In this document: piece by piece, positions 1-64,000 of the stretch
Layout of the letters: every line of letters starts with the position of its first letter
How positions within the stretch are numbered: position 1 is the first letter of the stretch
DNA from: Fusobacteria bacterium ZRK30
GTDB lineage: Bacteria; Fusobacteriota; Fusobacteriia; Fusobacteriales; Fusobacteriaceae
NCBI GenBank assembly: GCA_024628785.1
Contig: CP102405.1
Coordinates: 744,001-808,000 of the forward strand
Direction of reading: 5' to 3'
Length of the DNA stretch: 64,000 bases
Position numbers and translations under genes: made by a program
The notes under the pieces: model-generated
Databases searched by the model: none
What the model was told of the DNA's origin: nothing
Seen by the model: the letters and a program-made list of their open reading frames with translations, nothing else

Positions 1-264
1 TGGTTGAGAATTAGTATTTGGAGTAGTCCACCCGGTTAAAGGTTTTGGAAGGAAAGGTTCGAGTTTTCCTGCCACCTCTTGCTGAATTAATTGCGAGGCA
101 TAGTTGAGACTTTCCACAGAGTTTTTATATTCGCCGTCTTTATAATATTTAGATGCATCCTTCATAGATTCCTCAATATCGTTGGCATATGCAGGGACAG
201 AAAATATCATTAATATGATGAATAGCACATTCATCTTTAGAATTTTGACATTTAAATTTAACAT
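1..264 (-). CDS. Secreted protein of unknown function (C-terminus off the window)
   Basis: Open frame of 88 codons running off the left edge, read from an ATG at 264 with a GGAGG box about 6 bases upstream on the minus strand. The N-terminus has a basic and hydrophobic stretch ending in VPAYA, which looks like a type I signal peptide cleaved near residue 27. The mature part is charged and helical (about residues 28-70) and then reads PFLPKPLTGW. I have a general memory of bacterial secreted hypothetical proteins with a similar LP-x-P-L-x-GW stretch but cannot name a family. No function is assigned. It is followed on the same strand by no visible partner inside the window. Confidence 0.75.
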   Translation of the reverse strand, partial: MLNLNVKILKMNVLFIILMIFSVPAYANDIEESMKDASKYYKDGEYKNSVESLNYASQLIQQEVAGKLEPFLPKPLTGWTTPNTNSQP

Positions 265-476
265 ATAAACCTCCTTTTTTTAAGATTAAATTGATTGATA
301 ATAACAGTTCTAGTATAACTATAATTAGCAAAGAGACATTAACCGAATAAAAATAAATATTCATTATTAGTATATAAGGAACAGTAAAAAAATCCTTTTT
401 TATTAATGAAAAATTTTATATGAATTTAATCTTAAATAAGAAAAATGAAGAAAATATACAGATATCGTAAATAAAT

Positions 477-1322
477 TTATTCTGTTATAATTTTATTTAT
501 GATATCTGGGTCTATGTCTATATCAAATTTTCTAGCAAAAAGTTTAGTAGAATTTTTTAATTTTGAATAATCATCCATAGTTAAAATTTTAGGATTAGGA
601 TTTCCCTCTGACCAGTCGATATATACTGTATTTTCCCCTACCACCTTATCTTTAAAGGGGGAGTTCATAAGTAATGTCTGGATAAAATGTTCATCGGAGC
701 AGGTGGTAGACTTGAATCCTTCTATTAATCTATTGTCTACGCTGTCTAAGATATATTCTACAGCATTATTTGTTATGGTGAACCAAGAGGAACCCATATA
801 GATATCCAGATTTTTAAAAAAAGATTTTTTTATATTTAATAAATTTTGCAATTTTATAGAGACACTGTTTAGTTTGTTCAGAGGAAAGTTACGGATAGAT
901 CTACTCTCACTCCACGGGCTGTATCTTAAAAGCCTCCAGCTGTAGTTTTTATAGTTAGGGGCGATATGGATAAATTCCCGGTGGACATCTTCCGATAAAA
1001 AACTTATAATCTCTGAATGAGACTTGATAGGGAGATCCTGTCCGCTTAGAAGGGTAATGTAGTCATAGTTTTTATTTCTGACAGCTTGGAGTAAATTTAA
1101 TGTAGCTTTTACCTGGGAAAAACCGGACCAGTTGACAGAAACTCTATCTGAAATAATAAAAACATTATCTAGAGAGAGATAATGATCCTTTAACTGTTGA
1201 TATAAATAATTATTTTTTAAGTCAATATGAAGATAGACATCTGAATTTTTTGATAGAATATCTATTAAAAGACTTAGTTGTTTGAAGCCCTTATGGGCCT
1301 GGATGATATATGCTAATTTCAT
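477..1322 (-). CDS. Glycosyltransferase family 14 (core-2/I-branching type)
   Basis: 281 residues beginning MKLAYIIQAHKGFKQL. This opening, the later LSGQDLPIKS stretch (about residue 94) and the GSSWFTIT segment (about residue 179) are characteristic of the GT14 beta-1,6-N-acetylglucosaminyltransferase fold, so it probably transfers a sugar from a nucleotide donor onto a cell-surface glycan. There is no signal peptide or membrane segment, so it should act on the cytoplasmic side. It is transcribed divergently from the flippase and two further glycosyltransferases, which fits a surface polysaccharide locus. Acceptor and donor sugars cannot be told from sequence. Confidence 0.85.
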   Translation of the reverse strand: MKLAYIIQAHKGFKQLSLLIDILSKNSDVYLHIDLKNNYLYQQLKDHYLSLDNVFIISDRVSVNWSGFSQVKATLNLLQAVRNKNYDYITLLSGQDLPIKSHSEIISFLSEDVHREFIHIAPNYKNYSWRLLRYSPWSESRSIRNFPLNKLNSVSIKLQNLLNIKKSFFKNLDIYMGSSWFTITNNAVEYILDSVDNRLIEGFKSTTCSDEHFIQTLLMNSPFKDKVVGENTVYIDWSEGNPNPKILTMDDYSKLKNSTKLFARKFDIDIDPDIINKIITE

Positions 1323-1355
1323 AATAAAATCTCCTGAGGGTAAATTAGATAAATG

Positions 1356-1377
1356 TTAGTATAATATATTATACTAA
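1356..1377. promoter_or_regulatory. 22-bp perfect palindrome containing TATAAT on both strands
   Basis: The sequence TTAGTATAATA is followed directly by its exact reverse complement, between the divergent GT14 gene (minus, start 1322) and the flippase (plus, start 1542). Each strand offers a TATAAT-like -10 hexamer, so this may be an overlapping divergent promoter or a repressor site. It is followed by eight T, so an AT-only hairpin terminator is an alternative reading. Confidence 0.4.
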
Positions 1378-1541
1378 TATTTTTTTTAAAATCAAAACTA
1401 TTAAATGACAACTTTTATCTGAGGTCTATACATTTAAAATAAAGAAAAAATCTGGTTCTTAACAAGGTTTTGATTGTCGCAAATATTGAGAAAATAATAA
1501 ATTTTGGCATCATTGAGTGCTTTTTAAAAGGAGATAAATTT

Positions 1542-2927
1542 ATGATAAAGAAATTTTTTACATTTGCAGCAGGGAATTGGCTGGGAATACTTTTCGGAAT
1601 AATGACCACCCCTATCCTCACAAGAATACTGACACCAGAGGAATTCGGACAGGCGGCTATGTATTTACTGGTAATAAATACCATAGGTCCCATGCTGTTA
1701 TTGGGGACGGTGGATACCTATAGTCGTTTTTTTTATGAGGAGACCAGGGAACTTCGTGGGAATCTCCTGCATAATACAATAAAATATCCACTGATCTTAA
1801 CAGGGATAGTTGGGATAATCGGGTTATTTTCCTATAGATGGATAGGAGAATTTTTATTCAAAGACCCGGATTTTTCTGTAGTTTTGGTTCTGGTACTTGC
1901 TCTATTTTTTCACCATCTCCAGCTCTTTACCGACTATGTATTGAGATTGAATGAATCTTATAAATTATATTCAGTTTTTACTTTCTCCCGGAAGTTTTTT
2001 GAGTTTGTATTGGTGATTATTTTATACTATATAATGGGGAAAACCTATAAGATTGTTATATATTCCGGATTTTTATCCATAGTCCTTACGGTTATACTGG
2101 GGATTGGATTAAATTTGAAATCATGGAAAAAAGGTCGTGGAACTCCAAGACACAGTCAGGCAGAAATTATGAAATATTCATTTCCCCTTCTACTGAATAA
2201 GATGGTAATCTGGCTCTTCTTTTCCTTTGACCAGATAGCTATAAAATTATGGAGTAACTACGGAGAGTTAGGAGTATATAGTGCCGCTCTGAAATTGATG
2301 GCCATCCTGACAATACTCCAGGGAACCATCTCATCCTTTATAGTGCCGAGGCAGTTAAAAAGGTATGAAGAGAATCCAGAGGATCAATCATATTTTACTA
2401 AAACCTCAATGGTAATAACAGGGGTGATGTTTGGAATAGCCGTATCCACAATGATATTCAGGGATTTGGCTCATATAGTACTAGGAGACAGTTATAGGAA
2501 AGCTATCTATGTGATACCTATCTTGACCATGGCACCAGTATTAAACTGTATGTCTGAAGTCCTTTCCCAGGGGATAAACTTTGCCAAAAAACCTAAGTGG
2601 CACTTTATTGCAGGATTAGTGGCAAGTTTAATAAATATAGGATTAAACTTTATCCTGGTTCCGAAATACGGGGCTAAAGGAGCTGCCATAGCCACTGCCA
2701 TAGCATGGATTGGTTTCTTTGTGGTAAAGCTCAAGGTTTCCATGAAATATTATTACTATGAATATGACAGAAATAAGATCATTCTGGGTCTGGTTTTTTT
2801 GCTGGTAATGGGTATCTATCTGGCTTTCAATGACGGGAATATAAAAAGTTATACAGCATTATTTGTGAGTCTGGGAATATTAGGAGTTTATTATGGGAAG
2901 AAGGTTCTGGCTTTTAGGAAAAGTTAA
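1542..2927 (+). CDS. Polysaccharide flippase (Wzx-like, MOP superfamily)
   Basis: 461 residues from the ATG at 1542, which is preceded by AAAGGAGATAAATTT; a longer open frame starts upstream at 1470 but lacks such a ribosome binding site. The protein is a polytopic membrane protein with about 12-14 hydrophobic segments, and the N-terminus (FAAGNWLGILFGIMTTPILT) is typical of oligosaccharide flippases that move undecaprenol-linked sugar units across the inner membrane. The C-terminal half contains the usual LNFILVPKYGAKGAAIAT segment. It leads a run of two glycosyltransferases, which probably build the same glycan. Confidence 0.9.
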   Translation: MIKKFFTFAAGNWLGILFGIMTTPILTRILTPEEFGQAAMYLLVINTIGPMLLLGTVDTYSRFFYEETRELRGNLLHNTIKYPLILTGIVGIIGLFSYRWIGEFLFKDPDFSVVLVLVLALFFHHLQLFTDYVLRLNESYKLYSVFTFSRKFFEFVLVIILYYIMGKTYKIVIYSGFLSIVLTVILGIGLNLKSWKKGRGTPRHSQAEIMKYSFPLLLNKMVIWLFFSFDQIAIKLWSNYGELGVYSAALKLMAILTILQGTISSFIVPRQLKRYEENPEDQSYFTKTSMVITGVMFGIAVSTMIFRDLAHIVLGDSYRKAIYVIPILTMAPVLNCMSEVLSQGINFAKKPKWHFIAGLVASLINIGLNFILVPKYGAKGAAIATAIAWIGFFVVKLKVSMKYYYYEYDRNKIILGLVFLLVMGIYLAFNDGNIKSYTALFVSLGILGVYYGKKVLAFRKS

Positions 2928-3015
2928 TTCCTCCTTTTTAAGTTTTTGAAAAGTCACAAATTACATGAATCAGTGTGAAGAAAAAATGGATATAAAAAGA
3001 TAAAAGGGAGACGTT

Positions 3016-4095
3016 ATGAAAAAGAAAAAGATCTTATTTTATTACTCCATATTTTTAAATGGAGGAATAGAGAGAGTTTTTGTAAATATATTAAATAACT
3101 TAGATTTAAAAAAATATGAAGTGGTACTTTTGAATACCAATAACAGATCTACATTTCATCTGAAGGATGAGATCAGGAGGATAAATTTAGATAAAAAAAG
3201 GGCCCGGGAGGGTGTGATTGAATCTATCCAGGTGATGAGGCGAGAAGATCCTGATATTATCATAGCTGGAGGGTGTATAAATAACCTGACTATCCTACTG
3301 GCTAAAAAAATATTTAGGATGAAAGCCAAGGTGATATTTTCCCTCCATGCTATAGACAGAACTGCAGTCAGAAAAAAAATAATTAAGTGGTTTTACCCCG
3401 TGGCAGATAAGGTGGTCGGAATAAATCGTGGAAGTATCGACTTGACTATAAAAATATCTGGGGTAAAATTAAGAGAGGATAAAATTGAGATCATAAACAA
3501 TCCTGTAGTGGATGAAAATATGATGAAGATGTCAAAGGAAGAGGTATCCCACAAGTGGCTGGATGGAAATCATAAAGTTTTTACCACAATAGGGAGGTTA
3601 TCGTGGGAAAAAACACAGGATGTTATGATCCATGCCTTGAATGAAATAAAGGATAAAAGTGTAAAGCTGCTGATAATAGGAGAGGGACCTGAGGAAGAAA
3701 AACATCGTGAACTGGTTAAAAAATTAAAATTAGAAGACCGGGTGGATTTTATAGGGCATCAAATAAACCCATTTAAATATATATCCAAGTGTGACGGCTT
3801 CTTATTGTCTTCAAAAACCGAAGGGTTTGGGATGGTATTGGTAGAAGCTATGGCCTGCAAGATACCTGTGATATCTACAAGATCCATGGCCAGATCTGAG
3901 GATGTAATCTTAGATGGAAAGACAGGGTTACTGTGTGATGTAGGAGATTATAGAGAGATGGCCAGATTGATGAAACTCCTCTTAGACAATAAGGGTTTAA
4001 AATCCGAACTAATAAAGAGTTCATATGAGACTGTAGAAAAATTTAGTGTGAAGGAGTCGGTGAAAAAATACGAAGAATTATTTGATGGGTTATAA
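3016..4095 (+). CDS. Glycosyltransferase family 4
   Basis: 359 residues, GT-B fold. The N-terminal half has the GGIERV loop (residues 16-21) seen in GT4 enzymes; the C-terminal half has FTTIGRLSWEKTQD (about 192), IIGEGPEEE (about 221) and the E-x7-E region SSKTEGFGMVLVEAMAC (about 267), where the two Glu residues normally hold the retained donor sugar. It should use a nucleotide sugar in the cytoplasm. It lies 88 bp downstream of the flippase and 12 bp upstream of a GT2 gene, consistent with one operon. Substrate unknown. Confidence 0.9.
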   Translation: MKKKKILFYYSIFLNGGIERVFVNILNNLDLKKYEVVLLNTNNRSTFHLKDEIRRINLDKKRAREGVIESIQVMRREDPDIIIAGGCINNLTILLAKKIFRMKAKVIFSLHAIDRTAVRKKIIKWFYPVADKVVGINRGSIDLTIKISGVKLREDKIEIINNPVVDENMMKMSKEEVSHKWLDGNHKVFTTIGRLSWEKTQDVMIHALNEIKDKSVKLLIIGEGPEEEKHRELVKKLKLEDRVDFIGHQINPFKYISKCDGFLLSSKTEGFGMVLVEAMACKIPVISTRSMARSEDVILDGKTGLLCDVGDYREMARLMKLLLDNKGLKSELIKSSYETVEKFSVKESVKKYEELFDGL

Positions 4096-4107
4096 AAGGG
4101 GGAGATT

Positions 4108-5127
4108 ATGATGATGGTAACAGTATTAATGCCTGTATATAATGCAAGTGAATTTTTAAGGGAAACAATGGACAGTATTTTAGATCAAACGTATGAGGAG
4201 TTTGAATTTTTGATAATCAATGACGGGTCTACAGATTCAAGTGTAAATATAATTGAATCCTATGAAGACGAAAGGATAAGACTGGTTCATAACACAGAAA
4301 ACATAGGATTAATAAAAACATTGAATAAAGGGATAGAGACAGCTCACGGAAAATATATTGTCCGGATGGATGCTGATGATATAGCGGAAAAAAACAGAAT
4401 AGAAACTCAGGTAAACTTTATGGAAAATAATTCTGATGTAGCAGTGGCAGGATCCAATGGAATGATGTTTTTATCCAATAAACCTATGATAAAAAAACCG
4501 ACAGACTTTCCTACAAGATACAGTGAGATCAGATGTAAACTCCTCTTTGAAAGCCCGATAATGCATCCAGCTGTAATAATGAGAAAAAGTGTGTTATTAG
4601 AAGATAATTATAGATATAGGGATGAATATAAGGCCACAGAAGATTATGGATTGTGGATGGAGATAGCCAAGGATCATAAGGTCGTAAATATATCTCAAAA
4701 ATTATTGAGATACAGAATAGTATCCAGCAGTATAACCAATCAGGCACTAAAAAGAATGAATGACAGAATAAAGATAATGAAAAAAATATATATTCTGGGA
4801 CTGGATTATTTGGGAGTTGAATATAGTGAAGATGAGCTGGATATCCATGCAGAAATAGCCCTCTCTTCTACTTTAAAACATTTTCAATACACTAAGAGAA
4901 GTGTTGAAAAATGGCTTTCTAAATTAATAGTTGTAAACAACTCTACCGGTAGATTTAAGTCAGAAATTTTTAATAGAGAGATAGCGGAACAGTATTTTAG
5001 AGTTTGTGTGTACAATGGAGCCTATGTAGATTATAAAAACAGTAAATTTGCTAACTATAATCCTAAGAGTTTCTTTACGTATATGAAGTTAAAAAGTGCC
5101 GTCAGGATAAAACAGATGGTAAGATAA
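4108..5127 (+). CDS. Glycosyltransferase family 2
   Basis: 339 residues. The N-terminal GT-A domain shows VTVLMPVYNASEFLRETMDSIL, the INDGSTD loop (about 38-44) and a DADD metal-binding motif (about 90-93) with the usual RMDADDIA context, plus HPAVIMR and the ED motif later. It probably adds one sugar to a lipid-linked or surface glycan. Three consecutive ATG codons at 4108, 4111 and 4114 follow a GGGGGAG box, so the exact start is uncertain by one or two residues. It closes the visible glycan operon. Confidence 0.9.
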   Translation: MMMVTVLMPVYNASEFLRETMDSILDQTYEEFEFLIINDGSTDSSVNIIESYEDERIRLVHNTENIGLIKTLNKGIETAHGKYIVRMDADDIAEKNRIETQVNFMENNSDVAVAGSNGMMFLSNKPMIKKPTDFPTRYSEIRCKLLFESPIMHPAVIMRKSVLLEDNYRYRDEYKATEDYGLWMEIAKDHKVVNISQKLLRYRIVSSSITNQALKRMNDRIKIMKKIYILGLDYLGVEYSEDELDIHAEIALSSTLKHFQYTKRSVEKWLSKLIVVNNSTGRFKSEIFNREIAEQYFRVCVYNGAYVDYKNSKFANYNPKSFFTYMKLKSAVRIKQMVR

Positions 5128-5161
5128 AAAAATAAAGGTTAAAATTTAAAGGAGTTATAAT

Positions 5162-5506
5162 ATGCCAGAAGATAGATTAAATAAGATAAGTTGTAGTAAT
5201 TATAAGTGTGAGATTGAGCTAACCCTTGAAATAATAAGTGGGAAATGGAAAGCACTGATTTTATGGAATTTGGGGAACTATGGGACCATAAGGTTCAATG
5301 AATTTAAAAGACGTATCCCAGGGATAACTCAAAAGATGCTGACACAGCAGCTGAGAGATCTTGAAAATAATAAGCTGGTAAGTAGAAAGGTATACCCGCA
5401 AGTTCCTCCCATGGTGGAGTATTCACTGACAGAGTTAGGTGAAAGACTTATGCCGATCTTAGAAGAGATGGATAAATGGGGAAAAGACTATATAGATTTA
5501 AGATAA
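5162..5506 (+). CDS. HxlR-family winged-helix transcriptional regulator
   Basis: 114 residues, the normal size of the family. The sequence [20 protein letters not shown] followed by [24 protein letters not shown] and [22 protein letters not shown] is the standard HxlR winged helix, with recognition helix at about 55-68. Cys residues at about 11 and 16 near the N-terminus could act as a redox or electrophile sensor, as in some HxlR proteins; that is inference. It is separated from the glycosyltransferase by 34 bp with its own ribosome binding site (AAGGAGTTATA) and ends before a strong terminator. Target genes are not evident. Confidence 0.9.
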
Positions 5507-5667
5507 AAAAACAGATATTGGGAGAAAAAAGATCGATGAATAGATTTTTTATTTGATTTGATTAATTTTTTTAAACTTTTTTCCCTCTTTCTGCGACTAA
5601 CTAGTATAAGCAAATGAAAATAATAATTTTTTCATTTCTTTCTTTCCTTAAATAAAATATAAAAATG

Positions 5668-5710
5668 AAAGACCTCCTGACTGTACGACTATTACAGTTG
5701 GGAGGTCTTT
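5668..5710. terminator. Bidirectional intrinsic terminator
   Basis: A stem AAAGACCTCC / GGAGGTCTTT continues inward as TGACTGT / ACAGTTG with two G-T pairs around a short loop. It has A-rich sequence on one side and T-rich sequence on the other, between the convergent HxlR gene and the GltA-like gene, so it can serve both. Confidence 0.85.
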
Positions 5711-5761
5711 TATTTTTTGGACTGTGTATCTTATAAAAAACAAAAGTGAATATAGTTAGTT

Positions 5762-7030
<1,269 letters not shown>

Positions 7031-7079
7031 TTTTACCTCCTAAAGGTACAGACTTTATTATTTTTATTTTAACAAAGAA

Positions 7080-7107
7080 AAAAGGCTAACTGAACAGTCA
7101 GCCTTTT
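7080..7107 (-). terminator. Intrinsic terminator of the alcohol dehydrogenase gene
   Basis: AAAAGGCT and AGCCTTTT form an 8-bp stem extended by a short ACT/AGT inner helix. Read on the minus strand it is followed by a T-rich tail just after the dehydrogenase stop at 7120. Confidence 0.8.
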
Positions 7108-7119
7108 CTATAAAAATTT

Positions 7120-8292
7120 CTAGAATGTTACTTTTTCACCGTAGTAAACAGCTTTAAATAAGTTTTTCATCTCTTCTACAGATATCTCCCTTGGGTTTGT
7201 ACCTGTACATGGATCTGCTACAGATGTTCTAGCGATCTCATCTAAGTTAGCCAAGAAGAACTCTTCTTCTACTCCAAATTCTTTTAATGAATGAGGCATA
7301 TCCATCTGTTCTCTTAATTCTTTAACTAAGTTTACCAATGATTCTACTAATTCAGTTTCATTGTTTCCAGCTAATCCTATTGTTTTAGCTGCATGGGCAT
7401 ATTGTGCTTTTCCAACTTTATCTTTTGCATTGAATTCAATAGCATAAGAAAGGTAGATTGCATTGGCTAATCCATGGGCAATGTTTAATACCTTACCAGT
7501 TTTATGAGCCATTGAATGAACTATACCAAGGATAGCGTTTGAGAATGCCATTCCTGCTAAGTTTTGTGCAATATGCATATCTTTTCTAGACTGGTCCTCT
7601 CCATTGTAAGAGTTGATTAAAGTATCTGCGATCATCTCAATAGATTTCATTGCAAGTGCATCTGTAAATGGATTTCTAGCTTTAGAAACATAAGCTTCTA
7701 GTGCATGAGTTAATGCATCCATTCCTGTGTTTGCAACTAATCCCTTAGGCATTGTCTGTACTAAGTTAGTATCTACAATAGCTACATCTGGTGTGATGTT
7801 GTAGTCTGCGATTGGATATTTGATATTAGTTTCATTATCTGTGATTACAGAAAATGATGTAACTTCTGTAGCTGTACCACTTGTAGTAGGAACTGCTATA
7901 AATTTAGCCTTGTTTCTTAATTCTGGTAAGTTAAATGGTTTTGCAGCTTCTTCAAATGTGAATGTTGGGTGCTCATAGAAGATCCACATAGCTTTGGCAG
8001 CGTCGATTGGTGAACCTCCACCGATTCCTATTATTACATCTGGCTGAAATTTATTCATAGCTTCTACACCTTTCATAACAGTAGCGACTGAAGGGTCATT
8101 TTCTACACCTATAAATAATTCGCTCTCTATTCCAGCTGCTTTTAAATATTCAACAGCACTAGGTACTGTCCCGTCATTTACTAATCTTTGTGATCCTATA
8201 ACGATAAAGGCCTTAGTTCCTTTAATAGTATTTAAGTGTGATAGTGCGTCCTCTCCGAAATATAGATCTCTTGGTATTGTAAATCTTTGCAT
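7120..8292 (-). CDS. Iron-containing alcohol dehydrogenase
   Basis: 390 residues, full length for the group III (Fe-ADH) family. It shows the NAD-binding GIGGGSPIDAAKAMW segment (about 92-106), the TTSGTATEVTSFSVI stretch (about 136), and the metal ligands in GMDALTHALEAYVS and HSMAHKTGKVLNIAHG. It should reduce an aldehyde to an alcohol with NAD(P)H in fermentation, with 1,2-propanediol, butanol or ethanol-type substrates possible. It is alone between its terminator and a 340-bp divergent region shared with hslO. The leader holds a hairpin described separately. Confidence 0.9.
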   Translation of the reverse strand: MQRFTIPRDLYFGEDALSHLNTIKGTKAFIVIGSQRLVNDGTVPSAVEYLKAAGIESELFIGVENDPSVATVMKGVEAMNKFQPDVIIGIGGGSPIDAAKAMWIFYEHPTFTFEEAAKPFNLPELRNKAKFIAVPTTSGTATEVTSFSVITDNETNIKYPIADYNITPDVAIVDTNLVQTMPKGLVANTGMDALTHALEAYVSKARNPFTDALAMKSIEMIADTLINSYNGEDQSRKDMHIAQNLAGMAFSNAILGIVHSMAHKTGKVLNIAHGLANAIYLSYAIEFNAKDKVGKAQYAHAAKTIGLAGNNETELVESLVNLVKELREQMDMPHSLKEFGVEEEFFLANLDEIARTSVADPCTGTNPREISVEEMKNLFKAVYYGEKVTF

Positions 8293-8370
8293 ATTTGTTT
8301 CCTCCTAAAATTCTTTAATATTTTCTACATGGGATTAGTATATATTAAAATTTTCAGAAAAAAAAGAAGG

Positions 8371-8400
8371 CACTTTTCGGTGGTGTAGTTACCAAAAGGT
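8371..8400 (-). promoter_or_regulatory. Hairpin with T-tract in the leader of the alcohol dehydrogenase
   Basis: On the minus strand ACCTTTTGGTAA can pair with the downstream CCACCGAAAAGT (about 11 pairs, one mismatch, some G-T). A run of eight T follows a few bases later, about 60-80 bases before the start codon. This could be an attenuator or a stray terminator. No leader peptide or ligand-binding fold is evident. Confidence 0.4.
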
Positions 8401-8501
8401 AGGAATTGGAGGATTAAAAGGCTTTAGATAGATGAAAAAATTATTTATTTTTTAGGAGCACAAGAGAATGTATAAAATATTGGGGCAAAAGATTTGTCAG
8501 A

Positions 8502-8530
8502 TTGAAAAAAAGTGTATTATCTGATATAAT
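8502..8530 (+). promoter_or_regulatory. Sigma-70-type promoter for hslO
   Basis: TTGAAA and TATAAT are separated by exactly 17 bases, about 105 bases upstream of the hslO start codon. Confidence 0.7.
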
Positions 8531-8635
8531 TACCTTTAGAAAATTATAAAATAAAATAGAAAAATAAGGAATAAAAAATCATCTATAAAGAACAAAAATT
8601 TGATTTAATAGTGATTTTAATAAAAGGAGATAAAG

Positions 8636-9514
8636 ATGGGAAAATTATTAAGAGGTTCAAGTAAAAATGCAAGGTTTTTTATAGTTGATACAAAGGATAT
8701 AGTACAGGAAGCATTGGATATCCACAAATGCAGTCCTACAGCAATAAAAGCTTTTGGAAGATTTTTGACAGGAGCAGTTATGATGGGAGCTACTCTAAAG
8801 GGAGATGACCTATTAACTGTAAGAACGAACACTGATGGTTTATTAAAACAAATGTTAGCTACTACCGATGCTAATGGAAATGTAAAGGGATATCTCAGTG
8901 ATCCGGAAGTTGACTTAGAGTTAAAAGATGGAGAAGTGCCTAAGGTTGGAGACTTAATAGGAAGAGGTTCATTAACTGTGATAAAAGATATGGGATTAAA
9001 AGAGCCATATGTAGGGGTATCACAAATAGTCAGTGGTGAAATTGGAGACGATATAGCTTATTATTACTATACGTCGGAGCAGACACCATCAGTAGTGGTC
9101 TTAGGAGTGTCGTTAGGTCCTGATATGAGGGTAAAAAATGCCGGAGGATATATGATTCAATTACTGCCGGATGCCAGCGAAAACTTTATTACAAAGTTAG
9201 AGGCTAAGGTAAAAGCTATGAGACCAATGACTGAATTATTAGCAGGTGGTATGAACTTAAAGAGGATAGCAAAATTAATCTATGAAGATATGGATTCACA
9301 GGATGAATTAGCACTGATTGAAGATTATAGTATCTATGAAGAAAAGAAGATATCTTATAAATGTAATTGTAATAAAGATAAGTTCTATAAAGGATTAATT
9401 ACTATAAGAAGGGAAGAATTAGAGGAAGTATTTACAGAAAAACCTGAATTAGAGGTAGAGTGTCACTTCTGCAGAAAAAAATATTCATTCACAAAAGATG
9501 AATTATTAGGATAG
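8636..9514 (+). CDS. hslO: Hsp33 redox-regulated chaperone
   Basis: 292 residues, normal size. The N-terminal domain is conserved (ALDIHKCSPTAIKAFGRFLTGAVMMGA), and the C-terminal zinc-binding redox switch has CNC (about 242-244) and CHFC (about 275-278), the CxC...CxxC pattern of Hsp33. Under oxidative stress the four Cys release zinc, form disulfides, and the protein becomes an unfolded-protein holdase in the cytoplasm. An AAAGGAGATAAAG box precedes the ATG. It is followed at once by a perfect-stem terminator, so it is a single-gene unit. Confidence 0.95.
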   Translation: MGKLLRGSSKNARFFIVDTKDIVQEALDIHKCSPTAIKAFGRFLTGAVMMGATLKGDDLLTVRTNTDGLLKQMLATTDANGNVKGYLSDPEVDLELKDGEVPKVGDLIGRGSLTVIKDMGLKEPYVGVSQIVSGEIGDDIAYYYYTSEQTPSVVVLGVSLGPDMRVKNAGGYMIQLLPDASENFITKLEAKVKAMRPMTELLAGGMNLKRIAKLIYEDMDSQDELALIEDYSIYEEKKISYKCNCNKDKFYKGLITIRREELEEVFTEKPELEVECHFCRKKYSFTKDELLG

Positions 9515-9519
9515 ATTTT

Positions 9520-9543
9520 AAGACTACTAAATTTAGTAGTCTT
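9520..9543 (+). terminator. Intrinsic terminator after hslO
   Basis: A perfect 12+12 palindrome (AAGACTACTAAA and its complement, which can leave a 4-base loop) is followed by TTCTTT, starting 6 bases after the hslO stop codon. Confidence 0.85.
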
Positions 9544-9699
9544 TTCTTTATATGATATAATAAATTAAAGTAAAAATAAAAGATTTTTTGACGCAGAATA
9601 TGAAAGATTAACGTAGTTTCTCTTATATATTCAGTATGAATTTTTAATGACTAAAGAAATTAACTTGTGTTCAAAAAACTTAGAATTTTGGAGGTAAAG

Positions 9700-10455
9700 A
9701 TGAAATTAGTAGATACACACTGTCATATAGACAGTGATAGATATGATGAGGATAGAGATAATATTTTAAAGGATATAGAAGAAAATTTACAATTTGCAGT
9801 AAATATCGGATATGATTTAGAATCTTCTAAAAGATCGATAGATTTGGCAGACAGATATGATTTTATGTATGCTGTGGTAGGAGTTCATCCTACAGATATA
9901 AATGGATATAACGATGAATTAGAGGAACAATTAGAGGCGTTAGCTAGTAATCCTAAGGTAGTTGCAATAGGTGAGATAGGGCTAGATTATCACTGGATGA
10001 AGGATGAAAAAGAGGAGCAGAAAGCTGTATTTCGAAAACAGTTGGAGATGGCTAAAAGAGTAGATAAACCAGTAGTTATCCATACCAGGGAAGCTACCCA
10101 TGATACTCTAGAAATTTTAAAGGAATATCCTGAAATAAAAGGGATAGTTCATTGCTATCCGGGGTCTTATGAAAGTGCAGCAGAGATTATGGATAACTAT
10201 TATTTTGGAGTAGGAGGAGTGATTACCTTTAAAAATGCTAAAAAACTTGTAGAAGCAGTATCGAAGATACCTTTGGACAAACTGGTAGTAGAAACAGATT
10301 CTCCATACCTGACTCCTACACCATTTAGAGGGAAGAGAAATCATCCTATCTATGTGGAACATATAGCCAGAAAGATAGCAGAGATAAAGGAAGTATCCTA
10401 TGAGGAAGTAGTGAGAGTGACTACGGAAAATGCCAAGAAAATTTATGGAATATAA
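9700..10455 (+). CDS. TatD-family metal-dependent hydrolase / DNase
   Basis: 251 residues from the ATG at 9700, which follows TTGGAGGTAAAG; the frame stays open to 9667 but that start lacks a good site. Metal-ligand motifs of the TatD amidohydrolase fold are present: DTHCHID at the N-terminus, GEIGLDYHW (about 92), VIHTREA (about 123), GIVHCYPG (about 147) and VVETDSPYLTP (about 198). Family members are 3'-5' exonucleases or related phosphodiesterases linked to DNA repair. It appears monocistronic. Confidence 0.92.
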   Translation: MKLVDTHCHIDSDRYDEDRDNILKDIEENLQFAVNIGYDLESSKRSIDLADRYDFMYAVVGVHPTDINGYNDELEEQLEALASNPKVVAIGEIGLDYHWMKDEKEEQKAVFRKQLEMAKRVDKPVVIHTREATHDTLEILKEYPEIKGIVHCYPGSYESAAEIMDNYYFGVGGVITFKNAKKLVEAVSKIPLDKLVVETDSPYLTPTPFRGKRNHPIYVEHIARKIAEIKEVSYEEVVRVTTENAKKIYGI

Positions 10456-10512
10456 GTTTATTTTTACCAAGAAAGTTTAGTAATAGAATTAAATATTGAG
10501 AAAATCCTATTC

Positions 10513-10746
10513 ATAGCAAAAAAAGAATTATGTGTAAATTATAAAGAATACGAGCTTGTATAAAAATATATTCCAGACATTATTTGTTATGAAAAAATAA
10601 TTTTAGAATTAAAAGCCGTAAAAAAATATCAAATGAACACAAAGCACAGTTATTTTATTATTTAAAAGCTACAGGGTATAAACTTAGGTATATTAGTTAA
10701 TTTTGGAAACTATCCTAAATTAGAATATTATAGAATTGTGCTCTAA
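10513..10746 (+). pseudogene. Decayed GxxExxY-family (PD-(D/E)XK-like) gene
   Basis: Reading through one stop and two frameshifts gives a recognisable C-terminal part of the GxxExxY protein family: KYIPDIICYEKIILELKAV, then NEHKAQLFYYLKATGYKL in a second frame, then GILVNFGNYPKLEYYRIVL in a third, ending at a TAA at 10744-10746. The LELKAV segment corresponds to the nuclease-like core of the family. The N-terminal third, including the GxxExxY motif itself, is not visible. Family members are small proteins of unclear function common in environmental bacteria. Confidence 0.8.
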
Positions 10747-10796
10747 AAATTTATGTGATAAGTGTTATTTGTAGTGAACAAAAAAGGAGAAAAAAT

Positions 10797-11630
10797 ATGA
10801 GTATATTAAAGTGTCCTGTATGTCAGGAGGAATTAAATAGAGTTGAAAAAAGTTATAGATGTAAAAATAATCATACCTTTGATATGGGGAAGCAAGGGTA
10901 TGTGAATCTGCATATGTCCAACGAGAAGAGGAGTAAAAATCCCGGGGATGATAAGGAGATGATAGTCTCCAGAAAAAACTTTTTGGAGAAGGGGTACTAT
11001 AAAAAAATATCAGAAACTTTGAATGGAAGGATAAAAAAGGAGATAGGCAATAAAAGTGGTATAAATATCTTAGACATAGGTTGCGGGGAGGGTTATTATA
11101 CCAACCTTTTGAGAAACAGTCTGCAGGAGGAAAACACAGACTCCCATATCGTAGGAATAGATATATCTAAAGAGGGGATTATCCATGCTGCCAGAGCCTA
11201 TAAGGGGATTGAATGGATTGTAGCAAGCGGGTCAAATCTTCCCGTTGCAAATGAATCACTGGATTATGTGATCTGTATGTTTAGTTATATAGATCCTTCT
11301 GAGTATAAAAGAGTACTAAAAAAAGGCGGAAAATTAATAACTGTCAGTACAGGAGAATACCATCTGGTGGAGATCAAAGAGGTGGTATACGACAAGCTGA
11401 AGATGGATTATTACAGACCTACCCAGGATATAGTAGATGGATACAGCCATGAAGAATTGATAAATGTGAGATATGAAACGAAATTAGAAGACGGTAAAGA
11501 TATAAAAAGTTTATTTGATATGACTCCCTACAGGTGGAAAAGTCCCAAAGATGGAGTTGAAAGGCTGTTGAATTTATCTAAATTAAAGATAACGGTAGAT
11601 GTGAATATAGATATTTTTGAAAAAAACTAA
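10797..11630 (+). CDS. rlmA: 23S rRNA (guanine-N1)-methyltransferase RlmA
   Basis: 277 residues from the ATG at 10797, which follows AAAAAGGAGAAAAAAT; the open frame extends to 10755 but without a good site. The N-terminus has a zinc-finger pattern CPVC...C-x4-H (residues about 5-24: CPVCQEELNRVEKSYRCKNN), followed by FDMGKQGYVNLH, both characteristic of RlmA. The SAM-binding motif ILDIGCGEGYYT is at about 91-102. The product methylates a guanine in helix 35 of 23S rRNA. The upstream neighbour is the GxxExxY pseudogene. Confidence 0.9.
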   Translation: MSILKCPVCQEELNRVEKSYRCKNNHTFDMGKQGYVNLHMSNEKRSKNPGDDKEMIVSRKNFLEKGYYKKISETLNGRIKKEIGNKSGINILDIGCGEGYYTNLLRNSLQEENTDSHIVGIDISKEGIIHAARAYKGIEWIVASGSNLPVANESLDYVICMFSYIDPSEYKRVLKKGGKLITVSTGEYHLVEIKEVVYDKLKMDYYRPTQDIVDGYSHEELINVRYETKLEDGKDIKSLFDMTPYRWKSPKDGVERLLNLSKLKITVDVNIDIFEKN

Positions 11631-11640
11631 AATTAAAAAT

Positions 11641-11730
11641 TGAACCACGAATTAAAGGAATTTACACAAATTTGCACAAAAATAAAGTATAAATGAGGAA
11701 AGGCAAAAAGACACAGAGTAAAATTTATTT
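11641..11730. other. Non-coding remnant with ACCACGAAT / GACACAGAG phrases
   Basis: The stretch contains GAACCACGAATTAAAGGAATT, TACACAAATTTGCACAAA and AAAGACACAGAG. Similar phrases occur between genes in many environmental bacteria and, from memory, often near GxxExxY genes, of which a broken copy lies about 900 bp upstream. No gene is visible here. Confidence 0.3.
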
Positions 11731-11745
11731 TTTAATCAAAAAAGT

Positions 11746-11778
11746 TAAGAGATAGATTACGGAGTAATCTATCTCTTA
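11746..11778 (+). terminator. Strong hairpin, probable terminator before acpS
   Basis: A 14-bp perfect stem (TAAGAGATAGATTA and its complement) encloses the loop CGGAG. The following tail is TATAATATG, which is T-poor, so termination may be weak or the hairpin may act as an mRNA processing or insulating element. Confidence 0.5.
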
Positions 11779-11789
11779 TATAATATGTT

Positions 11790-11811
11790 GGTTTTCCCTA
11801 AAGGGAAAACC
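11790..11811 (+). promoter_or_regulatory. GC-richer hairpin directly upstream of the acpS ribosome binding site
   Basis: GGTTTTCCC and GGGAAAACC form a perfect 9-bp stem around TAAA, 23 bases before the acpS ATG. It lacks a T-tract, so it is not a standard terminator; it may stabilise or modulate the acpS/FMN-protein transcript. Confidence 0.45.
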
Positions 11812-11834
11812 GTAAAGGAAAAGGGTGGATTGCC

Positions 11835-12194
11835 ATGATTATAGGATTAGGAACAGATATAGTAGAAATTTCCAGGATAAAAAAAGCTATTGAAAGGACT
11901 TCGACTTTTTTAGAAAAGGTATATACAAAAAAAGAGATAGAATATATTTCCAAGAAAAAAAATCCATACCCCAGTTATGCTGGAAGATTTGCAGCCAAGG
12001 AAGCTATCTCAAAAGCCTTTGGAACTGGTGTCAGGGAATTTGGACTACTGGATATAGAGATTTTAAATGATGACTTAGGAAAACCTGTAGTTTACCTGTC
12101 GGATAAACTGATTGAAAAATATAAGGGAAAATTAAATTTAAGTATCTCCCATTCTAAGGAATATGCAACTGCAACTGCTATTTTAGAAGGGTAA
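11835..12194 (+). CDS. acpS: Holo-[acyl-carrier-protein] synthase
   Basis: 119 residues. It shows the AcpS signature IIGLGTDIVEISRI at the N-terminus with the metal-binding Asp, and the RFAAKEAISKAFGTG motif (about 53-67) with the catalytic Glu/Lys, and ends with SISHSKEYATA. The enzyme transfers phosphopantetheine from CoA to apo-ACP in the cytoplasm. The start follows AAAGGGTGGATTGCC. It heads a gene run leading into the FMN-binding proteins 25 bp downstream, although the functional link is not obvious. Confidence 0.95.
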   Translation: MIIGLGTDIVEISRIKKAIERTSTFLEKVYTKKEIEYISKKKNPYPSYAGRFAAKEAISKAFGTGVREFGLLDIEILNDDLGKPVVYLSDKLIEKYKGKLNLSISHSKEYATATAILEG

Positions 12195-12219
12195 GCAGAT
12201 GAAATTATAAGGGGGAAGA

Positions 12220-12651
12220 TTGAGAGTTATAATTGTATATTTTACATTAATAACAACTGTATTTGCCATTAAATTAACAGATGGGAATTATTCAGTTGTG
12301 GAAAATGTGGTAAGGGGAAAAAAATGGAGAACCAAGGTGGATTTGAGGGTGAAAAACAATCAAATTGACTGGATAGATGTAGATATGGTAACTAAAGAGG
12401 GAAAGTTAATTAGTCAGGATAAAAAAGACTTGAAGGTAGTTTTAAAGGATACAGGGGGAATAGATCCATATGCAGAACTACCTAAAGAGTATATGAAAAA
12501 ACTAAAAGAAGTTAGAAATTATAAGATGTCCAGGGTAGATACCATAGCAGGAGCCACAGCTGTCTGTAATAAATTTAATAAGATGACTGTGTTTTTGATA
12601 AAAAAATCTGAAGAGGGGAAAACAGGTAACTTTGAAGGTTGGTTTCATTAA
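12220..12651 (+). CDS. Secreted FMN-binding-domain protein 1
   Basis: 143 residues from a TTG codon at 12220 that follows GGGGGAAGA; no in-frame ATG lies nearby. A short signal peptide (VIIVYFTLITTVFA) is followed by a small FMN_bind-like domain: LTDGNYSV, KNNQIDWIDVDMV and, near the C-terminus, DTIAGATAVCNKF. The D-x-x-A-G-A-T element matches the site where ApbE-type flavin transferases attach FMN to Thr in RnfG and NqrC. Here that Thr lies at about residue 110. It is the first of three tandem paralogs ahead of rnfC and probably carries FMN outside the cytoplasmic membrane. Confidence 0.8.
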   Translation: MRVIIVYFTLITTVFAIKLTDGNYSVVENVVRGKKWRTKVDLRVKNNQIDWIDVDMVTKEGKLISQDKKDLKVVLKDTGGIDPYAELPKEYMKKLKEVRNYKMSRVDTIAGATAVCNKFNKMTVFLIKKSEEGKTGNFEGWFH

Positions 12652-12678
12652 GAGTAAATTATAAAATAGGAGGAAGCT

Positions 12679-13143
12679 ATGAAGAAAATAATATTATATC
12701 TAATTATGGCAACAAGTATTTTAGGAGCGCAATTGATGGATGGACATTATGTAGCACAGGAAGCCAAATATTATGCAGATGGATATGCGGCAATTACCAG
12801 TATCAGGGTAAAAAATGGTGAGATAGTAGAAGTGGTAGCAGATTTGGTAGATAGAAAGGGTAATTTAGTCAGTGAGGATAAAAAGTATAATGAGGAGATG
12901 AAGGCTGTAACAGGAACTGATATGAAAGAATTTTCAATGAGAGTCCCTGAAAATTTTATGAATTCATTGAAAGAAAGAGATACTATGGGAGGGACATCCA
13001 TGGAAAACGTGGATTTTCAGATGCCATATATAGATACTATTGCAGGTGCTACCAGTTCCAGTAAAAAATTTAAAAAGATGATGAAATTTTTGGTAAAAAA
13101 GGCTGAGTCTGGAGATACAGGAAAACATAAGATTAAATTATAA
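12679..13143 (+). CDS. Secreted FMN-binding-domain protein 2
   Basis: 154 residues with a type I signal peptide (LYLIMATSILGA, cleavage near 17). The mature protein repeats the pattern MDGHYVAQ, TSIRVKNGEIVEVVADLV and, at about 118-124, DTIAGAT followed by SSSKKFKKMMKFLVKKAESGD. GAT is the expected flavinylation motif. The first 45 or so coding bases are nearly identical to those of the next gene, so this is a recent tandem duplication. Spacing to the genes before and after is 15-30 bp, in line with co-transcription with rnfC. Confidence 0.85.
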   Translation: MKKIILYLIMATSILGAQLMDGHYVAQEAKYYADGYAAITSIRVKNGEIVEVVADLVDRKGNLVSEDKKYNEEMKAVTGTDMKEFSMRVPENFMNSLKERDTMGGTSMENVDFQMPYIDTIAGATSSSKKFKKMMKFLVKKAESGDTGKHKIKL

Positions 13144-13158
13144 AAATAGGGGGAGTTT

Positions 13159-13608
13159 ATGAAAAAAATAATATTATATCTAATTATGGCAACAAGTATT
13201 TTAGGAGCACAATTGATAGACGGGGAGTATTTTGTACAGCAAGATGAGTATCCCCATGGATGGGCTTCAACAGCAGGTATCAGGGTAGAAGATGGAAAGA
13301 TAGTGGAAGTTAGGACTGATAAGGTGAATAAAGCAGGGGAATTAGTCAGTGAAAATGTAGAATATAGTAAGAGGATGAGGGCTAAATCAGGAACTGATCC
13401 TAAGGAATATTCGGTAGTACTGACTGAAAATTTTATGAAAGAATTGAAAAAAAATGATGGTATGAAAAGAAAAGATGATTTTCGAATGCCTGAGATCGAT
13501 ATTGTAGCAGGGGCTACAAGTTCAAGTAAGAAATTTAAAAAGATGATGGAGTTTTTAGTGGAGAAGGCAGAATCTGGAGAGGTTGGAGATCACAGGATGA
13601 AACTATAG
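13159..13608 (+). CDS. Secreted FMN-binding-domain protein 3
   Basis: 149 residues, a close paralog of the preceding gene with the same signal peptide sequence and the same ordering of motifs: IDGEYFVQ, AGIRVEDGKIVEVRTDKV and DIVAGATSSSKKFKKMMEFLVEKAESGE. The Thr of GAT (about residue 119) is the likely covalent FMN site. It differs mainly in surface residues of the middle, which suggests distinct partners or potentials; that is inference. It ends 17 bp upstream of rnfC with the RnfC ribosome binding site GGGGGGAGG in between. Confidence 0.85.
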   Translation: MKKIILYLIMATSILGAQLIDGEYFVQQDEYPHGWASTAGIRVEDGKIVEVRTDKVNKAGELVSENVEYSKRMRAKSGTDPKEYSVVLTENFMKELKKNDGMKRKDDFRMPEIDIVAGATSSSKKFKKMMEFLVEKAESGEVGDHRMKL

Positions 13609-13625
13609 ATTTAGGGGGGAGGATC

Positions 13626-14906
13626 ATGTTTTTTAAGCCTACATTTTTCAGGGGGGGAATCCACCCCAGAGAGAAGGAGATAACTTCCGATAAAAAGATT
13701 GAAAAGATGCCAGAGGTGGGGACTTACAGAGTAACGACCCTGCAGCATATAGGTGTCCCTGCAGCTGTTATAGTTAAAGTGGGGGATCGAGTAAAAAAAT
13801 ACCAAAAAATAGCTAGAGCAGAGGTGAAATTTTCTGCTTTTATTCACTCTCCCTGTTCCGGGAAAGTTACACAGATAAAAAAAATTCATATAAAGGGAAG
13901 GGAAGCAGAAGAGATAACTATAGAAAATGATTTTTTAGGAGAAGAATTTAAGAGGGAAAAACTGCAGAGTTTTACTCCTGAAAAATTACAGGAATTGGTG
14001 GATGATTTGGGGATAGTAGGTCTTGGAGGAGCTACCTTTCCTACCCATATCAAACTGGAAGGAAAATTAAAAACTATCATAATAAACGGTGTTGAATGTG
14101 AACCTTATTTAAACGCTGATAACAGAGTAATGATCGAGAATACAAATGAAATCTTAGAGGGGATAAAAATCCTTATGACAACATTTGAGATGGAAGAGGG
14201 AATAATAGGCATAGAGGAAAATAAAGCCCAGGCCATTGAAAAAATGGAAGAGGCTGTAAAGGAATACCCAGAGATCAAGGTACAAAAATTGCCAACTATA
14301 TATCCCCAGGGGGGAGAAAAACAGCTTATAAAAGCGTTGTTGAAAAAAGAGATAAAATCTTTTCCAAGGGAGATAGAGGCTGTAACTTTAAATGTAGGGA
14401 CTATTTTGGCTATCTATAGGGGAGTAACCTATGGAACACCAATAGTTGAGCGTATAGTTACAGTATCTGGAGAAGGGATAAGAGATCCTAAAAACCTGTC
14501 TATTCCTATAGGAACTCCCATAGAAAACATTTTAGATTATGTAGGAATTAAAGAAGATACAGTGACTAAAATAATAGCTTGCGGACCTATGATGGGTCAT
14601 GAAATAGGGGAAACAGATGTTACTTCTAAAGGAATGAATGGAATTTTGGCCTTAGGAAAGGAAAAATTTCCTCCGAAATTACCCTGTATAAGGTGTGGCA
14701 GGTGTGTAGATGTGTGTCCTATGGGACTGCTTCCCCTGGAATATGACAGACTGGCAAAAAAAGGGAAGTATCATCAGATGGAAAAAGAATTTTCCCTCTC
14801 ATCCTGTATAAAGTGTGGCAGTTGTGAATACATATGCCCTAGTCAGGTTCCTCTGATGGAAGCTATATTTTTAGGATTGGAAAAGGGAAGGGATGACCAT
14901 GATTAA
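13626..14906 (+). CDS. rnfC: RnfC-like NADH/ferredoxin electron-transfer subunit
   Basis: 426 residues. It has the RnfC N-terminal barrel (FFRGGIHPREKE, LQHIGVPAAVIVKVGDRVKKYQ), the NuoF-like FMN/NADH region (GLGGATFPTHIK at about 137, INGVECEPYLNADNRVM at about 155, YPQGGEKQLIKAL) and two C-terminal [4Fe-4S] sets CIRCGRCVDVCP and CIKCGSCEYICP (about 357-405). RnfC is a peripheral cytoplasmic subunit passing electrons between NADH or ferredoxin and the membrane part. It overlaps the next gene by 14 bases. RnfA, RnfB and RnfE are not found nearby, so this is not a complete Rnf operon. Confidence 0.92.
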   Translation: MFFKPTFFRGGIHPREKEITSDKKIEKMPEVGTYRVTTLQHIGVPAAVIVKVGDRVKKYQKIARAEVKFSAFIHSPCSGKVTQIKKIHIKGREAEEITIENDFLGEEFKREKLQSFTPEKLQELVDDLGIVGLGGATFPTHIKLEGKLKTIIINGVECEPYLNADNRVMIENTNEILEGIKILMTTFEMEEGIIGIEENKAQAIEKMEEAVKEYPEIKVQKLPTIYPQGGEKQLIKALLKKEIKSFPREIEAVTLNVGTILAIYRGVTYGTPIVERIVTVSGEGIRDPKNLSIPIGTPIENILDYVGIKEDTVTKIIACGPMMGHEIGETDVTSKGMNGILALGKEKFPPKLPCIRCGRCVDVCPMGLLPLEYDRLAKKGKYHQMEKEFSLSSCIKCGSCEYICPSQVPLMEAIFLGLEKGRDDHD

Positions 14907-16425
14907 AAGAGCTCCTTATATCAGTTCAGAGAATACAACTCAAAATCTTATGATAGAAGTTGGTATAGCACTTTTTCCATGTGCGGCAGTGAGTATCTAT
15001 TTTTATGGAATAGCAGCAGTAAAGATCCTGTTGGGAACGGTAATATTTTCATTTTTTACTGAAATTTTTTGGCAAAATATAAAAAAAGAACGAACTAAAG
15101 ATGGAAGCAGTATAATAGCCGGGTTGATTTTGGGGCTGTCTCTTCCATCCACAACTCCATTTTATGTAGCAGGAATAGGAGGAGTTGTAGCTGTTTCAAG
15201 TAAATATATCTTGGGAGGGCTGGGAAAAAATTTATTTAATCCGGCAATCTTAGGAAGATTATTTTTAATGATACTATTTCCTATGTACCTCTATCAGGTA
15301 AATAACTTTGATGGAACTGCCGGAGTATCCCTCTATCCTATTATAAAATATGGGGGACTGACTAAAATCATAAGTGACTTAGGAGAACCTTTATTTTATA
15401 GGGATTTAATCCTGGGAAACAGGCTGGGAAGTATAGGAGAAAGTTCTATAATAGCAGTCTTTTTAGGGTATGTTTATCTGGTCTATAAAAAATCTATAAA
15501 ATGGGAGGGGCCGGTAATTTTATTGGGAACAATATATGTATTGAACAGTTTTGTTTCTCCTAATCCATTTTTAACTATGATTCTAGGGGGGGGATTATTT
15601 GCTTCGGTATTTATAGCTACAGATCCCGTTACCAGCCCATATACAAGGCTGGGATATACCTTCTATCTGGTATTGATGGGAATCTTTATTTTTGGAATAA
15701 CTGAATTTACCAGCCAGCCCACAGGGATAACCATGGGGGTATTAGGAGCAAATTTAATGGTTCCCATAATCAATAGATATACTCCAAACAGGATTTTTGC
15801 AAGATCCTATCCCTATATTAAACTTGTAAAAATGATCCTGATCAGTGTTTTAGCTGTAATGGGAGGATTTTATGCAATTACCTATAAAAGTGAAGATGTG
15901 ATTCCTAAGGGGATAAACTATATAAATTTGAGAAAATATTTTGGAAGTGATGTGGAGTTTGAGGATAAAATAATTGTGGATGGATTTATCTATTATCCCC
16001 TAAAAAAAGATGAACTGGATATAGGAACTTATGTTGTAGGAGACTCTAAGGGATATGGAAAGGAAAGGATAGGTTTTGATCTGGCTATAGATACAGAACA
16101 TAAGATAAAAGGACTGACAATAATTCATGAGAAGGAAACCTGGAGGTTGGGAGACCAGATCTCTTCTTCCTACTGGCAGGATCAGTGGATAGGAAGGGAC
16201 AGCAGCTATAAGTTTAATAAAGAAGTAGATGGATTTTTAGGAGCTACATATACCTGTAAAAACCTGCATAAAACCTTAAGAAAAATCTTGAAAACTCATG
16301 AGGGGCTTTTTGATAGTGGTTATTCTGAGATAGACGGAACCGGAGGAGCTACAGATATGGAAAAGACAACAACAGATCCAGATGAAACTATGGATATAGA
16401 CGGAGTCGGCGGAGCTACAGACTAG
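14893..16425 (+). CDS. rnfD: RnfD-RnfG fusion with extra GGAT motifs in the C-terminal tail
   Basis: 510 residues. Residues about 1-330 are RnfD: about ten membrane segments, SSIIAGLILGLSLP, KNLFNPAILGRLF, GNRLGSIGESS and IATDPVTSP. The place where RnfD normally has its covalent FMN motif reads DGTAGVS (140-146), with Ser in place of Thr. Residues about 335-470 form an extracytoplasmic FMN_bind domain like RnfG, with DGFLGAT (Thr 452). The tail then holds DGTGGAT (Thr 487) and DGVGGAT (Thr 509). A second ATG at 14899 has better spacing to GAAGGG and may be the true start. It overlaps rnfC and is followed by a NuoE-like gene. Confidence 0.88.
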   Translation: MTMIKRAPYISSENTTQNLMIEVGIALFPCAAVSIYFYGIAAVKILLGTVIFSFFTEIFWQNIKKERTKDGSSIIAGLILGLSLPSTTPFYVAGIGGVVAVSSKYILGGLGKNLFNPAILGRLFLMILFPMYLYQVNNFDGTAGVSLYPIIKYGGLTKIISDLGEPLFYRDLILGNRLGSIGESSIIAVFLGYVYLVYKKSIKWEGPVILLGTIYVLNSFVSPNPFLTMILGGGLFASVFIATDPVTSPYTRLGYTFYLVLMGIFIFGITEFTSQPTGITMGVLGANLMVPIINRYTPNRIFARSYPYIKLVKMILISVLAVMGGFYAITYKSEDVIPKGINYINLRKYFGSDVEFEDKIIVDGFIYYPLKKDELDIGTYVVGDSKGYGKERIGFDLAIDTEHKIKGLTIIHEKETWRLGDQISSSYWQDQWIGRDSSYKFNKEVDGFLGATYTCKNLHKTLRKILKTHEGLFDSGYSEIDGTGGATDMEKTTTDPDETMDIDGVGGATD

Positions 16426-16448
16426 AAAGATAAAAGGAGAGGAAATAT

Positions 16449-16895
16449 ATGGATCTACATAAAGAGGTAGAAAAAATTATAGAAAATTTAGAAGATAAAA
16501 ATAATGAATTAGAGGTGTTGGAATTTATTCAAAATGCCCAGGGGTATATATCTAAAGATATGGTAAAATTTGTTGCAGATAAGATGGATAAATTTGATTT
16601 TTCTATTGAGAATACAATAAAATTTTACCCCCATCTGAAGGATGAGGGGAAACAAGTCATAGAAGTCAAGGTATGCACCCATACAGCCTGTAAAAATAAT
16701 GGTAGCGGGAAGATATTGGAGGAAGCTAAAAAAATATTGGGAGTAGAGATAGATGGAATAACTTCTGATGGAAAATACAAATTGATGACCCAGAGATGTT
16801 TTGGTCAGTGCGGAAAGGGTCCTAATGTGAAGGTTGGCAGTGAGATCTATAATAAGATGACACCTGAGATACTGGGTAATTTATTAAAAAAATAG
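16449..16895 (+). CDS. NuoE-like [2Fe-2S] thioredoxin-fold protein
   Basis: 148 residues. The N-terminal helical part (LEVLEFIQNAQGYISKDMVKFVADK) and the C-terminal thioredoxin-like ferredoxin part match the 24-kDa subunit family. Cluster ligands are visible as C-x4-C (VCTHTACKNNGSG, about 77-82) and C-x3-C (RCFGQCGKGPNV, about 119-123). In complex I and in bifurcating hydrogenases this protein pairs with a NuoF-type NADH-binding subunit. RnfC contains a NuoF-like domain, so pairing with the RnfC two genes upstream is a reasonable inference. It has its own AAAAGGAGAGG box. Confidence 0.9.
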   Translation: MDLHKEVEKIIENLEDKNNELEVLEFIQNAQGYISKDMVKFVADKMDKFDFSIENTIKFYPHLKDEGKQVIEVKVCTHTACKNNGSGKILEEAKKILGVEIDGITSDGKYKLMTQRCFGQCGKGPNVKVGSEIYNKMTPEILGNLLKK

Positions 16896-16978
16896 AAGAG
16901 AATTTAAGTGGAAATTTCACTGAAAGATATAAAACAGAAAATAAAAATATGAGTAGTTATAAGAAGAGGAGATATAAG

Positions 16979-17383
16979 ATGACAATAAAAGATTTAAAGA
17001 TAGATCAAGTTTTAGAAAATAAGGAGATAGCAGAAACTTTTTTGTGTTCAAACCAGGGGGGAGTGAGAAAGAGTAAGAAAACTAATACTATAGTCCTGCT
17101 GGCTAAATTTAATAATTGTTCATATAAACACAGGAAAGATGGAGATATCTTATATTTTACCGGAATGGGTAAAAAAGGTGACCAGGAGATGAAAAGACAG
17201 AATAAATCTATCCTAAATGCTAAGGAGGAGGGGTTTGCCCTTCACCTGTTAGAACTGTATGAGGATAAAAAATATATCTATAAGGGAGAAGTAGAACTGA
17301 TCTCAACTCCTGTAATAGAGAGACAATTAGACGACAATAAAGAGGAGAGGGATGTTTTTATGTTCCCCCTAAAGGTAAAGTAA
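16979..17383 (+). CDS. Stand-alone ScoMcrA-like SRA domain protein
   Basis: 134 residues from the ATG at 16979, after AAGAGGAGATATAAG. The sequence shows NQGGVRKSKKTNTIVLLAKF, GDILYFTGMGKKGDQEMKRQ, QNKSILNAKEEGFALHLLEL and VFMFPLKVK. This order (GG-x-R, Y-TGMG-x-GDQ, QNK-x-L, VH-L-E, V-FPL) is what I know from the C-terminal modified-base-reading domain fused to HNH nucleases (ScoMcrA) and to DUF3427 helicase-nucleases. No nuclease domain is present here. It may read 5-modified or phosphorothioated DNA, or have another role. It ends in a strong terminator, closing the acpS-rnf transcript. Confidence 0.7.
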   Translation: MTIKDLKIDQVLENKEIAETFLCSNQGGVRKSKKTNTIVLLAKFNNCSYKHRKDGDILYFTGMGKKGDQEMKRQNKSILNAKEEGFALHLLELYEDKKYIYKGEVELISTPVIERQLDDNKEERDVFMFPLKVK

Positions 17384-17390
17384 AAATAAA

Positions 17391-17418
17391 AAAAGGACAC
17401 TGATCTTGGTGTCCTTTT
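17391..17418 (+). terminator. Intrinsic terminator after the SRA-like gene
   Basis: AAAAGGACAC and GTGTCCTTTT form a perfect 10-bp stem around an 8-base loop, with a T-rich tail, 7 bases after the stop codon. Confidence 0.88.
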
Positions 17419-17455
17419 TAATACTGGCTTTACTGGATTAAATAGGAGGAAAAGG

Positions 17456-18160
17456 ATGAGAATATTTCACTTTGAGGAGCTGGGATCAACCAGTGACTAT
17501 CTGAAGGAAAAAAAAGATAAAAAGGAGTGGGATCTGGTTGTAGCAGATATTCAAACTTCTGGACGGGGACGTAGGGGGAATCTTTGGGTATCTCCTCAAG
17601 GAGCAGGGCTGTTCAGTTTTGCGCTAAAGGAAGATCCCAACCTGAGTATGGAAGAGTACAGTAAATTGCCCTTGATTGTAGGGATTGGACTGTTAGAGGG
17701 ATTGAAAAATATGGTAGAATTAGACTATAAATTTAAATGGACCAACGATATCTATTTGTTTGATAAAAAACTGTCTGGAATCCTGGTAGAAAAAGTAGGA
17801 GATTTTTTTATTATAGGTATAGGGATAAATATAAATAATTCAGAGTTTTTAGGAGAGTCTAAAAATGGTATCTCCTTAAAAAGTGCAACTGGAAACAAGT
17901 ATGAAGTTCTGGATACAATAAAAATAATTGTAAATTCATTTGAAAAATATTGGAATAGATACATAAGGGGAGAATGGAATGAAATTTTATACGAGATAAA
18001 TGAAAAAAACTACCTTTTAAACAAGGATATAGAGATAGATTTTTTAGGGAGTAAAATATCTGGTATAGGAGGAAAAATCTTACCAAATGGAAGATTAGAG
18101 GTAGAAACTGCAGAAGGAATAAAGGAATTTATGGTAGGAGAGATCCATATAAAATTATAG
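17456..18160 (+). CDS. birA: Biotin--[acetyl-CoA-carboxylase] ligase
   Basis: 234 residues, the short form without an N-terminal DNA-binding domain. It has the biotinyl-AMP binding motif GRGRRGNLWVSP (about 36-47), the KWTNDIYLFDKKLSGILVE segment (about 93-111) and the GIGININ motif (about 121). It attaches biotin to carboxylase or decarboxylase carrier lysines in the cytoplasm. Because the HTH domain is absent it should not repress biotin genes itself. The channel gene follows within 12 bp, probably in the same transcript. Confidence 0.93.
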   Translation: MRIFHFEELGSTSDYLKEKKDKKEWDLVVADIQTSGRGRRGNLWVSPQGAGLFSFALKEDPNLSMEEYSKLPLIVGIGLLEGLKNMVELDYKFKWTNDIYLFDKKLSGILVEKVGDFFIIGIGININNSEFLGESKNGISLKSATGNKYEVLDTIKIIVNSFEKYWNRYIRGEWNEILYEINEKNYLLNKDIEIDFLGSKISGIGGKILPNGRLEVETAEGIKEFMVGEIHIKL

Positions 18161-18172
18161 AGGGAGGCTGTG

Positions 18173-19069
18173 GTGAGAAAAAAAATGAAAAAAGGACTGA
18201 TAAATATAATAATTCTTATGATCATCTCTATTATTTTAGGAACTACCTTGAGGATAGATGCGGACATAAATGAAAGTTTGAGAGTTAGAATGTATTATAG
18301 TTTGGCTATATTTATGAATTTAATCCCCATAGCCTATTTTTTACTCAAATTTAGAATAGCTAAAAAAAGACCGGTATTCTTCATAGGTTTTATCTTCTAC
18401 TATCTGATAATTCTGCCCATATGGATGAGTTTTGCCTTTGAAGAGGGAATGGTGGGTAAATTTGGTTTAACCAGGGATAATTTAACATCATTGAAATGGG
18501 TAATAATATTAAACTTAATACTTTTAGTGATCTCCCAGTTTTTTATAATCAAATATGTATTTGTGGATATTTTATCCGGCAGAAGGAGAGCTAAGAGTGA
18601 TGACATAGGAATAGTTCTTCTAACCTATATAACATTGGGAATAATTTTTGGTTTTTTCTATATATTATTAATAGAAAATAATCCTAATGCATTAGATGGG
18701 ATTATATCAAAGGGATTAGGAGCAAGAGGTTTGTATTTCAGAGGGATGTATTTTAGTTTCATAACCTTAACCAGTGTAGGCTATGGAGAGATAGTTCCTG
18801 TATCTCTGGCTGCCCAGGCATTGACCATATTAGAGAGTGTAATGGGGGTTTTACTCCTAAGTTTTTCTTTGGGAATTGTATTTAGTTCAAACCTAAATAT
18901 AAAGGAGGAGCAGGAGAAAATCGAAAAAGAAAGGTTGGAGAAAGAAAATGTAGATAGAGATATTTCGCCGAAAAAATATATGGCATTGAAAAGAAAGTTA
19001 ATGATGGAATTTGAGGAAAGTTTAGATAGGAATATCGAAAGATATATTGAGGAAAAAGATGAAAGTTAG
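18173..19069 (+). CDS. Potassium channel-type membrane protein (Ion_trans_2)
   Basis: 298 residues from the GTG at 18173, five bases after AGGGAGG; a GTG at 18170 and an ATG at 18185 are less well spaced. Three to four hydrophobic segments precede a pore module: an outer helix (IVLLTYITLGIIFGFFYILL), the pore loop SFITLTSVGYGEIVPVS with the K+ selectivity filter TSVGYG (about 202-207), and an inner helix. The C-terminus (about 245-298) is a charged coiled coil with no RCK domain. Passive K+ flux is the likely role; gating is unknown. Confidence 0.85.
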   Translation: MRKKMKKGLINIIILMIISIILGTTLRIDADINESLRVRMYYSLAIFMNLIPIAYFLLKFRIAKKRPVFFIGFIFYYLIILPIWMSFAFEEGMVGKFGLTRDNLTSLKWVIILNLILLVISQFFIIKYVFVDILSGRRRAKSDDIGIVLLTYITLGIIFGFFYILLIENNPNALDGIISKGLGARGLYFRGMYFSFITLTSVGYGEIVPVSLAAQALTILESVMGVLLLSFSLGIVFSSNLNIKEEQEKIEKERLEKENVDRDISPKKYMALKRKLMMEFEESLDRNIERYIEEKDES

Positions 19070-19158
19070 TGTGAAATTTATCTAAAAAAGATAAGTTTTA
19101 GACAGATTAACAATAAAGAAAATTTGAAAAATATGTAACAAAAAAAGGAGAATAAAAA

Positions 19159-20202
19159 ATGGAAAAAGTAATAGTTGGATTAAGTGGAGGAGTTGACTCC
19201 TCAGTAACATCGTATATTCTGAAAGAAGAAGGATATGAGGTAATAGCGGTAACTCTCCAGGTAGATAAAAAAAACCAGGGAGAGATAGGAGAAGCTAAAA
19301 AAGTAGCTGATTCGTTAAAAATAAAACATGTAGTCTTGGATGTATCAAAAGACTTTGAAAATATAGTGATTAAGAACTTTTTAGATGGATATAGTAGTGG
19401 TACTACCCCATCTCCTTGTGTAGTATGTGATGAGAGGATAAAGATAAAAACTCTGATAGACTATGCAGATTCAGTAGGAGCAAAATATATAGCTACAGGA
19501 CATTATTGTAATTTGGAATATTCTCCTGAAATGGATAAATATCTCCTGAAAAATGCAGCGGATATACGTAAAGATCAGACCTATATGCTTTACAGGTTAG
19601 ATGAGGACACTCTCAAAAGGATGAAATTCCCCCTATATAACTTTACCAAAACTGAGGTCAGAGAGATGGCCAAAAAAATAGGGTTGGTAACTCATAATAA
19701 AAAAGACAGCCAGGGAATATGTTTTGCCCCGGAAGGGTATAAAGAGTATCTGCAAGAGAAATTAAAAGATAAGATAGAAAAGGGTAACTTTGTAGATGAA
19801 GATGGAAATATAATGGGAACTCATGATGGATATCAACTTTATACCATCGGGCAGAGAAGAGGTTTAAATCTAAAAAAACCAAGACCCTATTTTATACTGG
19901 ATATAAGACCTTCTAAAAACGAGATCCTTTTGGGCGATTATGATAAACTCTTTATAAAAGAGGTGGAGCTCATAGACTATAAGTTTATAGTTGAGATAGA
20001 TAAATTGTTGGAGGTAGAACTCATGGGAAGGCCGAGGTTTTCAAGTCACGGGTCTATGGGCAGGTTAAAAAGAGTCGCTGAACCTGGGGAAAAAGACAGG
20101 ATATATTTTGAATACGAAGAAAAAAATCCCCAAAATGCTAAAGGACAGCATATGGTGTTATATTATGGTAAATACCTTATAGGAGGAGGAGTTATAGGAT
20201 GA
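19159..20202 (+). CDS. mnmA: tRNA-specific 2-thiouridylase MnmA
   Basis: 347 residues. The ATP-pyrophosphatase loop SGGVDSS is at residues 9-15. The catalytic Cys pair appears as TPSPCVVCDERIK (about 90) and QGICFAPEGY (about 186). GHYCNLEY, DIRKDQTYMLYRL and TIGQRRGLN are other MnmA landmarks. It thiolates U34 of tRNA-Lys, Glu and Gln in the cytoplasm using persulfide sulfur. The next gene overlaps by 4 bases (ATGA), so a lipoprotein is co-translated with it. Confidence 0.95.
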   Translation: MEKVIVGLSGGVDSSVTSYILKEEGYEVIAVTLQVDKKNQGEIGEAKKVADSLKIKHVVLDVSKDFENIVIKNFLDGYSSGTTPSPCVVCDERIKIKTLIDYADSVGAKYIATGHYCNLEYSPEMDKYLLKNAADIRKDQTYMLYRLDEDTLKRMKFPLYNFTKTEVREMAKKIGLVTHNKKDSQGICFAPEGYKEYLQEKLKDKIEKGNFVDEDGNIMGTHDGYQLYTIGQRRGLNLKKPRPYFILDIRPSKNEILLGDYDKLFIKEVELIDYKFIVEIDKLLEVELMGRPRFSSHGSMGRLKRVAEPGEKDRIYFEYEEKNPQNAKGQHMVLYYGKYLIGGGVIG

Positions 20203-20657
20203 AAAAAATATTTATAATGTTAATAATTTTAATCTTTATAGGGTGCAGCAGAGCAGATGAAAAAACTGAAAAATTAGTTTTTAACAGACAAATGATTCAG
20301 GTTACTATAGATAGTTTAGAAGAATTAGATCTTGGAAATGATTCAAAAATAACTTTTAAATTATGGGGGTATGACCTGTATATAGCCGATGTCAGTGCTA
20401 CTTTGTTGAAAGAATATAAATATAATCTTTCGAAATTACCGGTGACCTATGGGGTAGACTATGAAAAAGAATGGGAGAAAAAAATAGAACCTGCTGGAAG
20501 TGGTAAATACGGATATTATATAACTTTGGAAATGGAAAGCCCAGATGGTAAAAAATATAAGGTAGATTATGAGGCAACTGACAAAGGTTATTTTGGGACC
20601 AGAAAAACTAAGATTGAGGAACTCTCAGGAAAGATCTATATAAAAGAAATAAAATAA
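20199..20657 (+). CDS. Small lipoprotein of unknown function
   Basis: 152 residues with a lipoprotein signal: MKKIFIMLIILIFIGCSRAD, lipobox Cys at 16. The mature protein is about 135 residues, rich in charged residues and predicted beta strands (ITFKLWGYDLYIADVSATLL; GKYGYYITLEMESPDGKKYKVDYEA). I do not recognise a family. The overlap with mnmA suggests translational coupling; no functional link is evident. Confidence 0.75.
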   Translation: MKKIFIMLIILIFIGCSRADEKTEKLVFNRQMIQVTIDSLEELDLGNDSKITFKLWGYDLYIADVSATLLKEYKYNLSKLPVTYGVDYEKEWEKKIEPAGSGKYGYYITLEMESPDGKKYKVDYEATDKGYFGTRKTKIEELSGKIYIKEIK

Positions 20658-20718
20658 ATTATTATTTTAATATTTTAAATTTATAGAGTATACTCAAAAT
20701 AGAAATGGAGGCGATTAT

Positions 20719-21282
20719 ATGGGTAAGAGTGTTGAAATAACTTTTAAACAAATAATTTTCATCTTAATAATAATATTTGGTTTTATATTTTTTGAAATGG
20801 CCGATAAAAATGACACACACTCATTAAATTTTTTTTCAAGTAGAACTCATTCGAAAGGTGATATTATAGCAAATAAAATGTCTAAAATTGTAATTTTAAA
20901 AAAAGTAGGAGTAACAGCTAAACAAGAACTCGCTAATGAAATAAAAAAATCTGGGAACTATAATTTTTCGTATAATATATTGAAAATAGATGAAGCAATA
21001 AGAGAACTTAACGAATTAAAAGTATTTGATGAACTATTACATTACAAAGGTTTAACTTTATCTTATTTAAAAGAAATTAAGAAATTATTAGAACTTGGAG
21101 AAGAAACATTCAAAGATTATAATAGTGTAACAGCATCTAGATTTAATATTCAAGCAAAAATAGTTGAAAAATTGTATAAATTAGATAGAGAAGAATTATT
21201 AAAAATTCTCCAGAAAAATAATATTGAATATGATATAAGAACTGATGGTGGAATTAGATTTACTTGGAAAAAATTAAAATAA
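20719..21282 (+). CDS. Membrane-anchored protein of unknown function
   Basis: 187 residues with one N-terminal transmembrane helix (about 9-26, IIFILIIIFGFIFFEMA) and a long, mostly helical, charged remainder (about 55-187) reading VTAKQELANEIKKSG, IREL-NELKVFDELLHY and LDREELLKILQKNNIEYDIR. The end resembles a small alpha-beta unit. I do not recognise a family. A GGAGGCGATTAT box precedes the ATG. It lies between a lipoprotein gene and a ferredoxin gene. Confidence 0.7.
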   Translation: MGKSVEITFKQIIFILIIIFGFIFFEMADKNDTHSLNFFSSRTHSKGDIIANKMSKIVILKKVGVTAKQELANEIKKSGNYNFSYNILKIDEAIRELNELKVFDELLHYKGLTLSYLKEIKKLLELGEETFKDYNSVTASRFNIQAKIVEKLYKLDREELLKILQKNNIEYDIRTDGGIRFTWKKLK

Positions 21283-21335
21283 ATTTTATACAAAATATAT
21301 CAAAATTAGTAATAAAAAATCAGGAGGAGGGAAAA

Positions 21336-21512
21336 ATGTCGCACAGAATAAGAAAAGATGAGTGTATTTCGTGTGGAGCATGTGAAGATGTGTGCCCAGT
21401 AACTTGTATTTCAGAGGTAGAAGATGGTAAGAGGTTGATAGATGAGGATGCATGTATCGACTGCGGAGCATGTGTAGGGGTGTGTCCCGTAGTTTGCATA
21501 GATCAGGTATAA
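21336..21512 (+). CDS. 2[4Fe-4S] ferredoxin
   Basis: 58 residues from the ATG at 21336, after CAGGAGGAGGGAAAA. Two C-x2-C-x2-C-x3-CP sets are visible: CISCGACEDVCPVTCI and CIDCGACVGVCPVVCI. This is the clostridial-type low-potential electron carrier for pyruvate:ferredoxin oxidoreductase, hydrogenase and Rnf in an anaerobe. The open frame extends upstream into the preceding gene, but the ribosome binding site fixes the start. An excellent terminator follows 8 bases after the stop. Confidence 0.95.
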   Translation: MSHRIRKDECISCGACEDVCPVTCISEVEDGKRLIDEDACIDCGACVGVCPVVCIDQV

Positions 21513-21520
21513 GGTTATCA

Positions 21521-21554
21521 GGGGATTAAAATATTCTATGAATATTTTAATCCT
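21521..21554 (+). terminator. Intrinsic terminator after ferredoxin
   Basis: GGATTAAAATATTC and GAATATTTTAATCC form a 14-bp stem with a TAT loop, extended by outer G-T and G-C pairs and followed by CTCTTTTTTT. Confidence 0.9.
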
Positions 21555-21670
21555 CTTTTTTTGTGTAAAAAAGTTTATTAGTCTCTTTTCTGATCTTGTA
21601 ATTATATAGGATTAAAGGGAAGGAAAAATAAAGTTCATATAAAATTAACTTAAAAAAGTCTAAAATATTG

Positions 21671-21698
21671 TTGACATTATCCATATATATGTTATAGA
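21671..21698 (+). promoter_or_regulatory. Strong promoter of a short transcript
   Basis: TTGACA and TATAGA are separated by 16 bases. The next gene with a good start is 480 bases downstream, and a broken short reading frame and a hairpin terminator lie in between. Confidence 0.6.
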
Positions 21699-21740
21699 AT
21701 GATACGAAATTAATTAATAAAATACATTTTAGGAGGAAAT

Positions 21741-21825
21741 ATGAGATTTTTTCAATGAAAGTGACAATCACTTAAAACTTCCGGTGGAAGTTATGAGATC
21801 TATTATAAATGGAGAAAACGAATAA
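21741..21825 (+). pseudogene. Short reading frame broken by a single-base shift, or sRNA locus
   Basis: AGGAGG at 21731 is ideally spaced from the ATG at 21741, which stops after five codons. Shifting by one base after the ATG gives a protein-like frame, DFFNESDNHLKLPVEVM then RSIINGENE, ending at TAA 21823-21825. A run of six T (21747-21752) in the shift region is slip-prone. It could be a decayed gene, a gene needing a frameshift, or a sequencing error. I recognise no family. Confidence 0.4.
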
Positions 21826-21970
21826 ATTAATTAAGGTTATAATATCTTTCTTTTCCTGTAGTTTAAAGCTACACCTATTCATTCTTTTTTTTACCACAGA
21901 TCACTTTTTATATTTTTAAACAATTTCCAAACTTTTATGAAACAAAATCCCAAAGGGATCCATATTTTAT

Positions 21971-21996
21971 GCCACCGATCATAGGGGCTTTTTTTA
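21971..21996 (+). terminator. Probable terminator of the short transcript
   Basis: GCCACC and GGGGC pair with one bulged A around GATCATA, followed by CTTTTTTT. It would end a transcript of about 290 bases started at 21.7 kb. Confidence 0.5.
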
Positions 21997-22174
21997 GATG
22001 AAAAATAATTGATATAAAATAGAGGACGCTCTTTTTTGTATTTTTTTATGATGTCAAAATATTTGTTAGGAAAAGGTTGTTATACAAAACTTACCATTTG
22101 GAATTTTTAAAATTAGTACAGCTGGGATTACTTTCCAGTTGATCAAAATCTATTCAAAATTTAAGGAGGAAAAA

Positions 22175-23533
22175 ATGAAAAAAATAATGATATTAATCGG
22201 TCTGCTTATGCTAGCTTTTACCTGCTTATCTGCGGAACAGAAAGTAAAAAAAATATCTTCTAAACAAGCTATCGAATATTTAACAGATGAAAATTATTTA
22301 TTTGTCGATACCAGAAGTGTTGATGAATATATAGGTTGGCCTGTTAATATAGAAGCAGAAGGACATATCCAGGGGGCTGTTGATTTCCCGATAACATGGT
22401 TTTCAATGCTCAATAAAAAAAACTTAGAAAAAGAACTTCTAAGACGGGGAATATCTAAAAATAAAACTTTAATTTTATATGATAATTTTGGAGAAAAAAT
22501 AGAAACCCCTCTAGCTCAAATGGGATACAATATCCAAATTTTAAAAGGCGGAATAGAGGAGTGGAATAATTTAAAATATCCAATTGAAAAATTGAAAGGA
22601 TATAAAATGTACGTTTATCCTCAATGGATTGATGACCTGATTGACGGAAAAAAAGTTGCTAACTATGATGGCAGAAAATACGTAATTTTAGAAGTCAGTT
22701 ATAGACAAAAGCCAAAGGGACAAATAAGAAATTCTATTCACATTGATGACTCGCTCAATCACTTAAGAGGTGAAAGAAATGTTTTCAAATATAAAAATAT
22801 ACCATTAGAAATAAAAGAAAAATTTTGGAATCGACCAAATGACGAAAAGATAAAGGAAATATTGTTATCTAAAGGAATTACCAAGGATACAATGGTTATT
22901 TTATATGGACCAAATTTATTAGCTGCAAACAGGTGTGCCGCTGTAATGAAATATGCCGGAGTTGAAGATATTCGTATCTTAAACGGTGGTACCAAAAGAC
23001 TGGAAAAAGAAAATTATCCCTTTGTTAGAGGTTATATAAAGCCTATTCCTGTTTCAGGATTTGGAGCTGAAATTCCTGTAAATAAAGATGTATTGATTGA
23101 TTTTGATAAAGAACTAGACTTAGTTAATTCTCCAGATGCAGTTATAGCTTCAATAAGAAGCTGGCCGGAATATATAGGGAAGGTCACAGGATATACCTAT
23201 ATAAATGTAAAAGGTGATATTGCAAATTCAAGATTTGGATATGCGGGAAGTGATCCCTATCACATGCAGGATTATAGAAATATAGATAACACTATGTTTA
23301 ATTACAATATCATGAGAAAAAGATGGGAAAAATGGGGTATTACTCCAGATAAAGAAGTCAGTTTCCATTGCGGTACCGGCTGGAGAGCAAGTGAAACATA
23401 TTTTTATGCCAAAGCTATGGGCTGGGATAATATCCATGTGTATGATGGTGGATGGTATGAGTGGCATATGAGAAAAGACGCACCTAGAAAATCTTTTGGG
23501 GTTCCTAGTGATGCTCCATTTTCAAAACTATAA
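22175..23533 (+). CDS. Secreted triple-rhodanese protein (thiosulfate sulfurtransferase-like)
   Basis: 452 residues from the ATG at 22175, after AAGGAGGAAAAA. A type I signal peptide (MKKIMILIGLLMLAFTCLSA) precedes three rhodanese domains at about 25-130, 145-280 and 300-445. The active-loop Cys is replaced in the first (LILYDNFGEKIE) and second (VILYGPNLLAANR) and is present only in the third (FHCGTGWRASETYF, about 413). The third should carry persulfide sulfur outside the membrane; the first two are probably structural. A hairpin terminator follows. Nearby genes for a DUF1858 redox protein and a TauE/SafE exporter fit a sulfur-handling theme. Confidence 0.88.
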   Translation: MKKIMILIGLLMLAFTCLSAEQKVKKISSKQAIEYLTDENYLFVDTRSVDEYIGWPVNIEAEGHIQGAVDFPITWFSMLNKKNLEKELLRRGISKNKTLILYDNFGEKIETPLAQMGYNIQILKGGIEEWNNLKYPIEKLKGYKMYVYPQWIDDLIDGKKVANYDGRKYVILEVSYRQKPKGQIRNSIHIDDSLNHLRGERNVFKYKNIPLEIKEKFWNRPNDEKIKEILLSKGITKDTMVILYGPNLLAANRCAAVMKYAGVEDIRILNGGTKRLEKENYPFVRGYIKPIPVSGFGAEIPVNKDVLIDFDKELDLVNSPDAVIASIRSWPEYIGKVTGYTYINVKGDIANSRFGYAGSDPYHMQDYRNIDNTMFNYNIMRKRWEKWGITPDKEVSFHCGTGWRASETYFYAKAMGWDNIHVYDGGWYEWHMRKDAPRKSFGVPSDAPFSKL

Positions 23534-23571
23534 AGAGGTTTATAATCTCAAGAAATTAAAAAAAATAATAG

Positions 23572-23610
23572 AAAAAAAGGTCTGGGTTTTCAAATCCAGA
23601 CCTTTTTTTC
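23572..23610 (+). terminator. Intrinsic terminator after the rhodanese gene
   Basis: AAAAAGGTCTGGGTTT pairs with AAATCCAGACCTTTTT (one G-T pair) around a single C or small loop, and is followed by a T-tract. Confidence 0.85.
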
Positions 23611-23820
23611 TATTTCCTAGATCGATATCCAATTGTCAAATTAAATGTAATAATAGGTTTTTCTAAGAGTGATATATGGGAGTAAAATTAAGACCATAAG
23701 AAGGACAAAATCTAGATTTGCAAGGAACAGGGATGTAAGCTTTAAAACTTTTAGCTATTTATTTATAGATGAATAAATTAAAAAAAAATGATATAATAAA
23801 CCAAAACAATAGGGGGACCA

Positions 23821-24780
23821 ATGGATATAAAAAAATATGCTCAGGAAATATTTGATATTGAAATAGAAGAACTAAAAAAAGTAAGAGATAAGATAGGAAA
23901 AGAGATAGAAAAAACAGCTAAGCTGATCATGGATTGTAAAGGGAAAGTTGTTGTTACAGGGATCGGAAAATCCGGGATAGTAGGGAAAAAAATAGCTGCA
24001 ACGCTAGCTTCTACAGGAACATTGACAGTATTTATGAACTCTGCTGAAGGTCTTCATGGAGATCTTGGAATGGTAGACAGGGAAGACGTGGTAATAGCTA
24101 TCTCAAATTCAGGAAACAGTGATGAAGTGGTGTCAATAATCCCATCCATAAAAAAAATTGGTGCAAAATTAATAGCTATGACTGGAAATAAAAATTCTAA
24201 ATTAGGGATGGCCTCTGATGAAATATTGGATATAGGTGTTGAAAGGGAAGCCTGCCCTATGAATATAGCTCCTACATGCTCTACAACAGCTACTATAGTT
24301 ATGGGAGACGCTCTGGCATCGGTACTTATCAAACTCAGAAATTTCAAACCAGAAAATTTTGCTGTATATCATCCGGGAGGAAGCTTAGGAAGAAGGCTCC
24401 TTATGAAGGTAAAAGATGTGATGCATAGTGGAACTGATCTTGCAGTTGTAGAAAAAGATACCGATATAGATGAGATATTAGTGACTATGACAAAGAAAAA
24501 ATTAGGAGCTGTCTGTGTATTGGAAGATGGGAAGATGACAGGGATAATCACAGAGGGTGATATCAGAAGAGCATTGGGAAATAAAGAGGAGTTTTTTACT
24601 TATAAAGCTGTGGATATTATGATCTCAAAATTCACCTATATTGAAGCTGAAAAGATGGCTGTAGATGCACTGGAACTCATGGAAAACAGGGAAAGCCAGA
24701 TCTCGGTTTTACCTGTATTAGAAGGGCAGAAATTAATAGGTATGGTAAGGATTCATGATTTATTAAATAGTGTCAATTAA
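23821..24780 (+). CDS. kdsD: Arabinose-5-phosphate isomerase (SIS + two CBS domains)
   Basis: 319 residues, KpsF/GutQ/KdsD architecture. The SIS domain (about 30-170) has VTGIGKSGIVGKKIAATLASTG, AISNSGNSDEV and APTCSTTATIVMGDALA. Two CBS domains occupy about 200-255 and 265-319. The enzyme interconverts ribulose-5-phosphate and arabinose-5-phosphate for Kdo and thus lipopolysaccharide, so the organism is Gram-negative type. An AGGGGGACC box directly precedes the ATG. It lies 75 bp upstream of the selenoprotein candidate. Confidence 0.93.
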   Translation: MDIKKYAQEIFDIEIEELKKVRDKIGKEIEKTAKLIMDCKGKVVVTGIGKSGIVGKKIAATLASTGTLTVFMNSAEGLHGDLGMVDREDVVIAISNSGNSDEVVSIIPSIKKIGAKLIAMTGNKNSKLGMASDEILDIGVEREACPMNIAPTCSTTATIVMGDALASVLIKLRNFKPENFAVYHPGGSLGRRLLMKVKDVMHSGTDLAVVEKDTDIDEILVTMTKKKLGAVCVLEDGKMTGIITEGDIRRALGNKEEFFTYKAVDIMISKFTYIEAEKMAVDALELMENRESQISVLPVLEGQKLIGMVRIHDLLNSVN

Positions 24781-24855
24781 TCTTGACAAGATTACTATGA
24801 TAATATATACTCTATATATTAAGAGAACATAATATTGATTTTAGGAGGAGTTAAA

Positions 24856-25056
24856 ATGGTAAATAAAGATATGAACATATTAGAAGCTGTACAACAGTAT
24901 CCAGTAATCGTTCAAGTATTCCAAAGATACGGACTTGGGTGAGTAGGTTGTATGGTAGCCTCAGGTGAGAGCTTAGGAGAAGGAATCGCATCACACGGAT
25001 TAAATGCAGATGTTGTAATCGAAGAAATGAACAAATTAATCGAAGAGACTAAGTAA
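24856..25056 (+). CDS. DUF1858-type redox protein with in-frame UGA (probable selenoprotein)
   Basis: An AGGAGG-led ATG opens 66 codons plus a TAA if the TGA at codon 29 (24940-24942) is read through. The first half reads MVNKDMNILEAVQQYP then VIVQVFQRYGLG; after the UGA the frame continues VGCMVASGESLGEGIASHG, LNADVVIEEMNKLIEETK. This is a complete DUF1858 domain (hybrid-cluster-protein-associated redox disulfide family), in which the loop normally reads C-x-x-C. Here it is U-V-G-C, so UGA stands exactly where the first active Cys belongs. A SECIS-like hairpin starts 15 bases after the UGA. A terminator follows 20 bases after the stop. Sec machinery genes are not in the window. Confidence 0.85.
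24957..24973 (+). promoter_or_regulatory. Bacterial SECIS-like stem-loop
   Basis: AGCCTC pairs with GAG(A)GCT, six base pairs with one bulged A, closing an AGGT apical loop 20 bases downstream of the UGA. A short stem with a bulge near the top and GG/GU in the loop at this distance is what SelB recognises in known bacterial examples such as fdhF. Confidence 0.65.
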
Positions 25057-25076
25057 TTTATTAAGTGATTTATATA

Positions 25077-25110
25077 AAAAAGACCTTTGAAAATTTCAAA
25101 GGTCTTTTTT
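25077..25110. terminator. Intrinsic terminator after the selenoprotein candidate
   Basis: AAAAAGACCTTTGAAA and TTTCAAAGGTCTTTTT form a perfect stem of about 16 bp with a minimal loop and T/A tracts on both sides, so it can also serve the convergent TauE/SafE gene. Confidence 0.9.
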
Positions 25111-25131
25111 TGTATGCTTTTTATAATTTTC

Positions 25132-25881
25132 TTAGACAACCATACTGTAAACCATCTTGCTGGCCATTACTAAAGACATAACTATAAAGATAGGTTTTAT
25201 AAATTTAGCTCCATTTTTTACAGCCATCTTAGAACCTAATTTAGAACCTAAGATCATAAAGACAGTGGAGATAAGACCATACCTAAGATTCACTTGTCCG
25301 TTGTATAAAAAAGTAAGGAGAGCTGCAATACCGGTAGTTAAATTCAATACCTTAGTATTGGCAGTGGCAACGGTGAAATCAAATTTAAAGATTTTGACCA
25401 AACCAAACATAAAAAATGTTCCTGTCCCGGGACCAAAAAATCCATCATAAAATCCCAATACGGAAGTTAAAACTTTACCTAAGAATTTATTTTTAGGAGT
25501 AAATCCATCAAAGGAATTTGTCATTCCTACTTTTTTAGAGATAACAGTATAGATAGCTACTCCAAAAATCATAAATGGAATTATCATCTCCAGGATATCA
25601 GGAGTAATAAATTGTAAAGCGGTTACACCAATAACTGCTCCTATAAATGCAAAGGGGATCATAAGTTTAAGTAATTTAAAATTTAATTTATTACTCTTAA
25701 AAAATTCATGACTACTGACCATTGTTCCGGCAGAAGCAGCCAGTTTATTTGTTCCTAAGGCAAGGTGGGGAGGGAGACCTACTAACAGCAGTGTAGGAGT
25801 ACTAATAAGACCTCCTCCTCCAGCAATAGAGTCTATAAATCCAGCAATAAACATACCTAATCCAATCAATAAAATTTCCAT
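25132..25881 (-). CDS. TauE/SafE-family sulfite/organosulfur anion exporter
   Basis: 249 residues with seven to eight hydrophobic segments. The family's N-terminal motif AGFIDSIAGGGGLISTP (about 14-30) and PPHLALGTNKLAASAGT are present, together with the second-half repeat GFYDGFFGPGTGTFF (about 142-156). These proteins export sulfite, sulfoacetate or similar anions across the inner membrane. Position beside a rhodanese and a small redox protein supports a sulfur-related role. Substrate not determinable. Confidence 0.88.
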   Translation of the reverse strand: MEILLIGLGMFIAGFIDSIAGGGGLISTPTLLLVGLPPHLALGTNKLAASAGTMVSSHEFFKSNKLNFKLLKLMIPFAFIGAVIGVTALQFITPDILEMIIPFMIFGVAIYTVISKKVGMTNSFDGFTPKNKFLGKVLTSVLGFYDGFFGPGTGTFFMFGLVKIFKFDFTVATANTKVLNLTTGIAALLTFLYNGQVNLRYGLISTVFMILGSKLGSKMAVKNGAKFIKPIFIVMSLVMASKMVYSMVV

Positions 25882-26063
25882 AATACCTCCATAATTTTTA
25901 ATAACTAATATAATATAGCAAAATCAAGAAAAAATCAAGTACAACTATATCAGATAAAAGTAAAGTTTAAAAATCAATTATAACGAATAATCAAGAAAAA
26001 TTGATATTAAAATTTAGATTTATTGGTTTTTGTTTTACTTTAGATGATAAAATTTATAATCTT

Positions 26064-26091
26064 CACTAAAATATTGTTAAAAAAATATCAA
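26064..26091 (+). repeat. Direct repeat copy 1 upstream of brnQ
   Basis: CACTAAAATATTGTTAAAAA and onward closely matches copy 2 about 86 bases downstream, with few substitutions over 27 bases. Possible regulator binding site for brnQ. Confidence 0.5.
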
Positions 26092-26149
26092 ACAAAAAAT
26101 AATTTCTATTTGGAATGTTAAAAAAATAAACGTTTTGAATTAAAAATGA

Positions 26150-26176
26150 ACTAAAACATTGTTAAAAAATAATCAA
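26150..26176 (+). repeat. Direct repeat copy 2 upstream of brnQ
   Basis: ACTAAAACATTGTTAAAAAA and onward matches copy 1. It lies about 210 bases upstream of the brnQ start codon. Confidence 0.5.
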
Positions 26177-26384
26177 TTATTGATTTAACTTAAATATAGT
26201 TGTATATAAGTGATGTAGCTAATGTGTTGCTGAGCTTGACTTTTTAGTAGTGTTGTTGTAAAAATTTGGACAGGTTTGAATTTTGATAGATAGTTTATTA
26301 AATTAATTATCATCAAGATGTTTGGATTTTTTTTTAGTAATGATGTTTATAAAATTTTGAGTAAAAATTTTTTTAGGAGGTTTT

Positions 26385-27674
26385 ATGAAAAATAAAGATG
26401 TGTTTATATTTGGTTTGGCGATATTTGCCATGTTTTTTGGTGCGGGAAATTTAATTTTTCCACCAGAAATAGGGATGGTATCTGGAAAAGAGTGGTTAAA
26501 AGCTACTATAGGTTTTTTTGCAACGGGGATATGTCTGCCTGTCTGTGGTCTGTTGGCTTTTAGTCAGGTTGGGGATATAGATAATTTTGCAGTAAAGGTA
26601 TCGGATAAATTTAATACGGTGTATTTTATGCTTTTGATTATAGCGATAGGTCCAATGTTAGGGATTCCAAGGACTGGGGCTACAGTATATGAGATGGGGA
26701 TAGTGCCGAATTTCGGGAATATAAATTCACTGGTAGTCTCTTCTATATATTTTTCCATTGTACTTATGTTGGTTATAAAGCCCACTAAATTAATAAATAC
26801 AATAGGGAAATATCTTACACCTATAATTCTTGGTATATTGGCAATTATAATAGTAAAGGGAATTTTATTTAAAATAGGAACGCCAGGGGAAAAAATGATA
26901 GAGCAAAGTGCATTTTCTTATGGTTTTTTAGGCGGGTATCAGACTATGGATGCTATTAGTTCTGTTCTTTTGGGAATAATAGTTATAAAAGGACTTAAGG
27001 AAAGCGGGTATACAGATATAAAGGTTCAAAAGTCTATGATTATGAAATCAGGATTGATAGCAGGATTAGGGATGGCTTTGGTTTATGGAGGACTGTTATA
27101 TCTAGGGTCTATGGTAAATGGAAGCGGATTAACATTAAACAGAACAGGGCTGACTATGTATCTTGCTGTGGCTACTCTGGGAAAATTTGGAAAGGTTGCC
27201 CTGGGAGTATGTGTAACGGTGGCATGTTTGACAACTTCTATAGCCTTAGTTGCTATAACTTCTGATTTTTTTTCCAATCGGTTAAAAATATCTTATAAGA
27301 TAACAGCCATAGTGATTTGTGTGTTGTCAGCGATATTGGCGGCTACAGGGGTTGGATTCATAGTGAAAATTGCGATTCCTATCCTAACTTTACTCTATCC
27401 TGTAACCATAGTACTCATATCTTTAAATATCTTTAAAGTTAAGGAAAATTTGGTTTTTAAAATAGGTGCCTATACAACATTATTTTGCAGTGTATTTGAG
27501 TTGATCAACAAATATGAGATTCTGCCTGCAATTGGAGGTTATTTTGAACTTATACCTCTTAGTTCATTTGGTTTTGGTTGGGTGATACCGGCGATACTGG
27601 CAATTATGTCGACAAAATTAGCCATAGATATATTTCCTAAATTGGGAGTTGAAACAGAAAAAAAAGCACATTAA
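26385..27674 (+). CDS. brnQ: Branched-chain amino acid:cation symporter
   Basis: 429 residues with about 12 transmembrane segments. The LIVCS-family opening is clear: FIFGLAIFAMFFGAGNLIFPP at residues 8-28, followed by IGPMLGIPRTGATVYEMG (about 92) and a G-x-x-TMDAISS stretch. It imports Leu, Ile and Val with Na+ or H+, a carbon and energy source for amino acid-fermenting anaerobes. An AGGAGGTTTT box precedes the ATG. It is a single-gene unit bounded by a very long hairpin terminator; the long upstream region probably holds its control sites. Confidence 0.93.
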   Translation: MKNKDVFIFGLAIFAMFFGAGNLIFPPEIGMVSGKEWLKATIGFFATGICLPVCGLLAFSQVGDIDNFAVKVSDKFNTVYFMLLIIAIGPMLGIPRTGATVYEMGIVPNFGNINSLVVSSIYFSIVLMLVIKPTKLINTIGKYLTPIILGILAIIIVKGILFKIGTPGEKMIEQSAFSYGFLGGYQTMDAISSVLLGIIVIKGLKESGYTDIKVQKSMIMKSGLIAGLGMALVYGGLLYLGSMVNGSGLTLNRTGLTMYLAVATLGKFGKVALGVCVTVACLTTSIALVAITSDFFSNRLKISYKITAIVICVLSAILAATGVGFIVKIAIPILTLLYPVTIVLISLNIFKVKENLVFKIGAYTTLFCSVFELINKYEILPAIGGYFELIPLSSFGFGWVIPAILAIMSTKLAIDIFPKLGVETEKKAH

Positions 27675-27714
27675 ACATCGAGAGTAATTATAGTCGATTG
27701 GATAAAAAACTAAA

Positions 27715-27768
27715 AAACTATATAAAGAAAAACCTCTGAATTTTCAGGGGTTTTTCTTTATATAGTTT
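27715..27768 (+). terminator. Very long (25-bp) hairpin terminator after brnQ
   Basis: AAACTATATAAAGAAAAACC continues with TCTGA, loop ATTT, and a complementary arm with a single G-T pair, giving about 25 consecutive pairs. The 3' arm contains GGTTTTTCTTT. Unusually long for a terminator, so it could also be a duplex-processing site. Confidence 0.75.
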
Positions 27769-27957
27769 AGAAGACCCTGGAAGACTAAATAAATATACAT
27801 TTAATAGACGTTTAATATACACTCAGTATATATTAGATATATGTACTGGTTGAACGTAGTTATAAATTTGAATGGAAATGGGAGAGAATTATATTGAATG
27901 AAAGTGGCAGATGTTCTATAATAGATTGTTATGTTAAATTATTAAAGGAGGATTGGT

Positions 27958-28863
27958 GTGGAACATAAGGGGTACGGACTTGCATTTTTAGCAGGAGTTA
28001 CATGGGGGACTCTAGGAATCATCTCATATTATTTAGGGGAAACAGGAGTTGGACCATTTGAAATAGCTTTTCTGAGGTTATTATTTGCTTTTTTATCGAT
28101 GTTTATTTTTTATTTGATTACAGATAGAAAAAAGTTAAAAGTAAAGAGAGAAGAGGTAAAACATTCTCTATTAATCGGTATAATAACACAGGGAACCATG
28201 AGTTTAGCAATCTATAAATGTATATCTCTTACATCTACCACAGTAGGAGTAATGATGGTATGCTTAGGGCCGCTTTTTACAGCAATATTGTCGAGAATAT
28301 TCTTCAAAGAGAAGATCACTCTCTTTAAAGGTTTAGCCCTGACACTGGCATTTTATGGGGCATTTCTTGTGGTAACCGGGGGAGATGCATCTACTTTACA
28401 AGCTAATGTAATTGGACTTTTGATAGGTTTAGTATCAGCACTGGCATATGGTTTTTTTCCGATATTGACTAAGAGAATACCTGAGAAATGTAATTTAACA
28501 GGGATACTTATGTACAGTTTTTTAGTAGGAGCTGTATATGTATTTTCCATGGTGGATATCAAAATATTATTAGAAGCACTTAGCTTGAAAATGGTCATAA
28601 TATCTGTGATATTAGGGTTGATTCCGACGGTTTTATCTTGTACTTTTTATTCTTTGGCACTTAGATATACTACTCCTACAAAGGCAGGAATAATGAGTCT
28701 GGTGGAACTTCCAACAGCTGCTATTATAGGGCACTTTTTCTTGGGTGAGTACTTATTTGTTGTGAATATAATAGGAATTGTCGTATTACTGTTAGGAACA
28801 GTAGTATCAAAGATAGAACTGCCTAAGAAAAAAAATATACTTGTAACAGGAAATTTGAATTAA
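27958..28863 (+). CDS. DMT-superfamily transporter (two EamA domains)
   Basis: 301 residues from a GTG start after AAAGGAGGATTG. Ten hydrophobic helices in two homologous halves: GLAFLAGVTWGTLGIISYYL and FEIAFLRLLFAFLSMF in the first, IGLLIGLVSALAYGFFPIL and YTTPTKAGIMSLVELPTAAI in the second. Members export amino acids, nucleosides or other metabolites; the substrate is not evident. Monocistronic, followed by a terminator. Confidence 0.88.
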   Translation: MEHKGYGLAFLAGVTWGTLGIISYYLGETGVGPFEIAFLRLLFAFLSMFIFYLITDRKKLKVKREEVKHSLLIGIITQGTMSLAIYKCISLTSTTVGVMMVCLGPLFTAILSRIFFKEKITLFKGLALTLAFYGAFLVVTGGDASTLQANVIGLLIGLVSALAYGFFPILTKRIPEKCNLTGILMYSFLVGAVYVFSMVDIKILLEALSLKMVIISVILGLIPTVLSCTFYSLALRYTTPTKAGIMSLVELPTAAIIGHFFLGEYLFVVNIIGIVVLLLGTVVSKIELPKKKNILVTGNLN

Positions 28864-28900
28864 AAAAAGACCCCTAAACTTTAATTTTAGGGGTCTTTTT
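28864..28900 (+). terminator. Intrinsic terminator after the EamA gene
   Basis: AAAAAGACCCCTAAA and TTTAGGGGTCTTTTT form a perfect stem around a 7-base loop, with nine T. Confidence 0.9.
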
Positions 28901-28977
28901 TTTTATGAATATTTAAATTAAAGAGTTCTAATTTCAACTAATATACCGAGAGTAAAGTCATTTTTATTCTTTAATAT

Positions 28978-29676
28978 TTATATTTTGATCTTGTATTTTA
29001 CTTCGGGACGTCCTACACTTCCGTAAGAAATATCGCTTTTTATCTTTCCTATTTCAGTTAAATAATCTAGATATTTTTTCACAGTGACAGCACTGCTTTC
29101 TAAAAGATCAGCTATCTCTTTAGAGGACCATTCTTTCATGGGATCTGAGATAACAGCATTCATAACTTTCTCTAAAGTTTTTTCACTTATTCCTTTAGGG
29201 AGTCCATTTTCTAAAGTGTTTATCTCGCTGTTTCTTCCATGATAAAGTTTATCTAACTCATTTTGTGTTAAAATTTTCTTTTTAGAAGAAGAAAGCATTT
29301 TTTTGGAAAGATATCTAGCTAAGGCTTCCTGTAACCTTTCGAATTCAAATGGTTTTATAAGATAATCAACTATTCCTAACTGAAATGCTTTTTCTATATG
29401 ATCCTTGTCGTTAGAAGCTGTAACAAATATGGTGTTTATATATTTATTTTCCCCGACTTCTCTTTTTCTCAACTCCTCTAAGATATTCAAACCTTCAGTG
29501 TCAGGCAAATACATATCTAAAATGATTAATTCTATATTGTTTTCTATTATATAATCTACTACCCCTTCTCCTTTAAAGAAAGTTTTAGAGACATTAAACT
29601 CTTTTTCAGTATTGATTATCTTCTCTGTTATCATACTTACCATGGGATCGTCTTCTATAATAACTACGTCTATCAT
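28978..29676 (-). CDS. CitB/DcuR-type response regulator 1
   Basis: 232 residues. The receiver domain (1-120) has the acidic pair EDD at 8-10, the phospho-acceptor in LIILDMYLPDTEG (about Asp 56), Thr/Ser in VTASNDKDH and Lys in YLIKPFEFERL. The C-terminus (about 155-232) is a winged-helix module: ISEKTLEKVMNAV, WSSKEIADLLESSAVTVKKYLDYL and YGSVGRPEVKYKI. Such regulators control uptake and use of C4-dicarboxylates or citrate. It is downstream of its kinase on the minus strand and has a close paralog at 35.5 kb. Confidence 0.9.
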   Translation of the reverse strand: MIDVVIIEDDPMVSMITEKIINTEKEFNVSKTFFKGEGVVDYIIENNIELIILDMYLPDTEGLNILEELRKREVGENKYINTIFVTASNDKDHIEKAFQLGIVDYLIKPFEFERLQEALARYLSKKMLSSSKKKILTQNELDKLYHGRNSEINTLENGLPKGISEKTLEKVMNAVISDPMKEWSSKEIADLLESSAVTVKKYLDYLTEIGKIKSDISYGSVGRPEVKYKIKI

Positions 29677-29760
29677 TTGTATTCCTCCTTGATTGCCTGC
29701 TGCAACATCAAACTTTTGTGTTATTTTAACATTTTAAAGTTAGAAATTCTTTATTTCTTA

Positions 29761-31302
29761 CTATTTATTTAATTTTATATAAAAAGTTTTATAATTTTCT
29801 TTGTTAATGATTTCAATATTTCCATTATATAATTTTACAAGATTTTTAATAAGTGCCAGTCCAGAACCGCGTCCTTGTCCTTTAGAGGAGTAACCTATCT
29901 CAAAAATTTTATCGATATCTAAATCTCCTATCAGACCACTATTATCACTGACCTGGATGAGTATTTGTTTGCTGTCCTCTAAAACTTGAAGGATAATCTC
30001 TTTATTGTCAATCTCTTTTAAATCAAAAGATTCAGTGGCATTTTCAATGAGATTTCCAATTATAACGATGAGATTATCTGACTCTATATTACCATGGGTT
30101 TTCATGAGATTACTCATTTCATCGATGGTAAGGGTGATCTTCCTTTCTTTGGCCAGACTTATCTTAGTGAGGAGGAGTGCAGAAATAATAGGGTCATGGA
30201 TTCCTTCGATCTCTTTATTCTCATTGTCTAATTCATTTTTTATAATTGAAATATACTTTTTAAGCTCTTGGTATTCTTCTAATCGCAGTAAGCCGGATAT
30301 TACGTGGATCTTATTTTTAAATTCATGTACATTGGCTCTCATGGAGTTGATTATCTGGGTAACTCCTGTAATCTCCCGGGCTAATTTTTTTATTTTTTGA
30401 CCTTGTTTAATAATAAATAAAACTTCAGAATCATTATTTTCCTGGATGATATTTATGGCAGTAATAAAAACTTTACGATTAGTTAAAATTATTTCCCGGT
30501 TATCAAAAGTAATATTTTTAGAGATAATTTCATTGTATAAATCTCTCAAAATAATTTCATCAGAGGGCTGTAATCTTTCTTTTGCAACTTTATTGGCTTT
30601 AGTTAGTTTTCCACTATTGTTTATAGTTACGATCTTGTCGCTGAGATGATCGAATAAGATTTGTCTTTCAGCGTAGATATGTGCAAATTCAATAGGTTCA
30701 TATCCAAAAATTTGTTTCTTTATGTTTTTGGCTAAAAAGACAGCGAACAGTATAGACATAACAATAACAATGAGAATAGCAACTAAGACTTCTATAAAGA
30801 ATATATTTTTTAAATCTTCATTTTTATGGTGATATTCCTGAACTCCTAACATTCCAATTAATTTATTGCGATAGGTTATTGGCACAAACTCCTGGAGGAA
30901 ATTATTGGCAGGATCTAAATTATAATATTGAGTCGGTTTATCTATTATTTTTTTTAACATATTCTTATAATTTTCTTCTGGAAGGGGAGTATTATCTTTA
31001 TTTTTATAGGAAAAAACCTCTCCTTTTAGATCCATAATAATAACATAGTTTAAATTGATTAGTTTTGGCCAGATAGATGCTATATATATATTGAGGGTAT
31101 CCTGATTTTGTTTGGATAAGTTTTTTATAATAATTGGATCTTTAGAGAGAACATAAGCATAGCTGTTTAGAACACGTTTTTTATTTGAATCCAATAATTT
31201 ATATGAATTTCTAAAAAAGATAAATTGCATAAGAAACATAGCTAGAAGTACTAATATCAACATATATATAGTCATTTTTTTTTCTAATTTCATAGGGGTC
31301 AC
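29761..31302 (-). CDS. CitA/DcuS-type sensor histidine kinase 1
   Basis: 513 residues. A first transmembrane helix (about 10-30) is followed by an extracytoplasmic PDC/Cache-like sensor domain (about 31-170), a second helix (about 175-195), a cytoplasmic PAS-like part (IVTINNSGKLTKANKVA) and the kinase core: NVHEFKNKIHVISGLLRLEEY with the CitA-type phospho-His, then IGNLIENATESFD and GYSSKGQGRGSGLALIKN. It should sense a carboxylate outside the cell. It is divergent from the tyrS leader and has a full-length paralog at 34 kb. Confidence 0.92.
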   Translation of the reverse strand: MTPMKLEKKMTIYMLILVLLAMFLMQFIFFRNSYKLLDSNKKRVLNSYAYVLSKDPIIIKNLSKQNQDTLNIYIASIWPKLINLNYVIIMDLKGEVFSYKNKDNTPLPEENYKNMLKKIIDKPTQYYNLDPANNFLQEFVPITYRNKLIGMLGVQEYHHKNEDLKNIFFIEVLVAILIVIVMSILFAVFLAKNIKKQIFGYEPIEFAHIYAERQILFDHLSDKIVTINNSGKLTKANKVAKERLQPSDEIILRDLYNEIISKNITFDNREIILTNRKVFITAINIIQENNDSEVLFIIKQGQKIKKLAREITGVTQIINSMRANVHEFKNKIHVISGLLRLEEYQELKKYISIIKNELDNENKEIEGIHDPIISALLLTKISLAKERKITLTIDEMSNLMKTHGNIESDNLIVIIGNLIENATESFDLKEIDNKEIILQVLEDSKQILIQVSDNSGLIGDLDIDKIFEIGYSSKGQGRGSGLALIKNLVKLYNGNIEIINKENYKTFYIKLNK

Positions 31303-31406
31303 CTCTTAGAATTAATTTTGGATATATTTCTTATACTAGTATATACTATATATTAAAAATAATCTTAGTTATCATTTTATTTCTTTTAAAAAAAATCTTA
31401 TTATGT

Positions 31407-31412
31407 TATAAT
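31407..31412 (+). promoter_or_regulatory. -10 element (TATAAT) of the tyrS leader transcript
   Basis: TTATAATT lies 36 bases upstream of the Tyr leader peptide start; the -35 region is AT-rich and weak. Transcription from about 31419 would include the whole attenuator. Confidence 0.55.
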
Positions 31413-31447
31413 TAGGAAAATATAGACTAAGAAATTAGGAGAAAGAC

Positions 31448-31489
31448 ATGAAATTTAATGACAACCAAACTTATTATTACTATTATTAA
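31448..31489 (+). CDS. Tyrosine leader peptide (13 residues)
   Basis: MKFNDNQTYYYYY then TAA. The ATG follows TTAGGAGAAAGAC, a good ribosome binding site. Five consecutive Tyr codons (TAT TAT TAC TAT TAT) occur immediately before the stop, in the leader of tyrosyl-tRNA synthetase and ahead of mutually exclusive hairpins. This is the layout of a classical attenuation leader peptide that senses charged tRNA-Tyr. The peptide itself probably has no other function. Confidence 0.85.
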   Translation: MKFNDNQTYYYYY

Positions 31490-31493
31490 TTGA

Positions 31494-31598
31494 GGGACTG
31501 TGTAGAAATATTACAGCCCATTTTATAGTATACTAATAGGGGTTGTATCTGAATTAAACTTTTTAAAGCTTGCAGATATAATCTGTGAGCTTTTTTTT
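31494..31598 (+). promoter_or_regulatory. Attenuator of tyrS with competing hairpins and terminator
   Basis: Segments can pair in sequence: A GGGACTGT (31494-31501) with B ACAGCCC (31513-31519); B (TACAGCCC, 31512-31519) with C GGGTTGTA (31540-31547); C (TTGTATCTG, 31543-31551) with D CAGATATAA (31573-31581); and D as part of the terminator stem 31565-31593 (13 pairs, two G-T) ending in eight T. A ribosome finishing at the stop codon would cover A, so B:C and the terminator form. A ribosome stalled at the Tyr codons leaves A free, so A:B and C:D form and block the terminator. The logic is an inference from the pairings. Confidence 0.75.
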
Positions 31599-31760
31599 AT
31601 AGTACAGGAAATCATACCCGCAAGGGGCATCACCAAAATCTCTACTCGATAAAGAATATCACCAAAGTATCTATAAATTTACGATGTAAGTTAAGAACTT
31701 TGAGATAAAGATTATTACATAATCTAAGGGTTTTGAGATGAAATTTATGAAGTAAATAAA

Positions 31761-31815
31761 AAGTTATAAAAGATTGAATTGCGCTTGTCTAGATGCAACG
31801 TCATGTTGCTTTTTT
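31761..31815 (+). repeat. Dispersed intergenic repeat, copy 1
   Basis: About 55 bases ending in CTTGTCTAGATGCAACGTCA then TGTTGCTTTTTT. Same element as at 49.2, 54.1 and 55.9 kb. It contains an inverted GCAACGT/ATGTTGC core with T-tract and lies 40 bases upstream of tyrS. Confidence 0.75.
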
Positions 31816-31854
31816 AATAAAAAATAAAATTATATATAGAAAAGGAGATTAACT

Positions 31855-33072
31855 ATGGATATCAATGTAGAGGTTCAAAGACAGTTAAATATATTAAAAA
31901 GGGGAGTAGAGGAATTAATTTCTGAAAAGGAATTAGAAAAAAAGTTAAAGAAATCATTAGAGACTAACACTCCGTTAATCGTAAAATTAGGGATAGATCC
32001 AACTGGTTCAGACTTACATATAGGTCATGCAGTACCCCTTAGAAAGTTAAAGCAATTTCAAGATCTAGGACATAGAGTGAAGTTTTTAATAGGTACATTT
32101 ACAGCTAGAATAGGAGATCCTACAGGAAAATCTGAAACTAGACCAATGTTGTCTTCTGAAGATATCACAAAGAATATCCAAACATATTTAGACCAGTTAA
32201 AGCTGATCTTAGATATGGAAAAAACAGAAGTTGTATATAACGGTGACTGGCTGGAGAAATTAAAATTAGAAGATGTACTAAAATTATTATCTCAATTTAC
32301 AGTAGCACAAATGATTCAAAGAGATGATTTTTCTAAAAGATTAGCAGCAGGAAAACCTGTATCATTGGTAGAATTTATGTATCCGATCTTACAGGGGTAT
32401 GACTCTGTAGCTATCGATGCAGATGTAGAATTAGGAGCAACTGAGCAGACATTTAACTTATTGAGAGGTAGAGATCTGCAAAGAAATGCAGGAACAGAAC
32501 CACAAATATGTATGATGATGCCTATCTTAGAGGGACTAGACGGAGTAGAAAAGATGTCTAAATCATTAAATAACTATATTGGGATAACAGAGGCTCCCAA
32601 CGATATGTTTGGAAAGGTAATGTCTATCTCAGATGAACTTATGTGGAACTACTATGAAGTAGCTACAGATGTTCCTATGGAAGAGATCGCAAGATTAAAA
32701 GCAGGAGTAGCCGATGGAAGTATCCATCCTATGGACTGTAAAAAGAGGTTAGGAGCAGAGATAGTAACTATCTACCATAATGAAGAAGAGGGAAAAAAGG
32801 CCTATGACTGGTTTGAAAATGTATTCTCTAAGAGAAATATGGATGTAGATTTACCAGAGGTAAAGGTAGATGAAGATGAAGTAGGAGCAATCGATCTATT
32901 GGTAAAAAAATTAAACTTCTTTAAGGGAACTTCAGATGCCAGAAGACTGATCACTCAAGGTGGATTTAAAGTAAATGATGTGGCAATTAAAGATGTAAAA
33001 GCAATTATAAAGATTGAAGCTGGAATGATAGTAAGAGCTGGAAAGAAGAAGATAGTTAAGATAGTTAAATAA
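31855..33072 (+). CDS. tyrS: Tyrosyl-tRNA synthetase
   Basis: 405 residues. The class I HIGH motif is exact (residues 55-58), and the KMSKS loop reads VEKMSKSLNN (about 233). The catalytic core is of the TyrRS type with the GDPTGKSETRP and LEFMYPILQGYDS-like stretches, and an S4-like RNA-binding domain closes the C-terminus (DARRLITQGGFKVNDVAIKD). It charges tRNA-Tyr in the cytoplasm. The 430-base leader contains a Tyr-codon attenuator and a dispersed repeat; the start follows AAAAGGAGATTAACT. Single-gene unit. Confidence 0.96.
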   Translation: MDINVEVQRQLNILKRGVEELISEKELEKKLKKSLETNTPLIVKLGIDPTGSDLHIGHAVPLRKLKQFQDLGHRVKFLIGTFTARIGDPTGKSETRPMLSSEDITKNIQTYLDQLKLILDMEKTEVVYNGDWLEKLKLEDVLKLLSQFTVAQMIQRDDFSKRLAAGKPVSLVEFMYPILQGYDSVAIDADVELGATEQTFNLLRGRDLQRNAGTEPQICMMMPILEGLDGVEKMSKSLNNYIGITEAPNDMFGKVMSISDELMWNYYEVATDVPMEEIARLKAGVADGSIHPMDCKKRLGAEIVTIYHNEEEGKKAYDWFENVFSKRNMDVDLPEVKVDEDEVGAIDLLVKKLNFFKGTSDARRLITQGGFKVNDVAIKDVKAIIKIEAGMIVRAGKKKIVKIVK

Positions 33073-33097
33073 TATGTACCTCCATGACAGGAGGCCG

Positions 33098-33127
33098 AAG
33101 GAATCCTTAATTTTTTAGGGATTCCTT
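33098..33127 (+). terminator. Intrinsic terminator after tyrS
   Basis: AAGGAATCCTTAA and TTAGGGATTCCTT pair (one G-T) around TTTT and are followed by TTATTTTT. A smaller CCTCC/GGAGG hairpin lies just before. Confidence 0.8.
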
Positions 33128-33142
33128 TTATTTTTATAACCT

Positions 33143-33787
33143 TTATACTTTTAATTTTTTTAATTTATCCACAAACATCTCTATGGGCTGCACACCTAAC
33201 AGGTCATCTTTGTCATTAAAAAAGATCCTAGGAACAGAACTTATTCCAAATTTATTGGCAAGATCACTGTATAGGTTGGTCTGTATCATCTCAGCATCAA
33301 TATTTTTATTTAATAGAGCTATTTTGTAAGCTGTCATAACTGCCTTGGGACAATGTGGACATTGTAAACTTACAAATACCTTGATATTTATTTTTTTGTT
33401 GATCTGTTTAATGGCATCTACTAATTTAGGATCTAATGGAGTAACTATTCCAGAACTTTCCAGTACAGCAAATAGAAGTGAGTTGATTTCATGTCCGCTG
33501 GGAATTCCATAAAATTTAATACCGGTAGGCTTATCTTCTGCCAGAATAGTAGTTCCCGGGACTTTGTCAATTCCATATTTTTCAGCTAGATCAGAATTTT
33601 TAACAAGATCATATTCTGTAAATTTTATCTTATTATTTAATGCGGCTAACTGCATCATCATAGTTACTACCTCATCACATAGAGGTTTTCCGCTTTCTAT
33701 AAAGGTAACAATTTTAATTGGATTTTTTATTTTATTCAGACCTTGTTTCAATTGATTTAAAATTTCTTTTTTGAATATTTCTAACAT
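33143..33787 (-). CDS. Protein disulfide oxidoreductase-like double thioredoxin-fold protein
   Basis: 214 residues forming two thioredoxin-fold units, as in archaeal-type PDO and the N-terminal part of AhpF. The first unit (about 20-110) has only Cys 37 in its active loop (ESGKPLCDE), so its redox site is lost, but keeps the cis-Pro loop VPGTTI. The second (about 130-214) has CPHC at 143-146 and SVPRIFF. It may act as a cytoplasmic disulfide reductase or a thioredoxin-reductase-linked carrier. It stands alone, convergent with tyrS and divergent from the second kinase. Confidence 0.82.
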   Translation of the reverse strand: MLEIFKKEILNQLKQGLNKIKNPIKIVTFIESGKPLCDEVVTMMMQLAALNNKIKFTEYDLVKNSDLAEKYGIDKVPGTTILAEDKPTGIKFYGIPSGHEINSLLFAVLESSGIVTPLDPKLVDAIKQINKKINIKVFVSLQCPHCPKAVMTAYKIALLNKNIDAEMIQTNLYSDLANKFGISSVPRIFFNDKDDLLGVQPIEMFVDKLKKLKV

Positions 33788-33962
33788 TTTTTCCCTCCCT
33801 TTTCATCTGTTCTGAAACTTGTATCGAATATTTGTTCTCTAAAGTTTGAGTTATTCTCTAATTATATATTTACCATAGATAAAAAAATCCTTTAAGAAAA
33901 GAGAAAAAATATGCTAAACTTTTATCATGTTAGTTCATTTGATTAAAAAGCAGGGGGAGAAT

Positions 33963-35501
33963 ATGAGGTTAGAAAAGAAAATATATATATATTTAGTGGT
34001 TTTGATAACGGTTATACTACTTATAACTCACTTTATTGTTTTTAAAAATAAAGTTAAAATAGAAAATTTAAATGAACGGAAAAACCTTGGAAATATAGCA
34101 CTGACTCTCAGTCAGGACCCCTTTATAATAGAAAATTTATATGAAAAAAATTCTGAAAATATCCAGGCTTACACCAATAAAATATGGTCTAAATTAGGGG
34201 ATGTAGATTTTATAACCATAGCTGATATGAACAGCAGGAGATATTCCCATAGAGATCCCCAATATATAGGTAAAATATTTAAGGGTGGAGATGAGAAGAT
34301 GGTTGTGGAAGAGGGAAAATCCTATTTTTCAATGGCCAAGGGAACCCAGGGAGTATCCCTTAGAAAATTTGAGCCCATAAATTATAAGGGAAAGCAGATA
34401 GGATTTATAAGTGTAGGAAAACTACAGGTAGAGAGGGATAAGTGGAAAAATAATTTTATTTTTGAATCAGTATTTTTATTTTTGATAATCCTTTCATTTG
34501 GAGCTCTTTTATCATATTTTTTAGCCAAGAGTATAAAAAAAGAAATTTTTGGATATGAACCTGTGGAAATAGGAAGATTTTATGCAGAAAAAAAAGTTAT
34601 ATTTGATAATATGCATGAGGGGATAGTCACTATAAATGGTAAGGGAGAGATTACCAAAACCAATATAGCGGCTCAAAATATGCTGACTTCCAAGGACGAT
34701 GATATATTTAAACGGTTATTTGAAACTGTGATAGATACCCAGTCGGGATTCAATGACAGAGAGATAATGGTAGAAAGCGGAAAATTATTTGTAAGTGCGA
34801 TAAAATTAAATAAAACAAAAAAAATATTGGATGTTATCTTTATATTGAGAGATGGTGGAGAGGTAAAGAGGGTAGCTGAGGAGATAACGGGAGTTGCACA
34901 GATAATTAACTCTATGAGAGCCAATGTCCATGAATTTAAGAATAAGATCCATGTAGTTTCTGGACTTCTTCAGTTGGAGGAGTACGAGAAAGCTAAAGAT
35001 TATATACTCTACTTAGAATATGAAGTTGAAAATGAAAAACATAACGTTGTAGGAGTAAAAGATCCGATAATTGAAGCACTTCTTCTGGCAAAGATGAGTT
35101 TAGCCAAAGAAAGCAGGATAAATTTTAAGGTAGATGAAAAAACGAAATTAGATAAAAATCATGACAATATAGATACCAATGATCTGGTTGTAATAATAGG
35201 GAACCTATTGGAAAATGCCAGAGAAGCCTGTGAAAAAAGTGTAGAGAAGAACATACAGGTCAGTTTTTTTGAAGATGAGAGTAAATTAAGAATAGAGGTT
35301 ACAGACAGCGGTCGAAGTATAGATACCAATGAGATGGAAAAAATATTTAATGTAGGTTATTCCTCCAAGGGTGAGGGCCGAGGCTCTGGACTGGCACTTA
35401 TTAAAAATCTTGTTGAGGTATATAAGGGGAGCCTGAATATTAAGAGTCGAAAAAATAGTAAAACATTTTGTGTGGAACTAAGTAAGGAGGGGAAGTTATG
35501 A
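33963..35501 (+). CDS. CitA/DcuS-type sensor histidine kinase 2
   Basis: 512 residues from the ATG at 33963, after AGGGGGAGAAT, giving almost the same length as its paralog at 29.8 kb. Layout: helix (about 7-27), extracytoplasmic sensor domain (about 28-165), second helix, PAS-like segment (IVTINGKGEITKTNIAA), then NVHEFKNKIHVVSGLLQLEEY with the phospho-His and IGNLLENAREACE, GYSSKGEGRGSGLALIKN. The kinase core is nearly identical to kinase 1 and the sensor domain is much less so, implying different ligands. It overlaps its response regulator by 4 bases and lies 2 kb upstream of the 2-hydroxycarboxylate transporter. Confidence 0.93.
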   Translation: MRLEKKIYIYLVVLITVILLITHFIVFKNKVKIENLNERKNLGNIALTLSQDPFIIENLYEKNSENIQAYTNKIWSKLGDVDFITIADMNSRRYSHRDPQYIGKIFKGGDEKMVVEEGKSYFSMAKGTQGVSLRKFEPINYKGKQIGFISVGKLQVERDKWKNNFIFESVFLFLIILSFGALLSYFLAKSIKKEIFGYEPVEIGRFYAEKKVIFDNMHEGIVTINGKGEITKTNIAAQNMLTSKDDDIFKRLFETVIDTQSGFNDREIMVESGKLFVSAIKLNKTKKILDVIFILRDGGEVKRVAEEITGVAQIINSMRANVHEFKNKIHVVSGLLQLEEYEKAKDYILYLEYEVENEKHNVVGVKDPIIEALLLAKMSLAKESRINFKVDEKTKLDKNHDNIDTNDLVVIIGNLLENAREACEKSVEKNIQVSFFEDESKLRIEVTDSGRSIDTNEMEKIFNVGYSSKGEGRGSGLALIKNLVEVYKGSLNIKSRKNSKTFCVELSKEGKL

Positions 35502-36166
35502 TAGATGTAGTTATTATAGAAGATGATCCCATGGTAAGTATGATAACGGAGAAGATAATAAATTCTGTAGGAGAATTTCGTGTAGTAAAAACTTTTAAAG
35601 AGGGGAAAAAAGCCATTAAATATTTGGAACAAAATCATGTGGAACTGATAATATTGGATATGTTTTTACCCGATACCAATGGTTTAGTAACTTTAGAAAC
35701 TATAAGAAAGAAAAAAATTGGTGTGGAAGTTATTTTCCTCACAGCTTCAAATAATACTGTGGAGATAGAGAGAGCATTTAAATTAGGAGCTATAGATTAC
35801 CTCATAAAACCCTTTGATTTTAATAGATTAAAGGATTCTTTGGGAAGGTATTTAAATAAAAAATCAAATATTTTAGGAAAGGAAGTTTTAAGCCAAGGTG
35901 AGGTAGATAAATTATTTTTAAGGAATAAAACTAAGGGGAGCAGTGTCAAAGGGATTAGTGAAAAAACTTTGAAAAAAATAATGGATGTATTATTATTGGA
36001 TCCATCCAAGGAGTGGTCCTCTAAGGAGATTTCCGATATTTTAAATACAAGTACAGTAACAGTAAAAAAATATTTGGATCACCTTATGGAGTTAGGAAGG
36101 GTAGAAAATTCAATCTACTACGGTAGTGTAGGTCGTCCTGAATATAAGTATAAGGTAATACTGTAA
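35498..36166 (+). CDS. CitB/DcuR-type response regulator 2
   Basis: 222 residues, starting inside the kinase stop (ATGA overlap), with the same first 20 residues as regulator 1 (VVIIEDDPMVSMITEKIIN). Receiver landmarks: EDD, LIILDMFLPDTNG (about Asp 56), LTASNN, YLIKPFDFNRL. The C-terminal winged helix WSSKEISDILNTSTVTVKKYLDHL and YGSVGRPEYKYKV is conserved with the paralog. The nearest plausible target is the transporter at 37.6 kb. Confidence 0.92.
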   Translation: MIDVVIIEDDPMVSMITEKIINSVGEFRVVKTFKEGKKAIKYLEQNHVELIILDMFLPDTNGLVTLETIRKKKIGVEVIFLTASNNTVEIERAFKLGAIDYLIKPFDFNRLKDSLGRYLNKKSNILGKEVLSQGEVDKLFLRNKTKGSSVKGISEKTLKKIMDVLLLDPSKEWSSKEISDILNTSTVTVKKYLDHLMELGRVENSIYYGSVGRPEYKYKVIL

Positions 36167-36303
36167 AAATTATAACTAAAAGCATTAAAAAAAGCATCAC
36201 TTTAAATGAGCAATAAACTTAGAACATTCACAAAATAAATAATTGAATTATTTATTTTTACAGATATAATATGTTAATTAGTTTAGAAGAAGGGATTGAA
36301 AAG

Positions 36304-36768
36304 ATGGAAATAAGAGAAAGTTTAAAAAGATTACAGATTGCTAAAAATTTAATTTCAAATTTAAAAGTTTTAGAAGTCTTAAAAAAATATGGAACACCTC
36401 TTGTTATAGGAAGCGTAGCTCAAGAAGTTGTTTGTAAAAGAGATATTGATATTGTCATAGAAACTACAAACTTGAGGGATACCTCTAAAAAAATCCTCTA
36501 TGAATTTATTGAAAATGAAAACTTTAAAAAGATACAATATGGAGATTTTATTAAGTTTCCAAGGAATAATAGACCTAAAGGATTTATTATAAATATTTTT
36601 GTAGATGACGTTGAAGGGAACCCTTGGGAATTTGAAATATGGATTTTAAGCGATATTAAAAATTATAAAATGGAACTAAAAAAATTAAATCATAGGTCAC
36701 AAGAAGAAAAAAATAATATTATTATAGGAAAATTTAGGAGTAGTAAAAATTTAAATAAAGTTGTATAA
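36304..36768 (+). CDS. Nucleotidyltransferase-fold protein of unknown function
   Basis: 154 residues from the ATG at 36304 (AAGGG nine bases upstream); an in-frame ATG at 36271 has no clear site. The stretch VIGSVAQEVVCKRDIDIVIE resembles the G-S ... D-x-D signature of pol-beta-type nucleotidyltransferases (MNT/GrpB-like), with a possible third acidic residue in PWEFEIWIL. No HEPN partner or antitoxin is next to it. Substrate unknown; the fold call is moderate. Confidence 0.55.
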   Translation: MEIRESLKRLQIAKNLISNLKVLEVLKKYGTPLVIGSVAQEVVCKRDIDIVIETTNLRDTSKKILYEFIENENFKKIQYGDFIKFPRNNRPKGFIINIFVDDVEGNPWEFEIWILSDIKNYKMELKKLNHRSQEEKNNIIIGKFRSSKNLNKVV

Positions 36769-36834
36769 ATCATTTATAAAAATTATTTGTAGTAATCAAA
36801 CGTAGATATAGTTATGGTTAGACTCAATGAAATT

Positions 36835-36874
36835 AAAGGTAAAAGGACACTAAAATTAGTGTCCTTTTACTTTG
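36835..36874. terminator. Intrinsic terminator between convergent genes
   Basis: GTAAAAGGACACTAA pairs with TTAGTGTCCTTTTAC around a 2-4 base loop, flanked by AAAG and CTTTG. Confidence 0.85.
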
Positions 36875-36891
36875 TATCCTAAAAAAATTAC

Positions 36892-37074
36892 TTACGATTT
36901 TTGGTTGAATTTGTCTTCTAGATCAATTAGATCTTCTAAATCTTTCTCCAATTGATCTATTTTTCCATTTCTATTTTCAGATTTATAATCTTTTTCTAAT
37001 CTCTTTAATTCTTCTTCAGCGGCTAATTTTCTTATTTTTCTTAATTCTTTGATTTCTTTTAATTTATTAATCAT
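36892..37074 (-). CDS. Small coiled-coil protein of unknown function
   Basis: 60 residues, almost all charged or Leu/Ile: INKLKEIKELRKIRKLAAEE, LKRLEKDYKSE and LEKDLEDLIDLEDKFNQ. A heptad-like pattern suggests one long coiled coil. A GGGAGG box is placed eight bases before the ATG, so translation is credible. No family is recognised. It is divergent from the lipoprotein-like gene, whose signal-peptide region occupies its promoter area. Confidence 0.65.
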   Translation of the reverse strand: MINKLKEIKELRKIRKLAAEEELKRLEKDYKSENRNGKIDQLEKDLEDLIDLEDKFNQKS

Positions 37075-37105
37075 AAAAAACGACCTCCCAGATGATCTTA
37101 TTTAA

Positions 37106-37486
37106 ATTATTCAATTAAAAATAATTTTTCCTTTAAGCCTAATTCTAGTTTTTTCCTATTTATTTTCAGGGTGTTCTTCAAATACACCTAAAGTATCACC
37201 GCTACAGAGATCACAGATGAGAACCAAAACAATAAAGGCTGATTATGATATTGCACTTCCTTCTGTTATGATAGTTTTGGAAAATCAAGGGTATACAGTT
37301 GAAAATACAGATATAGTTCAGGGAGCATACGGATCTAAATCTGCTAAAGATATAGACGATCCGGCGGTATATGGATCTTTATTTAATGAACTTAGAACAG
37401 AAACAGAAAGAATGAAGGCTATCAACTATACCTCTATATATGAGGAGCTTAGAACGGAACTTGAAAGGGTAAAATCTATTAAATAA
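37106..37486 (+). CDS. Lipoprotein-like gene with damaged start
   Basis: The open frame from 37106 encodes a lipoprotein signal (KIIFPLSLILVFSYLFSGC, lipobox LFSGC) and a mature part with RTKTIKADYDIALPSVMIVL, ENQGYTVENTDIVQGAYGSK and a short repeat of the type SLFNELRTETERMKAIN / SIYEELRTELERVKSIK. No ATG, GTG or TTG opens the frame before the ATG at 37217, which would drop the signal peptide. An ATG at 37092 is one base out of frame; one extra A in the AAA at 37104-37106 would restore MILFKIIQLKIIFPL. So this is a start-frameshift or an AUU start. Similar lipoproteins are known as conserved hypotheticals. Confidence 0.6.
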   Translation: MIQLKIIFPLSLILVFSYLFSGCSSNTPKVSPLQRSQMRTKTIKADYDIALPSVMIVLENQGYTVENTDIVQGAYGSKSAKDIDDPAVYGSLFNELRTETERMKAINYTSIYEELRTELERVKSIK

Positions 37487-37496
37487 TTTTTAAGAA

Positions 37497-37525
37497 AAAG
37501 ATTGCGATTAAATTAGCAATCTTTT
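37497..37525 (+). terminator. Intrinsic terminator after the lipoprotein-like gene
   Basis: AAAAGATTGC and GCAATCTTTT pair around a 9-base loop and are followed by further T. Confidence 0.85.
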
Positions 37526-37635
37526 TTTAATTTAATAATTATTTTTTTAGTTTTGTTTTATATCTTTAGGAAAAAATAAGGAATATACTAGACATATAGA
37601 AAATAAAGATAAAAAATGAAACAGGGGGGAAGAAG

Positions 37636-38937
37636 ATGAAAACAGCAGTTTTGTCTAAGGATAAGGTACAGAAAAAATTTAAATTATTAGGTTTGGAGAT
37701 GAAATATTTTATACCTATAACAGCAGTAGTATTAGGTGCAGCATTTACAGGAGCACTGCCAAAAGGGATGGAAGGTGTGATACCTTTTTTACTGATAATG
37801 GGAGTATTATTAAATGAAATAGGTAACAGGACACCTATTATAAAAGATTATTTTGGTGGTGGACCTATAGTAGCTATATTTGCAGCAGCAGCATTGGTTA
37901 CATATAATGTTTTACCGGAAACAGTAGTTAGTTCTTCTGCAACGTTTATGAAAAGTGGAGGATTTTTAAATTTTTATATAGCTGCCCTTATAACAGGTAG
38001 TATATTAGGTATGGACACGAAACTATTGATAAAGGCTGGATTAAAATATCTTCCAGTAATAATAGGTGGAGTATTTGTATCGATCTTAATGACTGGAACA
38101 GTAGGAGCATTGATGGGTTATGGATTCACCAATGCAGTGTTTTATATAGCTATCCCAATAATGGGTGGTGGAATGGGAGCAGGAGCTGTACCACTGGCTC
38201 AAATTTTTGGTAAAGCTATGGAGCAGGATCCCACTAAGCTTCTTTCTATAATGGTTCCAGCAGTAGCATTAGGTAATGCAGTAGCAATAGTTTGCGCAGG
38301 AATATTGAATAAATTAGGAAAAAAACATAAGAAATTTTCAGGTGACGGGAAATTATTAAAGGGACAGGATGACGTAGGTATTGAAGAGGAAAAAGAGTTA
38401 AAGGTAGACTATGCATCTCTAGGAAAAGGTCTGTTGATAGCCACATCATTCTATGTATTAGGAAAGCTTTTAGGAAAATATATACCACTGCATCCATATG
38501 CACTTATGATCTTATCGGTAGCTTTTGCTAAGTTGACAGGTATTTTAAAAAGAGAGCATGAGGAAGCAGCAACAACATGGTTTCAATTTGTAATGAAAAA
38601 TTTTACACTGGCACTATTAGTAGGGATCGGGATAGCGTACACAGATTTAGGAGCAGTAATCAGTGCATTTAGTTTAACTTATCTATTGTTGGTAGTTACA
38701 ACTATAGTAGGTGCTATGATAGGGACTGCAATAGTTGGTCGTATGTTAGGATTCTACATGATCGAAGGAACTATAACAGCAGGATTATGTATGGCAAACA
38801 TGGGTGGTACAGGAGATATCGCAGTATTATCAGCTGCTAATAGAATGGAATTGTTGCCATTTTCACAGATATCATCTAGGATTGGAGGGGCATTTATGCT
38901 CATCCTGACATCATTACTTATAAATTTATTTGTTTAA
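37636..38937 (+). CDS. 2-hydroxycarboxylate:cation symporter (CitS/MaeN/CimH family)
   Basis: 433 residues with about 11 hydrophobic segments. Typical 2HCT stretches: IPFLLIMGVLLNEIGNRTPIIKDYFGGG (about 48-75), IPIMGGGMGAGAVPLAQIF with the GGxG reentrant loop (about 174-192), and the second loop CMANMGGTGDIAVLSA (about 383-398). It imports citrate or malate with Na+ or H+ or exchanges it for lactate or acetate. A CitA/CitB-type sensor pair sits 1.5 kb upstream and is the likely regulator. The gene stops 5 bases before the inverted-repeat flank of the IS element. Confidence 0.93.
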   Translation: MKTAVLSKDKVQKKFKLLGLEMKYFIPITAVVLGAAFTGALPKGMEGVIPFLLIMGVLLNEIGNRTPIIKDYFGGGPIVAIFAAAALVTYNVLPETVVSSSATFMKSGGFLNFYIAALITGSILGMDTKLLIKAGLKYLPVIIGGVFVSILMTGTVGALMGYGFTNAVFYIAIPIMGGGMGAGAVPLAQIFGKAMEQDPTKLLSIMVPAVALGNAVAIVCAGILNKLGKKHKKFSGDGKLLKGQDDVGIEEEKELKVDYASLGKGLLIATSFYVLGKLLGKYIPLHPYALMILSVAFAKLTGILKREHEEAATTWFQFVMKNFTLALLVGIGIAYTDLGAVISAFSLTYLLLVVTTIVGAMIGTAIVGRMLGFYMIEGTITAGLCMANMGGTGDIAVLSAANRMELLPFSQISSRIGGAFMLILTSLLINLFV

Positions 38938-38989
38938 AAAAAGGTGCCCCAGGATACTATACCCTGTCAAGTTCCGATTAATAAAAAAA

Positions 38990-39883
38990 CTAATTCGAAT
39001 TTAAAAATTGAATAGGTGATTGGTAGTTTAAATCTTTTTGAATGCGTTCAGTGTTGTACCACTGAACGTATTTTTTTCTACTTTTTCTTGTCTCAGATTT
39101 AGACTGCTTTCCTATCCTTCGTAATTGTTCTTCTTTTAATTGGGAAAACCAATTTTCTATTGGGGAGTTTTCCCAACATGCACCTGGGCGCGACATACTC
39201 CTTAAACACTCATTCTTTTCTAAGTGATTCCTATAACTCCAGCTATGATATAATGACCCCTGATCGGAATGGAGAATGCTCCCCCTAAGGTTAACTCCCT
39301 TTAAAGTGTTTATTATAAGATCGGTGTCATTTTTATTAGATAAATCATATGAGATAATTTGCTTAGAATACAAATCTTTTATAGCTGAAAGGTATAACCT
39401 ACCATCAGAACAATTTATATAACTAACATCTGTTGAATATTTACTACGGGGTTTTTCTGCTTTAAAGTTACAGTTTAAAAGATTTTCAGCCATATAAGAC
39501 TTATTTCTTTTAACTTGAATTCTTCTACTTATAGATTTCTTTTTGCGCGTGATTGTTTTTAAATTTAAGATATTTTTATATCTTAAGATCTTCTTATGGT
39601 TAAAATTTACATTAAGTTTTTTCAACAAATGGTATTTAAGCCTCAGCGTGCCATAGACTTCAAAATTGTTTAAATGCTCAACTAATATTAATTCCGCGTG
39701 GTCGTCATTAAAATTATTAGCTATAGGTTTTCCCTTTGAAATCCATTTTCTATAAGCTCTAGAAGTTATATTTAATAAACTAGCTAATTTTTCAATAGTA
39801 TAAACTTTTTTAAGAGAATCAATAATTTGATATTTTTCAATATTAGTTATTTTGAACGGATTTTCATCAATTGAGCAAAGCAC
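38990..39883 (-). CDS. IS3-family transposase OrfB (DDE integrase)
   Basis: 297 residues read in the -1 frame relative to OrfA. The catalytic triad of the rve domain is visible: Asp in YSTDVSYINC (about 152), Asp in LHSDQGSLYHS (about 209) and Glu in NSPIENWFSQLKEE (about 245). The N-terminus holds the HTH_21-like part. It is probably made as an OrfAB fusion through a frameshift at the A6G run (39889-39883 on the minus strand). It has no internal stop, so the element may be active. Confidence 0.93.
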   Translation of the reverse strand: MLCSIDENPFKITNIEKYQIIDSLKKVYTIEKLASLLNITSRAYRKWISKGKPIANNFNDDHAELILVEHLNNFEVYGTLRLKYHLLKKLNVNFNHKKILRYKNILNLKTITRKKKSISRRIQVKRNKSYMAENLLNCNFKAEKPRSKYSTDVSYINCSDGRLYLSAIKDLYSKQIISYDLSNKNDTDLIINTLKGVNLRGSILHSDQGSLYHSWSYRNHLEKNECLRSMSRPGACWENSPIENWFSQLKEEQLRRIGKQSKSETRKSRKKYVQWYNTERIQKDLNYQSPIQFLNSN

Positions 39884-40101
39884 TTTTTTAAAATTTCAAC
39901 ATCATCAACTTCACATTTTTTTCGTCCCTGTTTGCTATCTTTAGTAAGGGTTCCATCTAAATAGGATTTCTTCCAATTCGCTAACATTCCAGTACTTTTA
40001 ACGTTATATTCTTTAGCTAAATAAGAATATGATTCACCTGCAATTAAGCGTTTACAGATTTCAACTTTTAATTCGTAGCTCCATTTTCTATTTTTTGACA
40101 T
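39847..40101 (-). CDS. IS3-family transposase OrfA
   Basis: 84 residues: MSKNRKWSYELKVEICKRLI, GESYSYLAKEYNVKSTGMLANWKK, the helix-turn-helix (HTH_28/transposase_8 type) of OrfA proteins, which binds the terminal repeats. The end overlaps OrfB by 37 bases and contains AAAAAAG, the standard IS3 slippery heptamer. A TAGGAGGTATTTTTTT sequence precedes its ATG. Confidence 0.9.
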   Translation of the reverse strand: MSKNRKWSYELKVEICKRLIAGESYSYLAKEYNVKSTGMLANWKKSYLDGTLTKDSKQGRKKCEVDDVEILKKCFAQLMKIRSK

Positions 40102-40304
40102 AAAAAAATACCTCCTAAAGTTCTCAATTAAATAATAACATAAATGCTTTTTATTTAATCGGAACTTTAAAGGTATTATAATCCCAGGGCACCTTTTTTT
40201 TACATAATTTAGTAAAAAAAATATGCTTCTAAAGGTTTGAAATAAAAAATAAAGTTTTATTTTTTAAAAAAAAATGATAATCTTTTAGAAAGGAGGCTGA
40301 GAAA

Positions 40305-41297
40305 ATGAAAGTAACCATAAAAGATGTAGCTAAGGATGCAGGAGTAGCTCCTTCTACAGTATCCAGAGTAATATCTAATACTTCCAGGATAGGAGAAGCA
40401 ACCAGGATAAGGGTTCTAAACTCCATTGAAAAATTAGGGTATACACCGAATATACTAGCTAGAAGTTTGGTGAATAAACAAACTAAGATAATTGGTGTAG
40501 TCATGCCCCATGAAGCTGACTCCCTCTTTTCCAATCCCTTTTATATTCAAGCTATGAAGGGAATAAGTATAGCTGCAGAAAAACATAAATATCATATTAT
40601 GTATGCCTTTGGAAAAAATAAAGACAATGAATTAGAAGCAGTAAAAAACTTTATTTCATCTAATATAGTGGATGGGATATGCCTGCTGACTACCAGAAAA
40701 AAAGATGAATGTCTTGAGTATTTAGAAAAACATGAATTTCCATGTGTAGTAATCGGCCGGCCGGAAAAAATTGATTCTGCCAACATTCTCTGGGTAGATA
40801 ATAACAACGAAGAAACTACAAAACATCTTGTAAGAAAATTAATCTTAGATGGTCATAGGAATATAGGTTATCTTGGGGCAAAAAAAAATTGGACTGTATC
40901 CATTAACAGAGAAAAAGGGTTTAAAGAGGAGTGTAAAAGGGAAAATATAGATGCAGAAATTATATATAAAACTGATTTTAGCAGGGAAAATGGTTATAGC
41001 GGGGCTGAAAAATTACTTTCAAATAAAAATTTAACAGCAATAATATGTACCGATGATATCTTAGCTTTTGGTGTTCAAAGATATTTAATTGAAAGAAATA
41101 TAAAGGATATAAAGATAATAGGATTTAATAATATTGATCCACTGGGAAACTTTGGACCTAAATTTTCATCTGTTGATATAAATGCATTAAAACTTGGAAA
41201 AGAAGCCATGAGTTTACTCATATCAAAACTTAATAAAAGTAATAAAAGTAATAATAAAATTGTTAGATCAAAATTAAGAGACATAGAGGAGGAATAA
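40305..41297 (+). CDS. LacI-family transcriptional repressor
   Basis: 330 residues. The N-terminal HTH reads TIKDVAKDAGVAPSTVSRVI (4-23) with the hinge helix YTPNILARSLVNKQT, and the rest is a periplasmic-binding-protein-like effector domain (IIGVVMPHEADS, IICTDDILAFGVQRYL). It resembles MalR-type regulators. The gene starts the alpha-glucoside cluster, and a perfect 20-bp palindrome with a central AAACGTTT sits upstream of the glucosidase gene, the type of site LacI proteins bind. It probably derepresses on an alpha-glucoside or its phosphate. Confidence 0.92.
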   Translation: MKVTIKDVAKDAGVAPSTVSRVISNTSRIGEATRIRVLNSIEKLGYTPNILARSLVNKQTKIIGVVMPHEADSLFSNPFYIQAMKGISIAAEKHKYHIMYAFGKNKDNELEAVKNFISSNIVDGICLLTTRKKDECLEYLEKHEFPCVVIGRPEKIDSANILWVDNNNEETTKHLVRKLILDGHRNIGYLGAKKNWTVSINREKGFKEECKRENIDAEIIYKTDFSRENGYSGAEKLLSNKNLTAIICTDDILAFGVQRYLIERNIKDIKIIGFNNIDPLGNFGPKFSSVDINALKLGKEAMSLLISKLNKSNKSNNKIVRSKLRDIEEE

Positions 41298-41299
41298 TA

Positions 41300-42247
41300 T
41301 TGAAATATTATGCAGGAGTAGATTTAGGAGGGACAAATACAAAAATAGGCCTTTTAGATGAAAACGGTGAAATTTTAACAAAGGAAACAATAAAAACGTT
41401 TTCGGAAAAAGGTATGGAAATAACATTGAAGAGGATATGGGAAACAATAGAAAAACTAATGGATCAAAAAAAAATAAGTAAAGAAAAGATGGGTGGAATA
41501 GGAATAGGGATTCCAGGGCCTGTAATAGATCAAGAGATCGTAGCTTTTTTTGCTAATTTTGACTGGGAAGCTAATGTAAATATCAGTGAAGCAATGGAAA
41601 AAATCTCAGGTGTATCGACAAAATTAGAAAATGATGTAAATATGATAGCCATTGGAGAGAGTAAGTTTGGAGCAGGAAAAGGAAGTACCAGCAGTATTAC
41701 AGTGGCTCTTGGAACTGGAGTTGGCGGTGGAATAGTAGTAAATTCTAAATTAGTTTCCGGAATGAATGGTGCTGGTGGAGAGATTGGTCATATGAAATTA
41801 GTTGAAAATGGAAAATTATGTGGATGCGGTCAAAGAGGTTGTTTTGAAACTTATGCATCTGCCACCGGAGTAATCAGAGAAGCTAAGTCACGTCTGGCTG
41901 TAAATAAAAATAACCTTTTATATAAGAGCTTAGATGGGGATATGGAAAAATTAGAAGCTAAAGATGTCTTTGATTGCGCTAAAGCTGGAGATGAATTTTC
42001 TATGGAAATAGTTAATTATGTAGGAAATTATTTAGGTATGGGAATAGGAAATTTATTAAATGTAATAAACCCGGAAATTATTATTTTGTCAGGTGGAGTT
42101 GCGTTAGCAGGAAAGATACTTTTAGACGTAGTTAAGGAAAAATTAAAACAATATGCTATGCCGGTAACTTTGAAAAATTTAGAAATCAAATTAGGAGAAC
42201 TAGGAAATGATGCAGGGATTAAAGGTGGAATCGCCCTTTTCTTATAG
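41300..42247 (+). CDS. ROK-family sugar kinase (glucokinase-like)
   Basis: 315 residues from a TTG start 2 bases after the repressor stop, with AGAGGAGGAATAATA upstream. ATP motif GVDLGGTNTKIG (5-16), catalytic region LENDVNMIAIGESKFGAG, and the ROK zinc motif GKLCGCGQRGCFETYAS (about 172-188). It should phosphorylate glucose freed by the neighbouring glucosidase. Translational coupling with the repressor is likely. A hairpin terminator separates it from the glucosidase promoter. Confidence 0.93.
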   Translation: MKYYAGVDLGGTNTKIGLLDENGEILTKETIKTFSEKGMEITLKRIWETIEKLMDQKKISKEKMGGIGIGIPGPVIDQEIVAFFANFDWEANVNISEAMEKISGVSTKLENDVNMIAIGESKFGAGKGSTSSITVALGTGVGGGIVVNSKLVSGMNGAGGEIGHMKLVENGKLCGCGQRGCFETYASATGVIREAKSRLAVNKNNLLYKSLDGDMEKLEAKDVFDCAKAGDEFSMEIVNYVGNYLGMGIGNLLNVINPEIIILSGGVALAGKILLDVVKEKLKQYAMPVTLKNLEIKLGELGNDAGIKGGIALFL

Positions 42248-42266
42248 AAAAGTGTGCATAAAATAG

Positions 42267-42294
42267 AAAAATGTATTTATTTGAGTACATTTTT
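42267..42294 (+). terminator. Intrinsic terminator after the ROK kinase
   Basis: AAAAATGTA and TACATTTTT form a 9-bp stem around a 10-base loop, ending in T residues. AT-only apart from one pair, so strength is moderate. Confidence 0.6.
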
Positions 42295-42307
42295 CATTAT
42301 ATTTAAC

Positions 42308-42336
42308 TAGACAATGAAAAAAAAATATGATATAAA
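42308..42336 (+). promoter_or_regulatory. Promoter of the glucosidase-PTS operon
   Basis: TAGACA and TATAAA are separated by 17 bases, about 78 bases upstream of the glucosidase start. The operator lies just downstream of the predicted start point. Confidence 0.6.
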
Positions 42337-42381
42337 TTATCTATAAAATATCTATGTGTGGATGTTTAAATTTTTATTTAT

Positions 42382-42401
42382 TTGCGCAAACGTTTGCGCA
42401 A
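42382..42401. promoter_or_regulatory. Perfect 20-bp LacI-type operator
   Basis: TTGCGCAAACGTTTGCGCAA is a perfect palindrome with the central CG of LacI-family sites, 12 bases upstream of the glucosidase ATG and about 40 bases after the predicted transcription start. Bound repressor would act as a roadblock. Confidence 0.85.
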
Positions 42402-42413
42402 CTAGGAGGAACT

Positions 42414-44087
42414 ATGGATAAAAAATGGTGGAAGGAAGCTATAGGGTACCAGGTATATCCTAGAAGTTTTAAAGATTCCAACGGAGACGGAATAGGTGAT
42501 TTACAGGGACTTATTTCTAAATTAGATTATTTAAAAGACTTGGGAATAGACATTATTTGGATATGTCCTATGTATAAATCACCAAATGATGACAATGGAT
42601 ATGACATCAGTGATTATAAAGAGATATTAGAAGAATTTGGAACAATGGAAGACTTCGACGAACTATTAAAAGAAGTTAAAGATAGAGATATGAAACTTAT
42701 TATAGACTTGGTGATAAATCATACAAGTGATGAACATCCGTGGTTTGTAGAATCGGCATCTTCAAAAGATAATCCAAAAAGAGATTGGTATATCTGGCGT
42801 GATGGTAAGGGTGAAAAAGAACCAAATAACTGGGAAAGTATTTTCAGCGGTTCTGCCTGGGAACACTCAAAAGAAAGAGAGCAATACTATCTTCATCTTT
42901 TTTCTAAGAAACAGCCTGATTTAAACTGGGAAAATAAAGAGATGAGAGAAGAGATCTACAGTATGATCAACTGGTGGTTAGAAAAAGGAATAGATGGATT
43001 TAGAGTAGACGCAATAAGTCATATAAAAAAAGAAGACGGCCTTAAAGACATGCCTAATCCAGATGGATTAAAATATGTATCTTCTTTTGATAAACATATG
43101 AATCAAAATGGAATTCATAAATATTTAGATGAACTTAAAGAAAAAACATTTGAAAAATATGACATCGTAACTGTTGGTGAAGCAAATGGCGTTAGTTCTC
43201 ACAATAGTAAAGATATCAAGGATTGGGTATGTTCAAAAGATGGGAAATTTAATATGATCTTTCAATTTGAGCATTTAGATCTATGGAATAGTTGTGGAAA
43301 TAAAGCGTTTGACGTAAAAAGATATAAAAAAATATTGAGTAAATGGCAAAACACAGTAAATGACATAGGGTGGAATGCATTGTATATTGAAAATCATGAT
43401 ATTCCCAGATCTATCTCTACACTGGGAAATGATGAAAAGTATAGAGTCCAGTGTGCAAAATCATTTGCTGCAATGTATTTTTTACAAAAAGGGACACCTT
43501 TTATATATCAAGGTCAGGAGATAGGAATGACAAATATTTCTTACCCTAGGATAGATGATTATAACGACGTTAGAATCATGAATGAATACAAAGAGTTAGT
43601 TTTAGATAATAAAGCAACTGAAGAAAATATAGAAAATTTAAAAAGTTCTTCTAGGGATAATGCAAGGACACCTATGCAGTGGGATGATGGTCAAAATGCC
43701 GGATTTACCAGTGGTACTCCTTGGATAAAGATAAATGAAAATCATAGTTGTATAAATGTAAAAAATGATTTAGAGGACGAAGATTCAGTTTTAAACTTTT
43801 ATAAAAAAATGATTGAGTTGAGAAAAAACTCAAAAGAGATTTTATATGGAGACTATAATTGTCTGATTGAATCAGATGAAAAAATATATAGTTATACAAG
43901 ATTAGTGGATGGGAAAGGTTATATTGTAATTTGTAATTTAACTGAAGCAATATGTGAGTTTAAAGAGGAAAATTATCCTTTAAATTCTAAAAATCTTGTA
44001 TTGAATAACTATAAAGTAGAGGATCATAAGACAACATATGAATTATTATTGAAGCCTTATGAGTGCAGAGTTTACACGTTGAAATAA
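42414..44087 (+). CDS. GH13 alpha-glucosidase (oligo-1,6-glucosidase type)
   Basis: 557 residues from the ATG at 42414, right after AGGAGGAACT; the frame is open from 42354 but the operator lies there. GH13 regions: DLVINHTSDEHPWF (I), DGFRVDAISH with nucleophile Asp (II), VTVGEANGV with acid/base Glu (III) and IENHDIPRS (IV). The opening KEAIGYQVYPRSFKDSNGDG is typical of oligo-1,6-glucosidases and trehalose-6-phosphate hydrolases. Imported alpha-glucosides, possibly phosphorylated by the PTS next door, are the likely substrate. Cytoplasmic; no signal peptide. Confidence 0.93.
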   Translation: MDKKWWKEAIGYQVYPRSFKDSNGDGIGDLQGLISKLDYLKDLGIDIIWICPMYKSPNDDNGYDISDYKEILEEFGTMEDFDELLKEVKDRDMKLIIDLVINHTSDEHPWFVESASSKDNPKRDWYIWRDGKGEKEPNNWESIFSGSAWEHSKEREQYYLHLFSKKQPDLNWENKEMREEIYSMINWWLEKGIDGFRVDAISHIKKEDGLKDMPNPDGLKYVSSFDKHMNQNGIHKYLDELKEKTFEKYDIVTVGEANGVSSHNSKDIKDWVCSKDGKFNMIFQFEHLDLWNSCGNKAFDVKRYKKILSKWQNTVNDIGWNALYIENHDIPRSISTLGNDEKYRVQCAKSFAAMYFLQKGTPFIYQGQEIGMTNISYPRIDDYNDVRIMNEYKELVLDNKATEENIENLKSSSRDNARTPMQWDDGQNAGFTSGTPWIKINENHSCINVKNDLEDEDSVLNFYKKMIELRKNSKEILYGDYNCLIESDEKIYSYTRLVDGKGYIVICNLTEAICEFKEENYPLNSKNLVLNNYKVEDHKTTYELLLKPYECRVYTLK

Positions 44088-44106
44088 AAAACAAAAGGGG
44101 GGAAAG

Positions 44107-45741
44107 ATGAAAAAATTTAAATTCGGTTCATTTGATTTTTGGCAGAAATTTGGAAAGTGTTTAATGGTAGTTATTGCAGTAATGCCTGCAGCCGGGCTTA
44201 TGATTTCACTGGGGAAATTAACGACTACATTTTTAGGAATAGATTTAATTGGAAGGGTAATGGAAGATATTGGTTGGGGAATAATTGTAAATTTACACCT
44301 GTTATTTGCAGCAGCTATTGGTGGATCTTGGGCTAAAGAAAGAGCCGGAGGAGCTTTTGCAGCGGTACTGGCGTTTATTTTAACAAATAGACTTACAGGA
44401 ACAATATTTGGTGTTAATGGTGGGATGATGAGTGATCCTACTGCAACTATCAGTGTATTCGGTGGGAAAGAATTATTAGTGAAAGATTTTTTTACAACAG
44501 TATTAGGAGCTCCGGCTTTAAATATGGGAGTATTTATAGGAATAATCACCGGGTTCTTAGGAGCCGCTCTATACAATAGGTTTTATGATTTTGATGGTTT
44601 ACCAGAACCATTGGCATTCTTTAATGGTAAAAGGTTTGTGCCCTTTATGGTAATATTCGGTTCAGTTATAATGGCATTTTTCTTATCATTTACATGGCCG
44701 TTTATTCAATATTCTCTTAATATGTTTGGAAATTGGATTGCAACATCTAGAGATACAGCTCCAGTAATTGCTCCCTTTGTCTATGGGGCATTAGAGAGAA
44801 TGCTGTTACCATTTGGTCTGCATCATATGTTAACTATTCCAATGAATTACACGGAGTTAGGAGGGACATATCAGGTATTAACCGGATCGGAAGTCGGTGC
44901 AGTAATTGCCGGTCAGGATCCTATCTGGTTAGCTTGGATTACAGATTTAAATAACTTGAAAGAACTAGGGAATGCAGACGCGTACAAGGAATTATTGAAA
45001 TCGGTTGTGCCGGCTAGGTTTAAAGCCGGACAGGTTATTTTATCATCAGCATCACTATTAGGATTTTCATTAGCTATGTATAAAAACGTAGACAATGATA
45101 AGAAGCATAAATATAAGATGATATTCTTTTCAGCCATATTAGCTGTATTTTTAACAGGAGTAACGGAACCTATCGAATTTATGTTTATGTTTGTAGCACC
45201 TATTTTATATGTGGCTCATGCAATATTAACTGGTTTAGCATTTGCATTGACAGATATTATTGATTTAAGAATACAAGCTTTTGGATTCTTAGAGCTGCTT
45301 ACTAGAACACCTCTAATGATTCATGCTGGAATTGGAAGAGACCTAATAAATTTCGTGGCAAGTTGTGTCGGGTTCTTCGGATTGAATTTCTTCATTGTAA
45401 ACTTTTTAATCAAAAAATTTGACCTACCTACACCAGGAAGAAAAGGGAACTATCTAGATGAAGAAGTAGAAGAAAGCGGAGATAAAAAAGTTAATCAAAG
45501 CAATGATACGTTGATTGAAACAATTATCGACCTTTTAGGAGGAGGATCTAACATAGCAGAGGTAGATGCCTGTATGACTAGATTACGTGTGTCTGTAAAG
45601 GATAACGCCTTGGTGAAGGAAGAGTCGATGTGGAAAAAAGCAGGAGCCATTGGACTGATAGTAAAAGGAAACGGGATCCAGGCTATCTATGGTCCTAAAG
45701 CTGATAACATTAAAAATAAAATAATTGATGTTTTAAATTAA
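44107..45741 (+). CDS. PTS glucose/alpha-glucoside-family transporter, IIC-IIB
   Basis: 544 residues. The IIC domain (about 1-425) starts FWQKFGKCLMVVIAVMPAAGL and has the ALERMLLPFGLHHML and TGVTEPIEFMFMFVAP stretches, the latter with the conserved E of the sugar site. The C-terminal IIB domain (about 455-544) has DACMTRLRVSVKD with the phospho-Cys. There is no IIA, so a separate Glc-type IIA must serve it. The family contains MalX, GlvC and PtsG. Together with the GH13 enzyme it suggests uptake of maltose, isomaltose or another alpha-glucoside. Starts 20 bp after the glucosidase. Confidence 0.92.
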   Translation: MKKFKFGSFDFWQKFGKCLMVVIAVMPAAGLMISLGKLTTTFLGIDLIGRVMEDIGWGIIVNLHLLFAAAIGGSWAKERAGGAFAAVLAFILTNRLTGTIFGVNGGMMSDPTATISVFGGKELLVKDFFTTVLGAPALNMGVFIGIITGFLGAALYNRFYDFDGLPEPLAFFNGKRFVPFMVIFGSVIMAFFLSFTWPFIQYSLNMFGNWIATSRDTAPVIAPFVYGALERMLLPFGLHHMLTIPMNYTELGGTYQVLTGSEVGAVIAGQDPIWLAWITDLNNLKELGNADAYKELLKSVVPARFKAGQVILSSASLLGFSLAMYKNVDNDKKHKYKMIFFSAILAVFLTGVTEPIEFMFMFVAPILYVAHAILTGLAFALTDIIDLRIQAFGFLELLTRTPLMIHAGIGRDLINFVASCVGFFGLNFFIVNFLIKKFDLPTPGRKGNYLDEEVEESGDKKVNQSNDTLIETIIDLLGGGSNIAEVDACMTRLRVSVKDNALVKEESMWKKAGAIGLIVKGNGIQAIYGPKADNIKNKIIDVLN

Positions 45742-45753
45742 TAGGGGATAAAA

Positions 45754-46539
45754 ATGAAAATTCTTACATTAAACTGCCATTCGTGGCAGGAGGAGGATCA
45801 GCTGGAGAAGATCAAGTATCTGGCTGAGACTATATATGAAAAAAACTATGATGTCGTAGCTCTTCAGGAAGTCAGCCAGCATAGGGATAGTCAGATAATT
45901 TATGATAATATAAGGGAAGATAACTTTGCACTTCTACTGGTTGAAGAGATAAAGAAGTTAGGAAAAGCTTATAATTTTATCTGGGACTTTTCCCACTATG
46001 GGTATGATATATATGAAGAGGGAGTAGCTCTTTTGAGTAAGGAGCCCTTTATTAAATCTGAAAGTATATACATTTCCCAAAGCAGCAGTATAGAAAACTG
46101 GAAAAGTAGAAAAATTGTAGGCGGATCTATTGATCTGCATGATGAGATCTACACTTTTTACAGCTGCCATACAGGATGGTGGAATGATGAAGAAGAACCT
46201 TTTAGATATCAGGGGGAAAAAATATTAGAAATTTTAAAAAATACAGATAATAAAGTATTTTTTATGGGAGATTTCAACAATGATGCCAATGTAAGTGGAG
46301 AGGGGTATGATTTTTTAATAAAGGATGGTTTGATAGATACTTTTATAACAGCTGAAATAAAAGATGATGGCTGCACTGTCCCAGGGGAAATTGCAGGATG
46401 GGAGAATAACTCATCTAAAAAAAGACTGGATTTAATTTTAGCAGGAACACCTATGAAAATATACTCGAGTAATGTTATTTTCAATGGGAAAAATAAAAAG
46501 GTAGTTTCGGATCATTTTGGTGTTGAAATAATTTTATAA
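45754..46539 (+). CDS. Endonuclease/exonuclease/phosphatase-fold hydrolase
   Basis: 261 residues of the EEP fold: N-terminal ILTLNCHSWQEED with metal-binding Asn, VVALQEVSQ with catalytic Glu (about 38), FMGDFNNDA (about 170) and the final SDHFGVEI with the catalytic His. Substrates of the fold range from DNA to phosphoinositides and sphingomyelin. Its place 12 bp after the PTS gene and before the terminator puts it in the alpha-glucoside operon, so a sugar-phosphate or cyclic phosphate ester is conceivable, but not shown. Confidence 0.85.
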   Translation: MKILTLNCHSWQEEDQLEKIKYLAETIYEKNYDVVALQEVSQHRDSQIIYDNIREDNFALLLVEEIKKLGKAYNFIWDFSHYGYDIYEEGVALLSKEPFIKSESIYISQSSSIENWKSRKIVGGSIDLHDEIYTFYSCHTGWWNDEEEPFRYQGEKILEILKNTDNKVFFMGDFNNDANVSGEGYDFLIKDGLIDTFITAEIKDDGCTVPGEIAGWENNSSKKRLDLILAGTPMKIYSSNVIFNGKNKKVVSDHFGVEIIL

Positions 46540-46540
46540 G

Positions 46541-46570
46541 AAAGAATCGAGAATTAATTCTCGATTCTTT
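46541..46570 (+). terminator. Intrinsic terminator of the alpha-glucoside operon
   Basis: AAAGAATCGAGAA and TTCTCGATTCTTT pair perfectly around TTAA, followed by TTTT. Confidence 0.9.
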
Positions 46571-46657
46571 TTTTGACACAACAAAATTTATAGTGAAATA
46601 TATAGTATAAAGAAGTATATATTATAGTATAAAAGAATGTTCAAGGTGGTGAGAAAA

Positions 46658-47560
46658 ATGAAGATAGGTTTAGCTCTGGGAAGCGGCTCATCCCGCGGAT
46701 GGGCACATATAGGTATAATAAAGGCTCTGGCTGATCTGGGGATCGTGCCGGATATTGTGTGCGGGACTTCTATAGGTGCAGTGGTTGGAGCATCTTATCT
46801 GTCAAATAATCTTGAAAATTTAGAAGAATGGGCATGCTCACTGACTAAATTTGAGGTGGCTAAATTTTTTGAGATAAATATGTCTTTGAATGGATTTATT
46901 GATACCCACAGACTTCATCATTTTTTAAATAAATATGTAGCATCTGATAATGCCAGCATAGAAGAATTTAGTAAACAATATGCAGCTGTAGCAACAGATT
47001 TAGAGACCGGGAAGGAAATATGGTTAACTAAAGGGTCGGTTTTAGAAGCAGTTTGGTCTTCAGTTTCGTTGCCGGGATTATTTCCTGCTATAAAAACCAA
47101 TGACAGGTGGCTTGTAGATGGGGGATTGGTGAATCCTGTACCAGTATCTACATGTCGTGCTTTGGGAGCTGACATAGTAATAGCTGTGGATTTAAATGGT
47201 GACATTGTTGGAAAACATTTTAAAAAATCTCCCCCTCCTAAAAAAAGATCGGGAATGATAAGTAAGATAAATAATTTGGTCAGAGAGTATACGCCTTCTA
47301 TATTTGATACAGATGAAAATAATGAATCTCCTCCAAATTTATTTGATGCTATAGCCAGCTCAATTAATATAACCCAGGATAGAATAACCAAAAGCCGTAT
47401 GGGAGAAGATCCGCCGGATATCCTTCTTTCTCCTAAGTTGGCTCGTATCAAACCACTGGAGTTCTATCGGGCAAGGGAGGCCATCGATGAGGGGATAAAG
47501 TGTGTTAAAAATAACATGAGAGACTTAAATGCTATTCTAGAAGTTATAGACAGGGAATAG
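46658..47560 (+). CDS. Patatin-like phospholipase (RssA type)
   Basis: 300 residues from the ATG at 46658, after AAGGTGGTGAGAAAA; an ATG at 46637 is less well placed. Oxyanion loop GSGSSRGWAHIG (about 8-19), nucleophile elbow GTSIGA (about 39-44) and the DGGLVNPVP dyad Asp (about 154) complete the patatin Ser-Asp pair. It should hydrolyse acyl esters of phospholipids at the membrane face. It lies 86 bp upstream of the isoprenoid/phospholipid operon and may be co-transcribed with it. Confidence 0.9.
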   Translation: MKIGLALGSGSSRGWAHIGIIKALADLGIVPDIVCGTSIGAVVGASYLSNNLENLEEWACSLTKFEVAKFFEINMSLNGFIDTHRLHHFLNKYVASDNASIEEFSKQYAAVATDLETGKEIWLTKGSVLEAVWSSVSLPGLFPAIKTNDRWLVDGGLVNPVPVSTCRALGADIVIAVDLNGDIVGKHFKKSPPPKKRSGMISKINNLVREYTPSIFDTDENNESPPNLFDAIASSINITQDRITKSRMGEDPPDILLSPKLARIKPLEFYRAREAIDEGIKCVKNNMRDLNAILEVIDRE

Positions 47561-47646
47561 TTCTCCTTAGAGTTCCAAAGTAGAAAAATAGGAAGTAATA
47601 TGATAGAATATAAAGAATAGAATGTATTAAAGTTAAGGGGAGATAG

Positions 47647-48333
47647 ATGATACCAAAACATATAGCAATTATAATGGATGGAAATGGAAGATGGGCTCAA
47701 AATAGGCACCTGCCTAGATTTGTCGGGCATCGTGAAGGTGCTAAAAGGATAAAAGCAATAATAGAGCACGCAGGGAATATAGGAATTAAATATTTGTCTG
47801 TATATGCTTTTTCTACAGAAAATTGGAAAAGACCTCAAAAAGAGGTGGATGCTCTTATGGATATCTTTCAAAAATATCTAAAAGCTGAAGCTAAAAATAT
47901 GTTAAGAGATAACATAAGACTGATAGTTACAGGAAGAAAAGAAGGGGTATCTCCTAAACTTCTAAGTGCTATATCTGAAGTAGAAGAATTGACTGCAGGT
48001 AATGACGGATTGACCTTTAATATCTGTTTTAACTATGGAGGAAGATCGGAAATAATAGATGCAGTGAAAAAAATAATTGAATCTGGAGAAAAAAATATCA
48101 ATGAAGAGAACTTTAAAGATTATCTTTATTCCGATATACCGGACCCTGAGCTAGTTATAAGAACCAGCGGGGAATTCAGAATATCTAATTTTTTACTTTG
48201 GCAGATGGCTTATTCAGAAATATATGTAACAGATGTATTGTGGCCTGATTTTGATGAGAAAGAATTTGACAGGGCGATAGAAAATTTTAAAAATAGAGAC
48301 AGAAGATTTGGAGGAGTAAAAGATGTTAAATAG
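47647..48333 (+). CDS. uppS: Undecaprenyl diphosphate synthase
   Basis: 228 residues. The cis-prenyltransferase signature IAIIMDGNGRWAQNR (5-19) with the catalytic Asp, then HREGAKRIK, SVYAFSTENWKRP and the final PDPELVIRTSGEFRISNFLLWQMAYSE-type region are all present. It condenses farnesyl diphosphate with isopentenyl diphosphate to give the C55 lipid carrier for peptidoglycan and surface glycans. It overlaps cdsA by 11 bases, so translation is coupled. Confidence 0.96.
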   Translation: MIPKHIAIIMDGNGRWAQNRHLPRFVGHREGAKRIKAIIEHAGNIGIKYLSVYAFSTENWKRPQKEVDALMDIFQKYLKAEAKNMLRDNIRLIVTGRKEGVSPKLLSAISEVEELTAGNDGLTFNICFNYGGRSEIIDAVKKIIESGEKNINEENFKDYLYSDIPDPELVIRTSGEFRISNFLLWQMAYSEIYVTDVLWPDFDEKEFDRAIENFKNRDRRFGGVKDVK

Positions 48334-49174
48334 GATATTGGTGGCTTTAATATTGGTTCCTCTGACGGTATATGTATACCTCTATGGAGATAAGAGTTTT
48401 ATGGCATTTACAGTGCTTTTAATTGGGATAGGAATATATGAGATCTATCAAATGATGGAATCTAAAGGAGTAATTGTAAATAAGGCTGCGGGGATAATAC
48501 TTGGAGGAGCAATACCACTGGCATTGTATTCTAGTATATCATCGAGTAAAGATTTACTGGGGAAATTTATTGGAAATAATGTGGATATGTCCAGAGGAAC
48601 AATGGTTCTTATTTTGGGAATATTTATCCTGATGTTTATCAGAATATATCAAAATAAAGTAGAGGGCAGCAGCAGCTATATAGGATATACAATGTTAGGA
48701 GTACTCTATGTAGGATTTTTATTTTCCCATATAGTTCCTATAAAATATATGTTAAATGGAAGTAAGTGGCTGATGACCATTCAAATACTGGTCTGGATAT
48801 CGGATACATTTGCATACCTTGTAGGAGTAAAGTTTGGAAGAAAATTCTTTTCTCGTGGACTCTGTGAGATAAGTCCTAAAAAATCCATAGAGGGTTCTTT
48901 GGGGTCGATAATATTTACCGTGATAACTATGTTACTCATAAAAGCATTCCTATTTAAAGATCTGAATATATCAGGGATTCATCTGATAATAGTCCCTATA
49001 TTGGTGGCTGTAACCGGTCAAATCGGTGATTTAGCAGAATCGGTATTCAAAAGAGAATTTGGTGTAAAAGATTCAGGTAAAATATTAGGTGGACATGGGG
49101 GGATCTTAGACAGATATGATAGTTTAATCTGGGTATTCCCGCTTATGTATTATTATATTAATTTTTTCCTATAA
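48323..49174 (+). CDS. cdsA: Phosphatidate cytidylyltransferase
   Basis: 283 residues with about eight transmembrane helices. The CDP-diglyceride synthetase signature is at the C-terminus: GDLAESVFKREFGVKDSG then ILGGHGGILDRYDSLIW (about 237-272), preceded by ISPKKSIEGSLG. It converts phosphatidate and CTP to CDP-diacylglycerol in the inner membrane. Gene order uppS-cdsA-dxr-...-rseP is the classical envelope operon, here interrupted by a terminator and a dispersed repeat before dxr. Confidence 0.95.
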   Translation: MLNRILVALILVPLTVYVYLYGDKSFMAFTVLLIGIGIYEIYQMMESKGVIVNKAAGIILGGAIPLALYSSISSSKDLLGKFIGNNVDMSRGTMVLILGIFILMFIRIYQNKVEGSSSYIGYTMLGVLYVGFLFSHIVPIKYMLNGSKWLMTIQILVWISDTFAYLVGVKFGRKFFSRGLCEISPKKSIEGSLGSIIFTVITMLLIKAFLFKDLNISGIHLIIVPILVAVTGQIGDLAESVFKREFGVKDSGKILGGHGGILDRYDSLIWVFPLMYYYINFFL

Positions 49175-49229
49175 AAAGCAACGTGACGTATGCATCCAAA
49201 CAAGTACAATTTAGGTTTTTATAATCTTT
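49174..49229 (-). repeat. Dispersed intergenic repeat, copy 2 (inverted)
   Basis: On the minus strand it reads AAAAGATTATAAAA ... CTTGTTTGGATGCATACGTC then ACGTTGCTTTT, matching copies 1 and 3 over about 50 bases with scattered changes. It starts at the cdsA stop codon. Confidence 0.65.
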
Positions 49230-49265
49230 TATTCATTTTATAAATTTTATAAATTCCTAGATAAT

Positions 49266-49299
49266 AAAAAAAGAGAGCGAAAGCTCCTTTTTTTTTGTA
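49266..49299 (+). terminator. Intrinsic terminator between cdsA and dxr
   Basis: GAGC-GAAA-GCTC tetraloop helix extended by G-C and A-T pairs past one bulged A, followed by nine or ten T. Confidence 0.75.
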
Positions 49300-49405
49300 T
49301 AATATAATAATAAACTCTCATTCTTTTTAAATATGAATCTCATAGGAGATATTAAGGGTGATTGAGAAAAATAGTGTCCGTTAGGATGAGTGATAAACTA
49401 AGGGG

Positions 49406-50569
49406 TTGATTAAGATTAAAAATATAACAATATTAGGAAGTACTGGAAGTATTGGAACCAATGCACTGGAAGTAATTAGGAATAAAAGTTCGGAATTTAA
49501 TGTGGTTGCTATGAGTGCTCACTATAACCATAAATTATTGATGGAACAGATAGAGGAATTTAAACCATCCTATGTATCTATAGGGACACAAGATGGGTAC
49601 GAAGAGATAGTCAAAAAATATCCTGATCTAGAGGTATATTTAGGAAATGAAGGGCTTAAAAAATTAGGAGCTTTAGATGAAGCAGATATAGTCCTTACAG
49701 CAGTAAGTGGTGCAGTAGGAATCGAAGCAACTATAGAAGCGATAAAAAAAGAGAAAAGGATAGCCCTTGCTAATAAGGAAACTATGGTAGCAGCAGGGGA
49801 TCTGATAAATAATATGTTAAAGGAATATAAGGCAGAGATAATTCCTGTAGACAGTGAACATTCAGCTATCTACCAGTCTCTTTTAGGTGGGAAAAAAAAT
49901 GAGGTAAATAAGATAATCATCACAGCAAGTGGGGGAACTTTCAGGGGAAAAACATTGGAAGAATTAAAGGATGTAAAGGTAGAAGATGCGTTGAAACATC
50001 CAAATTGGTCCATGGGAAAAAAAATAACTATAGATTCATCTACCCTTTGTAATAAAGGGTTAGAAGTTATAGAGGCACATCAGCTCTTTAATGTTTCCTA
50101 TGATGATATAGAGGTATTGGTACACCCACAGAGTATAATTCATTCAATGGTGGAATTTAATGATATGTCTGTAATAGCTCAATTAGGGGTTCCGGATATG
50201 AAGGTGCCTATCCAATATGCTTTTACTTATCCAGACAGAGTATCTAATAGGGTCTTGGAAAGTTTAAATTTTAAAACACTCTCCAACCTTACCTTTGATG
50301 AGGTAGATAACGATGTATTTAAAGGTGTAGAGTATGCATATTTTGCAGGAAGAACAGGGCAGTCTATGCCGGCAGTCTATAATGCGGCCAATGAAATAGC
50401 TGTAGATCAATTTATAAATGGAAATATTAAATTTTTAGAGGTCTATAAAGTTATAAAAAATACCATGGATAACCATGAAGTGCATCCAGTGGATACCTTA
50501 GAAGCAGTTATAAAAGCTGATAGCTGGGCAAGGAAAGAAGCCACAAGAATAATTAAAACTTATCAATAG
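49406..50569 (+). CDS. dxr: 1-deoxy-D-xylulose 5-phosphate reductoisomerase
   Basis: 387 residues. NADPH motif [15 protein letters not shown] near the N-terminus, [11 protein letters not shown] (about 125), the metal-binding [13 protein letters not shown] (about 149) and [21 protein letters not shown]. It makes methylerythritol phosphate, the committed MEP-pathway isoprenoid precursor feeding uppS. The start is odd: no ATG or GTG fits. TTG at 49406 abuts the AGGGG box with no spacer, while the ATT at 49415 has ideal 9-base spacing and would give the family's usual N-terminus. Confidence 0.94.
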
Positions 50570-50615
50570 GAAAAGCTAAATTAACGACTCTACAGCTCAA
50601 AAATAGGAGAGGAAT

Positions 50616-51659
50616 ATGTTGAAATTAATTGTATATTATCTACCTATGCCCTTTGTTGTGTATCTCTTGTATTTATTGACAGGGAGTTATCTGGCAGGAG
50701 GATTATTTTTTCTAGGTTCTTTTTTATTTTTAATAAGGACCACCGAGATAAAGAGTGAAAATTTAAGGAAGAAATTAAAGATCGTTGTAGCCAATTATTT
50801 ATTTATATATAAAACCCTATGTTTTATAACTATTTCAGCCATTGGTTTAGAAATTTTCGGATGGGGAAGTATAGTCAAGACACCTGTATTTCTTTTTTTG
50901 AGTCTTATATTCTATATTTTATTGATGTGTAGAGGATACCAAAATTATATTAAAATAAATATAAAGGAATACACGGTGGAAATATCTGACTATGACACCG
51001 AATTAAATTTGGTATTTCTATCGGATATTCATCTGAGCGAATTAAGGTCTATAAATTATGTGGAAGAGATAGTTGAAAAAGTAAATGAATTATCTGCAGA
51101 TTGTATATTGGTAGGGGGAGATACAATAGAGTCCCATATGGAATATCTGGAAGGTAGAGGATTTGATAAAATATTGAGAAAGATGAGATCTGAATATGGA
51201 GTTTACGGTGTACTGGGGAATCATGACTATACAGGTGATTTGGATAGAAATATAGAGTATTTAGATAGGTGTGGAATTAAAATTTTGAGGGATGAATCGA
51301 TTGTAATAAAAAAATTAGAATTTATCTTTAGAGATGATGAGACAAATCACTCTAGAAAAAAAATAAAAAATATCTATAGAACCGCTTGTCCAAAAGTTGT
51401 AGTGGATCATCGGCCAAAATTTGATGAAGCAATCAGTGAAGGGGCAGAACTACAACTTTCAGGACATACCCATGGAGGGCAGTTTTTTCCTATAAATTTA
51501 GGGTATATGCTTAAATATAAGGTTATCTACGGATATAAAAAAATAAAAAATATGGCAGTTATAGTGTCTTCCGGGGTAGGAACAGGATTTTTTACTTATA
51601 GAACCTGGAGTAAGTCTGAGATAGTAAAGATAATCATTAGGGGGGAAGCTCATGAATAA
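50616..51659 (+). CDS. Membrane-anchored metallophosphoesterase (YkuE-like)
   Basis: 347 residues. Three to four N-terminal hydrophobic segments (about 1-110) anchor a calcineurin-like phosphoesterase domain: LVFLSDIHLSE (about 130), LVGGDTIESH (about 168), LGNHDYTGD (about 201) and QLSGHTHGGQFFP (about 286), which together give the dimetal ligand set. Related YkuE/LpxG-type proteins hydrolyse UDP-sugars, lipid precursors or phosphodiesters at the membrane. Its place in an envelope operon fits a lipid or glycan role. It overlaps the next gene by 8 bases. Confidence 0.88.
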   Translation: MLKLIVYYLPMPFVVYLLYLLTGSYLAGGLFFLGSFLFLIRTTEIKSENLRKKLKIVVANYLFIYKTLCFITISAIGLEIFGWGSIVKTPVFLFLSLIFYILLMCRGYQNYIKINIKEYTVEISDYDTELNLVFLSDIHLSELRSINYVEEIVEKVNELSADCILVGGDTIESHMEYLEGRGFDKILRKMRSEYGVYGVLGNHDYTGDLDRNIEYLDRCGIKILRDESIVIKKLEFIFRDDETNHSRKKIKNIYRTACPKVVVDHRPKFDEAISEGAELQLSGHTHGGQFFPINLGYMLKYKVIYGYKKIKNMAVIVSSGVGTGFFTYRTWSKSEIVKIIIRGEAHE

Positions 51660-52308
51660 GGTTATAATAACTTTAGTAGTGGTGGTTTTCATCCATATGG
51701 GTTATAATTTTTTAAATAAGGATTTAGGTGAGACTAATTTGACTAAAGAAAGTATTTTAATCTGTTACGGGGATAGTTTAACAGCTGGATATGGTGCTCC
51801 TACAGGGGGCAGTTACCCGGATTATTTACAGTCTAAACTCAAATTAAAGGTTATTAATAAGGGGATAAATGGGGATACGACAGTATCTGCACTCCAGAGG
51901 TTTAAAACTGATGTCTTGGATTATAATCCGGATGTGGTCATAGTAGAATTGGGAGCAAATGATCTGATCCAGGGAATAGATGCATCTGAAACAAAAATGA
52001 ATTTAAACTATATTGCAGATGAACTCCTAAAAAGAAATATAAGAGTTTATGCAGTTAAATTTTATGGTAACCAGTTAATTTTTAATATTTTAAAAAATGA
52101 TTCTAAAAAAGAATTTGATAAAATTTTTGAAGAGTTAGAGGATAAAGAGGGCGTATATCTTATAGAAGATATATGGAAAGGGGTATGGAATAAACATATG
52201 TACGATAGTATCCATCCCGATGAAACAGGGTATAAAAAAATGGGAGAGATTTATCTAGAGGAATTGAGACCCATCTTAGAAAAAAATAGATTGATTATAG
52301 GAGAGTAG
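51652..52308 (+). CDS. SGNH/GDSL-family esterase (TesA-like)
   Basis: 218 residues. An N-terminal hydrophobic segment (VIITLVVVVFIHMGYNFL) is a signal anchor or signal peptide. SGNH blocks: ICYGDSLTAGYGAPTGGSYP with nucleophile Ser (about 36), the Gly of INGDTT, VELGANDLIQG with the conserved Asn, and DSIHPDETGY with Asp and His. It probably hydrolyses acyl or acetyl esters outside the cytoplasmic membrane, for example on lipids or glycans. Translationally coupled with the phosphoesterase and 2 bp from tmk. Confidence 0.9.
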   Translation: MNKVIITLVVVVFIHMGYNFLNKDLGETNLTKESILICYGDSLTAGYGAPTGGSYPDYLQSKLKLKVINKGINGDTTVSALQRFKTDVLDYNPDVVIVELGANDLIQGIDASETKMNLNYIADELLKRNIRVYAVKFYGNQLIFNILKNDSKKEFDKIFEELEDKEGVYLIEDIWKGVWNKHMYDSIHPDETGYKKMGEIYLEELRPILEKNRLIIGE

Positions 52309-52310
52309 AA

Positions 52311-52985
52311 ATGGGCAAATTAATAGTAATAGAAGGAACTGATTCCAGCGGGAAGCAGACTCAAGCAGAATTATTGTATGAAAAATATAAAAAAATGGGG
52401 AAGAAGGTTATGAAAGTTACCTTCCCAAACTATGAAAGCCCGTCATCAGCACCTGTAAAGATGTATTTAAATGGTGAATTTGGAGAAAATGTAGGAGAGG
52501 TGAATACCTATGCTGTATCTACTATGTTTGCAGTGGATAGATATGCATCTTTTAAGACTATTTGGGAGAAGTTCTACAACGATGGAGGAATAATCATCTC
52601 AGACAGATACACAACTTCTAATATGGTCCATCAGGCATCTAAGATGGATGATAAGGTGGAAAAAGATGGATATTTAGAGTGGCTGACTGAGTTGGAATAT
52701 GAAAAAATGGGGATACCCAAACCAGATATGGTAGTGTTTTTAAATATGCCTACTGAGATGGCATATAAATTGATGGAAAAAAGAAAAAATAAGATCACAG
52801 GGGAAGACAAAAAAGATATTCATGAAAATGACCGTGAATATATGCAGAAATCCCACGACAATGCGTGCTATATAGCAAATAAATATTCGTGGAAGGAAAT
52901 AATGTGTGTAAAAGGCGGAGAATTGAAAACTATAGATGAGATTGGCAATGAAGTTTTGAGAGTTTGTGAGGAGTTGTCTAGATGA
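52311..52985 (+). CDS. tmk: Thymidylate kinase
   Basis: 224 residues. The P-loop reads IEGTDSSGKQTQAELL (8-23), a GxDxxGKxT form with Ser replacing the more usual Gly, and ISDRYTTSNMVHQ (about 97) is the DRY/base-binding segment. The lid and C-terminal parts are somewhat longer than the E. coli type, resembling the dTMP kinase variant found in several anaerobes. It phosphorylates dTMP to dTDP. It overlaps rseP by 4 bases. Confidence 0.9.
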   Translation: MGKLIVIEGTDSSGKQTQAELLYEKYKKMGKKVMKVTFPNYESPSSAPVKMYLNGEFGENVGEVNTYAVSTMFAVDRYASFKTIWEKFYNDGGIIISDRYTTSNMVHQASKMDDKVEKDGYLEWLTELEYEKMGIPKPDMVVFLNMPTEMAYKLMEKRKNKITGEDKKDIHENDREYMQKSHDNACYIANKYSWKEIMCVKGGELKTIDEIGNEVLRVCEELSR

Positions 52986-54001
52986 ATATAATAATAACGA
53001 TACTTATACTTGGAATCATAATAATGGTTCATGAATTGGGGCATTTTTTGACAGCTAAATATTTTAAGATGCCGGTGGAGGAGTTTTCCCTGGGAATGGG
53101 ACCTGTTTTATTTTCCCATGAAGGACTGCATACGAGATATTGTCTGAGAGCTATACCTATTGGAGGATTTGTAAATATCAAGGGGATGGAGGTAGAATCT
53201 GTAGTAAAAGACGGATTCAACACTAAATCGCCATTTCAAAGATTTGTAGTTTTGGTTGCAGGTGTGGTGATGAACTTTATATTGGCTTACATTATAGTCT
53301 TTGGAAGTTTACTCTATAACGGAAAGGCAGTTCAAAATGAAAAACCTGTAATTGGAAATATGGTAGAAACTTCTAAATCTTTTGGAAATTTAAAAACAGG
53401 AGATGAGATCCTGGAGATAGATGGAAATAAGATAGACAGGTGGGAAGATATAAGCCGTGTAAACGGCGAGATAGACAGCAGCAGTATGGAATTTCTTATA
53501 AAAAGAGATGGAGAAATCATAAAAAAAGAAGTTGAACTTACCTTTGATGAACAGAGAAACGACTATTATATTGGGATACTGCCAGAATATAGTATCGAAA
53601 AATATGGGTTTATAGATGCTGTATCTGAATCCGGGACTGCCTATAAAAATTTATTTACAATGATCTTAAAAGGATTTAAACAACTTGTCACAGGGCAGGT
53701 AAGTGCTAAGGAGATATCAGGGCCTGTGGGAATAGTTAAGATTGTAGGAGATGCCAGTCAAGGTGGGATGGGAATCTTATTTTGGTTAACGGCACTTCTC
53801 TCAATAAATATAGGGTTCTTTAATCTGCTTCCGTTTCCTGCTCTAGATGGGGGAAGGATAATATTTGTCCTTTTAGAAGTGGTAGGTATAAAAGTAAATA
53901 AAAAGTTTGAGGAGAAATTCCATATGGTGGGAATGATAATCTTATTTGGGCTTATTATTCTGATAACTTTTAACGATGTATTAAATATATTTAACGGATA
54001 A
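52982..54001 (+). CDS. rseP: Site-2 metalloprotease RseP
   Basis: 339 residues. The zinc motif is IIMVHELGHFLTAKYF (about 14-29, HELGH), and the second metal/active-site segment reads NLLPFPALDGGRIIF (about 281-295). Between them is one PDZ domain (about 115-190). It cleaves transmembrane anti-sigma factors or leftover signal peptides within the membrane. The single PDZ form is typical of Fusobacteria and Firmicutes. It is the last gene of the envelope operon and is followed by a terminator. Confidence 0.94.
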   Translation: MNIIITILILGIIIMVHELGHFLTAKYFKMPVEEFSLGMGPVLFSHEGLHTRYCLRAIPIGGFVNIKGMEVESVVKDGFNTKSPFQRFVVLVAGVVMNFILAYIIVFGSLLYNGKAVQNEKPVIGNMVETSKSFGNLKTGDEILEIDGNKIDRWEDISRVNGEIDSSSMEFLIKRDGEIIKKEVELTFDEQRNDYYIGILPEYSIEKYGFIDAVSESGTAYKNLFTMILKGFKQLVTGQVSAKEISGPVGIVKIVGDASQGGMGILFWLTALLSINIGFFNLLPFPALDGGRIIFVLLEVVGIKVNKKFEEKFHMVGMIILFGLIILITFNDVLNIFNG

Positions 54002-54007
54002 AAATAA

Positions 54008-54044
54008 AAAAAGAAGGTGAAATTCTTAAATTTCATCTTCTTTT
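54008..54044 (+). terminator. Intrinsic terminator of the envelope operon
   Basis: AAAAAGAAGGTGAAATT pairs with AATTTCATCTTCTTTTT (one G-T) around a very short loop, ending in T residues. Confidence 0.8.
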
Positions 54045-54085
54045 TAAGTATCTAGGTAATTATAAAGTTTATAGAATAACTAAAA

Positions 54086-54137
54086 AATTATAAAATCTGA
54101 ATTGTGTTTATCTAGATGCAACGTTACGTTGCTTTTA
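54086..54137 (+). repeat. Dispersed intergenic repeat, copy 3
   Basis: ATTATAAAATCTGAATTGTG then TTTATCTAGATGCAACGTTA and CGTTGCTTTT. It shares about 45 of 52 bases with copy 1, contains the perfect inverted core GCAACGT/ACGTTGC, and lies 14 bases from the tRNA 3' end. Confidence 0.75.
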
Positions 54138-54150
54138 ATTTTATTAAGAA

Positions 54151-54227
54151 TGGTGACCCTGACGCGATTCGAACGCATGGCCTACTCCTTAGGAGGGAGC
54201 CGCTCTATCCATCTGAGCTACAGAGTC
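54151..54227 (-). tRNA. tRNA-Arg (anticodon CCU)
   Basis: Read on the minus strand: acceptor GACTCTG pairs with CAGGGTC (one G-T), D stem GCTC/GAGC, anticodon stem GCTCC/GGAGT with loop CTCCTAA giving anticodon CCT, a 5-base variable loop, T stem ATGCG/CGCGT with TTCGAAT, discriminator A and encoded CCA. Decodes AGG. Confidence 0.95.
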
Positions 54228-54484
54228 ATCCCATAGATTATATAATATTTTTTCAAAAAAAGAAATATAGTTTTTATTTTTTTTTGATTATTAGGAGGAA
54301 AAGTAGACAAAAAATTAGTTTTTTGAGAAAATCTTTAATTATTTTCTAAGAAATTAGTTATCGTTGATAGCTACATATGTTATAAAAAGTAGTTAAAAAA
54401 TGATACTTTTGCTTTTTTTATTTAAGAAAATTACAAAAAACTTTGAAAACTTATAAAATTGTGCTAAAATATATTGGAAACAAA

Positions 54485-54531
54485 ACGTATTCTTCGTTTT
54501 ATGTACAGTTTATGTACAGACGAAGAGACGT
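54485..54531 (+). promoter_or_regulatory. Hairpin with internal direct repeat in the DUF819 gene leader
   Basis: TCTTCGT (54491) pairs with ACGAAGA (54520), with an outer ACGT/ACGT pair. The loop carries two ATGTACAG units three bases apart. It lies about 40 bases before the start codon; two AGTTAAAAAC units follow. It may be an operator or an mRNA structure. Confidence 0.4.
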
Positions 54532-54572
54532 TGAAAATAGTTAAAAACAGTTAAAAACAGGAGGATATTCAA

Positions 54573-55790
54573 ATGATAACAAGTGTATTTAGTTATTTTT
54601 CGTTATTGATATTATTCATAACGGCAGTATTGTATTGTGAAAAAACATTAAAATTAAAATTATTCAAGGTTATACCGGGATTAACATTTATTTATTTTGG
54701 TGGAATGATAGGTGCAACATTGCACGTTTGGGAATTAACACCACAATTATCGAGTTTTATCGGACAATTAAAATATTTTTTACTACCAATGATGTTATTT
54801 TTATTACTATTAAAAAATGATATTAGAGATGTATTTAAATTAGGACCAAAGTTAATGGGTTCATTTTTAGCGGTAACAGCCAGTATCATAATTGGATTTA
54901 TAATTGTATTCGTTGCATTAAAATCAAGATTTGATGCAGATGCATGGCAAACATTCTCAATCTTATCTTCTTCATGGGTTGGAGGGTCAACAAATATGGC
55001 TGCTGCTCAAGCAGGATTAGGAGTAAAAGATGGATCACAGGCACTGACATATGCATTCTTAATGGATAATATCTGTGCATCATTCTGGTTAGTATTACTT
55101 ATCAGTTTGGCTCCAATGAGAGAGAAGTTTAATAAGTTCTCTGGTGCAAACAGTGATGAAGTAGATAAAATCATAAGTCATATCCATGCTACAGCAGCTA
55201 AAAATGAAGACAAAAGAGACTATGAATTTATGGACTTTATGTTAACATTAGGACTAGGTCTTGGAGTAGCAGGAATAGTATTAGTTCTTGGAAAACAAGT
55301 AGTTAACCCAGGTGGATTAACTGATGCGAACTTCTTATCTGGTCTTAGAGGATTCTTTAGTGGATCTGGATGGGTAGTAATCTTAGCTACAATGTTTGGT
55401 ATCTTAGGAAGTATGACTCCGTTAAAGAGAATCAAAGGAACTGACCATGTAGGTAGTGTACTTTTATATGTAGTAGTAGGATTAATAGCAACAGCAACAG
55501 ATTTCTCTACTATTGATATGGGTCAAGCAGCTATCTATATTGTAGCAGGTGTATTAGTATTATTATTCCATTTAGTGGTATTATTAGTATTAGCAAAAGT
55601 ATTCAAGTTAGATCTTTATATCTGTGGTATAGCTTCTCAAGCTAACGTAGGTGGATCTGTATCAGCTCCAATCTTAGCAGGAACATATGATGAAGCATTG
55701 ATTCCGGCAGGGCTTATGATGGGAATATTTGGATCGGCAATAGGAACGGTAACAGCTCTTATGTTAGCCAAACTATTAATGACATTATAA
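54573..55790 (+). CDS. DUF819-family membrane transporter
   Basis: 405 residues with about 11-12 hydrophobic helices. Typical DUF819 (YjcL-like) stretches are PGLTFIYFGGMIGATLHVW, the mid-protein SSSWVGGSTNMAAAQAGLGV (about 132-151) and the closing IASQANVGGSVSAPILAGTY (about 354-373). The two GG-S/T loops suggest a substrate or ion site in a repeated fold, as in CitS-like carriers. Substrate unknown. An ACAGGAGGATATTCAA box fixes the start. The codons of the second half are noticeably uniform, as in highly expressed genes. Confidence 0.88.
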   Translation: MITSVFSYFSLLILFITAVLYCEKTLKLKLFKVIPGLTFIYFGGMIGATLHVWELTPQLSSFIGQLKYFLLPMMLFLLLLKNDIRDVFKLGPKLMGSFLAVTASIIIGFIIVFVALKSRFDADAWQTFSILSSSWVGGSTNMAAAQAGLGVKDGSQALTYAFLMDNICASFWLVLLISLAPMREKFNKFSGANSDEVDKIISHIHATAAKNEDKRDYEFMDFMLTLGLGLGVAGIVLVLGKQVVNPGGLTDANFLSGLRGFFSGSGWVVILATMFGILGSMTPLKRIKGTDHVGSVLLYVVVGLIATATDFSTIDMGQAAIYIVAGVLVLLFHLVVLLVLAKVFKLDLYICGIASQANVGGSVSAPILAGTYDEALIPAGLMMGIFGSAIGTVTALMLAKLLMTL

Positions 55791-55810
55791 AAAAATAGAT
55801 AATAAAAACA

Positions 55811-55833
55811 GGAGAGTCCATTGGACTCTCCTA
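55811..55833 (+). terminator. Intrinsic terminator after the DUF819 gene
   Basis: AGGAGAGTCC and GGACTCTCCT form a perfect 10-bp stem around ATT, followed by ATTTTTATT. Confidence 0.85.
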
Positions 55834-55912
55834 TTTTTATTATCTGAGAAATTCTACCAGTGGGGAGAAAGAGCAAGATTTCTAGAAATAGCAATTTACT
55901 TTGGAGTAATAA

Positions 55913-55961
55913 AATTATAAAATTTTATATTAGACTATCTGGATGGAGCATTACATTGCTA
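55913..55961 (+). repeat. Dispersed intergenic repeat, copy 4 (diverged)
   Basis: AATTATAAAATTTTATATTA then GACTATCTGGATGGAGCATT and ACATTGCTA follow the same layout as copies 1-3 with more changes; the palindromic core is partly lost. Confidence 0.5.
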
Positions 55962-56522
55962 TACGATCTTAATATCGAAATCTCTGACTAATCCAACCAG
56001 GTCAGGGAGGGAAAATTTGGCTCCTTTAATACGATTTGTCAGAGGATTTATCCTATAATCAGCCGCTCCTTTAAAGTCAGCCCTTTCCAGGTTACATCTG
56101 TCAAAAGATGAACCCTCTAAATTTGAGTTATTGAAAGCAGCCTGACTCAGGTTAGTTTCAAAGAATAGACATTCCTTTAAAGTTGAATTTGAAAAATCTG
56201 TTTTATTCAGATCTAATTTACTGAGATCGCAATACTTTAAATAGGAATCAGTAAATGAGACTTCAACTATAAATTTATTGATAAGACTTAGATTGATACT
56301 GATAAGTTCAGAATTTTCAAAATTAAGGTCTATAAATTTAGAATCCTGGAAGGTGGAAGAAGTTAACTGGCAGGATTTAAAGGTACAATTTTCCAGTGTA
56401 GTTCCATTAAAACTTATCCTATCAAAAGTTATACCTTTAAAAATACAGCTTAAAAATTCACTATTTTCAAAAACTAACAGAGCTATATCTTCTTTGGTAA
56501 AGATCATATCTTCGTAATACAT
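55959..56522 (-). CDS. Pentapeptide repeat protein
   Basis: 187 residues. From about residue 30 to 150 the sequence follows the A/C-(D/N)-L/F-x-x pentapeptide rhythm: FDRISFNGTTLENCTFKSCQ, STFQDSKFIDLNFENSEL, LSKLDLNKTDFSNSTLKECL and SNLEGSSFDRCNLERADFKG. Such repeats build a right-handed quadrilateral beta helix and in some cases protect gyrase, like Qnr. This one is close in size and layout to Qnr-type and YjbI-type proteins (it ends in LPDLVGLVRDFDI). The start has AAAGGAAGTGATAT. Single-gene unit with a long AT-rich upstream region. Confidence 0.88.
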   Translation of the reverse strand: MYYEDMIFTKEDIALLVFENSEFLSCIFKGITFDRISFNGTTLENCTFKSCQLTSSTFQDSKFIDLNFENSELISINLSLINKFIVEVSFTDSYLKYCDLSKLDLNKTDFSNSTLKECLFFETNLSQAAFNNSNLEGSSFDRCNLERADFKGAADYRINPLTNRIKGAKFSLPDLVGLVRDFDIKIV

Positions 56523-57124
56523 ATATCACTTCCTTTAATATAATTTAAATCTTGTATATATAATTATTTTTTAATTAATTTATTGTATAGAAATTATATC
56601 ATTTCCTTTAAATTATATCTATTTTCTTGTTTTAATATCATATTCTCTATTATTTTCTAGGTATAGAAAAAAATTAATAAAGATTATATATTTAAATAGT
56701 TGATTTCAACCAAAATTCATATACATTTCCATAGATTAAATTTAATTTCATAAAAAATAAAAGTAATTTATGAAAAATTAAGAATATTCGAAAATAGAGA
56801 TAAAAAATATAGTTAGGTGAATAATTAAAATTAAATAGTCTGTTTCACAGGGACTAGTCCGTCTAAAAAAGAGTTTTATTTCATTTTTCTGTAATAAAAG
56901 TTATTTAAGTGATTGTTTTCTTAAGTAAAACATCACTATTTTAAACTTAATTTAAGTTTTTTAGGAATAACTTGTATTTTAAAACAAAACAAAATGCAAG
57001 TTATGTTACAGATAAACGAACTTTCGTGTCAAAATATAGGTTCTTGACTTAAAACCGAAAGAAGGTTATCATTATTGTACAATATAGTGAAAATTAACTT
57101 TATTGAAATTTAAGGAGGAAAGAA
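56523..57124. other. 600-base AT-rich intergenic region with inverted repeats
   Basis: No gene is visible. It holds a 17-base palindrome AAACTTAATTTAAGTTT at 56943-56959 and the hairpin listed next, and should contain the promoters of the divergent pentapeptide and OPT genes. Confidence 0.6.
56967..57004. promoter_or_regulatory. 14-bp stem-loop upstream of the OPT transporter
   Basis: ATAACTTGTATTTT pairs with AAAATGCAAGTTAT (one G-T) around AAAACAAAAC, about 120 bases before the OPT start codon. It could be a regulator site or transcript hairpin; no T-tract follows. Confidence 0.45.
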
Positions 57125-59041
57125 ATGAACGAGAAGAAACATCAATTTAAACCTTTTGTATCTATGGATACAGCGATGTCTGAAACTACAGCAGTTTCTA
57201 TAGGATTAGGAATCTTATTTGCAGTAATATTTGCAGCATCAAATGTATATTTAGGATTAAAGACTGGATTAACAATTGCAGCAGCAATTCCAGCTTCAAT
57301 ATTAGGAACAGGAATATTAAAGGCTGTATTTAGAAAGGATTCTATATTAGAAGCTAACTTAGTGGCTTCAGTAGCCGCAGTAGGAGAATCTATCGCAGGT
57401 GGAATTATCTTTACATTACCAGCTATTATTATATGGGGACATGATTTAAGCATGGTTTCTATAGCTATCATAACTATATTAGGTGGATTAATCGGAACTT
57501 TATTCGTAATTCCATTTAGAGAATATCTAATAGTTGAGGAACACGGAGTATTAATGTTCCCTGAATCAGTTGCAGCTTATGAGATTCTGGTAAATGCCAA
57601 TAAAGGTGGAGAAGGATTTAAAACTGTATTGAAAGGTTTAGGAATGGGTGGAGCTTTCAAATTCCTATCTGGTGGATTAGGACTTTGGTCAGAAGGACCA
57701 GTTTGGGCTATCACAAAGTTAGGAACAGCTTTTGGATTTAATGCAGTAGCATCATTATTAGGTGTAGGATTTATCGTAGGAACTGGAGTAGCTATCTTAA
57801 TGTTCTCTGGAGCATTATTAGCATGGTTTGGCTTCATACCATTAATCAAATTTATAGGTTCAGGAGCTACAACTCCTATATTCCCGGCAACTCAATTAAT
57901 ATCAGAGATGTCAGCTATAGCTATCTGGTCTAACTATATTAGATATATAGGAGCAGGAGCAGTAGCAACAGGTGGATTTATCTCATTAGCTAAATCAGCA
58001 CCAGCTATCATCAGCTCTTTCAAAGAAGCTATGAAAGGTTTAAAAGCAGAAAAAACTGCTCATAAAGTTGAGAGACAACACATCGATACTCCACTAACAT
58101 TTGTTGGAGCAGGAGCTATCGCAGTATTCTTAATAGTATGGTTATTACCATTATCAGCAGGAATACCTAAAGTAGGATTTATCGTATCATTCTTAGTAAT
58201 ATTCTTTTCATTCTTTTTCGGTGTAGTATCTGCAAGAATGACAGGAATCATGGGTGCATCAAATAACCCTGTATCTGGAATGACTATCGCTTCATTATTA
58301 GTAATCGCATCAGTTATCAAAGCAACTGGTGTAAACCCTGAATTAGGAAAAATCATGGCTATCATAGCTGCTGGTGTAGTTTGTATCTCAATTGCAACTT
58401 CTGGTGGAGTAGCACAAAGTTTAAAGCATACATACTTAATTGGTGGAACACCAAAGAAAATAGAGTGGTCAATGTTTGCTGGATTAGTAGTATCAGCATT
58501 TGCAGCTGGTGGAGTAGTACTTATGCTGCATAAAGCTTTCGGATTAGGATCGGCAGACGTTCCTGCACCTCAAGCTGGATTGATGAGAATGTTATCTGAA
58601 GGTGTTATGACAGGAGAGATCCCTTGGACATTGGTTATCATCGGTGTAGTTATCGGTATAGTTATTAACTTCTTAGGATTATCTATCTTACCTATCGCTT
58701 TAGGATTATACTTACCAATTCAATTATCAGCTGCTATCTTAACTGGAGCATTAGTAAGAGAAGTTGTTGAGATGAAATTTAAGAAAAATAAAACAGAGCA
58801 AAAAGGAAGAATAGAGAAAGGTATCTTATTATCTTCTGGATTAGTTGCCGGAGATGCTTTAATCGGTATATTACTAGCGGTATTCATCACTTTAGGAAAA
58901 GACTTATCTGCATTCGGAAGAAAATTTGGAGCTATCACTACAAATTCTACTGTAGGATTTGTAATCTTCTTAGCGTTAGCTATCTGGATCTATACTCAAG
59001 TAGTTTCTGGAAAAGCTTCGGATGAACAACTACCTGAATAA
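57125..59041 (+). CDS. OPT-family oligopeptide transporter
   Basis: 638 residues with about 14-16 transmembrane segments. The family opening FAVIFAASNVYLGLKTGLTI (about 33-52), GESIAGGIIFTLPAIIIWG and IPFREYLIVEEHGVLMFPESVAAYEIL are clear, and VVSARMTGIMGASNNPVSGMT is the conserved loop of the second half. It belongs to the prokaryotic OPT branch for di/oligopeptide or metal-chelate import. It is followed 38 bp later by a PqqD-like gene, probably in the same transcript. Confidence 0.93.
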   Translation: MNEKKHQFKPFVSMDTAMSETTAVSIGLGILFAVIFAASNVYLGLKTGLTIAAAIPASILGTGILKAVFRKDSILEANLVASVAAVGESIAGGIIFTLPAIIIWGHDLSMVSIAIITILGGLIGTLFVIPFREYLIVEEHGVLMFPESVAAYEILVNANKGGEGFKTVLKGLGMGGAFKFLSGGLGLWSEGPVWAITKLGTAFGFNAVASLLGVGFIVGTGVAILMFSGALLAWFGFIPLIKFIGSGATTPIFPATQLISEMSAIAIWSNYIRYIGAGAVATGGFISLAKSAPAIISSFKEAMKGLKAEKTAHKVERQHIDTPLTFVGAGAIAVFLIVWLLPLSAGIPKVGFIVSFLVIFFSFFFGVVSARMTGIMGASNNPVSGMTIASLLVIASVIKATGVNPELGKIMAIIAAGVVCISIATSGGVAQSLKHTYLIGGTPKKIEWSMFAGLVVSAFAAGGVVLMLHKAFGLGSADVPAPQAGLMRMLSEGVMTGEIPWTLVIIGVVIGIVINFLGLSILPIALGLYLPIQLSAAILTGALVREVVEMKFKKNKTEQKGRIEKGILLSSGLVAGDALIGILLAVFITLGKDLSAFGRKFGAITTNSTVGFVIFLALAIWIYTQVVSGKASDEQLPE

Positions 59042-59079
59042 TAAAAATTAATAAGCTACATTGAGAATAAGGAGCAAAA

Positions 59080-59421
59080 ATGAAAAAAAATGAAGAAAAT
59101 TTTCTAGATATTGTCCCTGTAAAACTTCATTTGGATTGTAAAAGGCAGGATGGAAACATCCATCTTGTCTTTACCCATACTAGTTTTCTTCAAAAGACTT
59201 TGAGGTGGATGACCAAAAAATCTAATACCAGTACCCTGGAATTGGATGGATTAGGTAGTTTAGTCTGGGAGAATATCGATGGAAAAAATACAATATATGA
59301 CATCATTAATATTCTTTTGGAAACAGAGGAAGATACATATGAATCTATGCAAGAAAGAGTATTTATGTTTATCAGAATATTAAAAAATAGAAAAATAATT
59401 GCTTTTAAAGAATTTGATTAA
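59080..59421 (+). CDS. PqqD-like peptide-binding (RRE) protein
   Basis: 113 residues. The C-terminal 60 or so residues (LELDGLGSLVWENIDGKNTIYDIINILL, then ETEEDTYESMQERVFMFIRI and LKNRKIIAF) match the PqqD winged-helix fold, used as a RiPP recognition element that hands precursor peptides to modifying enzymes. No radical SAM enzyme or precursor peptide is in the window. Placement directly after an OPT peptide transporter suggests a role in regulating or binding transported peptides, which is inference. A strong terminator follows. Confidence 0.82.
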   Translation: MKKNEENFLDIVPVKLHLDCKRQDGNIHLVFTHTSFLQKTLRWMTKKSNTSTLELDGLGSLVWENIDGKNTIYDIINILLETEEDTYESMQERVFMFIRILKNRKIIAFKEFD

Positions 59422-59425
59422 AAGC

Positions 59426-59463
59426 AAAAAACTCCTCCAAAACACAGTTTTGGAGGAGTTTTT
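59426..59463. terminator. Strong bidirectional intrinsic terminator
   Basis: AAAAACTCCTCCAAAAC pairs perfectly with TTTTGGAGGAGTTTTT around ACAG-type loop bases; it separates the convergent PqqD-like and PBP1A genes. Confidence 0.92.
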
Positions 59464-59486
59464 TTATCTACATTTTAACCTTAATT

Positions 59487-61547
59487 TTAATTGAACCATC
59501 CTTTGATTCCTTTAAATATCTTTTCAGTGATTGTATCAGGAACCTGTCCCTTTTTAAATAAGACTTCCCTTCTGAATTCCTTGGAAGCTCTCTTTATCTC
59601 TCCACTCCGGAGATCAATACTTCTACTGACTAATTCATCACTCTTGATATTTTCATCTATAAAATCAAATGAGGAAGGGTTATATATTCCCTTATCGATC
59701 ATTGTCTGATAGTAGTTTTTCCATAGAGGAACTGCCATACGTCCACCGGAGGAGCTCTTTGGCATAGGAGTATTGTCATCATAGCCCATATATACTACAG
59801 TGACATAGTCAGGGGTGAATCCGGCATACCAGGCAGATCTAAAGTCGTTGGAAGTTCCTGTTTTTCCACCCTGATCCACATTAAATCCAAGACGTGAGTT
59901 TAATTTTGCTCCCCTTCCAGACCCATGTTCTACTACTTTTTCAAGCATATAGGTCATGAGGGAGGTATCTATTGAATCATAGACATTTTTGCCCTTTAAA
60001 TCTTCATTTTCATAGATAATATTTCCATCTGTATCTTCAATTCGAGTAATAAAGGAATTTCTATGTGCAATACCACCATTAGCAAATGGAAGGTATGAAC
60101 TAGCTAACTCCAATGGGGTAGCACTGGTAGAACCTAGAGCTATTGTAAGATCTCTGGTAAATTCTACATTTACTCCTGTCTTATTAAAATTATCTATGAC
60201 ATCATCTATTCCCACATCGTTTAACAGCTTTACAGCTACTGTATTAATTGATTTTTCCAGGGATTGTATGAGGGTAATGTTTTTATACTTGGCATTACTA
60301 TAGTTTTTAGGAGACCAGTTACCATATTTGGTATTGGAAGCATCTATAATTTGATTCATAGTATACCCCTTTTCCAGGGCTGTATAATATATAAATGGTT
60401 TAAAGGTTGATCCAACCTGCCTTTTAGCATGGATACCACGATTAAAGTTACCGGATCTATAACCCTTTCCTCCTATGATACTCCTAACTTCCCCTGTCTT
60501 GGCATCCAAAGTAACCATGGCACCCTGGAGCTTTTTATCGGATTTAAATTTTGAATAACTTTCAAAGGTGTCCTTTGCAATTTTCTGCATCTCATTATCT
60601 AAAGTAGTATATACTTTGAATCCACCCCGGGAAAAGGTAGAGGGATCCACCAGATCGGCGAGCTTTTCTTCGACTATATCCATAAAGTCGGGAGCTTTGG
60701 TAGATTCTCTTTTTCTTCTTCCGTCTTTTACGATGACAGTTATATCTCTGTCAGGAAAAAAAGTTTTTTTGTAGTCAGCTTCCATAACAAATTTATGTTT
60801 TATAGCTGAATCATACTGATTTTGAGAGATATAATTTTGATTTAGCATAAGTTTTAAAATAAGGTGGGCTCTCTTCATGGCAGCTTTTAAATTTTTTCTG
60901 GGATTATACATGTTAGGTCTATTGGGAATACCAGCCAGCATAGCACTTTCAGCCAGGTTTATCTTTGAAATATCTTTATTAAATATATCTTTGGCAGCTT
61001 CCCTGACCCCATAGGACCCGGAACCAAAATAGATCTCATTGAGATATTTTTCCAAGATCTCATCTTTAGAATAAACTCTTTCGATCTCCAATGTTATGAT
61101 AACCTCTTTAAATTTACGACTGAATGTACGTTCATTGGATAAAAAGGCGTTTTTAGCCAGTTGTTGTGAGATTGTACTTCCCCCTTGGGCGATCCTTCCT
61201 CTGGAAAGGTTTACCAGAACTGCTTTTCCAAGACGCCATATGTCTACTCCATGGTGGGAATAAAATCTTCTGTCCTCAACAGAGATAAAGGCTTTTTGAA
61301 GATAATCAGGGATCTCCTCAATATCAGCACTTTCACCTTTTTGTTTAGACAGGTAATCTACAATCTGTTGATCCTTATCATAGATTATAATTGGTTCCGA
61401 AGCTGTGTAGGAGGTTATTTTTCCTTTGACACTAAAATATGTGATGGTTGTTAATGCTGTGAGACATAATATTAGCCCCAGGATGGCAATAAATATATTT
61501 TTCCTTTGTTTTTTCAAAAAATTGCTGATTTTTTTTACATAGTTCAT
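59487..61547 (-). CDS. Class A penicillin-binding protein (PBP1A)
   Basis: 686 residues. A membrane anchor (about 15-37) precedes the GT51 glycosyltransferase domain with SVEDRRFYSHHGVDIWRLGK (about 90), QGGSTISQQLAKN and AESAMLAGIPNRPNMYNP. The transpeptidase has the nucleophile in GSTFKPFIYY (about 387), SINTVAV and GKTGTSNDFRSAWYAG (about 560). It polymerises and crosslinks peptidoglycan outside the inner membrane. The C-terminus is short and basic. Single-gene unit. Confidence 0.95.
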   Translation of the reverse strand: MNYVKKISNFLKKQRKNIFIAILGLILCLTALTTITYFSVKGKITSYTASEPIIIYDKDQQIVDYLSKQKGESADIEEIPDYLQKAFISVEDRRFYSHHGVDIWRLGKAVLVNLSRGRIAQGGSTISQQLAKNAFLSNERTFSRKFKEVIITLEIERVYSKDEILEKYLNEIYFGSGSYGVREAAKDIFNKDISKINLAESAMLAGIPNRPNMYNPRKNLKAAMKRAHLILKLMLNQNYISQNQYDSAIKHKFVMEADYKKTFFPDRDITVIVKDGRRKRESTKAPDFMDIVEEKLADLVDPSTFSRGGFKVYTTLDNEMQKIAKDTFESYSKFKSDKKLQGAMVTLDAKTGEVRSIIGGKGYRSGNFNRGIHAKRQVGSTFKPFIYYTALEKGYTMNQIIDASNTKYGNWSPKNYSNAKYKNITLIQSLEKSINTVAVKLLNDVGIDDVIDNFNKTGVNVEFTRDLTIALGSTSATPLELASSYLPFANGGIAHRNSFITRIEDTDGNIIYENEDLKGKNVYDSIDTSLMTYMLEKVVEHGSGRGAKLNSRLGFNVDQGGKTGTSNDFRSAWYAGFTPDYVTVVYMGYDDNTPMPKSSSGGRMAVPLWKNYYQTMIDKGIYNPSSFDFIDENIKSDELVSRSIDLRSGEIKRASKEFRREVLFKKGQVPDTITEKIFKGIKGWFN

Positions 61548-61611
61548 TGAATAATCATTCCCTTTATTTTATTTTTATCAACTATATTATATCATGAATA
61601 TAATAAAAAAG

Positions 61612-61635
61612 GAGTCAGACATTTGTCTGACTCCT
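61612..61635 (-). terminator. Intrinsic terminator of the DUF2914 gene
   Basis: GGAGTCAGACA and TGTCTGACTCC form a perfect 11-bp stem; on the minus strand it is followed by TTTTTTATTATA. Confidence 0.9.
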
Positions 61636-61650
61636 CGGTCTTTGTTTGAG

Positions 61651-62052
61651 TTATTCAACGTTAAATTCTTTTTTAGAAAGAACGTTGTCATCCTCACCGA
61701 CTACCTCTACACTCCATTTCCCGGATAAAAATAAATTTTTTCTGGACCAGGTTCTCCACCTAGGTCCTGAAATTTTTAACGGAACACTGGCCATAAGGGT
61801 TTTTTCCCCATCTTCTTCTAGAAGGTACCAATTGTGATAGATAGTTTTTTCTGCCCCTATATCTTTAAATTCAGTATAAAAATAACCCTGGGAATACAGC
61901 TTAAAGGTATCCATTATTTTTACCGGTTCTTTTTCTGCAATTTCATTGGTTAAAACTGCTCTGCTGAGATAATAAGAACTTTCCCCATTGGGTTTTCCAT
62001 AGGCTGCAAGAGTCCCAAGAATAATTAGTATACATATCAATAATTTTTTCAT
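61651..62052 (-). CDS. Secreted DUF2914-domain protein
   Basis: 133 residues with a type I signal peptide (MKKLLICILIILGTLAAYG). The mature domain has AVLTNEIAEKEPVKIMDTFK, YTEFKDIGAEKTIYHNWYL, KISGPRWRTWSRKNL and GKWSVEVVGEDD. The order F-x-x-I ... H-x-W ... G-x-RWRTWSxK ... G-x-W-x-V is that of DUF2914. Function is unknown; it probably sits in the periplasm. Single-gene unit. Confidence 0.85.
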   Translation of the reverse strand: MKKLLICILIILGTLAAYGKPNGESSYYLSRAVLTNEIAEKEPVKIMDTFKLYSQGYFYTEFKDIGAEKTIYHNWYLLEEDGEKTLMASVPLKISGPRWRTWSRKNLFLSGKWSVEVVGEDDNVLSKKEFNVE

Positions 62053-62221
62053 AATTTTCTCCCCCTTTGAAATATTTATTATATAAATTTAATCTGAATA
62101 TAATTTACAGATATTCATTCTATTAATATTTTAGCCTTAAATCAAAAGTTTTACAAGTGTTTCTAAAGAATTAAGAAAAACTTATATTTTTATTAATTCT
62201 TTACAGTTGTGGTAAAAAAAC

Positions 62222-62250
62222 TTGTAAATATTCTATTTACGTTATATAAT
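62222..62250 (+). promoter_or_regulatory. Promoter of the iron ABC importer operon
   Basis: TTGTAA and TATAAT are 17 bases apart, 73 bases before the start codon of the binding-protein gene. No clear Fur box was seen. Confidence 0.65.
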
Positions 62251-62322
62251 CTTTTCATAAAGTTTGTTAGTCAAAGCTTTTTATTGTGGCTTACAAATTA
62301 AAATATTATCAGGAGGAAAGAA

Positions 62323-63384
62323 ATGAAAAAAATTATACCGTTTATATTATTATCTGCCGGTTTATTAACTGGATGTTTTAAAGGAAAAGAAGAAGTAAAA
62401 ACTGTTGAAGAAACAAAAGTACCAAAGGCTACAAAAGAATTAAATATATATACAGAAAGACATTATGACATAGACAAAGAATTGATTGCAGAATTTGAAA
62501 AAGAGACTGGAGTTACTGTAAATGTAGCTAAAGCCGGGGCAGACGAACTGTTAAAAAAGTTAGAGATAGAAGGAGCTGATACTCCTGCTGACCTATTCAT
62601 TACTAAAGATGCAGCAAGGCTTGGGAGAGCAAAAGATTTAGGATTATTACAACAAATAAAAGATAAAGAAGTATTGGAATTAGTTCCTGCAAACATAAGA
62701 GATAAGGACAACTACTGGACTTCATTTACTTACAGAGCCAGAATATTTGCATACAACAAAGAAACTACAGATCCTTCTATATTTTCTACATATGAAGATT
62801 TAGCTGATCCTAAGTGGAATGGAAAAGTGTTAGTTAGAAGTTCAACAAACTCATATAATCAGGCATTGATAGCTTCTATGATAGCTGCTAATGGTGAAGA
62901 GGCAACTAGAGAATGGATCCAGGGGTTAGTAGCTAATATGGCAAGGGAACCTAAGGGTAATGACAGAGACCAAAGTAAAGCAGTAATTGCCGGAATTGGA
63001 GAAGTTGCTATTATGAACTCTTACTATCTTGGAAAAATGATCCACTCAGCAGATCCTGAAGAGAGAAAAGTTGGGGAACAAATAGCTATATTCTTCCCTA
63101 ATCAAGATGGCAGAGGAACTCATATCAACGTAAGTGGAATGGGAATTACAAAATATTCAAAAAATATTGTAAATGCTGAAAGATTCATAAAGTTTTTCTT
63201 AAATGAAAAATCACAAAGTAGATTTACAAATGAAAACTATGAATACCCTTCAAATAAAAACGTAGCAGTAAACGGTACAGTTAAGTCATGGGGAGATTTC
63301 AAAGTAGACAGCTTAACTTTATCTGAGTTAGGAAAGAACTTTAAAAAAGGAACGATCATAGCCGATGAGGAAGGTTGGAAATAA
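62323..63384 (+). CDS. Iron(III) ABC transporter substrate-binding lipoprotein (FutA/FbpA-like)
   Basis: 353 residues. Lipoprotein signal IPFILLSAGLLTGC with the lipid Cys at about 18. The mature protein begins LNIYTERHYDIDKELIAEFE, the FutA/FbpA opening with an iron-ligand Tyr, and later has WTSFTYRARIFAYNK and IMNSYYLGKM (about 227), the adjacent Tyr pair that binds Fe(III). It captures ferric iron in the periplasm for the permease that starts 4 bases after its stop. The start follows AGGAGGAAAGA. Confidence 0.92.
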   Translation: MKKIIPFILLSAGLLTGCFKGKEEVKTVEETKVPKATKELNIYTERHYDIDKELIAEFEKETGVTVNVAKAGADELLKKLEIEGADTPADLFITKDAARLGRAKDLGLLQQIKDKEVLELVPANIRDKDNYWTSFTYRARIFAYNKETTDPSIFSTYEDLADPKWNGKVLVRSSTNSYNQALIASMIAANGEEATREWIQGLVANMAREPKGNDRDQSKAVIAGIGEVAIMNSYYLGKMIHSADPEERKVGEQIAIFFPNQDGRGTHINVSGMGITKYSKNIVNAERFIKFFLNEKSQSRFTNENYEYPSNKNVAVNGTVKSWGDFKVDSLTLSELGKNFKKGTIIADEEGWK

Positions 63385-63388
63385 GCCA

Positions 63389-64000
63389 ATGAATTTAAAA
63401 CTTTTAAAGAGGAATCTAAATATTAATTTAGATTCCTGGCTTTTTATAAGCATAATTTTGTCGTTTTTCTTGTTAGCTCCCATTATAACTCTATTTACAA
63501 GTTTAGCGACTCAAAATATAGAAACTTTTATCCATATAGCTGAAACTCTTTTACCTGAGTATATAAGAAACAGCTCTATAATAGCATTATTTACCGGTTT
63601 ATTTACCATGATTATAGGGGTATCTACAGCCTGGATTTTGACTATGTATGAGTTTAAATTTTCTAAACTATTTCATGTGGGGTTAATTTTACCCTTGGCA
63701 ATACCCAGTTATATAGCAGGATATGTCTATTCAGGGATCTTTTCCTATACAGGGATAATCAGCAGAACAGCCAGGAATTTATTTGGATACAATTTAAATT
63801 TAGATATTATGAACATATATGGTGTGATATTTATCTTTACATTTTTTCTCTATCCCTATGTGTTTATCATAGCCAGATCATTTTTCGCCAAACAATCGTT
63901 ATCTATGCTAGAATCAGCTAAGGTACTGGGAAAATCGGATACACAGACATTTTTTTTAGTGGTATTACCCATGGCAAGAACAGCTATTATTGGAGGAGTT
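63389..64000 (+). CDS. Iron(III) ABC transporter permease (N-terminal part)
   Basis: 204 codons running off the right edge from an ATG at 63389. At least five hydrophobic segments, and the EAA-type coupling loop appears as MLESAKVLGKSDTQTFFLVV followed by LPMARTAII. FbpB-type permeases are large (over 500 residues) with two such halves, so about a third is visible. No strong ribosome binding site precedes the ATG; GGAAGGTTGGAA overlaps the previous gene. A perfect 11-bp hairpin lies within its first codons. Confidence 0.9.
   Translation, partial: MNLKLLKRNLNINLDSWLFISIILSFFLLAPIITLFTSLATQNIETFIHIAETLLPEYIRNSSIIALFTGLFTMIIGVSTAWILTMYEFKFSKLFHVGLILPLAIPSYIAGYVYSGIFSYTGIISRTARNLFGYNLNLDIMNIYGVIFIFTFFLYPYVFIIARSFFAKQSLSMLESAKVLGKSDTQTFFLVVLPMARTAIIGGV
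63411..63436 (+). promoter_or_regulatory. Stem-loop in the first codons of the iron permease
   Basis: GGAATCTAAAT and ATTTAGATTCC form a perfect 11-bp stem around ATTA, starting 27 bases after the binding-protein stop. It may protect the upstream mRNA end or damp permease translation. Confidence 0.6.

What the first reader, a model, noticed from the sequence alone, without database searches (positions are those of the whole stretch)
16310..16425. Two extra GGAT flavin-attachment-like motifs in the RnfD/G tail
After the RnfG-like domain (DGFLGAT, Thr 452) the tail holds DGTGGAT (Thr 487) and DGVGGAT (Thr 509, one residue before the end), within a linker rich in Thr/Asp. The two units also share a near-identical DNA phrase (ATAGACGGA...CGG.GGAGCTACAGA), so they come from a short duplication. 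If ApbE accepts these sites, the tail would be a flexible multi-flavin wire.
Basis: partly seen in the sequence, partly recalled or inferred. Interest (0 to 1): 0.75.

Follow-up and report, generated by a model that had tools for sequence, protein, structure and literature searches.

The report
Repeated flavin-attachment tags in Rnf tail
In these anaerobic fusobacteria, a membrane electron-transfer protein ends in a floppy tail with two or three short sequence tags that look like the sites where the enzyme ApbE attaches flavin cofactors; evolution keeps the tags while the rest of the tail changes, so the tail probably carries flavins as a loose electron relay, something not described for this protein family in the papers I could search.

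Summary
The RnfD-RnfG fusion (14893-16425, 510 aa) has its normal RnfG flavin site at Thr452. Its 56-residue tail holds DGTGGAT (Thr487) and DGVGGAT (Thr509). Apart from the catalytic motif of PurL, these are the only DGxGGA[ST] DNA matches in the 3.6 Mb genome.

Eight of ten fused RnfDG proteins in Fusobacteriota, including Ilyobacter polytropus at 37% identity, carry one to three such motifs in otherwise dissimilar polar tails. Position 4 varies only G/A and the acceptor only T/S, as ApbE sites do. Within the window's genus the D-G-_-G-G-A-T codons show 0 amino-acid-changing versus 52 silent differences, while the middle residue varies freely. The canonical RnfD site is itself spelled DGKGGAT in some relatives. 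Every tag-bearing genome has ApbE. Published work shows that a 7-residue terminal tag suffices for ApbE.

I conclude these are genuine, domain-free ApbE sites, probably a flexible flavin relay from an RnfC-RnfDG complex to three adjacent periplasmic PplA-like flavoproteins. Flavinylation and electron transfer are inferred, not shown. It is a new variant of multi-flavinylated proteins.

The parts
14893..16425 (+). RnfD-RnfG fusion protein, 510 aa, with tagged C-terminal tail
   Evidence: PF03116 res. 4-302 (E 7.7e-68), FMN_bind res. 392-466 (E 1.3e-9); TIGR01946/TIGR01947 below their cut-offs
15310..15330 (+). Position of the canonical RnfD flavin site, here degenerate: DGTAGVS (Ser146)
   Evidence: Alignment to solved RnfD 7zc6/9eri; same DGTAGVS in G055 and G056, while g9/g11 orthologs keep DGLAGAT, DNQAGAT or DNVTGAT
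16228..16248 (+). RnfG FMN_bind flavin site DGFLGAT, Thr452
   Evidence: FMN_bind match; motif located
16333..16353 (+). Tail flavin tag 1, DGTGGAT, Thr487
16399..16419 (+). Tail flavin tag 2, DGVGGAT, Thr509 (penultimate residue)
13626..14906 (+). RnfC-like NADH-side subunit, overlaps the RnfDG start by 14 nt
   Evidence: TIGR01945 457 bits, over the curated cut-off
12220..12651 (+). Small secreted FMN protein with DTIAGAT site, PplA-like
   Evidence: NF041941 E 8e-13 (far below the family cut-off, C-terminal domain only); sequence
12679..13143 (+). Small secreted FMN_bind protein with DTIAGAT site, PplA-like
   Evidence: PF04205 over cut-off, NF041941 E 5e-20 (below cut-off)
13159..13608 (+). 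Small secreted FMN_bind protein with DIVAGAT site, PplA-like
   Evidence: PF04205 over cut-off, NF041941 E 8e-26 (below cut-off)
16449..16895 (+). NuoE-like [2Fe-2S] thioredoxin-fold protein, next gene; possible partner of RnfC, membership in the module uncertain
   Evidence: PF01257 E 2e-30; conserved in G055, not seen beside RnfDG in g9/g11

Best explanation
The tail of the RnfD-RnfG fusion is a natural series of flavin tags: short ApbE acceptor peptides (DGxGGA[TS]) in a disordered extracytosolic extension. Outside the membrane, ApbE adds FMN to Thr452 in the folded RnfG domain and to Thr487 and Thr509 in the tail. Electrons from NADH enter at RnfC, cross the membrane through RnfD and reach the RnfG flavin. 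The tethered tail flavins then pass them by diffusion and contact, like a swinging arm, to periplasmic acceptors, most likely the three small PplA-like FMN proteins encoded upstream. Shown here: motif presence, conservation, selection, rarity elsewhere in the genome, ApbE presence and gene context. Inferred: actual flavinylation, the electron path and the acceptor.
For: (1) Orthologs: tags in G055 (2), G056 (3), Ilyobacter polytropus and two congeners (3 each), G046 (2) and G047 (1), in tails with no other common sequence between genera (Ilyobacter identity). (2) Selection: within the genus the core codons D,G,G,G,A,T show 0 non-synonymous/266 sites against 52 synonymous/112 sites over all pairs of units; the free x position has 27 non-synonymous/48. 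(3) Variation matches ApbE: position 4 G or A, acceptor T or S; the only other core change in all 19 units is one G->S at position 2. (4) GGAT occurs at the canonical RnfD site in relatives (DGKGGAT). (5) ApbE, with a lipobox, is present in the own genome, and ApbE is present in all tag-bearing genomes. (6) Published: a 7-residue motif suffices and works best at N or C termini (PMC12052999); an unstructured C-terminal extension of FMN_red proteins is flavinylated at such motifs (PMC11334425). (7) The distal tail is 78% polar or disorder-prone and 17% hydrophobic. (8) RnfC and three PplA-like FMN proteins upstream.
Against: No flavinylation was measured. The tested ApbE consensus has S/T at position 4, not G; GGAT is known here only from natural RnfD sites not individually assayed. 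Two orthologs (G041, G045) have no tail tags. The three PplA-like genes sit beside RnfDG only in the window's genus; the Ilyobacter and g11 loci lack them, so the proposed acceptors are not general. Tail disorder rests on composition, not on a structure prediction.
Confidence: 0.62

Rival explanations
1. The tail tags are flavinylated, but each tethered FMN docks into a preformed flavin pocket (for example the RnfD site whose own covalent anchor is degenerate in this genus, or a pocket of a partner protein), so the tail is an anchor rather than a relay.
For: RnfD site is DGTAGVS in the window genus. In FMN_red proteins a flavinylated C-terminal extension is thought to secure FMN in an existing pocket (PMC11334425). 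In Nqr/Rnf-like complexes the RnfD covalent site is also lost (PMC10979944).
Against: Ilyobacter and g11 orthologs keep a good RnfD site and still have 1-3 tail tags. Copy number varies 1-3 with variable spacing (27-90 nt), which suits a loose relay better than fixed docking.
Confidence: 0.18
2. The tail peptides bind ApbE or metal ions without being flavinylated (ApbE recruitment handle, or Asp/Gly-rich calcium-binding loops).
For: Motifs are Asp/Gly-rich in an acidic tail, net charge -9 in the window and about -35 in Ilyobacter.
Against: Strict retention of a hydroxyl residue (T or S) at the seventh position and of A at the sixth is what an acceptor needs, not a calcium loop; the g11 tails are near neutral (net -3 and -4) yet keep the motif.
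Confidence: 0.1
3. Chance or neutral leftovers of a local duplication of the RnfG site, with no function.
For: The units resemble the RnfG site DNA (69% over 29 nt) and each other (86%).
Against: 0 non-synonymous against 52 synonymous differences in core codons within the genus; motif kept in distant genera; rarity in genome and shuffles.
Confidence: 0.03

Closest known systems
Multi-flavinylated FMN-bind proteins (Meheust 2021, PMC8238504; SaFMN3/CbFMN4, PMC10339131), including multi-flavinylated RnfG
   Same: Several ApbE sites in one extracytosolic protein, proposed for longer-range electron transfer; flexible linkers between sites; some attached to RNF
   Different: There each flavin sits in its own folded FMN-bind domain; here the extra sites are bare 7-residue motifs in a tail with no domain, and counting FMN-bind domains would miss them
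ApbE-flavinylated FMN_red proteins with unstructured C-terminal extension (PMC11334425)
   Same: One to two ApbE motifs in a C-terminal extension, shown to be flavinylated
   Different: There the extension lies next to an existing FMN pocket of the same protein; here it follows a domain that already has its own covalent FMN site, and copies number up to three
Engineered Flavin-tag (Tong 2021, described in PMC12052999 and PMC10722498)
   Same: Seven-residue DxxxGA[TS] peptide at a protein terminus, accepted by ApbE
   Different: Engineered label; here a natural, repeated and conserved version. The published tag motif has S/T at position 4, here G or A
Nqr/Rnf-like two-subunit complexes (PMC10979944)
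   Same: RnfD and RnfG homologs without the rest of Rnf, lost RnfD covalent site (as in the window's genus), proposed one-way NAD(P)H-to-outside transfer
   Different: The cytosolic end is an RnfC protein here, not a fused NAD-binding domain; RnfD and RnfG are fused and tailed

Membership tests
ApbE flavinylation substrate | Motif D-x-x-x-G-A-[S/T] (general form) | tested here: met
   Met by both tail units and all ortholog units
ApbE flavinylation substrate | Strict motif D-x-x-[S/T]-G-A-[S/T] | tested here: not met
   Position 4 is G or A in all tail units; but the canonical RnfD site of relatives also has G or A there and the window RnfG site has L, so the strict form does not define sites in this family
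ApbE flavinylation substrate | ApbE encoded in the genome and extracytosolic | tested here: met
   One ApbE with lipobox LLLIGCGKK; ApbE present in every tag-bearing genome
ApbE flavinylation substrate | Acceptor site extracytosolic | tested here: inconclusive
   [quoted passage not shown] no topology test was run here
ApbE flavinylation substrate | FMN covalently bound at the Thr | not testable with these tools
   Needs mass spectrometry or in-gel fluorescence
Multi-flavinylated protein as defined by Meheust 2021 | More than one FMN_bind domain | tested here: not met
   Only one FMN_bind domain in the protein; the extra sites are domain-free
RNF complex | RnfA, B, C, D, E, G encoded together | tested here: not met
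   Only RnfC and fused RnfDG at this locus; a full set lies elsewhere in the genome (C2 about 694.9-700.1 kb; D and G, the others by sequence appearance)

The most novel reading that the evidence does not exclude
A natural, evolvable electron relay made of bare flavin tags on a disordered tail: no flavin-binding fold at the extra sites, copy number expanding by short local duplication in separate lineages, giving a swinging multi-flavin arm on a membrane oxidoreductase.
Probability: 0.45. Interest if true: 0.8.

Novelty: new variant of a known kind. Interest (0 to 1): 0.62.

Why it matters
Surveys of flavin-based electron transfer count folded FMN-bind and similar domains. If bare seven-residue tags in disordered tails are natural flavin carriers, those surveys miss sites, and covalent flavins can be added to any exposed terminus during evolution. 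It would also be a natural precedent for the engineered Flavin-tag and a simple test case for whether solvent-exposed tethered flavins carry current.

Tried and rejected
Chance: rejected by shuffles, genome-wide pattern count and selection. PurL hit in the own genome: unrelated catalytic motif. Other phylum matches set aside as single or unrelated: DGYGGAS/DGFGGAS at the N-terminal strand of an FMN_bind domain in fumarate-reductase-like proteins of G051/G052, a transporter linker in G075/G079, and large surface-type proteins of G038 and G078. Leptotrichiaceae RnfD ORFs of 475-570 aa (L040-L045): no tail motif of the searched form. Named relatives through the search for related loci: no hits. 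Scan of 84,980 genomes for two close DGxGGAT copies: one hit only, a short tandem repeat in an ORF of a Lysobacterales MAG; the pattern fixes some codons (GAT first, GCA/GCT) and would miss Ilyobacter, so it shows rarity only loosely. Structure prediction was not run: the ortholog loci did not come from the sources that tool lists, and a lone-sequence model would say little about the tail. A tree of ten RnfDG cores could not settle whether tags arose once or more. Paper searches for tail or disordered flavinylation sites found no prior description for Rnf proteins; most subscription papers are missing from that library.

Full report
What is there. The window lies in a 3.6 Mb genome (handle G000) whose relatives include Ilyobacter, so it is a member of the Fusobacteriota (probably Psychrilyobacter, which is my inference from genome size and kinship, not a test). 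The finding sits in an RnfD-RnfG fusion at 14893-16425, preceded by RnfC (13626-14906) and three small secreted FMN proteins (12220-13608), and followed by a NuoE-like gene. The locus has no RnfA, B or E; a separate rnf set and an nqr set lie elsewhere in the genome.

Thr452 is the normal RnfG site. Beyond it, the tail reads CKNLHKTLRKILKTHEGLFDSGYSEIDGTGGATDMEKTTTDPDETMDIDGVGGATD, with Thr487 and Thr509 at the ends of DGTGGAT and DGVGGAT. Exact DNA matches to DGxGGAT occur only at these two places in 64 kb (0 in 100 shuffles). In the whole genome the DGxGGA[ST] pattern adds only PurL, whose catalytic loop contains DGCGGAT. A relaxed form of the motif has 33 matches in the genome; the recognisable ones include the other RnfG, RnfD, NqrB and FMN_bind sites.

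Orthologs. Ten fused RnfDG proteins were read from the phylum. Two congeners (87-88% identical) have two and three tags. Three genomes of one genus (35-37% identical), one of them Ilyobacter polytropus DSM 2926 by a 100% match of its 961,624-base plasmid, have three tags in a tail carrying about 35 net negative charges. G046 has two (DSEGGAS, DGEAGAS) and G047 one (DGEAGAT), the last one always close to the C-terminus. G041 and G045 have none; their tails are short. Nothing but the tags is shared between the distal tails of different genera.

Selection. Reading the 19 tag units codon by codon, all pairs in the window's genus give 52 synonymous and 0 non-synonymous differences in the six fixed codons, while the x codon has 27 non-synonymous differences over 48 sites. 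Pairs are not independent, but single ortholog pairs show the same direction. Across genera, position 4 alternates G/A and the acceptor alternates T/S; position 2 changes once (S). This is the pattern expected of an ApbE acceptor.

Is GGAT acceptable to ApbE? The tested motif has S/T at position 4, and the general form DxxxGA[T/S] is also used by the Flavin-tag authors. In three relatives the canonical RnfD flavin site itself reads DGKGGAT, where others read DGKAGAT. The window's own RnfG site has Leu there. So position 4 is loose in this family. In the window's genus the RnfD site is DGTAGVS (alignment, sequences), which may be weakly or not flavinylated: published single changes give about 50% with A-to-V and a 10-55% drop with T-to-S.

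Mechanism. ApbE is encoded once, as a lipoprotein, and ApbE is present in all tag-bearing genomes. Short tags at termini are good ApbE substrates, typically giving full incorporation. The most likely picture is NADH to RnfC to RnfD to the RnfG flavin, then to tethered tail flavins, then to periplasmic acceptors. In the window's genus the three PplA-like proteins next door are the obvious acceptors; other genera lack them at the locus, so acceptors there are unknown. With 15-23 residues between tags in most species, contact by diffusion (a swinging arm) is more likely than a fixed wire; in G056 the spacing is 2-4 residues, closer to a chain. All of this paragraph beyond the gene content is inference.

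How the tags arose. In Ilyobacter a 90-nt unit is tandemly repeated (89% over 90 nt); in the window the units are 66 nt apart and 86% identical over 29 nt; in G056 starts are 33 and 27 nt apart. Unequal units suggest lineage-specific expansion. The window units also resemble the RnfG site DNA (69%), so a first copy from that site is possible but not shown, because shared coding explains much of it.

Known or new. Multi-flavinylated proteins with several folded domains are known, and FMN_red proteins with flavinylated C-terminal extensions are known. A conserved, repeated, domain-free tag array on an Rnf-type protein was not found in the papers searched. I rate it a new variant of a known kind, with flavinylation itself still to be measured.

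Noticed in passing
L095:1546-1872 and 1965-2288, L094:1603-1926 and 2023-2343, L096:1447-1770, L098:1426-1767, L033:4160-4708(-): A small family of secreted proteins or lipoproteins (Ilyobacter genus, G054, G041) carries an ApbE-like motif (DAQAGAS, DGYGGAS, DGLGGAS) just after the signal or lipobox, followed by about 75 residues with no Pfam match over cut-off; the G041 member has the unit twice and lies beside a tagless RnfC-RnfDG. D, GAS and the N two residues on are invariant. Possibly a new ApbE substrate family.
   Followed up: partly
L032:8959-9997, L034:5713-6770(-), L035:7707-8764, L033:7652-8661: Two small membrane proteins follow RnfDG in Ilyobacter, g11 and G041; they look like very divergent RnfE/RnfA (one weak Rnf-Nqr match, E 0.007, below cut-off), and most copies have no cysteine that could hold the [2Fe-2S] cluster of RnfA/E.
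   Followed up: partly
window 15310-15330: The RnfD covalent flavin site is degenerate (DGTAGVS) in the window's genus, the same clade that has extra periplasmic FMN proteins beside RnfC.
   Followed up: partly
window 16449-16895: A lone NuoE-like [2Fe-2S] gene directly follows RnfDG in the window genus; RnfC contains the NuoF-like Complex1_51K domain, so the two could form a NuoE/NuoF-like NADH module.
   Followed up: no
L092:2986-3630: A Lysobacterales MAG ORF has an 11-residue tandem repeat SVDDGTGGATD; it is the only genome-contig hit for paired tags and looks like an unrelated short tandem repeat.
   Followed up: partly

Follow-up and report, generated by a model that had tools for sequence, protein, structure and literature searches.

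The locus studied here raises the question of whether a short open reading frame ending in tyrosine codons, located upstream of the tyrosyl-tRNA synthetase gene (tyrS) of Fusobacteria bacterium ZRK30, is part of a regulatory leader, and if so, of which kind. The window, by which we mean the whole stretch of 64,000 nucleotides that was analysed (contig CP102405.1 of this Fusobacteriaceae genome), contains the element at positions 31448-31600. We deduce that tyrS is very likely controlled by ribosome-mediated transcription attenuation, with this element as the sensor of charged tRNA-Tyr, the regulation being inferred without expression data. A first-pass annotation, made before any comparison, had described a 13-residue leader peptide with five terminal Tyr codons, as well as mutually exclusive pairings and an intrinsic terminator in front of tyrS. 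Both claims held, the former exactly as described and the latter in the form of the pairings A:B, B:C, C:D and D:E (Table 1).

The sequence parts of the element are established, as are their conservation, their covariation and the match between leader codons and downstream gene. The Tyr codons (31472-31486) read TAT TAT TAC TAT TAT and are followed by a TAA stop at 31487-31489, and the terminator stem (31565-31593) has 13 bp and -14.2 kcal/mol before its T tract. The leader region folds more stably than its shuffles (z -4.2), and the tyrS product is a class I tyrosyl-tRNA synthetase (PF00579 match). A transcription start downstream of the element had been named as a possible refutation; as far as the sequence can tell, the one good promoter is located 5' of the leader, and no promoter-like site on the + strand scored between 31600 and tyrS.

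Table 1. Features of the tyrS leader region and of the tandem leaders found elsewhere in the same genome (window positions unless stated otherwise).
Feature	Position	Strand	Evidence or remark
Promoter-like site TTTAAA-16-TATAAT, TG at 31404-31405	31385..31412	+	Sequence; TG-extended -10 at the same place in relatives
Shine-Dalgarno AGGAG of leader ORF	31437..31441	+	Sequence; also in relatives
Leader ORF MKFNDNQTYYYYY and stop, 13 codons, ATG at 31448	31448..31489	+	Tyr run kept, rest changed in relatives
Segment Z (tentative), leader coding stretch AATTTAATGACAACC	31452..31466	+	Can pair with C (31541-31555)
Segment A, GGGACTGT	31494..31501	+	Pairs with B
Segment B, TACAGCCC	31512..31519	+	Partner is A or C
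U-rich stretch after B, ATTTTAT (CATTTTGTATTA in most members)	31520..31526	+	Near-invariant in alignments
Segment C, GGGTTGTATCTG	31540..31551	+	Pairs with B through its 5' part and with D through its 3' part
Segment D, terminator 5' arm	31565..31577	+	Predicted to be sequestered by C in antiterminator
Segment E, terminator 3' arm and T tract	31581..31600	+	Pairing kept across relatives
tyrS, tyrosyl-tRNA synthetase, 405 aa	31855..33072	+	PF00579
Extra spacer between attenuator and tyrS	31605..31820	+	Partly repeated elsewhere, missing in several relatives
Tandem AGCS leaders L219/L223	G000:C2: ~413,900-414,400 (own genome)	-	Both leaders kept in two genera

In the proposed mechanism, transcription would start about 25-30 nt 5' of the leader. 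When Tyr-tRNA is plentiful, the ribosome would pass the Tyr codons to the stop and its leading edge would cover segment A; B would then pair with C, D would be left free, and the D:E terminator would halt transcription before tyrS. With Tyr-tRNA in short supply, the ribosome would wait on the Tyr codons, its leading edge not reaching A, the start of which is about 8 nt past the last Tyr codon; A would stay free, A:B and C:D would pair, no terminator would form, and tyrS would be transcribed. If the leader is left untranslated, Z may pair with C and default the transcript to termination, a tentative step with mixed support. The RNA chassis 3' of the codons occurs again in the same genome before matching genes, carrying Met, Thr, His and Tyr runs, so that the codon run would act as an exchangeable specifier. 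The transcript start, the stalling, the readthrough and the response to tyrosine are all inferred from sequence alone, there being no transcript, term-seq or starvation data.

The geometry of the leader is consistent with this scheme. In nearly all of 40 elements, covering all specificities, the last cognate codon lies 5-10 nt from the core of A (modal spacing 8 nt; GG-type A core, spacing taken by eye from alignments), the outliers being two Trp leaders (L304 and L326) at about 16-17 nt. The position of the stop codon shifts from 0 to +24 among the same elements, and in several of them, including transporter ones, A lies inside the leader ORF, so that the stop falls before, at or well beyond it. 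With the start of A assigned automatically, the spacing has a standard deviation of 2.9 nt when measured from the last cognate codon versus 6.5 nt from the stop; the automatic start is taken from a local alignment that runs into weak flanking pairs, which widens the spacing. The leading edge of a ribosome is generally found about 12-13 nt past the first base of its A-site codon. Because of this footprint and the observed spacing, A is expected to be free with the ribosome at any but the last cognate codon, and covered once the ribosome has moved past the run. The earlier claim that the stop lies five bases before A held for the window (4-5 nt), but stop position is not a conserved feature; we dropped the stop-to-A spacing in favour of the spacing of about 8 nt from the last cognate codon. 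The further claim that a completed leader masks A and favours termination, with stalling at Tyr favouring readthrough, is supported by the geometry and the predicted folds, in the absence of expression data.

Tyr-rich leaders seem to be a conserved property of this tyrS type. Among 98 Fusobacteriota genomes surveyed, 15 Fusobacteriaceae genomes have a window-type tyrS, and 14 of these, from six genera including Propionigenium maris, carry a Tyr-rich leader 5' of the gene. The leaders differ outside the Tyr run (MNKKINYNGYYYYYH, MKKNFTLGNRYYYYYL, MIEKLRRNYYYYYYL, MKFIAVKGYYYYL and MHRNYYYSYYYNKINKK), TAT and TAC are interchanged within it, and the RNA shows compensatory changes between relatives. 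Alignment of relatives had been suggested as a check, with loss of the Tyr codons beside a retained terminator as the refuting outcome; the Tyr run is kept while peptide and RNA sequence change, and that outcome is absent. The one genome lacking the leader is an incomplete same-genus assembly (G059) with an unusual context upstream of tyrS, a region that could perhaps be misassembled. In another assembly (G060), tyrS and its leader are placed on separate contigs (L005/L222).

The tyrS genes of Fusobacteriaceae fall into two types, split by genus, whose proteins are only ~32% identical, and Tyr leaders are also found 5' of the non-orthologous tyrS in three other genera (g5, g6 and g12). No Tyr-rich leader was present at the Leptotrichiaceae-type tyrS loci examined, and none was found at 71 tyrS loci outside Fusobacteriota, a limited sample. 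The bare pattern SD-ATG-(TAY)4 occurs 11 times in the window's own genome compared with 7 in the reversed control; such a search yields many chance matches and served only as a source of candidates. The bare pattern is only slightly enriched, and the weight rests on position and conservation. A short TTG-start ORF (MEKISDVLRERGQLKQFTDYRYC...) observed 5' of tyrS in genus g6 (L065, L066, L068 and L074) duplicates the beginning of the tyrS product in truncated form, with no obvious terminator after it.

The pairings are supported to different degrees. The chained score of A:B, B:C and C:D was not reached by any of 100 dinucleotide shuffles in nine of ten elements (the window and 8 of 9 others). 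In the tyrS elements, 11 of the 21 pairs of B:C and the terminator are changed on both sides (18 cells, 0 of 500 shuffles), and the covariation of B:C and D:E is matched by only 0-2 of 500 shuffles. The terminator alone is paired in 97.8% of cells across relatives, with both-sided changes in 7 of 13 pairs, and an intrinsic terminator is present between leader and gene in every Tyr element. Covariation of B:C and D:E is likewise found in transporter elements, and across mixed specificities these two helices have 38 double-sided cells against 11.5 expected (0/500 shuffles). A:B is the weakest helix in the tyrS test, equalled by 61 of 500 shuffles; its support is moderate, being consistent but less independent than that of B:C and D:E. 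The C:D pairing is clear in tyrS elements and weaker in some AGCS transporter elements. For Z:C we obtained p = 0.01 in the window and a combined p of ~5e-5 over 15 elements, with no significance in genera g9 or g10 and no such pairing in some genera. The stretch CATTTTGTATTA just 3' of segment B is near-invariant across specificities though mostly unpaired; it might be an RNA polymerase pause site, a function we can only infer.

When the transcript was folded before E is made, A:B and C:D formed with A free, and B:C formed with A covered, a switch seen in the window's genus, Propionigenium maris, the g9 genomes and the g12 element. Most tyrS relatives have pre-terminator folds that agree with the proposed masking of A. 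In equilibrium folding the terminator prevails in every ribosome state (mean P ~0.94), which means that only a kinetic switch could work. Before E is made, D is predicted to be sequestered to nearly the same extent in the two ribosome states of the window element (0.62 vs 0.58), and in several AGCS and tyrS2 elements the states hardly differ in this respect.

The same layout appears to be shared by leaders of several specificities. Tyr leaders with this downstream arrangement are found in several genera 5' of an AGCS symporter gene (PF01235), and Tyr leaders also precede an ABC binding protein gene. A covariance model trained on AGCS Tyr-leader elements only (R1) was searched against 61 Fusobacteriaceae genomes. 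Built from other loci, it recovers the window element (E 3e-5) and two type-2 tyrS elements, together with leaders of other codon content: WYFYYYF 5' of DAHP synthase (aroF) and prephenate dehydrogenase genes, MMMM 5' of metG and metN, MLMMM 5' of homoserine dehydrogenase (hom) and metY, HHHHH 5' of a histidine-type ABC transporter, and WIHWWF 5' of trpS. A second model (R2; 15 mixed members) adds TTTT 5' of thrS and HHHH 5' of the his operon, and scores the window element at 74.8 bits, the latter being one of its training rows. In the window's own genome all eight R2 matches at E <= 0.0012 have a cognate leader, and two weaker ones (E > 0.008) have none. Gene names for the R1 and R2 elements, other than tyrS and AGCS, come from reading the translations, with no family search. 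We regard it as likely, by inference from sequence, that these elements form a homologous attenuator family with interchangeable codon runs, in which the run sets specificity. The implied oddity of a Tyr attenuator at tyrS is thereby refined, this element being one member of that family. An R2 match at window 28766-28901 (39.4 bits) consists of a gene end and a terminator without a leader, and was rejected as a false positive. Two Tyr-leader attenuators stand in tandem 5' of one AGCS gene in the window's genus and in Propionigenium maris (L226); such an arrangement in series could possibly sharpen the response.

The best Rfam match of the window element, under permissive settings, is the trpB motif RF04312, at 30.1 bits versus a gathering cut-off of 59 bits; the motif also ranks first for many relatives, and the elements of relatives score 34-43 bits. 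It is not filed as a member because the gathering threshold is not reached. In full-length matches P1 and P2 of RF04312 correspond to B:C and the terminator, respectively, and the element has the format of the motif, namely, in the 5' UTR of amino-acid genes, a P1 hairpin with a terminator hairpin after it. Narunsky et al. 2024 report over 900 copies of RF04312 from Firmicutes and Fusobacteria; they class it as a strong orphan riboswitch candidate and state that a classic attenuator could not be excluded (PMC11109978). Our search of the 98 Fusobacteriota genomes gave 46 matches, all sub-threshold (best 52.4 bits). In nearly all of the 26 that were read, the leader is rich in codons for His, Pro, Trp or aromatic residues, the number of cognate codons being only one to three in the Pro leaders and some of the Trp ones. 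Where the following gene could be seen, it was the transporter or pathway gene that fits the codons.

The 399 Bacilli genomes gave 17 RF04312 matches, 11 of them above threshold, and every copy has an SD-led leader. Trp codons are present in the leaders of all 11 above-threshold copies, as WQxW in ten (mostly WQ[STN]W) and as a single Trp (RWQSR) in one; the next gene is of TrpX type where visible, two loci having no downstream ORF in view. The six below-threshold copies comprise four Trp leaders, one HHHH leader 5' of hisZ and one YYFSYF leader 5' of a TrpX paralogue. The Rfam model does not include segment A; in the Bacilli elements tested, this segment shows complementarity to B (p 0.007-0.02). 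For S. suis, T-box control of trpX has been reported (PMC9382623), and this gene can therefore use either system. It is likely, as inferred from sequence, that RF04312 is explained by a leader-peptide attenuator of the window type.

Several other readings have to be weighed against the attenuator. A metabolite riboswitch of the RF04312 kind has in its favour that Narunsky et al. 2024 rank this motif among strong candidates (PMC11109978), and that conservation is high in B:C and in the loop that follows B. However, a single ligand cannot account for Tyr, Met, Thr, His, Pro, Trp and aromatic genes, the leader codons fit the gene in all but background matches, and the same paper itself leaves a classic attenuator possible; we consider this reading very unlikely. 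We hold the same opinion of stalling specific to the nascent peptide, or opening of a downstream ribosome site (translational control), in place of slow Tyr decoding. In some leaders residues are kept before the run (NNQT in the window's genus, NN[VI]F[LI]TSS in g5), and Pro runs are generally known to stall ribosomes on their own. Against this, the residues around the run are wholly different between genera, pairing of the codons with C can account for their conservation within a genus, and every Tyr element has an intrinsic terminator.

A T-box or another leader that binds tRNA directly deserves mention, as the tyrS genes of Firmicutes are classic T-box targets and T-boxes are present in the Fusobacteriota genomes surveyed. 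Nevertheless, on sequence models this possibility is all but excluded: no match lies in the window, and the only one in its own genome is 5' of asnS. The latter match is sub-threshold (G000:C1:493452-493626, L254), and the g9 and g11 genomes (G042-G044 and G047) have two or three clustered sub-threshold matches. A plain insulating terminator preceded by a chance Tyr-rich ORF might be suspected, given that TAT runs are not rare at low GC and that the bare pattern is only slightly more frequent than expected genome-wide. The comparative data all but rule it out, through conservation in six genera, covariation, and homologous elements at other loci whose codons match their genes; with the leader present in 14 of 15 genomes, and the element recovered by a covariance model from other loci, chance does not explain the data well. 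The attenuator remains the preferred reading.

Among known systems, RF04312 resembles the window element in occurring before amino-acid genes in Firmicutes and Fusobacteria, but its model lacks the leader ORF and segment A, i.e. the proposed sensor. The pheST attenuator of gamma-proteobacteria (PMC1262725) likewise combines a leader rich in cognate codons, a tRNA synthetase gene and a choice between terminator and antiterminator, but for another amino acid and in another phylum. In the textbook attenuator the stalled ribosome masks a paired segment. The window element differs from this trp-type form in having its Tyr codons upstream of A, followed by the A:B/B:C/C:D/D:E relay; the candidate counterpart of the masked segment 1 is Z, with mixed support. 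Synthetase attenuators outside gamma-proteobacteria include a His leader of a hisS paralogue in Bacillus and trpS and leuS leaders in Streptomyces (PMC2965389, PMC1262725), and the relevant sections of these papers describe no common RNA chassis across amino acids. The cysS leader uORFC-8-2 of Rhodobacterales and the aroF leader uORFC-13-1 of Acholeplasma are predicted ribosome-mediated attenuators, for one gene each and with structures unlike the window element (PMC8632094). The T-box (RF00230) is also a reusable RNA chassis with codon-set specificity before many amino-acid genes, but it senses uncharged tRNA directly, whereas the sensor of the window element would be the translated leader. 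In the literature searched we found no leader attenuator for tyrS or from Fusobacteriota; related predictions may be listed by Lopatovskaya et al. 2010 (cited in PMC4833913).

Leader-peptide attenuators are usually regarded as unrelated inventions, one per operon. The chassis described here is seen, within one bacterial family and to some extent in Bacilli, with at least six single-residue specificities as well as a mixed aromatic one; specificity is therefore apparently changeable by swapping a short codon run. In a bolder reading, which we consider likely, one inherited chassis has been re-specified repeatedly by exchange of codon cassettes (Tyr, Met, Thr, His, Pro, Trp and mixed aromatic), so that Fusobacteriaceae would have their own equivalent of the T-box, read by the ribosome, and RF04312, also in Bacilli, would be the same attenuator and not a riboswitch. 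What is new is the homologous family with exchangeable codon runs and, as a prediction, an identity for an orphan RNA class; the more than 900 RNAs of this class, so far listed as a riboswitch candidate, would have an explanation open to testing. The family further predicts substrates of uncharacterised transporters, e.g. the AGCS-family symporter as a tyrosine importer, and may provide a ready-made modular sensor for reporter work.

Some features around the element are more local. The extra spacer resembles a small repeat, pieces of which are also found at window 54114-54137 and at loci L219, L220 and L012. A terminator-like hairpin, GCAACGTCAYGTTGC-TTTTTT, is located near its 3' end (31795-31814), and the spacer carrying it might conceivably lower tyrS expression. 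Two similar sensor kinase/response regulator pairs flank tyrS on opposite strands (window 28978-31302 on the - strand and 33927-36166 on the + strand), and apparently represent a duplication.
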